A DNA stretch of 64,000 bases from Branchiostoma lanceolatum. Taxonomy: Eukaryota > Chordata > Leptocardii > Amphioxiformes > Branchiostomatidae. The position numbers were made by a program, and so were the translations under genes. The notes beneath the pieces were generated by a model, which worked only from the letters and a program-made list of their open reading frames with translations, searched no databases and was not told the origin of the DNA. Below, piece by piece: positions 1 through 64,000 of this stretch. How positions within the stretch are numbered: the stretch's first letter is position 1; every line of letters starts with the position of its first letter. The stretch covers positions 14,119,242-14,183,241 of the forward strand of contig NC_089730.1 in NCBI RefSeq assembly GCF_035083965.1, given 5' to 3'.

Positions 1-1239
1 CGCAACACCTGCCGCCCAGAATAGCTACGGACCATCGGTGAGTAAAATCGGCGTTCTTTGCCATCTCCTTTTTTTCTGACGGTGTTTAAGAGAAAAGTGT
101 TGTGTTACTAATACTATTAGGCCATACTGATGTGATCATATGAATGACATCGACTGACTGTGCCCCCAAAACTGGTGCGAGCGTGCGAAAAAAATATAGG
201 GACAGAACAGCTGTGTGGTCAGGAAGGTTAAAAGATGACCGAACACAATGAACATTATATAACAAACAATACATTCTTAATTTTTGTTGTTTTACATCTG
301 GTACTTTGAGTTCATTTTCTGATATGTTTTGTTAAAATCTACAGCATATGTTTACTCATTTTGCTCATTTTGCAGCTTCTTTGTACGATTTACAGTATGG
401 CCGCAAACTTTTGTTTTGGAAACGTACGAAAATTGGTGCGGATGTCATCCGTATGATTAAGTAAATTTTTGTTAAGTGATAGCCCGCAGTCAGACTTACT
501 CAGCATTGTTTTTGAGGGTGCAGATACTGAGCTGGACGCTTTCAGTATTCTATAGCCGGCATATAGATTTACAGGTCCTGCCTTGTCAAACACTATAAAC
601 CGATAAATCACAGCACAACGGGACTTTTATAACCATGATAAATCCTTACAAAATAGGGAAAGAATCTGTAGGGGAAATTTTGTAACCAGCAATTTGAAGC
701 ACGAAATATTTTAACTAGTTACGACGGCCTGGACATGTTACGCTACCACCGTTACGTCTACTTTGTAAAAGACCCCCTGACACTGACAGAATTTATTTCT
801 GAAGGATCGCCGAAGTGATGTCTAACTTAAGTGAATACTGTGCCCATATCTGTGCGCTTTATGTCAGCTGCAATGTGGAGGTTGTAGTTTGTTGGGTGTC
901 TGTTTCTGTATACTTAGCGGAGTGTATATTTCTTATCGTCAATGCTATGTGTACTTTCCCCCATTAGTATACTCCAAAATGCGACTTAAGCTTGTCCAAG
1001 GGTTGTCGAGCACCTGACTTAAACTACCGTGTAAGAGTTTAAAAACCAGAACAAGAGAAAAGTGATCTTTCTAAGGTTCACACGTTTGTGTCAGTAAAAA
1101 ATGGAACAGTAACGCTTTGATTACGTAACTTGTTGTTACCAACTGAATTAGGCCTAGTACATGTTTTAAAAGCATACTTTTTACAACAGATTGCAACCGA
1201 CTCTAAAACTACAGTCAGAGAACAAGACAAAAACAGAAG
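1..1239. other. 5' flank of the peroxidase-glycyl radical enzyme gene
   Basis: No coding exon is recognised. A GTGAGT donor-like site lies near position 38, so the first bases could be a non-coding first exon of the following gene. Bases 1-90 resemble 7769-7850, upstream of the nuclease gene. The remainder is AT-rich and unremarkable. Confidence 0.35.
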
Positions 1240-4200
1240 ATGCCGCCAGCTAAAAAGAGGCGAATAGACGGGGCTTCATCCACAAGAGCACACATGGATG
1301 TACGTTCGAATGAGGAAAGGCCGATAGGAAAGGTGCAGCCTGGTCTGCTGGCTACGAAACCAAAGCACGGGGTTTTTGTCACAGTCACCTTCAAAAAAGC
1401 AACCTTGCCTCCGAAGGACAGATTCCTGAGCCTGATCAAGAAGCTATCAGAGTATGGAAAGGAAAAGGGGAACCGGACCTGGTCCGTTGTGGCTTTTGAT
1501 CCAGAGCTATGGGAGAAGTGGCAGGATAGCAGCATATCTCTAGCTCTTGAAGCACGAGGAAAACGACCCTATCTTCTGCCGGCCTCGACCTCCACCAAGT
1601 TTGCAAACACCGGTGAAAGTATCTTCTTCTTTTTGAAGTCTAACTCCAAGGAATGCATCAAAGGCTTGACAGAAATGGTCCAAGATGACTTGAGGCAGTT
1701 ACAAAAATACTGCACCTTTGAAGTTGTGAACTCGGAGACCGGTAACAATCGAGTGTTTGGCGGCCTTTTTGCCGACGGACTGGCCAACCCCACGGACGTC
1801 GAGAACATCGACGAATTCATCATCACCACGGAAGGAGACAAGGGCAAACCCGGTGGATCCTACATGCTGACGCAGAAGTTCGTCTTCAACTGGACCGTCC
1901 TGGACACGAATCATCACCTCCTGGAAAACGTCATCGGCAGGACTGTGAAGGACGACATCCTAATCGACTTCGACCCAAGGAGGCACATCAAGTGTGCAAA
2001 AATCCTAGACCCGTCCGGAAGGCATCCGAGAATTCTCCGACAGGCTATGCCATACGGATCAAACGACACCGGAGTGGGTCGAGAGGAGGGTCTCTTCTAC
2101 ATCTCCTGCGCAAACACATGCGAGACCTTTCTGAAGATTCTCAACCAAATGGTTGCCAAAGACGACAAGCTACTGACTGCTATTGATGCAGTACAGGGAG
2201 GCTTCTGGTACGTTCCGAGTGCAGAGGAGCTCGGCCTGACGCCCATCCCTGTCCGGGATCAACTCCAACTGATGCCACAGTGGGACGTCAAGAGCGACAA
2301 CGGCTACATGTTCTACAACAGCCGAGAGTACCTGTACCGGATGACTACAGGCGGCTATAAGGACCCCCAGGACACACCCAGCAGCCGTGTTCTCAAACTC
2401 ATGGGTCTGGTCATGACCGACTGGCAACGCAGCTGGTTCGAGAAACAAGACGAACCTCACATCCCCGACCTTACAACGTTCTTAACCGAGGACGATAAAA
2501 AACTCCTACTGGACTACAAAAACGCGATCCCGATAAGGAAAGGCCTCGCCACATTTTATACCCTGAAGCACATCGTCAGCACAGATCCCTACTCCAAGCA
2601 GTTCGACCTGTACCGTATCTACCCGGATGAACTGATCGTGGGAGTGATGCCAAGCTTCTCTCTCGGTCTCGGAAAGAGAGTGATGCCGTACCTGACGGAT
2701 GATGAGCAGATTCCAGCCTATCAGATGGGCGTGACGGAGGCTGCAGCTATTGGACACGTCGTGCCGGATTATCAAGTCATTCTGGAGGTAGGTCTGCAGG
2801 CTCTTGTCGATAAGATGGACAGTGAAGCCACCAAACAAAAGGAAGAGAACAAACAGATGTTCTTTCTTTCGGCGAAGAAGTCGTTGATGGGTGCGCAGGC
2901 TTATATAGAAAGCTATGCCCAACTGGCCAAGAGCATGTCTTGTGAAGAAACGTTCACTGCGGAGCAGAAGGCAAATCTTCGACAGATCAGTGATCGCATG
3001 CATAAGCTGGTGAAGAACAAGCCTGACACGTTTCTGGAGGCCACACAGCTTGTCTTCGCGATGCATTGCTGTCTACACATCGTCGGTGAGCCGATCTCCA
3101 TCGGGCGACTCGACCAACTGTTAGGGTTGTCTTACTCTGAGGACGGAATGACCATGGAGGAGAGGCAGGAGGTCATCGACTGTTTCTGGATCAAGGTGGG
3201 CGAGAAAACTCTGCTAAACCCGCATGCCGCCCAGGACAAGATCTTCCCCGGAATGTGTGCCGTTCCCTATACAAGCAGCGGCAACTTTCCTCAGGGCGGC
3301 TGCATGAACCAGTGGGGACAACAACTCACCATCGGCGGCTACCTGCCGAATGACGACCGGAAGCCAATGACTGCCTGCAACGAAGTCACCCTGATGTGCC
3401 TCCGAGCTGCCCGGCGTCTTCCTCTGAACGCCCCGTGCCTGACGTTACGACTTCACGATGGCATCCCCCAAGAAGTGTTGGAGGAAACCGCCAAAGCCCT
3501 GCTGAGTGGAGGAGCCCACCCGGTCCTGCTGCATGACGACCGGCTGGTTCCAGCCCTACAGGATTCTGGACGGAGGGGAATCTCCGTTCCCCTGAGAGAT
3601 GCCAGGAACTACGCCTGTGATGGGTGTTTCGAGCCCGTGTTTGTTGGCGCCTCGGAGTTCGCGTTCGCCACCTTCTCGCTCCTCGACGCCGTCGAAATGG
3701 CACTGAACGAAGGAACGCTCCACTCACAGGCTGGTCCACATTACCTGCGGGGTACCAAAAAGTCCTTTCCCTCGCCAAATGCTACTCAGATCAAAAATTT
3801 TGCGGAATTCCAAGAGATCTTCCTGCAACATCTTCGTCTCCAGATTCCTTTGCTGGTGTCCTTCCTTGTCGGCGGTTACGGTAACATATGGAAGGTGTGC
3901 CCCAGCCCTCTCCTGTCTGTCATGATGAGGAGATGTATAGAGGCCGGCCGGGATCATTCAAACGGCGGTACGGAGTACCATGATCTAGGCTTCATGTTTG
4001 TGGGCGCTGCCAATACAATCGACTCGCTCTACGCCATCAAGAAGCTCGTGTACGACCCGCTCACCGCGCTGACAACTCTGCCGGATCTCCTCACTTGTCT
4101 GAAGTGTGACTGGGGCCACGACATGAAGGAGTACGTCTTCGACACACGGGGAGGATCAGCCAGACAGGAAGCAAAAGCGTCCACTTTCAAGCATCTTCGA

Positions 4201-5243
4201 GATGTAGCCGTGTCCTTACCAAAGTTCGGCCACAGTGAAAACGAAGAATTAAAGGAGCTGGCAACCTGGATGTTTGAAAACGTCTTGAAGATACTTCGGG
4301 AGACCTTTGAAAATGCTCCACCTGGAGTGAAGGAGACCTTTGAGCGACTGGAGCAGGAGTATTCTCTCCCGGATAGGCCTTTCGGCTTCGTGGCGCTGCC
4401 AGGAATAGGCACGTTTGAGGCGTACGTCGGGTACGGACTGAACAGCGCTGCGTCGGCAGACGGACGGCGGAGCGGCCAGCCGATAGCGTCGGACCTGAGC
4501 CCGGCACCTGTACCCCAGGACCTGCCTGCAAACCCGGACAGCTGTGACATCTACAAGTAAGTGGAGAACAAATTAAACTTTCTCTCACTTCACAACAAGC
4601 TACGATATGGTATTCTTTCCATCAATCTTGACGCTTTGTTTCTTCAATGCAGCCTGTCCAGAAACTTATGTCGCCTCTGTCAATTGTTTGTTCTTTTCAG
4701 AGCGCTGAAATGCTGGGACCTTCGCGTCATCAACCATGGCCTGTCGTGCGGTTCTGAGGTGGATCTGATGATTCGTGAAGACTTCCCATTGGACAAGCTG
4801 ACCGAGTTCCTGCGGTGCTACGCGAACCTGGACGGCCCCATCGGCTCCAACGTCATCACAGGTAGAACAGTGTATATAATGTTTTAGAATATAAAGGCAA
4901 ATGATCAAATTTTCTGTAACTCAACAAATACCTGGTGATACAGTTATACCGACAACAAATACCACAGTTCCTTTGAGAAAATAGAATTGAGGCATATACT
5001 TTTGCATAGTTAATGAAATTGTTCAGACGTCAAATTATTGATTGTCTGCTACATGAGATGACATGCCCACGCTCTGCTCTTCCAGTGACATGTGCAAATC
5101 CAGAGACGTTGGCAAAGGCGTCCCAGATCACCGACGCCTACGAGCTACTGCGCGTGCGCCAGGGCGGTTGGTCGGAATTCTTCATCGCTCTGTTTCCGGT
5201 ACACAAGGAGCAACTGCGCCGCCGCATGTACGTCCACCAGTGA
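1240..5243 (+). CDS. Dye-decolorizing peroxidase / glycyl radical enzyme fusion
   Basis: Three exons (1240-4556, 4701-4861, 5086-5243) join in phase to a 1211-residue protein. Residues about 45-332 match a YfeX-like (class B) DyP haem peroxidase. Seen are the distal Asp in FADG (D179), the proximal His in RRHIK (H249), the distal Arg in RILRQAMPYG (R267) and the C-terminal GGFWYVPS motif. Residues about 410-1211 match a PFL-like glycyl radical enzyme: PDELIVG near 462, thiyl Cys and base in GCFEP (C796, E798), SADGRRSGQP near 1072, and a C-terminal radical loop VRQGGWSEFF (radical Gly G1187). Exons 2 and 3 encode only the glycyl radical domain. GCxEP is typical of the dehydratase/C-N lyase branch (CutC, glycerol dehydratase), whereas PFL has adjacent cysteines, so pyruvate formate-lyase activity is unlikely. 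The substrate is unknown. Glycyl radical enzymes need a radical SAM activase, and none is in the window. The N-terminus PAKKRRID resembles a nuclear localisation signal. Confidence 0.9.
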
Positions 5244-8412
<3,169 letters not shown>

Positions 8413-11400
8413 ATGCCGGGTGCAGGAGCCTTGCTTGGGGCCGGCGCGGCGGGCTTCACAGTTGCTGCCTTGTTGCTTGGCAACGTCAACCTGCCTAGCA
8501 ACATCATGTCGTACGTTATGAAAGGTAAGGTGTGTTTCCTTTAATAGTTGTAATTTGCTTTTTATTAGAATTTGATTGCACAGTTTGTGGAAGAAATCTG
8601 CAAATTATCAGAAAACAATATAACGTTGGGTAACATAAATTCGTGGGGTACTTAAATTCGGGATTTTTCGAAAACGGGGTATTTAGGTATATGTGCTAGA
8701 TGCAACATCAGTAATACCGCTAGAAATGCAAACTTGACAGACTAACGCATTCAGAATACTGTCTGAAAAGCTTCGATAACCATGCAATAGAAGTTGGCGA
8801 CGTCAAAAACTCTCCGTCCCTTATCGACAGAGTCTGGGGGCTTCGTGGGAGACTCACACTGCACGGTTGTTCGCTGGTTTATAAGACAAATGTCACATCT
8901 CCTGCCTGCTAAACACAATTATTTACAAGACAACTTATTACAATCTCTTTTGCTAACCTGCAACTGGATTCTAAGTGTGATCAATCATCAAAACTCCTCT
9001 TTGTTGCTACAACCTACGGCACGTGTATTTTCCCGCCGCCATATTGTTACCCAGAATCATGTCGTCAAGCAGACGACAAAAGGTTTGTGAGGAACACTTT
9101 TTTGTCTAAATGTTGCTTGTGATAGTGGACTGAAGACGATATTTTCCTCAAAGTTTGCTCCTAACACAACAAGGAACACATGGACAAAGTAGTATAACCA
9201 TTGCATCCAGCTAACTTGCCATGAATAATGTACACGTTGCCATGACGGTGGGGATCGACTTTGAGTGACGTTCTACCGACTCAACAAACGGGATGTTAGC
9301 AAAGGCCTGATGTGTGCGGTGCGGCCGTTTTTTCGTGTATTTTTTTTACTTGGACACGTCTATATCCACAGCACTCTCCTCAAGCCAAGGATGGAACGAG
9401 TAGCTGCTGTATAAAATGTGATTAGCGGTAAGATATTCAAGACGAGTCTTCTCTCCCGAATTAATGTGCACCCCTGTCCGACAGCACCGTCATTGTGTGT
9501 GCGGCGGACGGTAGTTTCAAGTTGAAATATTATGGTGTCAGCACGACTAGAGACAAAATCTACCATACATATGATTAGTGCAAAGATAGTTCATGATACT
9601 GACAGAATAATAGAAAAAAAGGATGGTTTATTGTTCTGCTAGATTGATTTCAGTTAACCATTATCGGAAAAATCCCGAATTTATGTTACCCAACGTTACC
9701 TCGTTCTCGTGCAACTCTCGTACATTCTCGTAGGGCTGTGCCTGAGTACAGTCCAATATGGAAAGGGTCCAGACGCTTGTTTTATTGTCACATCGGTACA
9801 CAATCATTGTGTTCACTTACGTCAACTGTTCATGTGAAAATGAATACTTTGCCATTCTCAGAGACTGTACATCCTCATCTATCTACATCAAATTAAGAAA
9901 AAAACATAGCCATTATACTGTAATTTTTTTGTTTAAACACCAGTTTCATTGTTTATTAATCAAAAGCTCACAGCTTCAGTTCTTTTGACACTTTCAATTA
10001 TCTAATTTTTCCCTGTTCTATTTCAACATGACGAAGATGCCACAGAGGATATTTGTAATCAGAGCCACAGTAAGTAAACTTTGCAGTTTTGTTGACTTGA
10101 AACACCGTTCATCAGTGACATTACTGCTTGAACATTTTGTGATCTCTATCAAGTCATATGACATGATTTTGTGTAACAATGGTACGAAATCAGTCTCGTC
10201 TAGCGTCGAGCCTTCTCGTTGAAGGTGAAAACTTCCGTCAGGTCACCCCGTAAAACATCATGTTCATCACTTACAGTACTGAATCTTTTGGTCAACCTAT
10301 GGCCATTGTATCACCAGCACTTAAAGGTAGAGAATTCTATTTTTGTTTGAACGACAAGGTGTTTCTTTTGATTCTCGTGTTGCGGGTATCATAGAAGTAG
10401 GAGACAAAAGTTTCAATATGTAGTATGATACTTTGTAGTCAGCCACAGTAAAAATGTTGACGATGTTGTGGTAGTGTTTGAACCTTTTTTATACATACAC
10501 TAATCAACACCTTAACATTGCTTCTTAAGACGATACCGCTCCTCTGGAGAAATGCTTGGAACGACATTCCAACTTGCAAAGTGACTGTGACCACTTCTTC
10601 GTGGGTGATGCCTGGCCATCTAGCGGTTATATCAAGAACAACAACGGCGCCACCGTACGAATCTGCCACACCCGCGCCGGGGATGAAAAGCACCTGTTCG
10701 CCACGACCTACAATGTTCACTACCGCATCCCTGAGTACACCGCCTCCGCCATCACACGTGACCCGAAGCTAGAAGAACAAGAGAGGCCGTCATCAAGCAT
10801 GTGGGACAGAGTCCAGCTCGGTAATTTTCACAACTTGCAAACCTTTTAAGTTATCGTCATTCATGGCCTTCTCACTGAATAGAGTTGTCTGCGTTGGTGT
10901 TTCTTCATCTATTTCTTCTTTCTTTGTGCTTTTCTTACTTCCTTTCTTTTCGTACTTCTTTTAATCTACCGCATCCCTGAATACATGGGGTCCTCCGTCA
11001 CATGCAAACCGGAGGTGGAAAAACATGACAGGCCAAGTAGTGATCTGCTGAAATGTGTATGTTTTATTTATTTATTTATTTCTGTATTCTTTTACTAGGG
11101 TAGCTCCCTCAGTGGCTTCGCACTGATTTTCAGGGAGGCCCTAGATACACACATACAAACATACAAACAATACACTGATATATACATAACATTTGTGCGT
11201 CATAACAAAATCATATCCATACTCATAGTCCATATCGTGCCAGGTCGTAAGGATTGAAGGTCAGAGGTCACACAATTCTTTTGCACAGAGTTTTGAAAGA
11301 TTGTGTGGATGAAGTGTTTTTGACGTATACCAGTAGTCTCGGTAATTATCAGGAAAAATAATGCAAACCTAATATATCAACAAAACTAGTAACCGTTTTC

Positions 11401-12419
11401 ATTCCTATACAGTCCACGTAACCGGTTTTGGTCGTCTTCTTTTCTCTCTTTCTTTCTTTCTATTCTAAATTCCTTTATAGTAATTTTCCTCAGATTCCCA
11501 TTTTCACCACAATGTCATGTATTTTACAGGGCTGTGCGGAATGGAAATGCATGATGAAATTTCTCAACAGTGCAAAGTCGACACCAAGAGTTGGGGCATC
11601 TCCCGAGCGTCGGACATCCCGGATTGCTCCCTCCGCAACCCCAGCTTTGGAGAACTGAAGGGGAGCTTCTGTCCCGACTGCCAGGCAATGGATGGCGACT
11701 ACTCCGGCTGTGGCGAAATCTACAACCGGGGCCACATCAACCCTAACGCCATCAACGACAAAGATGCAGACGTGCAGGACGGAACCTTCAGTATGATCAA
11801 CGTGGCTCCGCAGGTCAGAGACAGTGGCAGATGGTCCACTTTTTCTGATTTACGCTTTCGGACACTGTCACTAAAACATCACTTGTATTGTTATAGTAAC
11901 AGGAGTCCCGTTAAATATTCATTTCTACAGGACGACGACTTTAACCAGTGCGTGTGGCAGCCGTACGAATGCGCAGTCGGCAGGAAGGCAGACGAAGTCT
12001 ACAAGAACGCGGAGAAAGTCGGTTCCAACAGCAAAACCCTCTACGTCATCACGGGCACAAAGCTGGGCCAACAAACCACGTGGATGAAAGGACGAGTGGC
12101 CATTCCTGGGTACTTCTGGAAGGCGCTGTGCTACCCTGGGGACGAGAGCAAAGGGCTTCGTCCCTTCGGGGTCGGGTTCTACGGCCCAAACATCGACTGT
12201 TCCACCATGACGTCACTTCCGCTGGACAAGTTCGAAGCCTGGCTGTACGACGGAGCGGATGAGCATCTCTTTCCCGGGTCAGTGTGTGCCGGACCGGTAG
12301 ATAACTGGGAAGGTTTGGATGCCCACGTAGCTGAGATAGCTCACGACTGTAGGAATGAGCACATCCAGGAGACTTGTGAGAGCTCGTGGCGTGAAGAACG
12401 CTGCGGTACCAGTGGCTGA
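8413..12419 (+). CDS. DNA/RNA non-specific endonuclease (NUC superfamily), secreted or anchored
   Basis: Four exons (8413-8524, 10530-10820, 11530-11813, 11931-12419) join in phase to 391 residues. The N-terminus MPGAGALLGAGAAGF begins a hydrophobic segment of about 24 residues, a signal peptide or membrane anchor. The catalytic core has YNRGHINP, with general-base His H203, and SMINVAPQ, with metal-binding Asn N225. This is the beta-beta-alpha-metal nuclease fold of the EndoG/Serratia nuclease/ENDOD1 group. The usual DRGH is NRGH here. Many cysteines in exons 2-4 suggest a disulfide-rich extracellular or luminal enzyme. Its role (digestion, DNA clearance or antimicrobial) is inference. The start is chosen because it opens directly into the hydrophobic segment and its phase fits exon 2. 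Intron 1 holds an inverted-repeat element and intron 2 a decayed copy of part of exon 2. Confidence 0.88.
8631..9698. mobile_element. Non-autonomous DNA element with terminal inverted repeats, about 1.07 kb
   Basis: The left end starts TAACGTTGGGTAACATAAAT. The right end, reverse-complemented, starts with the same 20 bases and continues with a matching CGGGATTTTTC block, which on the left is displaced by a short insertion. No transposase reading frame is visible inside. It sits in intron 1 of the nuclease gene. The superfamily is not identified. Confidence 0.75.
10967..11055 (+). pseudogene. Decayed duplicate of the 3' part of nuclease exon 2
   Basis: Translated in one frame it reads YRIPEYMGSSVT, followed by a stretch ending DRPSSDLL. 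This parallels YRIPEYTASAIT and ERPSSSMW encoded at 10714-10800. No AG lies directly before the homologous start, so it is probably a relic inside intron 2 and not a used exon. Confidence 0.6.
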
Positions 12420-13499
12420 AGTGGAGTTTAACGCTGGCTGAACCCTTTCGATGGTAGATCAGCCATCCGTGATCAGTTAAGAGTAAACAAAACATAATTC
12501 AGTTTTTGGAAAAAAAGAAATTATTGCAAGATATGTTTCAAGGCGATTTTCTAGATGTCTACATTTATCAAGGATTTCTCGAGGCTGGGGTAAAAGTCTT
12601 AAGATAATTTTTGTTTGTTTGTGTGTGTGTGTGTGGGGGGGGGGTGTCTAATTTGAGTGATAAGCTTTGTATTGTATTGTATCGTATTGTGTTTTGTAGA
12701 TATCCGCTAGTGAATACATTCTAACCGGAGTCCTTACAACAATGCAAAACAAACTAGCCTCAACCTTTCCTAATTAAAAACAAAAAACACCAACTGTATC
12801 CCTTCATTGTAATCATATACATGATAATTATGATGATACATGGAACAAATTACAATAGCATCAATAAACACCATGAGGAGATTTAGTAAGGATGATACAA
12901 GGTTTATACGCTTCTGATTCTGTAATACCACGGCCATGATCTCATTATTAATAGCTGTACTTTTTTGTATTTTTGTTCAGTTCCGAATTAATTTACTGAT
13001 ATGATGTGATTTGACATGATGACGCTTCTGTGGATTATAGAATATAGGTTTGAGCTGTTAACATGCTGGTGTGACATATTGTCACGGTTTAATGGGATTT
13101 ACACATTTGAGCTGAGCAAGTCTGTATCAACATCATTTTTATCTGAAACAATGAATGACAAACATGCTGTCTTTGATAAAGAAAAAGTTGAAACATTCTA
13201 TGTATGTCCATATCACAGTTTTGTAAAATGTAGCGTACATGCCATGGCGTAAAGCAATACACACTGATTAAAACTGGTAGTAATAACTAACCTTGGTACT
13301 GATGATTTTGTCAACTTTTAAGTGTCACAACTGGTTTCTTTAAAACAAAATATTGCTGATATATTTTCAGTGTCATGAAAAGAAAACCTTGTTTATGGCA
13401 CATCTGTCCTATAAACATTACTGTATTGACCTATCAATGGCAAACTATAATCCTGCTACTAAGCTCTGCGGAATCCTACAATAACAACCCGGAATAGGA
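12420..13499. other. Convergent intergenic region between nuclease and CUB/LDLa genes
   Basis: AT-rich sequence holding the 3' UTRs of two converging genes. A short G-run lies near 12636 and an ATTGT-type short tandem repeat near 12670. No gene is recognised. Confidence 0.5.
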
Positions 13500-16400
13500 T
13501 TAATTAGAAGGATCCATTGTTGCCATCTGCACGGCCTCTTGTTGGTTGTTCTGCCCGGTTGTTGCCGCGGGGGGATAAGCCAGCCCGGGAGGGGGGTACG
13601 AGTAAGCGGGAGGGGGTTCATATCCTGAGTTAGCGGCTCCTTGGGTCGCAAATGCAGACGAGGGACCAGCCATACCCTGGTTGACGACGAGGTATGTGTA
13701 GTGTCCGGGGGGAGCGGTTGGGTACGAAGGGGCGCCGGTAGGGTAGGGAGGGGCGCCCGTAGGGTAGGGAGGGGCGTCGGTAGGGTAGGTAGCCTGCTGG
13801 CCGGTAGGGTAGAGTGGGGTACCCGTAGGGTCGGGGGATCTGGCTGCAGCTGGGGTTCTTGCCTAAAAGGGATAACCAAATAAGTAAGTACAGGTTAGAA
13901 AACGTCTGAATGACGAAAGACATGTTACCTGTCTCTCAAATTCAATCAGCAGTCTTATAACGTGACAAGACATGCATGGCCGATTAAAATAAGACATCAT
14001 CCCCTATGTAAAGTGAGGGTTATACGAAATCGTTGAGCGTCCAAAATTTGACATATTTCTCAATTAGCACTCAACAAATCACAAGGTCTTCCGATGTACT
14101 TTCAATGGCGGTTCAATAATCTCAAGGACAAATGATTTCTGCAGCTGGTCCCTCATAGGTTGCCCAATGGTTTCCATACTGTGAAAATAAAGCTTAGGCG
14201 ACTACAGGGACATCTTTGACGGTATACTTAATCGCTATGAGAATTGAAAGTTTGAAAATAATAATTTGGCAACGACAGGAATTCTCGATCAATGTCATTG
14301 CATAACTCTAATTCAGAAACTAAAATGACAATCGTCACTTCTATTCGCACCAGAAGAGCAACGAGTATGAAAAGAGTACTGGAATTATAAAACTTACCTG
14401 TCGTCTGCTGCAGTGACAGATAACGCCCACTAGCGCTGCGATGAGGAACAGCACCGCTAGCGCCCCCACAACGGCGCCGATCACTATTCCAGTGCTCACT
14501 CCGGAACTTGACGACGCCACCGCAGGAGGCGCTACAAAAAACATGAAACGACAAAAATGAAAATGAAACAAAAATTAAGGGCTATCACATTAGGACTGCT
14601 AGTTTCTTACTTGGTGATGTACATTTAGTCCAAATTTTACTCCTCATCACAAAGGAAGAACAACCATTGCTTAACACACCAATACACACATATCATGCTG
14701 ACAGTGGAGTTTGGAAGTGGAGATTCAATTCTATTGACATCAAGTCATTCCAATTCTTCACATGTCGAGACGAGCTAGTGACCGGTCGGCCATTGTTGCG
14801 TAAGCTACAAGAAATACTGACAAAGCTTACGCCCCCTTTCTACTCGACTCTGCAACCACGCTGCGACCGCTGGGCGACCGAAGATTTGACAGATCGCTCA
14901 ACGAATTTCATAGATGAACGAATTTTTTGACGTGTTGTATGTTTTATTTCAAACCATACATCTTACATCATATTCCAATAATGAAAACCAAGGGTCACAC
15001 AAGTCCAATCTTTGTCGCTGTACTGTCGCTCATCGATCGCCGTCTGCTCACTTTGTCACTATGCATGATGTACAAAATGACTAATAAACTGGTAGACGTA
15101 CCGACTAATAAGTATCTATACCAGCTCAGCAAAGGACAAGAAATAGTCGTGCCTTTAAGTATCAGACTTTTCAACCTAGGATTGATGTGTTCAAAAATTC
15201 GTATTTTCCTACAACGTTCGTAGAGTGGAACTCGTTGCAGCCAAGTTCCGTGGAAGCATCCTCATTAAACAGCTTTAAACAATGCATGCAGTTAGATATG
15301 CGAAGGTTAGACGTGACAGGTCGTTCGGCGTAATATAGCCAGCTGCTGCTGCGCCGCGTGCCTACGAAGCTGGTGTGTTACGCTGAATGGCGGTTAAACC
15401 GGCTATATAGATACAGATAAATCTGATGCAGATGCTCGAAAGGGGGCCTTCACAAAACGTGACGATGTGTAAATACCGATTGATGGGCACTGGTACTCGT
15501 CACTGCCGTCCTCACAGTTGTCCTGACCGTCACACCGTACACTACTGGCCATGCACATCTGTCCTCGGGCACAACGGAACTCACCACTGCTGCAGGAGTA
15601 ACTGGCTGGGAACAACAACAAAACACATCTTGTATTTTCGTGTAGTAGGAGGCCCAAAATCTAATCATTTTGAAGTCTTATCATTTCCTACCCGTACCCA
15701 CACACTACTCTCCAAGCAGAGGAGTGGGCCCGGCAGGTTTTTGACGTGTTTTTAGGCGTTTTTGTCGGGCTTTCTACTTTGTCATTTTTTGGGGGCTACA
15801 CACACACCAAGTATCAAGACAATCCATCTAGACATTCCCAAGTTATCGTGTACACAGGCACACATGAAAGCTGGCTAAAGCATAACCTTCTTTGTGAATG
15901 TAACAAAAGACATCTTGTATTTTTATGTAGTACATGTAGTAGACATGCCTTTGTCACACTTCCATGTGGTGTTTGCCCTGATAAGCGCTGTTTTTGTGGG
16001 GTTTTTTTTGGGACCAATTTCTCATCTTTGTTGCATACATTTCATTGTTGCATACATTCTTGCTTCCCAGCTAAAGGACCTTATACTTATTCCTTACCTC
16101 GGAACACTGTGTACAGAATGTTGAAGTCACCGCCTACGGAGCTGTCAGTTTCTAGTTTCAGCCCCACCGATGTGCCGATATAGGAGCTGACGTCATCATC
16201 ACCACAGATCGTCCTGTCCGGCGAAACGTCGTTGTCGAAGGTTGGGCTAATAGAATGATAGAGCAACAACGGGGCACATACAGGATCATGTATTTCATGT
16301 TATCTCGAGTCTTTAGCACCTGCCATATTCGATCCGCTACAGTATCATAACAATCCGCTAGTAGGCCCAAAATCTAATCATTTGGAGGTCTCATCATTAC

Positions 16401-16540
16401 CTTTCCACATACCAAGTATCAAGACAATCCATCCATCCATCCATCCAGACATTGCCAAATCATCGTGTGCAAAGACAGACAGACAGACAGCCACACACAC
16501 ACACACACACACGCGCGCGCGCGCACACACACACACCCAC

Positions 16541-16592
<52 letters not shown>

Positions 16593-19500
16593 GTTAGAAT
16601 TGTGTGTCAGTGTCAAGTGCAGGAATATAGAGACGCCATAATTAACTTACTGGGAGAAAACAAGAAGTCTGTCGTAGGAGCATGACGGAGAGTTGCCTTC
16701 CATGTCAACCTCCACGAACTGCAGCAACACCTGCATCCCCGGGGGAGGGGAGAAGTTGACCCAGCAGCTCTGACTGTCCCAGTGAGAACCACGGCGGTCC
16801 CACTGGATGTATCCGGAGTAGCCTAAATCCACGGAGTCCCGACAGTGCTCCGAAAGGTAAACTGTGGGTGATGATTGTTAGTTAATTAGCTTGAACCGTT
16901 TGTGTGACAATAGCTTCTTACCAAGGCCGTCAGAAGTCATTTTTGTTATTGATGAGCAAAGGCACCAGTCAAACGCTCCGAACAAAAATGTGATCATTAA
17001 GTCTGCGAGCAATATCATGGTTTGAGAAGACGTCTTACAGATTTGTTTTACCTCAAACCATCTTAAATGCATTTTTCGCAGCATACACAGTGCACTAAGA
17101 TGTATAGAAGCTAAGCAATAGAAAAGGCAATGAACGATTAGATGATATGTGTACGCTTATCATCATACAGTCATACTTGTATCCAAAGATAAACTTACAG
17201 TTAGAGTAATCTGTGGGAAACATCGGACGGACGGTCATCGTCGTAGTGTGGATGTAGCCTGCGTCATAGCAAGTCCTGGCATCGCTGACTTGATCGCTGC
17301 CGCAGTTGTTCACTCCGTCCCCCTGCAACGTCGCATTGATGCACCGACCATTGGAGCACATGCAGTCGCCAACAGAGCATGTGTATCCTGTGACGTTCGT
17401 GGAATGCACATGCCCATTAGGTAAGGATTACAGGATCACTAAACGGCTGCATACTTCATAACTTTTGAACAACTTTGATTTGTGACGTAATCAGATTGAA
17501 TTATATACAAGTATTTGCTTTATAAGTTCCGTTATACTACATGCATTTGTAATTGTAATGAATGGTTGCAATATGTAAATGTCGCGAAGGATATACATTT
17601 TCTAGATTTTTCAGAAAGCTACTAACTTCCTTAACATAAAAATAACTTAACTATCTGATATCATACAGATACAGAGCATAGTAACCTCACCATGTGTTGG
17701 GTAACTGAAGACAGTGTAAATGAGCTTGAAGTGCCCCTCATTGCTTGAGTCGGACTTGAATCGTATGGTGATGACGTTGCCCATAGATACGAAGTCAGCT
17801 GCGTATGTGCCACAAACAATGCTTGGAAAAGGAGAGGAACAATAACTTTACTTCCAACATAGTCTCAAACAGGCATAACTTAGTAACACAATATATAAAT
17901 GTTTCAGTAAGGTAGCAGAAATGTAGCTTATCGTAGATTATGTAAAAGCAAGAGGATGGTGTAGAAGTTAAATAGATGTTATCTGACACCTATGGGTCAT
18001 GATGACGTAATATGACGTAATTATGACTTAAAAGCTAATTGGAATGTTTTCTTATTAATAAAAAAAAGGTAGTGATGATTCTGAAGAGAAAATTGACTAA
18101 GCAACTGACATGGTCCGCCATCTTGGATTTTGACCTATGACATCATCAAATTAACATAATTAATCATCATTTTTTTATTAAATCATAAAAGTTACACTAG
18201 ATTACATAACATGTAGTTAATGTAAGAAAATAGGTGTGGTTAAGCAAGAAAAACGGAAAACCTTCATTAACTGCCATTACTCTGCATTACAAGTCTTAAT
18301 CACCACCTTACCAGAGCTAACCCACACTCACACTCATGCTATTTACCATTGCAGTATTTTTGTCATATTACCTGGGAAAAGGGCAAGTGTCATAATTAAC
18401 AGCTCCATTGCAGACCTCCAGGCGATCGTACCGACAATCATCATTGTCTTCAATGTCGATATCGTAAAAATACAGGATGATTCTCTTTCCAAGCGGAGCT
18501 TCAAAGTGAACCCGGAAGTCTTGGTTATCGTCGTATCGGTAGCTGTATTCTGTCCAGCTGATGTAGCCAGCCTCTCTAAGGCTCAGCGTCCTGCCTTCGT
18601 TACCGTACATACCAACTGCAGACGATAAGTGTAAATGTTACCTGAGTGTTTAATCATTCACAGCTCTTTTGGTGCACCCTTGTGACTGGTGCGGTCGTGA
18701 ACAAACAAAGATATGAAAGAGCAAACGAACAGCAGTACAAGCAACTACAGAATGCAGACGTATGAATCATATGGTAACACGGGATACTGTAAATGCACCG
18801 CGAACTTAAAACCACCGCGAACATTTTTGTCCAGTACTGTAGCAATTTGTAACTATAGCACTGCCGCGATCTTTAAACCACCGCGAACACTCCATTTTCG
18901 CCTTAGCGCGAAATAAAAACCAAGCGAACTTAAATAGATTTACAGTATTGCGATATTGTAGTATCATCTGACGTAACTCCCGGATACTGCCTTCTTCGTT
19001 GGGGTAACAAAATCGCTAGAGGGGGGGTTGAATCAGTGACGGATTTGTCCAAGGGGGACCGAATCCCTGGCGACCTCGTCACTGAGACAGACGGGAGAGG
19101 GGGTGTGGCTTTGGGTAGAAGCTGTGACACCACCAATTTTTCTTGTTTATCACACGTGAGTGCTTTTATACACACGTATACGATGTACAGAATTGTTTAT
19201 AAGGGTTATAAGGGGAAGATATTTATAACAGACACATGACGTTAACAACATGATACACGCTGTACACACTAGTACATTTCTTCCCTGGTATCCATCCGTA
19301 TTTAGCTACCTGTTCCCTATTTTCGAACGGGTATTAGATACGCCTACCACGGAGAGGAAGTAGGAACCGGGCCAGCCTAGTTCCCGCTACATGCGCAACG
19401 GAAAGATAGAAACATTGTTAACAGTAAGATCAGAGGAAGTTATAAATCGCCATGTATGTTACTCTACCAATCTTAACAGATTATACCAGGACTACACCTG

Positions 19501-19594
19501 CCAGGAATCACTTACTTGTTTGGTAGACATATGACGACACTCCAGTCCACAAGACTGCAGACGTGAAGAACAAAAACGCCACCCAGGTTCCCAT
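13500..19594 (-). CDS. CUB-LDLa-CUB-LDLa transmembrane protein with PPxY tail
   Basis: Nine exons read on the minus strand (19594-19516, 18615-18372, 17821-17691, 17387-17199, 16861-16651, 16246-16098, 15605-15477, 14531-14398, 13862-13500) keep phase throughout and give 542 residues. Order: signal peptide (MGTWVAFLFFTSAVLW), CUB1 (about 27-152, with CRYDRLEVCNG), a divergent LDLa-like module (CMCSNGRC...NNCGSD), CUB2 (about 205-334), a canonical LDLa (about 337-371, DGQDNCEDGSDEYQC), a Ser-rich stalk, one TM helix (about 391-415) and a 120-residue cytoplasmic tail. The tail has YPTGAP-like repeats and PPAY, a WW-domain ligand. The layout recalls compact LRP3/LRP10/LRP12 or NETO receptors, so an endocytic or co-receptor role is plausible but inferred. 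Intron 5, between CUB2's halves, carries a (CA)n tract and a dispersed repeat. Confidence 0.85.
15643..15880 (-). repeat. (GT)n-linked dispersed repeat, degenerate copy
   Basis: Shares GGCCCAAAATCTAATCATTT and CAAGTATCAAGACAATCCAT with the copy at 16358-16600. It lies in an intron of the CUB/LDLa gene and lacks a long dinucleotide tract. Confidence 0.6.
16358..16600 (-). repeat. (GT)n-linked dispersed repeat with (CA)n tract
   Basis: In reverse orientation this carries the same body as the plus-strand copies at 32690-32930 and 33725-34130: a dinucleotide run, then a segment like CGATAACTCGAAGATGCCTG, then GGTATGTGGAAAGG. The (CA)n part spans about 16491-16589, with CCAT and GACA short repeats before it. 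Confidence 0.75.
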
Positions 19595-20422
19595 GTTGGT
19601 GTGTTTTACAGAAGTACCTTTTTCTCCGAGTGAACACCTAATGAACCTGATTATGAGTCACGGGAACACCTACGTCACACAGTGACCTCATGTGAACCTG
19701 GCCAGCCCTTTTGTGTAAACTTGTTTGCCGCCAACCCGAGTGCAGTGTCGTAGCGACGATTGTATTTTGTTTGTTCTTGGTTGCATTTCAACTAGTTATG
19801 TACACACGCTAGTTCACGTACTGTCTTGAAAAACACAGTCAGTGAGCAGTCCCACCAAGGGCGCCCTCTGCCCATTCCCCGTACGGTCGGTTTACGGCTG
19901 CAAGTTCAGGGCGTTGTTAGGACAGTCGTGAATGCGTCGTACATTCAATGAACAGATGTCAATCAAAACCTTATTTACATAATTAATGAACTACAATTAA
20001 ACAAGTCATACGAGAAACGTTAGATATTTCACGGAGGTATGAGATCTTTGAACTCTTGTTTCCGTTCCCTCTCCTGGTATAAACATCAACATGGCCGGGT
20101 CCCAAAAATGTGGTGTGCTGGCGCCAGTTTTACTTCCTCATCCTCTGTTATCCACAGATAAATCCTACTTTAGACATTCAAATTAAGGTCAGAAGTCCTT
20201 GGCGCATCTCCATGTGCTGTTCCAGTGCTAGTCTTACTTCCTTGTCGGCGCGTATGTAATGTTACATGTTGTTTTGATGCTAAAGAATCGTTCCAGGCCC
20301 TTGGCACACCGCCACATGCTTGCTGCACAATTTTTCCTTCCTTGTGGCCAGTGTAAGTCCTCTCCTGTTTACACGGAGGCTGTTCAGAGCAGAGACTGCT
20401 ACAGTGAACAAGCGCTGTAGCG
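19595..20422. promoter_or_regulatory. Divergent interval between CUB/LDLa gene and factor B-like gene
   Basis: 828 bp separate the start codons of two head-to-head genes encoding extracellular or receptor proteins with complement-type domains. It must hold both 5' UTRs and at least part of both promoters. No specific factor sites are claimed. Confidence 0.45.
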
Positions 20423-23400
20423 ATGCTGGCCATATTTCTCCTCTTGTCTGTCCTGGTGGCTTCATTTGGCAGGCTTGGAGCCGAAGATGCTGAAGAAGGT
20501 GAGTGACAAAGGATACTGTCTTTAAGTGATCATTGTGACTTCTTCACAATGACAGGAACATCGCAAAGAGGTATCAACGGTTACAACCATACATGCCATC
20601 TACTTTCATTTCTAATCTACCCAATGACCAAGTAACTCGTGTGATTCTGTTAACGTTGTTAGCGATCATGCTACGGGGGCAACTTCAGGGTTCAATATAT
20701 ACCGATGATTGTCGCTCTTCCAGACTTGTATACTGGTAGGAAGTGTTGTATTTCTCAAGACAGAACGTTTAGACTTGATTCTCAAAATAAGAGCTGAGGG
20801 ATGTTTCTAAGTATGGTGAAGCTGATTTTGATATATATTTACGTAGTGTCCGTCAATTTTTGTTTAAAAAGTTTTTCAATAAGCTAACTTGCAAAGATTA
20901 GAGGCGTATTTGATTAGCTGTTAGTGTTAGGCTTGGGAAGATGTGCGGAAGTGTGACCCAGACCACCGGAAATAAGGTGCATGGCAATGTTCCAACCGAC
21001 GAACATGCTGAGTACTGCAGATAATTATAAACTACTCTGACATGCCGTGATAAATCATTGTTATAGTACAGTGTGCTGTGATCGAAAAATAAATTCTCCT
21101 GTGGTTAAAGGAGCATTCCACTCCAGAAGCGGGTGTCATAATTAATCAGACTAAATTGTTATGCTTGAATCCAGATTGTTTATTAAATCTACAAGTTCAA
21201 ACCTTATAGCGATCGAGGTCTCGAATTCCCCGAGGACCCTTAAAAAATTGTGCCCGAAGTTGACCATGCAAGTACATAAGTAGTCTCCACCAGACTAACC
21301 GCGCCGGCTATGGGGAGAACATTTTCCGACTCCCTTCATACTCTATTTGGCCAATTTCTACTATTTTCCCAGCGACCTGCGGAGGCTGGTAGAGCCTAGT
21401 ACATCAGAAGCGGGTCCGTATGGAGGTACATGAATTGATAAAAGGATTATTGTGGAAAAGACAGCTGAGATGAGGTAATTTTGCTAAAAGTCGGGTGTAT
21501 TTGTATTCCGACAAATATAATCTATCAGAAAATGATACCAACTTCCGGAGAGGAATGCTCATTTAAATCGCACTGTATCAATGACAGAAAATGTGATTAG
21601 TGACTATTTATTTAGCATTCATGTAGCATGTTTATGATGGAGCTACATTCAAGATAACATACTCTTACTGGTATACATTCATAGTCGGTACTTCGGTTAG
21701 TCGGATACTTGGTCGGTCGGACACTCGATCATTCTGTCGGTCGTTCACTCGCCTACAGCATGTAAATGTGCCGGTCTGATCTATTGCAGCAAAAGCCATT
21801 CAGTGTCCGAGAATAGGATCACCGGAGAACGGACGGCGGGTTGGCACGAGGACCTCCGTCGGGTCCACCGTGCACTTCTCGTGCTTCAGCGGGTACACCC
21901 TGTACGGCTCCCCGAAGAGAACTTGTACAGAGGACGGTACCTGGAACGGCACGGACACAACCTGCGACGATGAAAGTACGTTCAACTTAAAATATGGTCC
22001 ATATCATGACGTGGGTTCTTGCTACGCAGTTGACGGAAGGGAACGGGGATACTAGATTTAGAATGCTGTAAAGAAAGTAAACGAACCTAGGCGTGGTAAC
22101 TGAAATGAATTGATATATAGTTCCTGCATTGCTATATCGCTATGTGTTATGCTTGTGAAAGTCGGAACCCGCAACCCGTTGAAAAGAACAAACCTCGATC
22201 CCCCAGAGCTAGAAGTGAATAATAATTGAACATTGTCAACAGCAAATTAATGCTTTTACTGCACTATATGCAATGATGATAGATGAAAGCTGATGTTCAT
22301 CAATTGTTTTCCGACGCCTCTTGTTCATTTCTCCTGTGGCAATTCTAGAGTCGGATTGCCCAGTTCTACCAACACCCATCAATGGCAGGAAGTCGGGGAA
22401 CAGCTACGATCGTTATGACGTCATCACTTTCCACTGCAACCCTGGGTACGAAATGCTCGGGTCCCGAAGGAGGAAGTGTCTGCGGTCCGGGGAATGGTCG
22501 GGAGAAACCACGCGATGCTTGGGTAAGTGAAGTTTAATAAGGAAGAATCGTAGGGGGAGGAATTCATAGTTTAAAGTTCTGAGTAAAGTTGTCGGTACAA
22601 CAAGGGAGTTCTGTTGTACAATTTTCTATTGTTCTTTTGTTCTGTGCATATGTTCTGTTGAAGGATCGATCCTGGAGGAGGAAGTTTAAGGTTCTTTGTC
22701 AAGATTTAGGTACATCAATATCTATTGAGTTCAGTTGTACATGACGTCACCGGGGAGTGTCCCTGTGGTGTAGTGGTCTGCGCTTCTGGTACTTGCCACA
22801 TCTGGTTCAAATTACTTGGACCAGAAGGCTCGGGTTCAAGCCCCGGGTTAGGACACTTCTGGACAAGAGGCGCATTGAGTCATACCAAAGACTTTATAAA
22901 ATGGTACATACTTCTGAAACAGTATGGAAGTTAAACACACTCCACTGCCAGTGTGGCCCAGGGCTATGAAACGGGGATGGGCACCGCCCTATACATCAAT
23001 TATGGTGTGGGAGGATTTTAACTTAACTATGATGTCACCAGATAAACTTGAACTTTCCGCATATAGGGCCAAACGACTTCGACACTGTCCCGGATGTTGC
23101 GGCAAACTTCGGTATGAGGCTGGACGCCCTGGCGTATGCGTCCTGCTCCAGCCAGGTGGATAGAAACAACCGGGACAACTGCAGGGGGTCCAGAGCCAGG
23201 TTCCTCGACACAAACAACCCCAACGGACTGGATCTATACATCGTCTTCGACGCTTCGGAGAGTGTCGGCGATCGTCATTTCAATGCTTCGGTTAATTTCG
23301 CAAAGGCTCTCATTGGGAAGGTAAGCATTTTTTCCATACAACCGTTAGAGTATGTTTCTCTCTTTATTGAATATTGGTGAAGTAAGATGCGCATGCGCAA

Positions 23401-26400
23401 TCAGGATAACAGCCCCACTATATCGGACACGTGACCTCACAGACACGTGATTTTGATAACGGGTCAAAGCTGCTTAGAAGTCTTTAGCGCCCCCGTCCAA
23501 GTTAATTTAACTTTCAGCATGCTAAGGTAGCCGTTTGGTACCACATTTGTACTGGTTACCAGGTTAGGTAGCAGGGAGAAGGTTAATGTTGTTGGGTCTT
23601 TATCTTAATGTACGTGCTTATCTTTGCTGTGTGTATGTGTGTGCTATGTTTAAACTGCACCCAAGATTCAAACATACGTATCTTTAAATCTGTGCCATAA
23701 ACTTTGAATTTAGACCTTTTTCCTTTCTGGTAGGTTGGAGTATCTGCTCTTCCTGGCGGAACTCGAGTTGGTGCCATCGCGTTCGCGTCCAAACCAAAGG
23801 TGCTATTCTTCACACATGAGGTCCTGTCCATCCAAGACGCACAAGATTACCTTGACAATGTCGACTGGTCTGGCCTATCCAAGGAAATAAGTATGTTATC
23901 AATCCTTCAACTATAATCTCAAGAAACTGGTGTTAAAACCTACATGTTTGTGTAACATACTGTATATATCCCAGTTTGACTATCCTACAGTGTTAAATGA
24001 CTGACCTCCCGCTGCACCTTTAGAATGGCTACAGACGATATGGTATTGTAATTCTAGTACATGTATTACAAAAGTTATTGATTGATTGATTGATATATCG
24101 TTTATGGCAGACAGAGGCACGAACACGAGGGAGGCTCTGAAGTTCCTGAGGGAGAACATGTTGGTCGTCAGCAAGCAAGCCTCTCCAGAACGGAAGGCCA
24201 AACAGGCGGTTATTCTCATCACGGATGGTGAGTAGGAGTACATACAAAAGATGCGCCAGAGAAGGATTTTGAGGACATCTCGCTGAACCTCGCGAGATTA
24301 GATATCATCTCGCAGAGTCTCGCAAGAGCACTTGTAAACGTGTTGTACGACTGCAATGGTAATCACTGGAACGTTGTAAGTAGAAAGTTAGTAATAAACC
24401 TCTATTGATATAGTTGATTAGTTGATGAGTCTTGGTGTGGAAACAAACATGTCTACGATGTTTCAGGGGTTCACAACATGGGAGGCGACCCTTCGGTAGA
24501 GGCGGAGAAGTTACGAGAGGACGAGGACGTCGAAATGTTCTGCATCGGTGTAGGGAAGAACATCGTCAAGTCACAGCTCCGGAAAATCGCCTCTGATCCT
24601 CCAAGAGAGCATTTCTTCGTCTTAAAGAACTTCTTGACTTTGGAGTGGCTAATATCGAAGATGACTAACAACAGCATCGGTAACTCCACACACAGTATTC
24701 CATCGTCTCATAGATGACCGTAGAGACCAACAAGCTTGTTCAATTATTGTCATTTACACCACAAAAACCTTCAATACGAGTCACAGTATGTAACATCTAC
24801 TAACATAATTCCACCAGGGTACATAATTCCGCCATCTTGAAGAGATACGTCCAAACAGATCTCCAACCCAACGTCCCCCTGTATAATGCACTCCTTTATA
24901 TCTAAGCTGTGGGTGGTGCTGCACTAGAGATCTCTCAAACCCATTGGTTTTCAAAGTGGCGGATTTATGTAACCCGGCGGATTATTGTTAACGGAGGTTA
25001 TTGAATGCAATATGATACGACTTTGATATTTTCTGATGCCTACTTGTCCAGACTATTCGCTGTGTGGCGTATCAGGGCGGACAACTCCCCCGATCTCAGG
25101 CAGAATCATAGGCGGGGTGCCCGCAAGGCCTGGAGCTTGGCCATGGCAAGCCGCCATCTTTGTTGGTGACGGAGGTAGAAGCGGATGGAAGGTCAGCAAA
25201 ATAACTATAACATTTTATTAGTATTTCCAAACCTAGACGCGTCAATTTTCCTACGAAGAGAAGTGACCAATGGAAATCATCTAAGATAAGACATGTCTTT
25301 ACCATTCATTGCTAACAGTAGTAATGGTTGTATGGAACTAATGACTTCCTTCCCAATAAGAGCCGTTGCGAAATTAACCGAAGCATTGAAATGACGATCA
25401 CTGACACTTTCCGAAGCGTTAGGTTACAATCGCTTCATTTACAATCATTCGTAGAGCGCAACGCTTTTGTGTTATCCTTGTTTAGTCTTCGAACGAGGGC
25501 CTTTTCAAATATTGCTTCATTCATTTTCCCTCTCATCATTTGTAGCCATCACTGTGGTTCTAAGATGTCTCTGTTTCAGAGTATATTCCACTGTGGAGGA
25601 GTGTTGGTGGACAGGGAGTGGGTCATGTCAGCGGCACACTGCTTCCCACCCGACAGAAACATCGCCGAGTTCAGGATATATTTGGGTGAGCTTGTCACAA
25701 TCAATGTCGTGTTTCTCATCCATTTGTTTCATAGTGTGCTATAACACTGATATCTTTTTCAGTTGAGTGCAAACATACAGTCACCATAGCGATCGTCAAA
25801 TTCCATTGTATCCCTCCATGTCCGTTTCATCTTTGGAACAAGTAGACGCTTTCCAACACGCTTACGAATTGAAATTGTCAAAATATAAGTTGATTTTCAT
25901 CATGTATTTATGAAGTCACAACATCACGGTAATAATAGTTCAGGCCTCGTAATGATGCCATTAATACGAACGAACTAAAATTGTAGCCGTTTATCACAGG
26001 GTTGTTGACACGTAGTGACAAACATCTTGGCAACGAAGTACAAGACTTCGGAATCCGAGAGCTCCACGTATACCCCAGCTACGACGACGAGCGCCGTGAT
26101 TACGACTACGACATCGCCATGATCCGCCTGTCACGTCCGGTGACGTTGGGACCTTACGTCAGGACGGCGTGCTTGCCAGGAGACATCAAAGGTACCGCCA
26201 TTACAACTAATCGCTGATTGGCTAGGAAGAATCGACCAATAAGGATGTGGCTCCAATGGTTTGCGCCAGAACAGGGTTTGTCTGGAGGTACTGTCGTTAA
26301 AAGCAACGATTGGTTTGTGCGACACTGATTGGTTTAGGCGAATTGACCAATGGTAGCTTCCGTACGTCTGTATTGTGTTCTTGCTCGTAGACATCAAATG

Positions 26401-29400
26401 TGCAGACTTTTGGAATCGAAACCTGATTGACTGGGAGGTCTCGACCAATCAGAAAGAACAATGTATGTCGAATGCCTCAGAACTTACTTCCATATCTAAT
26501 TTTTTGTCTTGTCTATCTTTTCCTTAAGTTGAAAAATTCAGAGGCGAGAAAGCTGGTTACGTGACCGGCTGGGGTCTCACGTCATCAAGGTCACGGAGGC
26601 CCGCCAAGGTCCTTCAGCAGGTGAAGTTGCCCATACGCAGCGATGGCGAGTGCCTGCGCGAAATTAGTACCAGCAAATCCGAACAGGCCCTGTCGTACAC
26701 GGACAGGATGTTCTGTGCGGGACACCGGGGCCGGGACCGTGGAGGGCCCCGGGACGCTTGCAAGGGGGACTCCGGGGGACCGTTCGTCGTCAAGCACGTC
26801 AAGAAGGAGGACAGGTAATCTTCAAGCAGACGTGTGGGTTCACCTTGTTTTCGTGTGTCTCTTAAGCGTTTCGGAATGTCTTTCACGTTGTGCTTGTTAT
26901 TTTCTTGCCAATGGGTCATTCATACAAGCAAAATACATGCAGGTAGAACCAATGCAAACTAATAGTTCAATCTCACTACTGTACCGACAATGTGAATTGT
27001 TCGTGTTCCCTTTGAAAGGTCCCAGAGATGGATTCTGGCCGGGCTTGTGAGTTGGGGCGTGTCTCCGGTATGTGACGGCAGAGGCTATGGGTTCTACACG
27101 AACGTCTCCAGCCTCACGACGTGGGTCAGGAGTTTCCTTCCAGCAGGTGGGACAACCTTTTTCGGACCCTCTAAGGTGTGCGCATTGGCAAACGCATTGA
27201 GTAGTCAGTATTCGTACGACTGGAGAATCATGTATGGACTGTTTATCCATCATTGTCTATTTTTAACGCGATGATTTAAGTCGAAGTGCGTCACAGAACG
27301 CCACAAAGCGAGTGCAAACTCTCTCTAAGTTTTAACAGATAAAAGTGCGGCACTGGTGTTGTTTTTTTATTCCTAATTATAACCTTGCTGCAATGTACAT
27401 TTGTTCTATAGAATCGACGACAGCTGTTCCAGTGTCAGTAGAGACGTCAACACTCCCTACTATTCCAACAGGTGAGGTAACTTCCGGCGTCTTCTTCTGA
27501 AAATTGACATGAAAATACATGTAGAAGTAATAGACAGTAATAAACAACGCCAATTAAACTATACACATACAACATGTCTTCAGAATTTACAAGACGAAAG
27601 AAGCACTTTGATATGTCCGTTTTGGGCGACGCCTCAGGGGCGAGCCAAATTGGTATATATATTGTGTGCAGTTTGCAAGAATTCTAGGAATTGCACAGGA
27701 ATGTGAAAGTCTACGGGACGATAACTCAAGAATGCCTGGATGTATTTTCTGGATTTTGGGCCCCCTAGTGACTTTCAATGGTACTGCATGGGAACTTTCG
27801 CTTTTCAAATCTCGTTCCCTAGAAGTCACAACAGCCTCTTCTGCATCAGTGGAGTCGTCAACACCCCAACAAGATGTGACAACACCAACTCCGCCAGCTA
27901 ACCCCCCACCCACCGAGGAGCCCCGGGAGGAGCCGTCTGACGTCACGGACTGTGGTGTCGTGCCAAAGAGGGTGACTCGTACGCGCACGCGTCATCTCCA
28001 CTTCCCTGCGGGGGTCGTCCCTGTGGGAGGGAGGGACAGACCCCGCTCGCGCATCGATGGAGGCGTCGACTCGAAGAAAGGAGCCTGGCCGTGGCAAGCA
28101 GCTCTGTTTTTGATGACAGAACAGGTATAGACATATAGACTCAGTATCGGTATCCCTGTATTTGAACACTATGCAATTTTTAGTTGTAGATGAGAATTAG
28201 AATTCTAACATACCAATAATTGAAGGTCTGGGATAAAGAAATAAGGAGATGTAAGTTAAGATAAAAGAATCCATATTTGTCAACATCAAAGTATGGGCCA
28301 GTCTAACTAACGACAAAATATGATTGATGGATAAGAACCTACAGATTCTTTACAGTATGTGCTACATGTAAGGTTACTGTAACGTTAGCAATTTCTCGTT
28401 TCTGCGTGCAGGGAAACAAGAAATATTTCTGTGGCGCTTCTCTACTGAAATCAAGATGGGTCGTGACCGCCGCGCACTGCATCACGGGAGAAGTGTATCG
28501 AAATGGCAACATGGACACCGACATCGTTGTAGGTTTAGGTACGTTTCTTTTCTTTTCAAAACTTAGTCTAGGGTTTGTTGTACCTATTAGAATCTGTTAA
28601 ATCGATGATATTTGAATTATCTTATCAGCTTATCAACTAGACTGTTAACGAACTAGATTATTCACGTTGTTTTTGTTATCGTACAACTTTTTATATATAT
28701 CAAATTAGATCAAGATAATCACTCACAAATCCACCTCCACTGCAGGTCTAACCGAAAGGTCCCTGCCTGGTACGTCAAAGACCGCGCATGTGCAGTACGT
28801 ACCGGTGAGGAAGGCGTACATCCACCAGGACTACGACCGTTTCAGTGACGTCTTTGATTACGACATAGCGATGTTAGAGCTGCGAGACACAGTCGTGCTG
28901 GGGCCGTGGGTCAGGCCCGTGTGCCTACCCCCAAACGTGCGGCAAGGTACAGCAATATTTATCTCCAAGCAGATGTATGACTCTTGTTGGTTTTGTCGTC
29001 TTTTTGCTACGTTCTGTGCGACACGACACGACAATTCAGCCTCAGCTCAAGTAATGACGTGTCAAACATTACAACTACGATGATGCTTAAAAAAATGCAT
29101 GTTTTATAGAAAGACATACAAAGTTTAGAAAACTGTTGTATGTTTCAGGGCTGAGGATGAGCGAGGCAGGCACGACCGGCACCGTTGTCGGGTGGGGTCG
29201 TCTTGGAGACGCGGCGCCCACCGCCCAGATCCTCCAGCAGATCTCCCTCCCAGTCCAGTCCCACGGCACGTGTGAGCGGGCCATGGAGGCAGCGGGCCGA
29301 CCCACCTCACACTACACCTCCCGTATGTTCTGCGCTGGAGACCTCGCGGGAGGGCGGGACGCCTGCCCCGGCGACTCGGGCGGACCCTTCATGGTCTCCC

Positions 29401-29543
29401 GCAGGAGCGGCGGAAGGGACCGATGGCACCTGGCCGGGGTGGTCAGCACGGGAACGGACCAGGGCTGCGGCCGACCCGGTCAGCTCGGACTGTACACCAT
29501 GGTGGCCAAATACCTGGACTGGATCCACAGCGGCATCAACTGA
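20423..29543 (+). CDS. Complement factor B/C2-like protein with two tandem serine protease domains
   Basis: Seventeen exons (20423-20498, 21790-21975, 22349-22522, 23067-23320, 23734-23890, 24111-24227, 24467-24679, 25052-25191, 25580-25685, 26000-26191, 26529-26814, 27019-27146, 27412-27471, 27823-28124, 28412-28538, 28746-28946, 29149-29543) stay in phase to 1037 residues. Order: signal peptide, two CCP/sushi domains (about 29-144), vWA (about 200-392), protease 1 (411-676), Thr/Pro-rich linker, protease 2 (774-1037). The vWA keeps the MIDAS DASES (207-211) and a TDGVHNMGGDP stretch close to vertebrate factor B. Protease 1 has H459, D512, S620 and cleavage site GR-IIGG. Protease 2 has H819, D879, S983 and SR-IDGG. 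D614 and D977 sit in the S1 position, giving trypsin-like specificity. Factor B and C2 have three CCPs and one protease domain. A complement convertase role is inferred. AATAAA lies at 29786. Confidence 0.88.
22755..22960 (+). repeat. tRNA-derived SINE-like element
   Basis: Begins with a tRNA-like head: A-box-like TGGTGTAGTGGTCTGCGC, then B-box-like GGTTCAAGCCCC, followed by an unrelated tail. It lies in the intron between CCP2 and vWA. A similar head occurs in reverse at 37812-37720. Spacing and flanks do not make a functional tRNA. Confidence 0.6.
27690..27822 (+). repeat. Fragment of the (GT)n-linked repeat family ending at a splice acceptor
   Basis: CGATAACTCAAGAATGCCTG followed by a body ending AACTTTCGCTTTTCAAATCT parallels the copy at 32806-32945. 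The intron's AG directly follows the repeat-like segment. Confidence 0.5.
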
Positions 29544-29914
29544 TATGTCGTCTGAGTTAATCAAAGGGATAGCGAAGACAGTCATTTCTAGCCTGCACTA
29601 CACTGACAATATTTGTCTCTAATGGTGATCACACAAGTAAGATGAATTTTTGTAACAACGAATTTGTTGTGAGAAACTTTAAGTTGACGATGTTCTTTGT
29701 CCGATGACAAATAGACTAGTTAAAGTTCTCACTGTAATCTCTTATCTTTTGTATACTGGAATGTGCATGGTGTTGGCAATGAGACAATAAAACAGCCAAA
29801 GCCGCCGACTTGTGGGTTGAATTGAATGTTCTTGGGTGAGCCGCAGACGTTAGACCTCTGGATATTAAAGAACCCAACGGCCAACACACATTTACACACG
29901 TACACACACACACA

Positions 29915-29982
<68 letters not shown>

Positions 29983-30099
29983 AACATACACTACAAACAT
30001 ACACACACACATAAACATACACTACAAACATACACACACATAAACATACACACAAAGACACATACAATGTACACAAAAACATACACTACAGACACAAAT

Positions 30100-30131
<32 letters not shown>

Positions 30132-30627
30132 GAATAGACGCACACCTCTGGAAAAAACATAAAACATGTTGCAGAAGACATGAAAAACAAGACACGCGCA
30201 CATCTGCTTGGAGATTGTATAACACACAGATTCGTGGTATTTTAAAAGTCAGCTCATCGGCTGTCACGGTTCAGCAAACCTGTTCAAGGCAGTGTGACGT
30301 CAGTGCAACCCGCAGGACTAGTTTTTCTGTGCCCCCAGGTGTTACAGCCACTAGTCCCAGGGACGGACTGCTGTGGTCCCACGTCCTTAAGTGTCCTTGT
30401 GGTGCAAACGTCAAGAAATCAAGGTAAGACAAGGACTGATCACAGTTCCACCAATACCAAGCACTGCAGTGCGTTGGTTGTCTGGGCGTCACCTGTGACA
30501 CGAATACTACCTAAAGACACAGCGGGATTTGTGGTTAGTCTTCCGTCCTGCCCGAAGGACATTTTGGAGACTTGTATGTGTGCGTGAGGTTTTGGAACGT
30601 TAACAAACACAACTCCCTGCATTAACC
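29544..30627. other. Intergenic region with (CA)n tracts
   Basis: The 3' UTR of the factor B-like gene ends near AATAAA at 29786. Long CA/TACA microsatellites follow at about 29899-30132. 30201-30216 is a fragment (CATCTGCTTGGAGATT) of the foldback element family seen at 47.2-47.5 kb. The rest is 5' flank of the SLC7 gene. Confidence 0.6.
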
Positions 30628-32738
30628 ATGCTGTCGGTCGGCGCACGTCGAAAACACCGTCTCCCGACCACGAAGGAGGCAGTCACCAGGCAGTTCGTGG
30701 AGTTGGAGAAACCCGTCGCCTTGAGGCGCAACATAGGGGTTTTCAAAGCCATGAACATCGTGGTCGGTTGTACCATCGGCGGCGGTATCTTCATATCCCC
30801 CAAGGGCATCCTGATCAACTCCGGGTCCGTCGGCACCGCCATGATCGTGTGGAGTATATGTGGCGTCATCACTTTGCTGGGAGCTCTGAGTTACATCGAG
30901 CTCGGCACGACCATTCAGAGGTGCGGCGGCGACTACGCCTATATAAAAGAAGCGTTCGGACCGATCCTAGCCTTCCTGCGACTGTGGACGCAGATGATCA
31001 TCATCCGGCCTGCTGTGATAGCCGTCATCTGTAGAACAGCCGCCACCTACTGTGTCAAACCGTTCTTCGAGTACTGCGAACCGCCCACCTTATCCGTTGA
31101 TTTGTTAGCTGCCGCTATCATAGGTATGTACGAGTGATAATGAAGGTTTCATAATATAGTATGTGTAGAAGGTAAACAAATCCACAAAGAAATATGATTT
31201 ACACAATCTCAAGCACTGCAGCATGTACATAGATACTGTAGATGATACATGATCGAAAACGAAATGTTGCTAACAGGTTGTTGCTACACCATGGCCCTTA
31301 ATCTGACCATACGATGTACCTAGGGTGTGGAAAATGCACAATGCTGCATTGTCAGTGTGCAATTTCAGACAGACGCACAGACAAGATACTTGATTCCATT
31401 AAAGGTATAAACATCTGTTATATCTATGAAATGTGCGGCCAGCTGCTCCTTTCACTGTCGGTCAGTTAGTTAGTTAGTCTCCAGTGTCAGTGGGAATGTA
31501 ATTCAGTGATTTCAGGGCCGTTTTAGAACATGTATGTGTTATAAATGCAGTCATACACAAGTGAAATTTCAATTGTGATGTTGAAAATCACCAGAAAGAA
31601 ATGTTACAGGACAAGACGAAAACCGACGCTTACCTCATTGAGGCAAAATCCCAGAATTTGTAAACGGAAGTAGGTCAACATAACAAGGTGTCGCACAGGG
31701 GTTTAAGTAGGATTAGAACGACTAAGCTATGAAAATATTACAGGCTTAGCACAGTGCAACATGACTAAGCTACGAAAACAGTACAAACGGAGTACACCAA
31801 AATAGCCGTTAAGGAAAATAAGGACTGACAAGAAAGCGGAAATGGGCCGAAAATAGCTCGAATACAGATATGTGAACGCCGTGTATTCTAAACGTCATTC
31901 ATTTTCCATACATACAAAACAAGGAAAATATATGGTGTATAACTAAAGAATAGGACACTAAAATATGTTCGAGCCCTGCTTGCAATTCAGCTATCAGATC
32001 TTCCTCACTGATAGGACGTTATACCGGACGTCCTATTTTATCGGAAAACTCCTCGATCACATCGACGATCCCAGTGAAATATTTCTGAAATTACAGGTGG
32101 CATTCATGGTGATCCTATCTCCCGTCACTCAGTATAGCTTGGTATGATTTGAGAGAGTGACAACATGGAAGATGTGTCGACCTTTCTTGCCCCCCTTTTT
32201 TCTACCTGACTGAAACAACGCCTTGGGGCTTAAACACTACCTTGGTAGTATTAGGAGGTCACACGTGAGATCAAAAGTCATTAACTATGAAAATATGCAC
32301 CAAGAATTGGCAACGAAAGCTTAACTTCTTTTTGGTCGTTGTCGACGTTGATTCCAACCACAGTTTAATTTACGACTACATAGTGTAACCACATACCAGG
32401 ACAAGAGCTAGCACCGCTGTGCACCCAGCGGCATTGAGATTTGTTTACGTCAATTATATAATTATAGGTGGAGTGCCAGCACGAAATGATAGGTTAGAGG
32501 TCATTAGTGGAGAAAGGAGTCTATGTTTATACCACTCGGGTTTCCCTTTTACACCTGTAAGAAATCGCTCGTGGTGTGTAAAGGTGTGTTTGGGGTTAAG
32601 TACCAATACTTAACTGCTAATTCCAGAGTGATGGCGTGTCTAGATACGATTTTATGATTACCTTCGCAAAGAAAGTTATGTTTTGGTCAGCGTTCGTGTG
32701 TGTGTGTGTGCGCGCGCGCGTGTGTGTGTGTGTACGAG

Positions 32739-32795
<57 letters not shown>

Positions 32796-33769
32796 TGTCA
32801 ACACGATAACTCGAAGATGCCTGGATAGATTATTTTCATATTTGGTATGTGGGAAGGTCTTGATTAGTCCTCAAAATGATTAGATTTTGTCCACTTAGCA
32901 ACTTTTTTAGGTATTGCAGCAGAACTTCCGGTTTTCATATCTCATGGAAACGCGCCAGTAATATCTGTTTACGAAATGACAACAATTTTCTAAATGAATT
33001 AAGTTCATGATACTTAAATGGAAGTAAACTAGCTCCATCCGTGTCAACCGTGTGTATAAATGTACACCTCGCTTAGTTGTAGAAGGGAACAAACCTCCGT
33101 TATCTCATTTTGCCAACCGATAAAACGATGTTTAGACTAATCCTCCCCCGACAATTCCCCCCAGTTCTCCTGACGTTTGTGAACTGTTTCCGCCTGAGCT
33201 GGGCCACCAAAGTGCAGGACTTCTGCGCCGTGGGCAAAGTGGCGGGACTGGGCCTGATCATCTTTGCAGGGTTACTTGATGTTTGGTTCGGTGAGTAAAT
33301 ACCACGTACGATAGCAACATAGATCCTCGAAAGAGCTCGAGGTGTTGACAGAAATGTTACGGATTTGACACTTTCGTCTTGGAATGATTCTGCAATGACG
33401 AACACTAAAGACTTCCGATAATAACAGAAATTTCAGCTATCATGAAGGGTTGAAGAAGACTTCACATGGAACGATAATAAAAATGTAATCACTATCCAAG
33501 GCAGAAATGCTTCAATGGTGTGTCTTTTTTTCTATATACATTACATCTACCTTTAACATCCACTCAGGAAAAGGCACGCTAAAGAATTTCACGTTTGAAG
33601 GTCCGCCGCTGGATCCGAGCAAACTTTCGCAGGCGTTCTACAGCGGGATGTTCGCCTATGCAGGATGGTAAGGGACTTATTCATCTCAGTTACGTTTATC
33701 CCACTGCCCTGTTTTATTATCTTCGCCAGGAAGGTTATGTTTTTGGTGCCGTTTGTTTGTGTGTATGTA

Positions 33770-33800
<31 letters not shown>

Positions 33801-35077
33801 GTGTGTGACGACAGACTTCTTGTTTTCTCCAGGTAAGATAATTATGGCGACTCTATATTCTTGCACTTGACGCTGACACACAATTCTAACTATTGTGTCT
33901 GTGTGTGTGTGTGTGTGTGTGTGCGCGTGTGTATGTGTGTGTGTGCGTGTGTGATTGTGGACAGGATAACTCGAAAATATGTGGATGGATCTTTATGATA
34001 TTTGGTACGTGGGTAGGTGTTGGAAAAAAAAAGGTCAAGGTCGATGATGGGTCTCCTTACCAGTTTTTACGGTACTGTACCGGTACGTCTGGTTGTGACA
34101 TCTCATGTTCTGGACATGCTATGGTCGTGATGTTTTAGTGGTAGATGGCTCTTGAAGTAAAGAGTCTCTTTAAAAGTATGCATATGAACCCATCATAATG
34201 GAACATAGCAGTAGCATAAGTTGTTCTGAATTTCACTTTTCCTCCAGGTTTTACCTCAACACCGTTACGGAGGAGATCCATAGGCCTGAGAAGTAAGTTC
34301 TTATACTTACACATCACTGCACAGATCGGTCGTTTCCCTGCAGCTGTTTCCACACCGCAATCTTTACTTTATCCGAAACCGAATGAATGCTGTTATTATA
34401 ATGTTGCAGCGTATCGTTAATTGTACATGATTGTGTAGCTTATAGATCCGATAAACAGCGTGGCTAGCTTGGAATCTTTATAAAACCTCATCTGACACAA
34501 TTTTCCTCCCCTTCTTTTTCTCCTTCTCCTCTTTCTATATTTCATCTTCTCCTTCTCCATCCCCAGGACGATGCCACGCGCCATGATCATCGGGGAGGTG
34601 GTGGTGATAGCCATGTACCTGCTGACCATCTTCGCCTATCACATCGTCATGTCCGCTCAGGACGTCATCGACTCGTCTGCAGTGGCTGTGGTATGTTTTT
34701 GTTTGTTTATTTATGTTTGTTTGTCTATCTTTAACACAAACAATAATGTATAATGTATCTCCGGAGCACATGATAGTAATAGCCACAACCGGACAGAGGT
34801 AAATCCATGCATGTTATGAAGTACCTCCTGCATATACATGTGATATGTTGAAATGTATCAACGAAATGACCTGTTGTGGTCTTGATATCTTCTGTTGAAC
34901 GTCACCGTTACAGACCTTTGCTAAAAGCGCCATGGGTTCTCTGGGCTGGACGGTCCCCATAGCCGTGCTGATCTCATGTGTCGGGGTCGCTAACGGGATC
35001 TTCCTGGCAACATCACGGTAAGGCTTAGGAAACCGTAGCTGTAGTCTATATGTACAAAAAAATGCACAATAACAGTA

Positions 35078-35108
<31 letters not shown>

Positions 35109-37155
35109 CGTGCGTGAGCGTGTGAATGTACCTGTGTGTATGTGTGCGCGGGCGTGTGCATGTGCGTGCGTGTCTGTAAGAAAGTGTGTCTCTATGTGTG
35201 TGATGAGTGCGTGTGCGTGTTTTCGTGACTAACCAAGCTGAACCTGCCGTACCGCAGTGTGATGTACGCAGGCGCACGGGACGGCACCCTGCCCACCATC
35301 CTGAAGACGCTTCACGTGACCAAGTGTACACCAATGCCGGCCATCATTCTACTGGTCAGTCATGGAGATCATTTAATCAACTGCACAGTGTCTCAGTGTT
35401 CCATTTCGCCATATAGACATTTTGGGTGACGTGTTAGAGACAATTTACAGTTCCTATTGCCCTGCGAATGTTGGCCGTTAGTGACTTGTAAGTGACGTAT
35501 TCTGACGTGTTAGTGACGTGCTGTATGTTTACCCTAGTGCCCTATCTCCCTGGCCATGCTGGCCGTGAGTGACGCGTTAGTAACGTACGCGTGTTGTATG
35601 TCTACCCTAGTGTCCTATCTCCCTGGGCATGCTGGCCGTGAGTGACGTGTCCCAGCTCATCACGTTCCTGAGCTCCGTGCGGTGGTTGTTTATCGGGATG
35701 TCTGCCCTGGCCATCCCCTGGCTCCGTTACAAGCAGCCCTACCGACACAGGCCCGTACGGGTAGGTGAAGTATCTTTTTATCACTTTCCTGGACGTCACA
35801 ATTTCACGCCCTTATTTTTACCAGCAAATGTGGTGCCTCCAGTTACCCTCCTACATAGGCAGCGTGGTAGCATGAGGCACACCGCTAGTAAATGCTAGAA
35901 TAGAACTACTTCCCTACTTTGCTCCTACTGGGCCATATGGGGGTAACAATGATGACGATGAATTGTGGCAAATTTGTTAAGCATTGACTTGGCATAAGAA
36001 GCGACAGGATGTTTACTGAACTGAACAAGACATTATTTGAATTGATTTTAGTCTTGGAACGGATAACTTTCTTATCAAAAGGCTACGGCGCGTGCACATC
36101 CCGCTGGCGACCATCCCGTTGTTGATAAAATCAGTTGAAAGAATTCCAGCACCAGGGACAGCAACCACGTACTTCCAGTCACTTAGGCGCACCGTTACAG
36201 TGCAGAAAAGGTATTGACAGAAACGTCTTCCTTTTCAATGCATTTTCACAGTACCCTGTGTGGATCCCGATCGTGTTTGCCGCCTGCTGTGTTGCCATGG
36301 TAACGATGTCTGGCTATTCCTCGCCCATCGCCATGGCGACAGGCCTCGGTATCACTGCCACTGGACTTCCGGTCTACTGGCTCGTGCGCGTCCAGAAACC
36401 TGCATGGCTCCAGAACTGCATAGGTAATGTGGGGTTTTGTTTCATGCCACTGGTAGATCTTTCGTACCACTTTTTCGATTCCAATAATATGATACAGGTA
36501 TCTGCATCTGTAGAGTGTGATGAAATGGTATACGTGGCACTTGACAAAAGTGACATCTATAGACGCCTGGAAATATACGCATACCTAGCCAAACAACTTC
36601 CTTTAGCGTCTATTGGGCCAAAAACTACTCTTTCCATCCGCCTTTGGAGCCTGGTAGAGGCTACCGTCAGAGTTTGGAAATTTGTCTATTAGGAACGTTT
36701 AAAGCTAGTTACAAGTAAGGTTTCGCAAACGAGACCTGCTTTGATGTTTTTATGCTATCATAAAATAGGACATGATGTTTAGATGAAAAAGCTTTGAGTA
36801 TCTTTAGTTGTCTCTGTAAATCGCTTTATTATGATATCGAAAAAAATACCAGCTCAAATAATACTACCGGCAAATAGTCACACGGAATGGGGACTAACCT
36901 TGTTAATTGGTGAAAATGTATTTGCATAAGCGATAGATTGCTATCAGCTCTTCATTACTGATCATCTACGCTCTGCATTTCCTGACAGACAATATGACTG
37001 TGAAACTACAGCTCCTGCTGAAGTGTCTAGAAGAACAGGCTGATGACGAAGACGCCAAGAAAAGTGAGGTGGCGAAGGCTATCGACCACTCTGTCATCCC
37101 TAAGGAAAAACGGCGGTACAAGAATGGACACACGTACGCCACGACGGCACTGTGA
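30628..37155 (+). CDS. SLC7 light-chain (LAT/b0,+AT-like) amino acid transporter
   Basis: Ten exons (30628-31123, 33165-33290, 33568-33667, 34248-34292, 34567-34690, 34914-35017, 35258-35354, 35611-35760, 36252-36423, 36989-37155) give 526 residues in phase, the usual LAT length. GGGIFISPKG near residues 51-60 is the substrate-binding unwound TM1 motif. The Cys in EYCEPP (C150) matches the cysteine that disulfide-bonds the SLC3 heavy chain (4F2hc/rBAT). About twelve hydrophobic segments follow, including VLLTFVNCFRLSWATKVQDF and SRVMYAGARDGTLP. The expected activity is heteromeric exchange of neutral or cationic amino acids at the plasma membrane. Which vertebrate member (SLC7A5-11, A9 or A13) is closest cannot be told by eye. 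Exon 8 is preceded by two degenerate copies of its own beginning. Confidence 0.9.
32680..32945 (+). repeat. (GT)n-linked dispersed repeat copy
   Basis: A (GT)n run at about 32696-32790, interrupted by a CG run, leads into CGATAACTCGAAGATGCCTG, GGTATGTGGGAAGG and AACTTCCGGTTTTCATATCT. The same body recurs elsewhere in the window. It lies in intron 1 of the SLC7 gene. Confidence 0.75.
33725..34130 (+). repeat. (GT)n-linked dispersed repeat, two dinucleotide blocks
   Basis: Two GT blocks (about 33762-33808 and 33899-33952) are followed by GTGGATGGATC, GATATTTGGTACGTGGGTAGG and a tail matching the reverse complement of 53095-53290. It is intronic in the SLC7 gene. Confidence 0.7.
35078..35215 (+). 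repeat. (GT)n microsatellite
   Basis: An interrupted GT tract (about 35078-35105 perfect, then CGTG/TGTG variants) lies in the intron before SLC7 exon 7. No repeat body like those at 32.7 or 33.9 kb follows. Confidence 0.85.
35453..35648 (+). repeat. Triplicated 3' splice site and exon start in the SLC7 gene
   Basis: The start of exon 8 (35611) reads TGTCCTATCTCCCTGGGCAT and continues GCTGGCCGTGAGTGAC. Upstream copies begin at about 35538 (near identical, preceded by the same TTTACCCTAG) and about 35453 (more diverged). Only the third copy reads through the whole exon. Confidence 0.75.
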
Positions 37156-37499
37156 TATACCTGGTAGCATCGGCTGTACACTATTGGACTTTCCACCAAG
37201 GGATCTTGGAAATTAACAATCATTTAGATAGTACAGGATGGTTGATTAGGTCTAGGAAAAAATGTTGTGTTTCCAGTTACGGCCCTTGGAAAATTAGGGT
37301 CAGTAGGTAGGGATTCTCTTTTCTTCGGCTGATCGTGAAGCGTTCGAACAAATACATTTTAGCTACCAATGTAAAACTGAAATGCATCAGACACTGGTAC
37401 TTTCAACATCCTGTACAGAAATACATTTTACAGGCACAAGTATACCAATAAGCCGAACAAAGAAGTAAGTAAGGTAAAGCAGGCATACTCAATTGAGGT

Positions 37500-37812
37500 G
37501 AAGCATAATGCTTTTTCAAGTAGCTAGTGGTAGTGCAATGCGGCTTCGCCACGGCTCGCGTTTTTTTTTTGGCCAAGCACACCGGATCACCCCTACTCTA
37601 GATCTTCTCGATAAGTGTGTTGGGTTCTTTTACGTGCAGAGGTTTGACGCACTAAAGCTCCCTCATACACGGGGCCGCCGTCTTTACGTCCCTCCGATAG
37701 GACGATGCGCATCTTTTCCAGTCATGTCCAGGCCCGGGCGCGAACTCGGAATTTGAACCAGATGTGGTGAGAGGCAGAGTGCGCAGACCTCTACACCACG
37801 CGGACACGACGA
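37500..37812 (-). repeat. tRNA-derived SINE-like element, reverse orientation
   Basis: Read on the minus strand from 37812 it begins with a tRNA-like head: GTCCGCGTGGTGTAGAGG (A box) and GGTTCAAATTCCGAG (B box). A roughly 230-base unrelated body follows. The head resembles that at 22755, but the tails differ. Confidence 0.6.
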
Positions 37813-38340
37813 AGTACAATGCCCACTATACATATCTACATATATACTGTTACAGCAACTGTTCAAAGCCCTCATCTATTAACAGAGTGTGGAATACAAG
37901 GAGTCTGTTTTGAATCTTTTTCGCCCAAATGTAATATCGAAAATTTGTCCCTTGCTAGCGGCCGACCAAAAAAAGGCCAGGGTTGGCAGGTTTTTGCTTC
38001 GGTCGGTCGGAAAACCGGAAACACAACATTTTTTGCAAGGCCTTTTTAGCTTGCTTATTTACATTTATATGAATATTCATACAATATAGCATGCAACCTA
38101 TCATCCAAATGATTTATGAAAATGTTAAACATATTTATGAATATTTATTACATTATAATTTTTAAAGAAATTTGCTCTTTTACATACTTATGAATTCGTC
38201 AAATATGGTAACGTTACCCCCAAGATGCATATCAATTCAGGTGGCGATCCTAGTGGGTGCTTATAATTACATGGAAGTGGGATATACAAAAGCGAACAGC
38301 GCTATTGATTCAAAGCGTTCTGTTTGAATATGGATCACAC

Positions 38341-38916
38341 TTAGGCCCAATTTACACTTGTCCTTTTAAGTTAACTGTAGTACTACACATGGTAGTCTAC
38401 TACTGTAGTAGACTACAGCTTTTTTCTGTGTGTAAAAAGAAAACTACTGCAGAAGTCTACTACAACCTCGGGGGTAGTAGTACTACACTTCGGCGGAGGT
38501 TCTGCGAGACTTCGAACTGGGTGTAAAGCGAAACTGTAGTACAGTGGTAGTAGACTTCACTTCGAAGCCAACAACCATGTTCGATCTGACGTGATTCGAA
38601 CTGATCGCGTGTTCCATTTCGGGTCATCTGCGGTCATTCTCTAGTAAAACCGAGCTGTCAGGCCCTTTTCCTTAGTATTTTGCATCAGATAAAACCCCTA
38701 CCTTTTCACAAATAAGAAACATGCTGAAATTCCCTCCCGCGATTTTTCAAAGGTCACAATAGGTCACTACAGTTTCGTGACAATCAGGAACAGTGGGGTG
38801 TCCTGCTAGGCTTCCTGTGTTGAGTGTAAAGTGGACATGAATCTGAAGTCTTCTATAGTAGTAGACTACCATGTGTAGTACTACAGTTTTATTGAACAAG
38901 TGTAAATTGGGCCTAA
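38341..38916. mobile_element. MITE-like element with about 70-bp terminal inverted repeats
   Basis: The left end TTAGGCCCAATTTACACTTG and inner block AACTGTAGTACTACACATGG are repeated in inverse orientation at the right end, finishing GGGCCTAA. Internal GTAGTAGACTAC palindromes and diverged GTGTAAAG-type sub-repeats occur. There is no coding capacity. Flanking TA may be the target-site duplication. Confidence 0.8.
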
Positions 38917-39531
38917 GACGGCTGAAAGGTTATCGTAGTTGTACTTAGCAGAACAAGTTGTAACTGTTAACTGTTACCAGGTGAAATGCACTATTCAATA
39001 TGAAGCTTCGTGATATTTTCATACTCATAGTCATACATTTCCAAAAATAAAGTCCTGTCTTGTGGAGAAGCTTGTGGCACGTCTTTATTAATCATTTTCA
39101 CGAACAAATATTGAGAATAACTGATAGCCACAGCGATGGTAGCCTTGTTGATGGCTGGCCAGTGTAAAACGGGTCAGCTGATGTAAATCTACGTATATAC
39201 ACACACAACAAAGCTGCCCGTTGTATACAGTGACACGTGTCGTATCGTAGGTATCCGGCGGCATTTGTTTGTGTGTAACGTGTAAAGCGAGCTTATACAT
39301 GTATGTTTGAGTTTACGGTATGGAGTGTTGCATATGGAACAGAACGTCTCCTTAGTAACGGTCGATCGAACAAGACCGCCATTCAAAGAACAGCCGCTCG
39401 GCGGCGCTGTTCCATAGAACATGCCGCCTGGCACGTCACAGAGCAAACGCGATCGTCCCAACGGTTCCCGGGGCGATCGCTCAAACATCAAGAAGACAGA
39501 AAGGACAACAATAACAACAACAACAGAAAAC

Positions 39532-40633
39532 ATGGAGAAGGCGGAGAAAGTGATACAAGAGCAAGAATCACCAGCCAGGTCAGCACGTTTTTAACGTCTT
39601 CAGACCGAGATTAATTCAGTTCGAAGTCATTGTCCTCAAAACGGTCTTACTTCCCGGTTTCGATCTGTTCTAAAGTGACTAAACGTTGACTTGAAAGAAC
39701 TGGCGATACTCTACTTGTAGGTGACTTGTGCATGGGTAGTCATTGTGAACAGGAGTGTATAATAATAAACTGTGACTCATTGTTCCCCCAACCCAGTTCG
39801 ATAGCACAGATGTCCCTAACAACGCCTGACACGTCAACCCTGCCCAGCTACAGCTTCCCAACTTCTCACGAGCTACGCAGGATAGGGGAACAGATAACAC
39901 TGCAGAAAATAAAGGTCCCCTTATGCTACATATTATTGCTTGAAAAACCATTTGTGTTGACCGTGGGAGGGTTAAAGACACTATATCATACGTTATTTCC
40001 AATCAAATATATTCGAGGTAGCCGTCCCTGGTCGAATTCGAATAGAAACTTTTCCTCTGAAAAGATAGACAGGAACTTTTGTTGGAGCCATGATGGAGTC
40101 AAAAGAAAACCATGTGTATATATGTCACAGTGGAAATTGAAATTCAGGAGAATCTGAAATTGTCCTAGGGGAGACTTAAATTCCAATCTGTCCTAAGACA
40201 AACTGGAATTCCAGTCTGTCCTAGGAGAATTCCAGATTCTCCGGATATACATTTCCCGTGTCACCGATTATATTCTGCTTGAACAAACCATCTTCACCAC
40301 TGATGCTATATGGTTCACTTAGTATATGTACAGCTACGTGCCTGAGGGCACATGTGAATCAACCAACCCAACCTATATATATATAGCTAAATAGGCGCCT
40401 AATGATATGATAGCCATTTTTAACGAATAACATTCGAGGCATTACCTCTTGATCTATTCATTGTTTTATACTTTGTTTCAATTCTCAAGGCACAAATGAT
40501 CCAAGCCGCCGGTATCCCCAAGACCAACGTGGTAGTGAAGGAGGATATCACGGAGTGGATGGCGCGACTGTTGGACCTACACGGCTTCTCCATAGAGAGG
40601 CTCAGCAACGGAAACTTCCGCGTCAGTTGGTGA
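39532..40633 (+). CDS. Small uncharacterised protein, about 102 residues
   Basis: Three exons (39532-39578, 39797-39914, 40490-40633) join in phase. The protein starts MEKAEKVIQEQESPA and has a Ser/Thr/Pro stretch with SYSFPTSHELRRIGEQ. It ends in a compact segment with ITEWMARLLDLHGFSIERLS and a C-terminal RVSW. No signal peptide, TM segment or family is recognised. The second donor (AAG followed by GTCCCC) is weak, so the exon 2 boundary is uncertain. Evidence for a real gene is the preserved frame over three exons, two normal acceptors and ordinary amino-acid composition. Confidence 0.45.
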
Positions 40634-41726
40634 CGTAGGCAGGTCAACAGCTCGAAAACTGGTGACGTCAGACAGACCAGGTGGAACAGCACTTCGACGT
40701 GTGACTACGGGCATAAATCATAATAAGCATAATACAAGAGACTGATAGAATATCAAATTATTCAGTCTTAAAAAACATATTTTCGTGTTTGAATACTTAT
40801 ACTAGTTAAACCTGCCCGTACCCGCTAGAAAAATAACTTATGTTTGGCCACCTTGTCGTGCCATTGTTTTGTACAAAGGCACGTTTTTAAAACTTACATG
40901 GTTTGCCTATGACCTATGACACAGCTTTCTTCAATGGCAGCTCTGTAATTTTTAAGATAGAACCTATTCTTAAGTTGATTAGATCACTGCTACACTGGGG
41001 TTGTTTTCTTCTTACCAGTCTTCATTGCACCTAGACGTATGTTAAAAAGTCTTTGGAAGATACTGGTAAAATATGCAGTCATGACGTCTCCAATAAACTT
41101 CATTTTCTCAACTTTATTTGCAATAGTCAAACAGTGTCGTTCTTCAGCACAGTACTTATTAAGTGAGTATTATTTACACTGCTCGTATTGGATATCTAAG
41201 TTTACAGATAGCGAGCGTTTATTCAAGCTTTAATGACCTTGACACGGTTGTATACGGAATGTGAATTGGGTTACATAAGTAAACTGACTAGTCGGGTTAC
41301 GATGAGATATGATAAGGCTATTTTTCATTTGGGCAAAGTCTGTAAACAAACGGAAGAAAACGTTTTGAACATAGAATTTTAGGGCTAGAAATTAACACTG
41401 TCCCTGAGTTGGCGGGTCACGGGGCTATACCGGCTGACCAATCCAGATGGAGATTGTCCAAATGATAGTACACTAAGTTTGACTATGAACAATGTGATGT
41501 TCGCTTTGGGACAGTTCCGGGACAAATCCATGGCCAAATACCATCGTTTCTTATGCGCTGAAGGGTCATGCCATGCACGATTAACGTTATATATGTATAT
41601 TGATGACTTTAAAGGTAAATATATATCTACTACGGGTAAAAGAGCCCCCTCCCCCATATGTTTCTCGTGATGTGCGTCGTTTACTACTTTGAATGCGTAC
41701 CCGGCGGAAGTGACTTTGCAGTTACC
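40634..41726. other. Intergenic region, nothing recognised
   Basis: AT-rich sequence between the small gene and the TPR-NTase gene. No coding exon, RNA gene or clear repeat is seen. Confidence 0.45.
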
Positions 41727-44700
41727 ATGGCTACACACAAAGGGGGGTCCAAAACATTGCAGAAGGATGGCTGTAGTCAAGCTCTAGTGCTACTTCACCG
41801 TAGTGTGAGTGATCTAAGGTCTCTCGTCCAGAATCACCCAGTGTTCAAAATGTTGAGGGTCTGTGAGAAACTTCGCGAGGTCGACGCCAAGGCCAGGAGA
41901 CTCGGACTAGTGCGGACGGAGACGGACTACCTCCGTGCCCTGCTGGACGCCATGTCAAACATGGACAGGTCGGTGGAGGTAGAGATACTCAAAAGTTTGG
42001 GAGACGTGAACTTGGAGAAGGGACAGGTTGACAGGGCTATGTTGTTGTACAGGGCTGCACTGCTCCGGTGTAAGGACGCATATGTGGGCGAAAGTCTCGC
42101 AAATCGCTACCGGTACGCACAAAAACTAGTGGGGAGGGGAGGAACAATCCCTGACGATTATGAACCCCAGACCAACCCCGAGAAAATGTCTTCGCCTGCC
42201 AAGGTGGCGGAGAAGTTTCTACACCTGGATCGTAGGTTAACTTCTGGTTATGACAAAGACTCTGTGCTGATTGAATATACCAATTTGATGATAGAAGGGA
42301 TCATTAACGAGGACAATTTGTTAGAGACGGAAGCAATCAAGAGTCTCGGTGACCTGTTCCTGAAAAGAGGAACAGAAACTAGAGACGCGCCATGTTTGAC
42401 CAAGGCCACTGCTCTGTACAACACTGCGCTGGCGCGGTGTGAGGGGGTACAGGGCACAGTGGCACTCATTCACCGCCTATTTTACACGGCAAGAATCAGA
42501 CAATACATGAAAACTACTAGAAATAAGGTAAGTTATATTTTTTTCCTCACAGAATGTGGCAATTTTAGGGAAAACAGTGCTACAGTAATCGGTGACAACA
42601 CTTGATGATTAAACGGTAATTTACCCCAAACGTGATAACCATTTCTCGTGTGTGGTTTTATCTTTCAACTAGATTTGGTGCCTTGTCATATTCTTTTAAT
42701 AACCCCCTACAACAATCGATTCCATGTGCAGTATACTTCATAACTGTGTCTGTGGAGGACTGAGGCCGGGTAAACCACATTCACATTCGATTGCATTTTT
42801 TTGTTGAAGCATACGTATACTTCTATAATACTACTTACCAACTAAGATTAATTTTCGTGCTAAAGATATTCTAATTCGTGTAATTTAAGGGTCCTAAGCT
42901 GAGACAACGACAGCAAAAGGGGCACCTGTCACGGGACTTCCCAGTGACGTCATCACACACGGAAGTCATCGGTGACGCAAAGGGTCACAAGTTCATGTAA
43001 GCACAGGATTGTTTATTTTGTTTTATGGTGGTGACAGTGCACCTCAACGTTAATGTTTAGAGAAGTTATGAATTGGAGACATTGCATGTTCCCTTTTCTT
43101 ACTTGTTATGCCGTGAACTCTATCATGTCATAGCCCATTTACAACTCACGGGCTCCAGAAATATAGCTTTTCACTCTGCATTAATTGATGAATCAAATAA
43201 AGCAGATTAATTTTCAACTTTGTTTTGATACTAAACCCATCTTTTCCTCTCGTAGGTCACCGAGTGAGTACATCTCAAGCCTGATAACCAAACACGTTCC
43301 AGACTACAGGTTTGTACACTTATTGCTTTTCTCACACTGTTATTCGAAGGTTATATATGGCCGCTAGTCCTGCCGTCTAGATGTACGAACGGTATTTTAG
43401 TCTTGAGTTAGCTGTACTAACCGTTCAACACCTCACACTGTAGGTCATACGAGAAGTACCTGACTACAGGGGACCACGCACTGAATGATGGGAACCTGGA
43501 CTTAGCGGAACGGAAGTTCGCGACCGCTCTGAAACTCATTCATGGTACGTTACCTCACGATGAAAGTTTACTTCATATAACCTCCAAAGAAAGAGAAACT
43601 CAATAGGGAAGACCTGTGGATACAATAAGGCTTAACACAGCCTGGTAGTTTTATTATACTGCTATCATGTTATATGACATATATGGGATAGAAACATAAT
43701 AACTATGATCGATAATTAAATTCAGTGTTTTTCTCATAAACCGTTGTTTAAAGATGTCTGAAAATAGTTAAAACGCATTGATAATTCAATTTGCCTGATA
43801 GCTAACGATTATTATGTTTTTGCATACAGATCCCAACAAACCCGACCGACGTAAAGAGGCTGAATGTCTGTGCAGACTGGGTGACGTCTACGTCCGACGA
43901 GGTAAAAGAACAAAAGGAGGTAGAAACTTCACACAGGCAGCAGCTCTGTATAACGCAGCCATGGCCAGAACAGACAAAGATAAACAGAGTATGACGAACA
44001 GACTTCAGGAAATAGAGCAATGGTTTCTACGATGCACAGCAAATGTGGACAGCAAGTCCATTCCGTCTGATAGGACCATACGTCATCAGAAGCGATTAAA
44101 GGATATCCGTGCTCGTGCAAAATCACAGCTAGAAGCCATTGATCAGCAACATGATCCGTACAAATACGACGAGGATGATCCAGTCATGATAACAGTCGAC
44201 GCTGAGCGAGCTGAAGCTGTCAAGGCTTTATTCAAGACAATCGCTAAAAATAGACAAAGTTTTATCCAGGATCTTGTTGATGAATGTATTGTCGAACTCG
44301 GTCCTCCTCCGTGTAAGTACGCTTTCATCGGGCTGGGCTCACAGGCAACAGAACTGGTCACGCCCTACTCTGATCTGGAGTTCGCCATTCTGATTGAGGA
44401 CGGGAAGGACAATGATGACACGCGGCGGTACTTCATCAACCTCACGCACTACCTACACTTGAAAGTCATCAACCTCGGAGAGACCATCCTCCCAGCCATG
44501 GCCATCTCCTCACTCAACGATTTTCAATCAGAAGATCCAGAGAAAGACTGGTTCTTTGACTCGGTCACGCCACGTGGATTTGCCTTCGACGGCTTCATGC
44601 CGTGGGCAAGTAAGACTCCATTTGGTAGAGACAAGACTAAGAGCAAACCTCGGCTTAGCCTTATCCAGACCCCTAACGAAATGGCAAAGTTTCAGCAGCT

Positions 44701-47047
44701 AGACATTTCTGTGTTAGAAGGGTACCACCTGTCAGACATCCTCAGACGGTTTGTCTTCTTAGCAGGGGAGAAAGAATTGGTGAACGAGTATGGGGGAGAA
44801 CTTTCAGAAATCATCACAAGTGATCTATCTTCACATTTCCAGTCCCACCTGTCTGCATTACAACTCCTGTATGACAACAAGGAAAATTTTGCCAACCTTG
44901 AACTCACTGGAGAACTACTGAATGTCAAGAAAGACATCTATCGTTTTCCAGGCATAGCAATCGAGATACTAGCATTGTGCTGTAAAGTTACACATTCTTC
45001 CGCGTGGCATGTGATAGATAGATTGAAGGAAATGGAAAAGATCGGAGAGGAGAATGCTACTCACCTAACGGTGCTTACCAGTATCTCGGCAGAGCTCCGG
45101 CTGAGAACATACATGGCTAACGGAGGACAAAAAGACAGTTTGTCCCCACTTGTCCAAATGGAAAATAAATCAGAAACACGTGAGGTGCCTGACTCTGTCC
45201 TGAGGTCAGTATTCTATATTCCGAATACCAAGGTACTTTTCAGATACTACTGCAGGGCTATCCCTTTGAAACAGTGTATCCCAGGCATGGTCAAAGAGGG
45301 GTTACAGTCGACAGGGCTAATCAAAATGGCAATTTATGATGTCTCTAATGAATGCTTGGGCCGAATAGCAAAGAATCTATTCTTATCACAAAGGTCCATA
45401 CGCCATTTGAAAGCAGCATTGGACGATGCTGGTAGCGACGCCATCAAACGTTCGGAAATTTTTCGGGAATTGGGGAAGTACTGGGAGTCTGAGATTGATT
45501 TTACTAAGGCAAAACTCAATTTCGAACAGTCTCTTATGCTACGTCGAGGTATTTATGGAGACAACACGGCAGAACCGGGCATTGCGGAGTCACTTCACAA
45601 CTTGGGAATAATTTGGAATGACCTTGGCGATCGGAAGAAAGCAATTGATTACTTCGAACGGTCACTAGCGATGACGAAAACAATTTATGGAGACAATACG
45701 GCACATCCGCTCATTGCAGGGGCACTTGGCAACCTGGGATCATGTTGGGGTAAACTAGGCGATGAGACGAAGGCAATTACCTACTTTGAACAGTCACTAG
45801 CGATGATGAAAACTATCTATGGAGACAACACGGCACATCCGCACATTGCGCAGTTACTTCACCACTTGGGGGGGTCATGGTTTAACCTCGGCGATGCGAA
45901 GAAAGCAATCAGCTACTGTGAGCAGTCGCTAACAATGAGGAAAACTGTTTATGGAGACAACACGGCCCACCCGGACATTACGCAGTCACTTCACAACTTA
46001 GGATTCTCTTTGAGTAAACTCGGCGATCAGAAGAAAGCAATCAGCTACTTGGAACAGTCACTAACGATGGGGAAAACTATCTATGGGGAGAAAACGCCAC
46101 ACCACAATATTGCTCAATCACTTAACCACCTGGGAATATCTTGGAGTAGACTTGGCGACCAAAAGAAAGCAATTAGCTACTTAGAAAAGTCACTAACGAT
46201 GAGGAAAACTATCTACGGAGACAACACGGCGCATCCGCACATTGCTGATTCACTTAACAACCTGGGGTTATCTTGGAGTTACCTAGGCGATGAGAAGAAA
46301 GCAATCAGCTGCTACGAACAGTCACTAACGATGATGACAACTATCCATGGAGACAACATGGCACATCCGCACATTGCCGGGACACTTGGCAACCTGGGGA
46401 TATCTTGTGGTAAACTCGGCGATAGGAAGAAAGCAGTTAGTTACTTTGAACAGTCACTAACAATGTTGAAGACTATCCATGGACACAACACGGCTCATCC
46501 AGACATTGCTCAGTTACTTAATAATCTGGGATCGTCATGGGGTGAACTTGGCGATCAGAAGAAAGCAATTAGCTACTTTGAACAGTCACACATAATGGCG
46601 AAAACTCTATATGGAAACAAGACGGCACATCCATCCATTGCTCAGTCGCTTCGCAACCTGGGATCATATTGGGGTGCGCTCGGTGATCGGAAGAAGGCAA
46701 TTAGCTACTTGGAACAGTCATTAACGATAGAGAAAATTATTTACGGAGACAACACAGCACATCCGCACCTTGCCGCGTCACTTAACAACCTGGGTACATC
46801 TTGGGCTATGCTCGGCGATCAGAAGAAAGCAATCAGCTACTTTGAACAGTCACTATCGATGAAGAAAATTATTTACGGAGACAACACGGCACATCCGGAC
46901 ATTGCTCAGTCACTTCGCAACCTGGCATCATCTTGGAGTGAACTCGGCGATGAGTCGAAGGCAATTAGCTACTTGGAACAGTCACTAAGGATGCAAAAGA
47001 CTCTCTATGGGGTGACAGCACCCAGGGCTGAGTGCCGAGTTAATTAA
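41727..47047 (+). CDS. TPR / nucleotidyltransferase-fold / TPR-repeat protein
   Basis: Five exons (41727-42527, 42890-42996, 43256-43309, 43444-43544, 43830-47047) give 1426 residues in phase. The start is the ATG in an ACCATGG context; an in-frame upstream ATG at 41658 is less likely. The N-terminal third has scattered TPR-like hairpins (for example LGDVNLEKGQVDRAMLLYRAAL). Residues about 520-540 read GLGSQATELVTPYSDLEFAI. The GS (524-525) and D-x-E (536, 538) fit the pol-beta-type nucleotidyltransferase signature seen in GlnD/DUF294 proteins. From about 890 to the end are eleven 42-residue TPR_12/kinesin-light-chain-like repeats (consensus GDNTAHPHIAQSLNNLG and LGDQKKAISYFEQSL), then a truncated unit. 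No signal or TM segment is seen, so it is probably cytosolic. The function is unknown; nucleotide transfer and a defence role are inference. Confidence 0.85.
45540..47010 (+). repeat. 126-bp tandem coding repeat (42-residue TPR units)
   Basis: Eleven units in frame inside the last exon of the TPR-NTase gene. They are recognised by recurring GGAGACAAC(A/C)CGGCACATCC and GAAGAAAGCAATTAGCTACT blocks every 126 bases. Nucleotide similarity between units is high. Confidence 0.9.
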
Positions 47048-47210
47048 ACACCTTGGATGGCTACAGATTAGTGCTGTGTACCGGTACTATACCGTGAAAA
47101 TCGATTAGGTACAGGTCCAAAATACCGGATCATAAAGTACCGGTACTGTATCGATATAAATCAACACCAAGTCTATGCTCATTTTGAGACTGATCTCCTA
47201 ACCTCATAGC

Positions 47211-47340
47211 TAATCTCCAAGCAGATCTTATGGTTGCGAAGATCGTAAAACTGGCAGAAGAAGTTTTTATTGTTGGAATAAAAAGTTCTTCTGCCAGTCG
47301 GATACGGTCGTCGCAACCATTAGATCTGCTTGGAGATTAA
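47211..47340. mobile_element. Foldback (hairpin) element, copy 1
   Basis: TAATCTCCAAGCAGATCT at the left is mirrored by AGATCTGCTTGGAGATTA at the right. Nearly the whole 130 bp can fold on itself, including CTGGCAGAAGAA/TTCTTCTGCCAG arms. TTAA at the right end suggests a TTAA target site. Confidence 0.8.
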
Positions 47341-47371
47341 TAGCCTCATGCAACACCAAACGTGACCAAAG

Positions 47372-47504
47372 TTAATCTCCAAGCAGATCTAATGGTTGCG
47401 AAGACCGTATCCGACTGACAGAAGAAGTTTTTATTCCAACAATAAAAACTTCTCCTGCCAATTGGATACGGTCTTTGCAACCATTAGATCTGCTTGGAGA
47501 TTAA
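47372..47504. mobile_element. Foldback (hairpin) element, copy 2
   Basis: A near-identical second copy 31 bp after the first, bounded by TTAA on both sides (47372-47375 and 47501-47504). Arms carry GACCGTATCC and GGATACGGTC. Confidence 0.85.
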
Positions 47505-49753
47505 CCAAAGTGACACATTGGAACAGCGTTACTAATATGCGACATATCGTTCAGGAGGGCCGGGAGTTTGGACAGCAACACGGCACGAAATCTGGTATTT
47601 AAGCATACTTAAATGCAGCGTAAACGGCGAAGGGAGTTTGGGGATAGGAACCTAGTCATATTCTTTGAATAAAGATACTGACAAGTTGTAAACAGCTTAT
47701 TGATGTTTCTGTCATAATTGAAGAAGTTCAGAAGAACACATGTTAATTTGTAAAATTGTTCAGGTACAGGACTGGACCTGTACCTAATCCTCTGTACCGG
47801 TACCTGATTTGACGTTTAGGCACGCAGCACTAACTATAGATCCAAGTAGTCGAGCAGACGAGGGTAGTTGAGTAGTAGTACATTGGACATTCGATTTTTC
47901 TTAGCTGGCCACATGGCAATTATTTGATTTTAATGATAACAGACAACCGTAAGTCACAGTTAATAAGCTTATACACAATACAGAGAGTAGGCGATCAAAT
48001 TAGAGCGAACGATTATTGCAAGTTGACTAGACGTATGATTAATTGAACGCTCGTGGACAATTCTAGTTGTATTTACGAATAATATTCATAGACCTAGTGC
48101 AGTAAGATAAAGTGCAGATGTTCACAATTTAAATGTAAATATAATTCGGGATAGTTCTTGGAAGTTGGAAGCATTAAAATACTCAAATATCATCCATCCC
48201 TACTTTACAGTATGTATGTGCTTGTTCTAAAGTTATTTGCAATGTTAGACTTTTCCCCTACATTTACAGCCTAAGACGAGATAAAATCCTAAATTCCCAA
48301 ATCTTGTTCTGCATATATGCATAGGGCGGTGCTCTCATCGTATCAATAGGCCTTGAGCCACACATTTGTGCAAAAAGAAGGCCAATCCAATGGTAGTGTT
48401 GTCTAACTGCCATACCCTTTCCTGGAAGTGCTGAGCAGAGAATACTGTACGTGCCATCATTTTAAAGGAATTTTTGACCCGACCGGGTATTGATTAGGAC
48501 AGTTGGAATACACCTTTTGGTCTGTGACAACATGATATAGTCTACCGGTCTGCTCGCGGCCCGCATGTTGACAAACGTTTCTGCGGGTTTGCCTGATTGG
48601 ATGTGATAGCCCACGGCGGTCTGGGGTCTCCCCTTCTACAGTCGTAAGACTCGTAACACAGTTGAAAGGTCACGACACGCTTATTTGGGGAGGGCAGTGC
48701 CTCGGCAGCCATTGTGGAAGAGTCAGCGATTGTCGGCAAAGTTCTCTGTCGAACTACATGTACAAGCACACTCCAGGCAGTGGTTTGAGCAGGTACGTTC
48801 ACTTGATGTTGACCATTAAGTCAAGAGAATAGACAAGGTATGACTTTTACACGGATGTTAAGTCGCAACACTGCCGTCGTAAGAACGACATAAAAGCTTT
48901 TGCTGTCAACAAACTTGGTTAACGCTGCGCGCTGTTAGTGCTTGTTAGTCCACGGTACGAGGGAGGGGTTGATTGACGATTAACAAAGCTTGCTTAGCGA
49001 TATAAAATCACAATGACAAAGTCCGATATACAAATGCTATAGACAGGAAATCATGTCGATTTTAAGTACGCTAGGAAGCATGTGGACAGCATATAGAGCA
49101 ACACCCCCACAGTGTGTACATAGGTCGTTGCCTTGACCCTAAATGGTCTGAAACCTGTCGGGCTCTACCATTAGTTTATGGTATGAGGGGGTTCCCAGTA
49201 ACAGGTTGCGTTCTTTGATATGCTACTTTCTTACTTTGAGCAAGGGCCTGCCAAATCGGCTTCAAAACAATGCGATGAAGGAGATAGCACTGGAGACTAC
49301 GCCAAAGACGAGCTTGTTTATACATTGTGTACTGATTAAATATTCGGGTCCAAGTTTCGTGGTCGACCGGTTCGCGCCGTCGACCAATAAAATTGGACAT
49401 GGAGTTATGACGAAAGAAGTGAAACCAAGGTCCGTCACAACTGACAGATGGACCTGAGCTCAGTTCGCTTTGACTTCTTGGGTTTGGGTTGAATATTGCA
49501 AAAGACGTTTCTTATACTTTTTGTTATCCCCTTACTTTACATGCTCTTCCTTTTCTCTCTTTTTCTCCTCTTCTTTACTTTTGTGATGAGCATGTTTATC
49601 AATAGTTTCGTCGTCTAGAAAATGCCCTTAATGCATTGTCACCACAAATATGGAACAAGGGCTGTTGATATTTCATTGCAGACCTATCATATATCATAGC
49701 GTGTCTTCAAAGCACCTTTCGTCCATCAGAACTGACGTCACCAAAACACAATC

Positions 49754-52700
49754 ATGCCGATGAAGCCACAGCCGGACGACACCCAAGTGGGAGTTGACGT
49801 CACAGAACTGTCGAACCTGACACCTGTAGACGACGCTGACCTTGAAGAAACAGATGAGGAAGTCAACAGTGCAACTTCGAACCCACCGAATAGCAACGTA
49901 ATTATGCAAACTTTCTCAGGTTGGATCGCACCTTGCAAAACCTTCTTATCTACCCACAAGAGAACGATCAAAAGACTTTTCATGGCGTTGTTGATTCTTC
50001 TGTACTTCGCTTTTCTGGTCTCCGCCCTTGTGTTGAACTTCTGCCGTTCCTTTGCGCTGCTGATAATGACCTTGCTGGTGCTGGTGTACGTTGTGTACGC
50101 GCATGCGCGGGACAGGTGGGGGCCGAAGATCAGACAGACCTATCTGAAGCCTTGTTTGATGGAAGTAAAACCGTCGTGGCGATACGTAAAATGGTAAGTC
50201 TTTGCCTTTTGGATCCTCGCAGTAAGAATAGGTTTACACTTCATGGTCCATTTGATTCGATTCTAAAATATAATGAAATATTATGAAATTTCCACTTAGA
50301 TAATTGATACTTTTGGGAACAGCCTGCGCACCCTAATTTTTCTGAGAAAATTTGAAATTGTCATATATTGCTAAGCCACAGTTCATGTCATGTCAGTTCA
50401 GCATTCGATGTCATGTCTCTTTTGGACGCGGAATGTGCAAAATCAGGACTCCAATGTCTTTTTTGTTTGTTCGTCTGTAGGTTGGTGCTCTTGGGCGCTC
50501 TGCTCTGTATCGGCCTATTTCTGGGTTTAGAGACGGCCAAACAACCGGAGCAGCTCATCTCCATCGGGGGCTACGCCACCATCCTGCTCATCTGCTTCGT
50601 GTGTTCCAAGCACCCTGGTCAGGTGAGGGTTGTGCAAAATGGGAAAGAAATTAATAATGTACTATCGGCTCTGCGGCTGGGCGTCGCCAAAAAATCCTAG
50701 TGTGTATGTGTGCGTGTAAGGAAGGGCCCTATGGTGAAGGAAATGAATAGTTTCATGAATGTAGTAAAAACTGGAAAGATATATAAGTGAGAACTTCATG
50801 AACGTGTGTCATCTAGACTCGTATGCACCGGCCGGCTTTATGAATGTATGAGACACCGTTGTAGGAAATGATAGATGCGCACACTCTCGTCTTCTGGTCA
50901 AGAATGAATGTAGGAGCACGTGGGCTCCTGCCTTTATTGATCACTAATCAGACACAGATGTCCTACACACTATGTGGTCTAAGATCCTATGTCCTACACC
51001 GTCAAGTCAATTTGACGGATGCAATGTTCAGTAGTTTAAAGGTGGAATTTTATTTTTGCAACCCCAGGTGAAATGGCGACCAGTGATATGGGGTCTCGCG
51101 CTGCAGTTCTGTCTCGGTCTCTTCGTCCTGAGAACTTCCATCGGGTTCGAGGCCTTCAACTTCCTGGGTCAGAAGTTCGAGGGATTCATCGAGTTCGCCG
51201 ACGAAGGATCGGCGTTCGTGTTCGGTGACCTTCCAGTGGTGACCAGTCCGTCCGGGAACCTGACCGACCTCACACTGACAAAGGCGTTCTTGGTCCACAA
51301 TTTTGTCTTCCAGGTGAGTGAATGATTACTTATTGCTGGAAAACAATCCAGTGCAGCAATCTTGAAGTGATGAATACGAATGGCACTTGCCTTTCATCAT
51401 CATCTTGTCCAGAATCACCTATCAGCAGCTAGCCATGGCAGCGATTGTCTCGACCTTTAAGGTTGGCAATGTCATGAAGAGCTTTGTCAAGCTGGGTGAG
51501 GGGAAGAAGTGAAGAAAAGAAAGAATTTCAAAGAAATCAAGAGAAAAGTGGGTAACAAGACATATATATTGTGGTAGAAGGATGGGTGGCGATAGGAGAC
51601 ACCTGTTGATTACTGCCATACTGGCCATCATTGAAGCATACAATAACAACCACATACCGCTAGTTCTGAGGAATGGACCCTGAGGAACAAGGGTAACATG
51701 AGACGCCTCTCTTCCTCCCAGGTGATGCCCACAGTGGTGTTCTTCGCCACAGTGACGTCAGTGCTGTACCACCTGGGCTGGATGCAGTTCGTCATCCACA
51801 AGCTCGCCTGGCTCATGCAGCTCACGCTAGGCATCTCGGGACCGGAGGCCATCTCAGCGGCAGGCAGCATCTTCCTCGGACTGGTCGGTTTGCCGTAGAC
51901 CGTTAACGGTTCTTGATTTGAATTTGCTTTGGCATAGTACTTTTCTCAGATTTGAAACAGCTTCACAGCAAGCCAACAAGACCAAACTACTGTAATTCTA
52001 TCACATATCACCCGTATATTGATTGGACGAAATAGCAAAGTGAATAATGCAGAACTTGGCAAAGTGGTTTCTCTACATATATGTCTATATGATCCTCTGC
52101 CGTTCCATCCTGTACCGTTAGACTGACTGCGCCATGCTGGTTCGGCCGTTCCTACCTACCATGACAAACTCGGAGCTGTTCACCGTTATGACTGCCGGGT
52201 TCGCCAGTATTGCGGGGTCCGTCCTGGCAGCATTCACTACTTTGGGAATCAGGTGAAGAGTGTTCGTTCGTGTTTCAAGCATTACGATAGGTTGCTCCAT
52301 TTACGTATACGGAGAATGGTCAAATCACATTATGGAAACAGCTTTTTATAATTCACAACACAAGAGAATGCAACCATCCGATTTTCTTTGGATAACTGAC
52401 GTATTCATTACCTAGATCACGCCACCGTACAGAAGTCGGCACCGTCCCCCCACGGTTGCCGTTCACATCTTATAAAGCATAACCAAAAGACGGCAACTAA
52501 AAAGAATATTAATGGGGCAGTGTCCTTTCTACAATGTCCCGTTGCAGCGCGTCCTTTCTCCTGACAGCTAACGTGATGGCGGCTCCCACGTCCCTGGCCC
52601 TCTCCAAGTTGGTCTACCCGGAGACAGACGAACGTCGTCATGGCAACAAGAAGGATGACAGACTCAACATTAAGATCTCGTGAGTCAGCTATACAGAAGA

Positions 52701-54529
52701 AATATAGCTGTGATAATCAGTCAGGACAGGCATTTTGCAACTCCATTTTATGAATGATTCACTACAGTGCAACTGGGTATTAAAATTAGTCAGAACTTGT
52801 TTTCAGGCGTTTAAGACACCATCTTCAGTGCTCCAGAAGCAGCGTGTACTCTCAAATCACATTAGATTGTGCCTTGCTTTTTTTGTATCCAGGGTAAACA
52901 TTCGTGGCTGATTTTTCATTTTCAGGAAAGACAGAAACCTCCTGGAGGCGGTGTCAGCAGGGGCCAGTATGGGGGTGAGCATCGTGGCCCACATCGTGGG
53001 GAACCTGATCGCCTTCCTCTCCTTCCTGGCCTTCATCAACACCGTCCTGACCTGGCTGGGCGGGATGGTCAACATACAGGACCTCACCTTCCAGGTACGG
53101 TCATAGCAGGTTCTGAACACAAGATATCAAAACCAGAAGTTCCGCTGTGGTACCGTAAAAAGCCGCTTGGAGGCCCATTATCGAACTTCGTTTTCCTAAG
53201 GAGGTTCAGGACGGTCTGAAACCTCCTTGGTTTTCCCAACTCATACCCATTTACCAAAATATCAGAAGGATCCATCCACACTCCACAGCTTCTTGACTAA
53301 CAAACAAACGTATGTCCATGATACACATACACACAAATGGACTAAAAAACATTACCTTCTTGGAGAAGGTAATAATTCAGAATATCTGGAGTCCAAATCA
53401 CACCTAACGTTAGTTGTGTGTGAAAATTTTGACTTTTCCAGCTCTCTGTTGAGAACAAACTGAAAATACTGTGTGTATCACCGCTGATTTAAAGATTAAC
53501 AGTTCTTATTTTCTGTCCCTGCCACAGACTATTTGTTCGTACGTGTTCATGCCTCTCGCGTTCCTAGCTGGTGTGCCGTGGGAAGACTGCCGTGTTGTCG
53601 CCGAGCTGTTCGGGACTAAGACCTTCCTGAACGAGTTTGTGGCATACGTGGACATGAGTAACATCATCAAAGGCCAAGTACCGGGGAAGACACTCCAGGT
53701 ATGACATACTTGGTGATCATCTGTTTGTTGATACGGCTGCACATGTTGGTGGTGGGAGACATATACAGAATTGCGTAGTTGACCACCGGGCATGAAAAAT
53801 CTGCTATCTGAAACGTCTGACCGTTTACAAAGCTAATCCAGCTGCTTGAGTACCTTTTGTACTGTAGACATGTAGTGTTAACCACAAACCTCCATGGTCG
53901 TCCTGTAGCATCCCCGTTCGGTCGCCATCGCCACCTTCGCCCTCTGCGGTTTCGCGAACTTCGGCAGTATCGGGATCCAGCTGGGTGGGATGGGGATCAT
54001 GGCCCCCGGGAGGCGGGGTGACCTGGCCGACGTCGCCCTGCGCTCCATGCTCACTGGGGCCATGGTCGGCCTCCTGAACGCCTGCATGGCCGGTGAGTTT
54101 TTACCGTTCCTCATTCTAGTACTTACCAGTCTTACCTTATAGAATTTGGGCAGACACTACAGATCTTAATCAATGCTATGTCTAATACATGTCTTATATC
54201 AAATAATAAAAGCTTGTTTCTGAATATAATTAAAACTGCATGCTTTCTTAGATATCATGGCATTGTTGTTTGTTATAACATTCATGATTTGATATTTGAT
54301 ATATATTGGACTCTTTTCAATCTGTTAGTCCTTATTAGCAGCTTTACTTATTTACAGCTGCTATATGTTACTAGGATATCCTCTTACATTGATGTCCCTT
54401 CCCTCCCATGCAGGTCTACTTTACCAGGACCCTCTGTTATCCACAGTCAGCACACTGAACGGCACAGCATTACTGAACAGCACACAGTCATGTCAATACA
54501 CAGGGACTCTCCTGTATTGCATGTGCTAA
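49754..54529 (+). CDS. SLC28-family concentrative nucleoside transporter
   Basis: Ten exons (49754-50193, 50481-50622, 51068-51313, 51722-51883, 52122-52252, 52548-52679, 52926-53094, 53528-53698, 53909-54092, 54414-54529) give 630 residues in phase. An acidic cytosolic N-terminus precedes the conserved membrane core. Core landmarks are VKWRPVIWGLALQF, MTAGFASIAGSVLA, the TICSYVFMP region and TFLNEFVAY (N509, E510), followed by ALCGFANFGSIGI. The family carries out Na+- or H+-coupled nucleoside uptake at the plasma membrane. The first substrate loop, normally GQTE(A/S)PLL(I/V)RP, reads GLTDCAMLVRP (329-339) across the exon 4/5 junction, in register with homologues. The exon 4 donor is CTG followed by GTCGGT, chosen because it restores the family length. 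Confidence 0.9.
53095..53290 (-). repeat. (GT)n-linked repeat body without dinucleotide tract
   Basis: Its reverse complement carries GTGTGGATGGATCC, GATATTTTGGTAAATGGGTA, TTTTTACGGTACCAC and GGAACTTCTGGTTTTGATAT. These line up with 33970-34130. It lies in a nucleoside transporter intron. Confidence 0.65.
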
Positions 54530-55110
54530 TAGTTCAAACAGAAAACCTAGCCTGTTAACTTTTATCTGTCTTGGGTAGCAAAAAGATGTTTACTTTCTTC
54601 CTGGATTTTATATTCTATGGTTGAAGATTAATTTCCACCTTACTTTTGTACATGACATGCTAATGCAATCAATATCAATGCTTGTAAGCTGTGGTGTTAC
54701 TATTTTTTATAAACAAGAAACCTGAATGTGTCATAATCATCATACAAAAAAAACTAGCTGATCTGGTCTCAGTCTGCTTACCTTTTGTATGACATCAATT
54801 TATGTTTATTCAGGGAAGGCAGCTGTTTCTTTTGTTAGGGATAGATAGAGCACTGTTGTTGTCATTTATACTGTCAATGTTTTTACTGTCATGACAACAG
54901 TGAAACAATGTTAATGTTTTAACTGCCTCGTACAGTCGTACTCGCCAAGTCCATGATCACCTGAAATGCAATTCAATGACCTTCAGAGCAAAACACAGTT
55001 TGATATACTTGCTTGTAAAACAAACATGCAAACAAACCGAACTGAACTGATGAACCAGACAAGAAACATTGAAGAACAAACAGGTACAAAACAACTGTAA
55101 GTTTTAATGT
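54530..55110. other. Convergent 3' flanks of the SLC28 and GPN1 genes
   Basis: AT-rich 3' UTR sequence of two converging genes. A TTTAAT (ATTAAA on the minus strand) about 3 bases past the GPN1 stop is a possible weak poly(A) signal. Confidence 0.4.
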
Positions 55111-57894
55111 TCACGACTTGTCCTGTTTCTTCTGTGGGTGAGCCTTTTGACTCTCCAGGAAGGCCTTGAAGGCCACCTCCTCCCTCCTCTCTGTCATCTC
55201 CTCATCCAGGTCATCACTGTCCAGATCATCATCCTCGTCAGGATCTATTAATAGAGATGGGCAGCTGTCAATCATAGCAATATGAGCGCAGTGTTCTGTT
55301 ACTTATAGTTCTATGCAATTACAGTCAAATCTGTATAAGTGACCACCCGTACATAAGGACCACCGAGGCAGTGTGACCAGTATTTACTGACCACTTTTTG
55401 GTGGTCTCTTAGATAATTTTTCCCATTGATGAAAGCATCAAAAGAATTGTCTATGTTGACCACCTGTCTACAGAGACCAGAGATTGTTGTTCCCCTGAGT
55501 GGTCTTCTTAGGCAGTTTTACCATATGTACATAAATCTATGTGTAGATAATATTAAAACCTGGACAGGTACATGTATCTATGAAAACTTAATCATATACA
55601 ATTAAGGCTATCTAATCTCACTTTTTGTCAGCATAACCTCGGGGGCCTTGGAGTGGCTGGGCGTGGCATCAGGTCTAACAGGCTTGGCTGTTTCCATGGG
55701 AACAGCCTCGCCCTCCCCCATGTCCCTCTTGAGTCTGTCCAGCTGTTTCAGTTTCTCCTGCTGCTCAGCTGACTCCTTCTCCTGCTTCAACCTGGGGCAA
55801 CAACAGGAAACTTTCACGTCTTTTTCCAATACAAAATCATATTACATGTACATCAAAATCTTCTTAAATCAATTCTGATACATCACCTTACAGGAAGGAA
55901 ACTTCAATAATGGATTACAGGAAGTCTGTACCTCCCCCTGGCCTGAATCCTTTGACACACAACTGACATCACTTTTTTTTAAAGGTTACATGTCAGGAGT
56001 GAAGGCGTCATTTTTATTGAATAAGGCCAAAGGATTGGTCGGAAAGTTGATTACCGGTAGATGTATATGTATACAAATGTATGGTGTCAGATAAAGTGTT
56101 GAGTCAGTTTGATCATCAGAAATGAGTACATGTAAGACTGAAGAGAAATTGAAGATTTATATTCCATGCAAAATAATAGTTGCATTTTGGTACATTGGAC
56201 AAGGAAAAGTATTCTTCAGTACCTCTCATACTCAGGCTTGTACTGAGTCTCATACTCTTCAGCTGCACTGTCCACGGCCTGCAGGAACTCTGTCATCCCC
56301 TGTCCTGTCACCGCAGACACTCCCACTGTTCTCAAGTTAGCATAAAACTCGTCCAACACGAGACTCAATGATCGCGTCAAGTTGCTCGCGTACGACTCCT
56401 CCTGCGCCAGGGCGTCCTGGAACGCCTCAAAGTCCGTCAGCCACTCCACGGCAAAGGAGTGATTGACAATGTCAATCTTGTTCATGACGACAATGAAGGG
56501 GAGTTTGGTCTTGTACAGGATGCTGCAGGCGTACAGCATGTTGGACATGAACGTGACGGGGTTGACGCTGCGAGCGATGTCCATCACGTACACGACTACC
56601 GTGGGAAAGCCAGAGGCGAGAGACTCCGTGATGATGGAACCAGACGCAGACCAGGTGAACACCTGAAGGGAGATAATAAAACAATTAAGTTCAAACCTGT
56701 TAAGGCACTTTAAATGTTACATGTATGTCATAACTCATATATTCCTACAACAATCTTAAGTATGACTGAAATAAAGACATGTCATAATCTATACAAAAGA
56801 AAACATGAGCTTTCAATGGACATGTAAGACTATTGGCAATACATTCTTACGTTCGAACGACTAGTGTCAAGTAAAAGAAAAGCTTTAAAAAGTCCAAATA
56901 TGGAGAAAATGCTTGGGCTTGACTTTTTCAACTGTCAAAATGAAAATTTAATAAAAGTATATGTTCAACACTGATTATATAGATACAACATGCATCATCA
57001 AACTTTTTTTGGAGCACCATGAAATCAGAAAGGAATTTAAGGCTATCAAAATAATCTAGTGACAGTAACTTGCCTCTATTTGTCCCGGAGTGTCCAGGAT
57101 GACATGTTTGAACTCGTTGGCTCTCTTCTCCACATATTTCATGACTTGGTCGAAGCGCGTAGCGAACAGGTTGAGTGATGTGATGATGCCACCGTTAGGA
57201 CCTAGTCCATACTGCTTCATCACTTCCTTATACTTCACCGTGTCTCTGATGTCAATGTTGGCTGGATATGGAATCTGGGGACAATAGCAGAATGCAATTT
57301 TAAAATTATTTAACATCAAATATTTGATATGTTGGGGAGATGTCACTCAGCAGAAATTATATCAATGCAAGGTTATTGGTATACAGAACTGTCAAAAATT
57401 AATTTTTCTACACAAAGTGTTTGCAGTCAGTCAACTTTTAAAAGAGACGTCTTTGTTTCCTTTTGATGAAACTTTTGATACAAAAATTATGGTGGGAACT
57501 TTCCTCTTTTTGTTTTGAAGACTTTTTTTTTGCATTTCTAGGCTTGAATATAAAGATGACGCCTTTATATCTACATTTCATTAAAGGTGACATTTAAAGT
57601 ACAAGTTCACACAGACATCTTTCAGTTTCAGTCAACAAAACGTTCAACATCTCTCACTTCATACACAGCAGGGTCCAGGTTGATAACATAAGGCGGTGTC
57701 TTCTGTGCGTGCATGTGTGCGTTCAGTCTCTGCACGAACGTGGTCTTCCCGGACCCTGCCATGCCCAGCACCAGGATACAGGTGGGTTTGGCGCCCGTTG
57801 TCTGTGTCGACCCGCTTGGATCGGAGGTTTGCCGAGCAGAACTCTTCGGCTCAGCCGCACATGCTCCATCTTCTACCCGCGCTTCCGCCATCAT
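55111..57894 (-). CDS. GPN1: GPN-loop GTPase 1
   Basis: Five minus-strand exons (57894-57658, 57274-57074, 56662-56223, 55791-55622, 55244-55111) give 393 residues in phase (human protein about 374). [13 protein letters not shown] is the Walker A/G1 motif. DTPGQIE is G3, VVMNKIDIV is G4, and GPNGG is the family-defining GPN loop. The C-terminus has a charged coiled segment ([20 protein letters not shown]) and an acidic tail. GPN1 acts as a homo- or heterodimer with GPN3 in RNA polymerase II assembly and nuclear import. Intron 2 has a GC donor (GAG followed by GCAAGT); without it the frame stops at once after IEASYCH. Two consecutive ATGs start the protein, and the outer one is chosen. Confidence 0.95.
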
Positions 57895-58168
57895 CAAAAT
57901 ACTCTTCCCACAATCCTTCAGGCAGATCATTCTATCGCTTATATGGGAGCATTGGATTGTAAAAATATCCAAGGTACTTATAAATGTCAATTCTAATCAA
58001 TATCTGATAAATTTTTATGAATAATAATCTATTATGAGATATATTTCACAGCGTAATATACTCAAAAGACTTGTATTACGCAGAAAAATATCAAACCTTT
58101 GTGGTGTACACGATTTCTGCCCCTATTCTATGAATGAACTGTTCCATCTTCCCACAAAACGCTCCAAC
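57895..58168. promoter_or_regulatory. Bidirectional promoter interval between GPN1 and the proteasome gene
   Basis: 274 bp separate the divergent start codons of two housekeeping genes, so a shared promoter is likely. No TATA box or CpG-rich block is obvious. Confidence 0.5.
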
Positions 58169-60471
58169 ATGGCGACGGTAAACTCTGCCTACGCCGAACC
58201 CTCTCTTGGCGGCTTCAGTTTTGAGAACTGCAAGAGGTAAGGACACGTTTTGCCATCAGCAAATGATACTGGAGAATCTAACAACAACGATAGTAAAATC
58301 GGCTAGTCTCTATCTTGAAGAGAAATGGTGTAGATGGCATCCGAAACCGTGCTCTTTCACGGCACATGAGCAAGCACTTTTGTCATGTGCCCCCCTCCCC
58401 CATACATGTATGATTTTTTTGTGTCCACTTTTGATTTTGTTACCTGCATGATAATGTCCTCCATATAAGATCTTCGGGGATATTGATGTTTTCGTTATCA
58501 CAGTGGAAAGGTTTAGGACAAGTACAAGCTGTTGTTAAAATTTCAACAGCAAATAAATAATATAAATTATAAGTGTATTTTCAGACTGTTTGGAAATGTA
58601 TTTTTTGTGAGTCAGTATTTTTACTGTAGTCTATCACCCTCGCATGAGACATATGGTCCCAAGTAGAGCTGTGTACCTAAACAAATTTTAGGTACAGATA
58701 CAGGTACAGGTACACGGGTTAAGGTACAGGTCCGGACCCGAACCTGTACCTAAACTACTTGTTCGGAAAATGCTAGATTTTCAATAAGGACAAAAGCATG
58801 TTTGAACTGGTAAAAACATAATATTTGATTGTGCTAGGTATTATTTTTATGAGAACACAGACGAAAATGTGACTCCAGCCATGCAAATGTGTTTGCTGTG
58901 CTTTAGAGTGGCTTTAGAGCACTGCCACAGTAATTTCATAGTAATTTTATCTGTCAAAGTGGCCATCCCCTGAGTCAGGTCCAGTACCCATACAGCAGGG
59001 TCAGGTATTTTGGACCTGTACCTAATTGATTGTACCCGGTACTGTATCGGTACACTACCGGTACACAGCTCTAGTCCCAAGTCACAACTTTGTAAATTAA
59101 GTGCGGGCAAGATCCTTGAAAATAATTTCACTTGCCAGAAATGCTTTTCCTCTGCCCAGAGAAATCAGACTGGGAGCTGTTGTCAAATTCTTAGAGAAAT
59201 TATATATCTGTGACTGTGAGTGCACATGTATCAGTGTTTAAACTGCTATGTGTCATCTGTGTCATTTCTAGTTGAGATTCAATTTTAGCTAGAATGCCAT
59301 TTTATGTTGTGTGTTAAACTGTATATACAGTATTTAGATATACTTGCATATGTGCACATATGGTGACCATCATCTTGCTGATTTATTGATATTGATATTC
59401 ATCTGACCTGTTTCCCATGTAGAAATGCCTACATGGAGACTAAGGGTATCAAGATGCCCACAGCCAGAAAGACTGGAACAACAATTGCTGGCATCATCTT
59501 CAAGGTACACACAACTTTTTGTCACATGACATGATGCATCTGTCTTGTTTTCCTTTCAAGCAAAGTACTGCTAACTTGACTTGAGATTAACATTTGACTA
59601 ATCATTTATAATAAAGAAAGCCTGTTAGGTATAAGATTTTGTCATCAGTGAATTACATCGGATCTTAGTTTTGAGTTCGAAGCCTTAAGTGATGATACTG
59701 GTGTGTGCCATTATGTGTGTATTTAATGCTGGTGCTAATTGCAGGACGGTGTAATTCTGGGTGCAGACACTAGGGCCACAGAAGACACCATCGTAGCAGA
59801 CAAGAACTGTTCCAAAATCCACTACATCGCGCCTAACATATAGTAAGTATACACCCCACACAGGACATATTTGCATTTAGAATTAAACTTTTAAAGATAC
59901 ATTTTTATGATTAAAAAATAAGGGTACATGTATGATGTAGGTACCTATTGTGCGTGTAGGTGTAGTTGTTACACTGCATAAACATGGAGATTGCAGAAAG
60001 AAATATTAAACAACTTGTAATTTGGCAAGCTCAAAATAACCAGCTCTATATTATGAATCATATATTGCAAAAAGTTGAAACAAAGTGTCTGCATTTTGTG
60101 CCCGGCCTTTGAAATTAAACACCTGTGAAATTAAACACCTGTATATAATATCTTTAGCTGCTGTGTTGCTGGTACACGTATGTAGAGCAACTTGTATTTT
60201 TGCGAGCCCCAAGAATACAGGCTGCGTACTATAAATCATATATTACGGAAAACAGACATTAAGTATTTTGAGCCCTGTCTTTTTTCTGTATCCACGAATG
60301 TGAATGTTAACACCTTCTGAATGTTTCCAGCTGCTGCGGAGCCGGTACAGCTGCTGACACCGAGATGACGACACAGATGATCTCCTCTAACCTGGAGCTG
60401 CACCGTCTGTCCACTGGCCGCGAGGGGCGCGTCTGCACAGCCAACAGGATGCTCAAACAGTTCCTCTTCAG
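58169..60471 (+). CDS. PSMB7: 20S proteasome subunit beta-2 (PSMB7/PSMB10-like), 5' part only
   Basis: Four exons (58169-58236, 59423-59504, 59745-59842, 60331-60471) encode the first 129 residues in phase: [20 protein letters not shown], a propeptide ending RKTG, catalytic Thr (T42) in TTIAGIIF, then [16 protein letters not shown] and [16 protein letters not shown]. This is the trypsin-like beta-2 subunit. The last exon ends in phase 2 with a normal GTAAAA donor after [10 protein letters not shown]. The rest of the protein (about 150 residues, beginning YQGYIGAA in homologues) is not seen up to 64000. Either the remaining exons lie beyond the window with the TLR gene nested in the intron, or this copy is broken. 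PSMB7 is preferred over PSMB10 as the ancestral form. Confidence 0.88.
58664..59073. mobile_element. hAT-type MITE with perfect 8-bp target duplication
   Basis: Terminal inverted repeat TAGAGCTGTGTACC (left) and GGTACACAGCTCTA (right), flanked on both sides by GTCCCAAG (58656-58663 and 59074-59081). The interior has GGTACAGGTCC motifs shared with 47069-47832. It is 410 bp, non-coding, in intron 1 of the proteasome gene. Confidence 0.9.
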
Positions 60472-60720
60472 GTAAAATAGCTTCAGCTTTGTTTGTGTCT
60501 GTCTTATTCATCATTGTGGACAAAAACAGGCAAGATCTTTCAATATTGCTGAAGGCCAGTAATATGCTAAACAGGTCCAATTCAGCCGTTCAGGTAAAAC
60601 TAAAACACACCTTGTACTTCAAGCTTTGTTTCTTTACTTCTTATTCATCATTGTGTAAAAAAACAGGCCAGATCTTTCAAATTCACTGAAAGGCAGCAAT
60701 ACACTTAAACAGTTAGAGAA
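60040..60720 (+). repeat. Tandem duplications around proteasome exon 4 copying both splice edges
   Basis: The 5' edge: 60151-60180 reads TCTTTAGCTGCTGTGTTGCT, mirroring the true acceptor and exon start CCAGCTGCTGCGGAGCCGGT at 60327, with matching ATAAATCATATATT-type flanks. The 3' edge: CTTATTCATCATTGTG...CAGATCTTTCAAT occurs at about 60505 and 60645, each preceded by a copy of the exon end and GTAAAA donor. Confidence 0.65.
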
Positions 60721-60939
60721 ACAGAAAAAGTTTAACATTTGAATCTTCCCCCTATAAAATGTTTATGATAATGCCGTAGTACATTTTGGCAGATCACAAG
60801 TTATGTCCTGATTCACCAACCATTTACACATATTCGTACATGATTTGATTCTTCATAAAGGAGCCTTAAGAATTATTTTCTGTCTCGACGGTCCTTATCT
60901 ACTCTTAGTTCAGAGAGAATAGCAATTTTACATTTCCTG

Positions 60940-63849
60940 TCACACCTCCACCAATGCCATGAAGCCATGCTGGTCAGGCTCAGAGTCCTTATCGTCAGGC
61001 TGCTGATCTAATGGCTGTCCTAACGCAGCTCTCAGCCTCCTCCAGAACAGGGGGCGTTCCCTCGGGTCCCCCGGCCACTCCAGGTACGTGTCCCTGTCCA
61101 CAACGGCCTGCAGGTGGCGGTACTGTCGTACCAGGTGGCGCGGGATGTCCTCCAGGAACACCAGGATGAGACGTATCCCCCCTCCCTCCTCCACCATGGT
61201 GTGTTGGGCCAGCTGGAACTCAAACTGACACCAACGGCTGCGCAGGAAGCTCCTGGTGATGACACAGACAATCTTCCTGCTGCTGTCCACGGCTGTACGG
61301 ATGTTCGTGATGATTGGAACGCCAGCTTGGAAGTCTCGCTGGTGAAGACACAGTCGGTAGTTTGGGCAGTTCTCGGAACATTCTAGATTCCGGCAAAGGT
61401 CCCGCTCAACCCATCGCCTGTCTTCGTTGTGATGAGCGATGAAGGCGTCGAAGACGAACCTATGATCGTTGTCACAGACTTGCACCACCCTGTCCCTGTG
61501 CCTTATCCTAAACCACAGGTCACGTAACTTCCAGGTGTAGTAGTTAACACAGAAGGTGGTCATCACAAAGACGAAGATCCCTAAGGAAGAAAGTAAGCTG
61601 GCCAGCCATAAGTTTGGCATAAAGACGTATTCACACTGGGAAGGGAGGATTTGTAAAGACTTCCCTTGGTCCTTAGGGGGTGCAGCACATTTGAAGGAGC
61701 TTGTGTTCCACCCTACAACCTTCTTTGGTTGGCTGTTTGCTTTGAAAACAAGCCATAGCAGATCACAGTCACAGAATAAAGGATTGTCCTGTATATCCAT
61801 TTTCCATACACGATCTAAGACTTCTTTGAAGACAGTTTCATCCAAGAAGGTTATCTCATTTTTCTGCAGCTGTAAAACTCTTAGGTTATCTAAACCGTTG
61901 AAAGCTTTCTTCCCAAATGTCTTGATTTGGTTAAGGCTTAGGTCCAGTTCGGTTAAGTTGTGTAGACCCATGAAGGCATTGTCAGGGATTGTTGTGATGC
62001 TGTACCCTTTCAGGTTCAGTTTTGTCATCTGTTTTAAGCCGTAGAAAGCATACGATTCGACCACCACAATCACATTATGTTGTAGCTTTATTTCCTCCAA
62101 TGCTGACAGCCCATCAAATGCCCAGGACGTCAGATTAGTAAGTCTGTTATCCGCCAGATTTAGCCGCTTTAGCATTGCGAGTTCAGAGAAAGCTTCCTTC
62201 TCTATTTTTCTGATCCAGTTATGAGCGAGAGTCAGGTGTGTTAGGCTCTCCAGTCTGCTGAAGGCGCCTGTTTTGATAGACGTGAAGTTGTTTCTTTCCA
62301 AGTCCAGGTGTCGTAAGTTAGGAAGACCCTGTAAGCCTGCCACTGTGATGAGATGGTTCGACGTCAAGATAAGAAACTGAAGGCTTTCAAGATCTTTGAA
62401 GGCTGTATCTTCAATGAGGAAGATGTCATTGTTCTGTAGGTTCAGCCAAACCAGATTCTTTAGACCGTGAAAGTAGTGTGACTTGACTGCTATGAGGCTG
62501 TTGTAGCCCAGTCCTAGATGTGTGAGTGATGACAAACCATCAAACACATGCCCGGGGAAGTCTGCTAGGCTATTTTCTCCCAACTCTAGCCTTTCTAAGA
62601 ATTCCAAGCCAGTAAAGGTGTATGGTTCAACTGAGCTGACGGAATAATCTTCCAAGTTGAGTTGTGTCAGACTTGGCAGGTTGAGGAAACCTCCTCCCAT
62701 AAGTCTGCTTGATTTAATTGAAGGGTTCCAGTCATAAAGAAGACTCACTGTCAGGTGTTTTAGAGAAGGAAGTGAAGGAAACGTATCACTACTGATGATG
62801 TCTAAATCAGGGCTTCCTCCCAGTGTCAGCTCTTCAATCTGCAGTCCGACCAGTTTATCTTTCAGCTGGGAAAACAGGATGGGATTGGACTGCAGTTTTA
62901 AAGACTTGAGGTTTGCAAAAGACGCCAGCAGCCCTTGGTCGATGTGACTGATAGAGTTTCGCTCTAACTGAAGGGTTTGCAGTGGAGTGAATAACAGTGG
63001 CGCAAAATCATTTGTAGTCAGGTTTGTTAGCTCATTCCTGGACAAGTCCAGAGTTTGGAGGAGGGAGAAGTTTTGAAACACTAATGGAAAGCGGGCGAAA
63101 GACAGCAAGTTTTCAGACAAGTCAAGAGATGTCAGCTTCACCACTGGTGACCAAAGTTTATCAACTTGTAGGATGCCGTTGGTAAGATAATTGTTAGAGA
63201 GATCCAAGTGTACTAATTCTTTGAGCGGGGAGAAGGTTGCTTCGTTGATGTTTGAAATGAGATTGTCCCTAAGATTGAGACTCTGTAGCTTGTCCAGTCC
63301 ATGAAAGGAGTTCTCTTGTACGTCAACAATGTCATTCCCTCCCAGGTTCAATGAAGTCAGGTTTCCCAAGCCTTTAAAACTTGTCATATTCCCCAGCATG
63401 ACTGGATCATCCCATTTCCAGTTGACGGATATCTCAAGGTGTTCCAGAGAAGGTAGAAAATCCACTAATTGAGGCAGCAGAGAAACATGGATTTTGTTTC
63501 CAGACACGTTTAGTGTTTTTAAGTTGGCTAGTGGAGCGAACGTTGCGTTTTCGATGTGTTCAATCTTGTTCCACCTCAGATCCAAGTACTGAAGGTTGAC
63601 CAATGTCTTAAAGTCTTCTTGCTGTAGCTCTGTGATGCTGTTGTCATGTAGGTCTAGATGAACAGTAGATGGGGGAATACTGTCTGGCACTTTGCTGAGT
63701 TGTAGTTTGGTACATGTAATGTGCAGGGTGGTCCACTCTTGACACCGATAAGGGTTTGCTACGTGGTCACCCTTGACCGACAGTAGAAACAAGCACAGAC
63801 ACAGTAAACTGTAGACACAAGTTAATGTTGACTTGTGTGGGTTTTCCAT
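60940..63849 (-). CDS. Toll-like receptor (vertebrate-type, single LRRCT), intronless
   Basis: A single minus-strand frame of 969 residues. The signal peptide has a VYSLLCLCLFLLSV core. More than twenty leucine-rich repeats span about 60-690. One LRRCT is at about 689-743 (FCDCDLL...FKC). TM is about 746-771. The cytoplasmic TIR domain is about 797-945. TIR box 1 is FVFDAFIAHHNEDRRWV, box 2 is LHQRDFQAGVPI (838-849) and box 3 is FW (935-936). The BB-loop proline of most TLRs (RDxxPG) is alanine (A842), as in vertebrate TLR3. The ligand cannot be predicted. Expected role: a pattern-recognition receptor signalling through MyD88- or TICAM-type adaptors. It lies antisense and 3' of the visible proteasome exons. 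The ATG is in an AACAATGG context and leads straight into the signal peptide. Confidence 0.95.
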   Translation of the reverse strand: MENPHKSTLTCVYSLLCLCLFLLSVKGDHVANPYRCQEWTTLHITCTKLQLSKVPDSIPPSTVHLDLHDNSITELQQEDFKTLVNLQYLDLRWNKIEHIENATFAPLANLKTLNVSGNKIHVSLLPQLVDFLPSLEHLEISVNWKWDDPVMLGNMTSFKGLGNLTSLNLGGNDIVDVQENSFHGLDKLQSLNLRDNLISNINEATFSPLKELVHLDLSNNYLTNGILQVDKLWSPVVKLTSLDLSENLLSFARFPLVFQNFSLLQTLDLSRNELTNLTTNDFAPLLFTPLQTLQLERNSISHIDQGLLASFANLKSLKLQSNPILFSQLKDKLVGLQIEELTLGGSPDLDIISSDTFPSLPSLKHLTVSLLYDWNPSIKSSRLMGGGFLNLPSLTQLNLEDYSVSSVEPYTFTGLEFLERLELGENSLADFPGHVFDGLSSLTHLGLGYNSLIAVKSHYFHGLKNLVWLNLQNNDIFLIEDTAFKDLESLQFLILTSNHLITVAGLQGLPNLRHLDLERNNFTSIKTGAFSRLESLTHLTLAHNWIRKIEKEAFSELAMLKRLNLADNRLTNLTSWAFDGLSALEEIKLQHNVIVVVESYAFYGLKQMTKLNLKGYSITTIPDNAFMGLHNLTELDLSLNQIKTFGKKAFNGLDNLRVLQLQKNEITFLDETVFKEVLDRVWKMDIQDNPLFCDCDLLWLVFKANSQPKKVVGWNTSSFKCAAPPKDQGKSLQILPSQCEYVFMPNLWLASLLSSLGIFVFVMTTFCVNYYTWKLRDLWFRIRHRDRVVQVCDNDHRFVFDAFIAHHNEDRRWVERDLCRNLECSENCPNYRLCLHQRDFQAGVPIITNIRTAVDSSRKIVCVITRSFLRSRWCQFEFQLAQHTMVEEGGGIRLILVFLEDIPRHLVRQYRHLQAVVDRDTYLEWPGDPRERPLFWRRLRAALGQPLDQQPDDKDSEPDQHGFMALVEV

Positions 63850-64000
63850 TGTTACTTGTTATATGAGGTTGTGTTGTCTATTTTCCTTCCTTATGATTGA
63901 GATGAATCTGAAAGAGCACAGAAGGTACACATTACGATGATGGAATGTGGCACATACATGTACAAGTACTACATGTAGTATTGTACAGGGCACTTCCAAC

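Follow-up and report, generated by a model that had tools for sequence, protein, structure and literature searches.

A single spliced gene in the window (the whole stretch of 64,000 nucleotides of Branchiostoma lanceolatum DNA that was analysed), located at positions 1240–5243 of the forward strand, encodes a product of 1211 amino acids in which a DyP haem peroxidase is followed by a glycyl radical enzyme (GRE), and it is best explained as a bacterial-type DyP-GRE fusion acquired by an animal lineage. Textbooks present glycyl radical enzymes as anaerobic and as dependent on a radical-SAM activase; a family of them in bacteria and in an animal that bears a peroxidase, and for which no activase was detected, makes it possible to test a start of the radical by peroxide.

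Gene structure and domains of the product

The coding sequence joins 1240–4556, 4701–4861, and 5086–5243 and translates with no internal stop, with the junctions that a previous sequence-only reading had given. Exon 1 (1240–4556, + strand, as for all features below; codons 1–1105 plus two bases), contained in an open frame running from 1207 to 4560, carries the DyP half in full and the greater part of the GRE half, exon 2 (4701–4861) a C-terminal part of the GRE, and exon 3 (5086–5243) the glycyl-radical loop and the stop codon. Intron 1 (4557–4700) and intron 2 (4862–5085) are both GT-AG and in frame, and they are well supported, because the 106 spliced-in residues align with the C-terminal ends of all 11 relatives examined (40–54% identity over 70–101 residues). 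The existence of two separate genes, which would have contradicted the earlier reading, was ruled out, as Pfam finds both domains on exon 1 alone, within one uninterrupted open frame.

The bacterial type of the gene, its long first exon, and an exon GC content higher than that of its flanks would fit a contaminant, a chimaera, or a pseudogene in the assembly. Against this, removal of the two in-frame GT-AG introns restores the C-terminus of the family, the 1211 codons form an intact frame, the GRE half is 36–41% identical to the bacterial relatives aligned, and the same contig carries animal genes as neighbours, including a Toll-like receptor (LRR+TIR), a trypsin, an ATP_bind_1 GTPase, and an SLC7-type transporter. 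Such an artefact is hardly credible, and the contaminant origin, also raised in advance as an objection, was rejected on the basis of the introns and the neighbouring genes.

Regarding the DyP half, the exon 1 protein showed a Dyp_perox_C match (Pfam PF20628; E 4e-20; 72.7 bits vs a cut-off of 20) at residues 177–329 (1768–2226), and a TIGR01413 match spanning residues 33–331 with 90.5 bits, below the cut-off of 100.5; the best PDB match of the DyP half is 2hag TyrA (E 1.1e-13), and no match to PF04261, the N-terminal half of DyP, was detected in the window protein. Residues D179 (1774–1776), H249 (1984–1986), and R267 (2038–2040), which we take to be the distal Asp, the proximal haem ligand, and the distal Arg, respectively, fall within the stretch aligned to solved DyP chains. 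Translation placed these three residues, as well as C796 and G1187 of the GRE half, at the positions anticipated by the sequence-only reading. Their expected conservation in homologues was borne out for H249 and R267 (five of five fusions, window counted) and for the Cys and Gly (12 of 12), but not for D179, which is Asp in the window protein and Glu in all four bacterial fusions. From its sequence, the DyP half is of the YfeX/TyrA type, with predicted haem binding and peroxidase activity.

The GRE half (residues 335–1211; 2242–5240) was aligned with 11 and with 10 relatives, and its PFL-like match (Pfam PF02901; 3.6e-94; 317.1 bits vs a cut-off of 24.3) covers residues 494–1021 of the exon 1 protein. 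Together with the TyrA match and a C-terminus like that of the relatives, these Pfam matches agree with the proposed YfeX-like DyP followed by a complete GRE. Several positions are invariant in the 12 members aligned, a set that includes the window and leaves out locus L002: H506 (2755–2757), which corresponds in the alignment to the GHV His of glycerol dehydratase 1r8w; H609-x3-H613-x3-E617 (3064–3090), a triad missing from the 13 canonical rows compared, with 1r8w having the first His; the C-x-E thiyl motif formed by C796 and E798 (3625–3633), with C796 in the DGCFEP of the finger loop; and the family motif R-x-G-G-W-[ST]-E of the glycyl-radical loop, RVRQGGWSEF in the window (5151–5180), where G1187 occupies 5166–5168. 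None of the known GRE subfamilies (PFL2-3, CutC, HypD, sulfopropanediol dehydratase, and others) passed its NCBIfam cut-off, the best match being TIGR01774 with 199.1 vs 678.2 bits (obtained with the exon 1 protein, 106 residues short of the full C-terminus), and no match to PF01228 Gly_radical was detected in the window C-terminus. The structure prediction proposed earlier as a check was informative for the GRE, as the model of the Ensifer GRE resembles choline lyase and propanediol and glycerol dehydratases among the top 44 PDB rows (TM 0.71–0.80, rmsd 5–7 Å), but not for the DyP half, where residues 165–360 showed pLDDT below 50 and from which no domain geometry was taken. The GRE half is eliminase-type as predicted from these comparisons.

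The HxxxHxxxE specific to the family, a PF01228 match over the cut-off in just two of the nine bacterial members scanned, and the activase that was not found (see below) could also correspond to a GRE fold that makes no use of a glycyl radical and runs another chemistry, for example with a metal at H609/H613/E617. We consider this very improbable, given that all 12 aligned members, which come from four bacterial phyla and the animal, share the Gly, the Cys, the C-x-E, and the loop Arg without exception.

Bacterial relatives and their gene neighbourhoods

Relatives were found at 12 bacterial loci, rare and spread across four phyla, in genera that we take to be aerobic. With the centre genome counted, family-level matches (>800 bits) appeared in 1 of 147 genomes in the order of G007, 2 of 120 in the genus of G004, 1 of 282 in the phylum of G001, and 1 of 349 in the family of G003; six further matches of 221–244 bits, five from that phylum and one from that family, were set apart as canonical (24–29% identity). 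A tree built without L002 (its GRE is split in two) and without six of the 16 canonical loci (L019, L022, and L024–L027) separated the family as a clade apart from canonical GREs (support 100/100) and, answering the phylogenetic question of the earlier reading, clustered the animal gene with the bacterial fusions (97/98). A unique animal invention was consequently rejected, and the view of the fusion as peculiar to an animal found no support, given the bacterial family and the DyP-PFL fusions known in fungi and bacteria from the parts of PMC5041501 considered here. A virus origin was rejected too, as no relative was found in two IMG/VR scans and the phage collection gave five records, all below 27% identity.

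A DyP accompanies the GRE in 11 of the 11 testable family loci (12 loci minus L010, the sequence of which ends inside the GRE), fused to it in four and encoded by an adjoining gene in seven, so the claim that both domains belong together was strengthened. The DyP of the fusions is YfeX/TyrA-like (window and L003 tested) and that of the separate genes EfeB/deferrochelatase-like (L008 tested), all seven separate DyPs being homologous. As two DyP classes fill the same role, peroxidase activity, rather than a single hitch-hiking gene, seems to be what the family has retained.

Several of the bacterial loci sit amid defence-type genes (PLD, a metalloprotease-MBL pair, and CHAT), PLD being present in 7 of the 12 and the metalloprotease-MBL pair in only 3. 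No PADLOC model matched the scanned GRE or DyPs, and the MBL of the family loci matched the LmuA, RTasMBL, and Avs1a models. This operon context hints that bacterial immunity uses radical chemistry as an effector, and that the animal took it over. On one plasmid, a GMC oxidoreductase occupies the place of the fusion, beside a GRE fragment.

The fused or adjacent genes, and operon partners that are likewise enzymes (PLD, glyoxalase-fold, HAD-like, and GMC), could also reflect a pathway in which the GRE and the DyP act successively on one substrate, with the fusion only channelling it and the radical arising by another, unspecified route. This leaves the missing activase unexplained, and we regard it as improbable.

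Activase and the start of the radical

BLAST searches with four activases detected no GRE activase in any of the 12 family loci, whereas the same searches found one in 15 of 16 canonical GRE loci, none of which carries a DyP. Six more canonical-level GREs, from the G001 phylum and the G003 family (both of which include members of the DyP-paired GRE family as well), showed an activase in five cases and a DyP in none (stretches of 3.0–4.6 kb). In the stretches retrieved from plasmids of Persicobacter, Flammeovirga, and Moraxella, the canonical GREs adjoin an annotated activase, and no DyP is annotated. At the genome level, none of the 10 family hosts, of unstated completeness and several of them MAGs, passed the cut-off for TIGR02494 (five of five controls did), PFLA (two of five), or NrdG (four of five); weak matches below the cut-off appeared for TIGR02494 in six hosts and for PFLA in four, and a Myxococcales host showed an NrdG match slightly below it (102 vs 126.1 bits). 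The bacterial relatives, to which this survey refers, thus appear to lack a cognate radical-SAM activase, as judged from 12 loci and from matches over the cut-off in 10 hosts.

The apparent absence of a radical-SAM activase in the bacterial hosts points to the peroxidase as the radical starter. We infer, with a confidence that falls just short of even, that the peroxidase does the job of the activase and that peroxide, rather than a SAM activase, switches the GRE on. Peroxide would oxidise the haem of the DyP, and a one-electron oxidation would then be relayed within the protein, reaching either the glycyl loop or, directly, the Cys; the barrel would subsequently act as an eliminase (dehydratase or lyase) that converts a small diol or amino alcohol into an aldehyde. 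The parallel would be class I ribonucleotide reductase, where a Cys radical is started by an oxygen-charged metal protein and not by SAM. Because oxygen destroys the glycyl radical, the enzyme would be expected to be short-lived or single-use, triggered by a peroxide burst, and in bacteria it would act alongside enzymes, encoded in defence-type operons, that attack lipids and nucleic acids. The points counted for this proposal included the DyP in 11 of 11 family loci vs 0 of 16 canonical ones, the activase in 0 of 12 vs 15 of 16, the catalytic residues identical in 12 of 12, the fold of the Ensifer model, and the peroxide induction described for Chaetomium in PMC5041501, within the parts considered. 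Counted against it were the putative PFL activase that the same parts of PMC5041501 report in fusion-bearing Chaetomium, the sub-cut-off activase matches and MAG status among the hosts, the Glu replacing the distal Asp in four bacterial fusions, the badly modelled DyP half, the lack of a PADLOC model for the GRE and DyPs, and the partial occurrence of the metalloprotease-MBL pair (3/12) and PLD (7/12).

The earlier idea of a peroxidase that protects the radical or couples two radical chemistries keeps its place, but the activase missing from bacterial hosts favours a start by the peroxidase. As a shield, the DyP would clear peroxide and thereby preserve the glycyl radical in cells living aerobically, with the radical made by a missed or borrowed radical-SAM enzyme. 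The weak activase-family matches in several hosts speak for it, as do the putative activase of a fungus with the fusion and the induction of the fungal fusion gene by peroxides (both in the parts of PMC5041501 considered). However, a DyP removes peroxide, yet the radical is cleaved by O2, according to the passages of PMC12288474 used here; no activase was found by BLAST in 12 of 12 loci or over the cut-off in 10 of 10 hosts, and the plasmid-borne canonical GREs above have an annotated activase alongside but, within the retrieved stretches, no annotated DyP. We hold the shield to be unlikely.

Extending the start by peroxidase, the haem peroxidase, fused or as a partner, and peroxide might replace SAM and the iron-sulphur cluster, making the GRE scaffold usable in aerobes; in bacteria it might be a swappable effector triggered by an oxidative burst, one that turns lipid head groups, released by its PLD partner, into a toxic aldehyde, and the animal might have taken over this immune effector. 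We consider this extended proposal rather doubtful. Within it, the GMC oxidoreductase found on one plasmid would yield the same kind of product.

Comparison with known systems

In the window, a DyP that we presume to be of type B, from its YfeX/TyrA-like PDB matches, is followed by a PFL domain in one protein, a likeness to fungal proteins in architecture, the fungal sequence not being aligned. DyP-PFL fusions of bacterial origin were described in 2016 in Chaetomium fungi, and also in bacteria (PMC5041501), so an undescribed architecture was rejected. According to the parts of that paper considered here, Chaetomium cochliodes and relatives have an N-terminal DyP type B and a C-terminal PFL-like glycyl-radical domain, as in the window, but in a gene listed as intron-free in its Table 2, unlike the two introns found here; its function is given as unknown, a putative radical-SAM PFL activase is taken by the authors as the activator, and the gene was induced 3.3-fold by H2O2 and 18.5-fold by peroxyacetic acid, the strongest among nine genes tested. 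Deuterostomia and Mollusca appear in the legend of its DyP tree, which may therefore include animal DyPs, perhaps that of the window gene (the comparison is by legend, not by sequence). Section 17 of PMC5041501 makes no mention of DyPs encoded separately, of an activase being missing, or of the surrounding operons, and within the open-access literature we found neither the pairing rule nor these last two points in print.

The glycyl radical eliminases (glycerol dehydratase, CutC, and propanediol dehydratase) share with the family the fold, the C-x-E, two aligned His (1r8w), and the glycyl loop, but the family differs in its DyP partner, in the activase not found, and in its separate clade (100/100). 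Its identity to canonical GREs is about 18–28% (24–29% for the six canonical-level GREs), and its loop reads RxGGW[ST]E vs R[VI][AT]GY[ST]A in the canonical rows compared. Class I ribonucleotide reductase, for which a glycyl loop is not needed, differs in using diiron and not haem, and its likeness to the family does not come from sequence comparison. As in the proposal made here, it starts a Cys radical aerobically with an oxygen-charged metal protein (PMC12288474); if the proposal is true, the same radical scaffold would be started by peroxide, much as oxygen starts that enzyme.

Finally, the antiviral protease-MBL nuclease pairs that move between systems, as presented in the main text of PMC12799240, where the words metalloprotease and metallopeptidase are absent, resemble the family loci in combining an MBL nuclease-like protein with a protease. 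In contrast, the protease-like partner has an HExxH motif here, the MBL gene lies downstream, and a DyP, a GRE, and a PLD stand alongside the pair in three loci.

The window gene and its host contig

The gene model of the sequence-only reading (1240–4556, 4701–4861 and 5086–5243) gave a reading frame of 1211 codons closed by a stop, with GT-AG at both introns as it had placed them, and the five residues that it had named (H249, D179, R267, C796 and G1187) were all in place. Exon 1 (1240–4556) alone lies within the open frame 1207–4560 and carries both the Dyp_perox_C and the PFL-like domains, far over the Pfam cut-offs. The unspliced protein would end just past this exon, without the radical glycine; splicing adds 106 residues, which, in a comparison with 11 relatives, were 40–54% identical to their C-terminal ends over 70–101 residues. 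The protein starts with MPPAKKRRIDG (1240–1272), a basic stretch resembling a nuclear localisation signal.

The same contig encodes an LRR-TIR receptor, a trypsin, an ATP_bind_1 GTPase and an amino-acid transporter nearest to SLC7 transporters, a gene content indicating that the host is an animal. Downstream of the DyP-GRE gene lie a long (GT)n microsatellite (6535–6655) and, at about 6 kb, an Endonuclease_NS gene (11484–12419); the latter type also occurs near DyP-GRE in the bacterial loci L004 and L006, a feature probably shared by chance. A long exon (43802–47047) encodes a DUF294-like nucleotidyltransferase domain and, after it, numerous TPRs.

A DyP-PFL fusion has already been published for fungi (PMC5041501), and an earlier haem peroxidase review lists a type B DyP in Schistosoma, with PFL and glycyl radical not mentioned in the available part of its text (PMC4420034). 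Searches by title and abstract start found no publication on an animal DyP-GRE gene (Branchiostoma, amphioxus and metazoa literature), nor any on the pairing rule, the activase absence or the operon context described below (literature on DyP or peroxidase with GRE or pyruvate formate lyase). According to work cited by the fungal paper, the fusion reportedly exists in other prokaryotes and eukaryotes too.

Bacterial relatives and pairing with DyP

A protein search of plasmids revealed a DyP-GRE fusion from Asticcacaulis that covers 89% of the query and that its record names only as a Dyp-type peroxidase, and, on a Hymenobacter plasmid, a GRE in two parts with a DyP gene after it. A Hymenobacter genome, judged by coordinates to be that of the L002 plasmid, showed two GRE copies, both in pieces (L002 and G175:C3:9862–11533). 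An alignment of three GREs, used to scan a collection of 84,980 species genomes, yielded 26 loci, corresponding to ten close relatives (L003–L012, 38–42% identity) and 16 canonical GREs (L013–L028, 24–31%). This count is a minimum, since the scan relied on two short peptide patterns. The ten belong to Myxococcota, Bacteroidota, Verrucomicrobiota and Pseudomonadota, and the named genera among their hosts are presumably aerobic. Searches of related taxa showed the family to be rare even among kin genomes.

A tree was built from 24 GRE domains (the window protein, L001, L003–L012 and 12 canonical rows). The family formed a single clade against the canonical GREs (support 100/100), within which the window protein and the four bacterial fusions grouped together (97/98), with the separate-gene type as sister of this fusion group (95/98). 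The exact position of the window protein is unsure because of its long branch.

DyP was fused to the GRE in four of the 12 bacterial family loci (L001, L003, L007, L012) and encoded directly downstream in seven (L002, L004, L005, L006, L008, L009, L011); L010 stops within the GRE, so that pairing could be assessed in 11 of the 12. BLAST with three DyPs found none in the 16 canonical loci, and BLAST with four activases detected a GRE activase in 15 of these, all but the 4.9 kb fragment L019, whereas no family locus (0 of 12) gave a match. Taxonomy could confound this contrast, the canonical loci being from clostridia and kin. Two checks argue against such confounding. Six canonical-level GREs came from searches around G001 (its phylum) and G003 (its family), bacterial groups that each contain a member of the DyP-paired family: on stretches of 3.0–4.6 kb, they showed an activase in five cases and a DyP in none, which strengthens the pairing contrast. 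Canonical GREs on Persicobacter, Flammeovirga and Moraxella plasmids adjoin an annotated activase.

In tests of the window protein and L003, the fused DyPs proved similar to TyrA/YfeX; the separately encoded DyPs, of which L008 was tested and the others are homologues of it, are similar to EfeB/deferrochelatases. One GRE family is combined with two DyP classes. The distal Asp of the animal DyP is replaced by Glu in the four bacterial fusions.

Active-site residues and activation

Across the 12 aligned GREs (window, L001 and L003–L012, with L002 left out), H506, H609, H613, E617, C796, E798, R1184, G1186, G1187, W1188 and E1190 (window numbering) were identical in all. The GHV and FIHA histidines of B12-independent glycerol dehydratase (1r8w) align with H506 and H609, and its GCVEP with the family C-x-E, positions with a role in substrate handling. 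The 13 canonical GRE rows compared lack the HxxxHxxxE triad and the RxGGW[ST]E loop of the family, although 1r8w shares the first His. This triad (window 3064–3090), invariant in the family and absent from the canonical rows compared, could form a metal site close to the catalytic centre. The model of the Ensifer GRE (pLDDT 84.7, pTM 0.89) matched choline lyase as well as propanediol and glycerol dehydratases, with rmsd of 5–7 Å across some 900 alignment columns; that of exon 1 was good for the GRE part and poor for the DyP half.

Haem peroxidases generate protein and thiyl radicals. As DyP is present in all testable loci, no activase was found and the radical residues are kept, the simplest account would be that the peroxidase acts as the activator of the GRE. 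We infer both the step that would lead from the haem to Gly or Cys and the proposed substrate. An enzyme that is triggered by peroxide and used once would also be consistent with published data on the Chaetomium fusion, which was induced 3.3x by H2O2 and 18.5x by peroxyacetic acid (PMC5041501). The strongest published counterpoint to a peroxidase activator comes from that paper too, where a putative PFL activase is reported for Chaetomium and described by nothing more than its sequence identity with further "putative" activases (PMC5041501).

Searches for three activase families compared the ten host genomes of L003–L012 with five genomes that encode canonical GREs. TIGR02494 passed the cut-off in 0/10 versus 5/5, PFLA (TIGR02493) in 0/10 versus 2/5, and NrdG (TIGR02491) in 0/10 versus 4/5, several of the ten hosts being MAGs and host completeness not being given. 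These negatives are weakened by matches below the cut-offs, to TIGR02494 in six of the ten hosts (best 41 bits versus 174), to PFLA in four (best 57 versus 232) and to NrdG in a Myxococcales host (102 of 126.1 bits). Named control genomes showed TIGR02494 matches in 13 of 14, three of them over the cut-off, so sub-threshold matches occur there too.

Gene company and conflict systems

A PLD-like gene lies downstream in seven of the 12 family loci (L002, L003, L004, L005, L006, L007, L009). The order is phosphoesterase, DyP-GRE, PLD, metalloprotease-like gene X and MBL in L003 and L007, and GRE, DyP, PLD, X and MBL in L005. All four copies compared (L003, L005, L007 and the Bradyrhizobium quebecense plasmid locus L049) keep HEVTH with a downstream E in X, annotated as "peptidase M4" in one record, and HxHxDH in the MBL, which matched the PADLOC models LmuA, RTasMBL and Avs1a in the three copies scanned. 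Other neighbours were CHAT and Endonuclease_NS (L004), a STAND-like ATPase (AAA_16 over the cut-off, nSTAND1 under) with two trypsin-like genes (L002), a subtilase and a glyoxalase-Endonuclease_NS fusion (L006), and FGE-like and DUF2278-type genes (L001, L012).

The conjugative B. quebecense plasmid, in a region that includes L049:4085–7615, carries a GMC oxidoreductase where L007 has DyP-GRE, followed by a PLD, X and MBL block 74, 64 and 72% identical to that of L007. Between GMC and PLD (about 6001–6143) there is a frame-broken 3' remnant of a GRE (last ~48 codons), and the GMC gene appears to have taken the place of the fusion.

Gene X was present on 38 plasmid records, and MBL directly followed it in all nine examined besides L049 (pair at 7650–11133). 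Seven of these nine (L051–L059) were near defence-type genes, namely a CBASS cyclase and patatin (L055), SIR2 proteins (L056), ThiF genes (L054, L057, L058), and an AAA ATPase and a Mov34/MPN gene (L052, L053); none was seen near the pair in L051 and L059. X, with its HExxH, and MBL may represent an undescribed nuclease-protease pair.

The GRE and two DyPs run through PADLOC matched none of its models, and the words peroxidase and glycyl are absent from the main texts of PMC7159879 and PMC8195603. Without being proof of defence, the neighbours match the gene company that bacterial conflict systems keep in published descriptions (PMC7159879, PMC8195603, PMC12799240).
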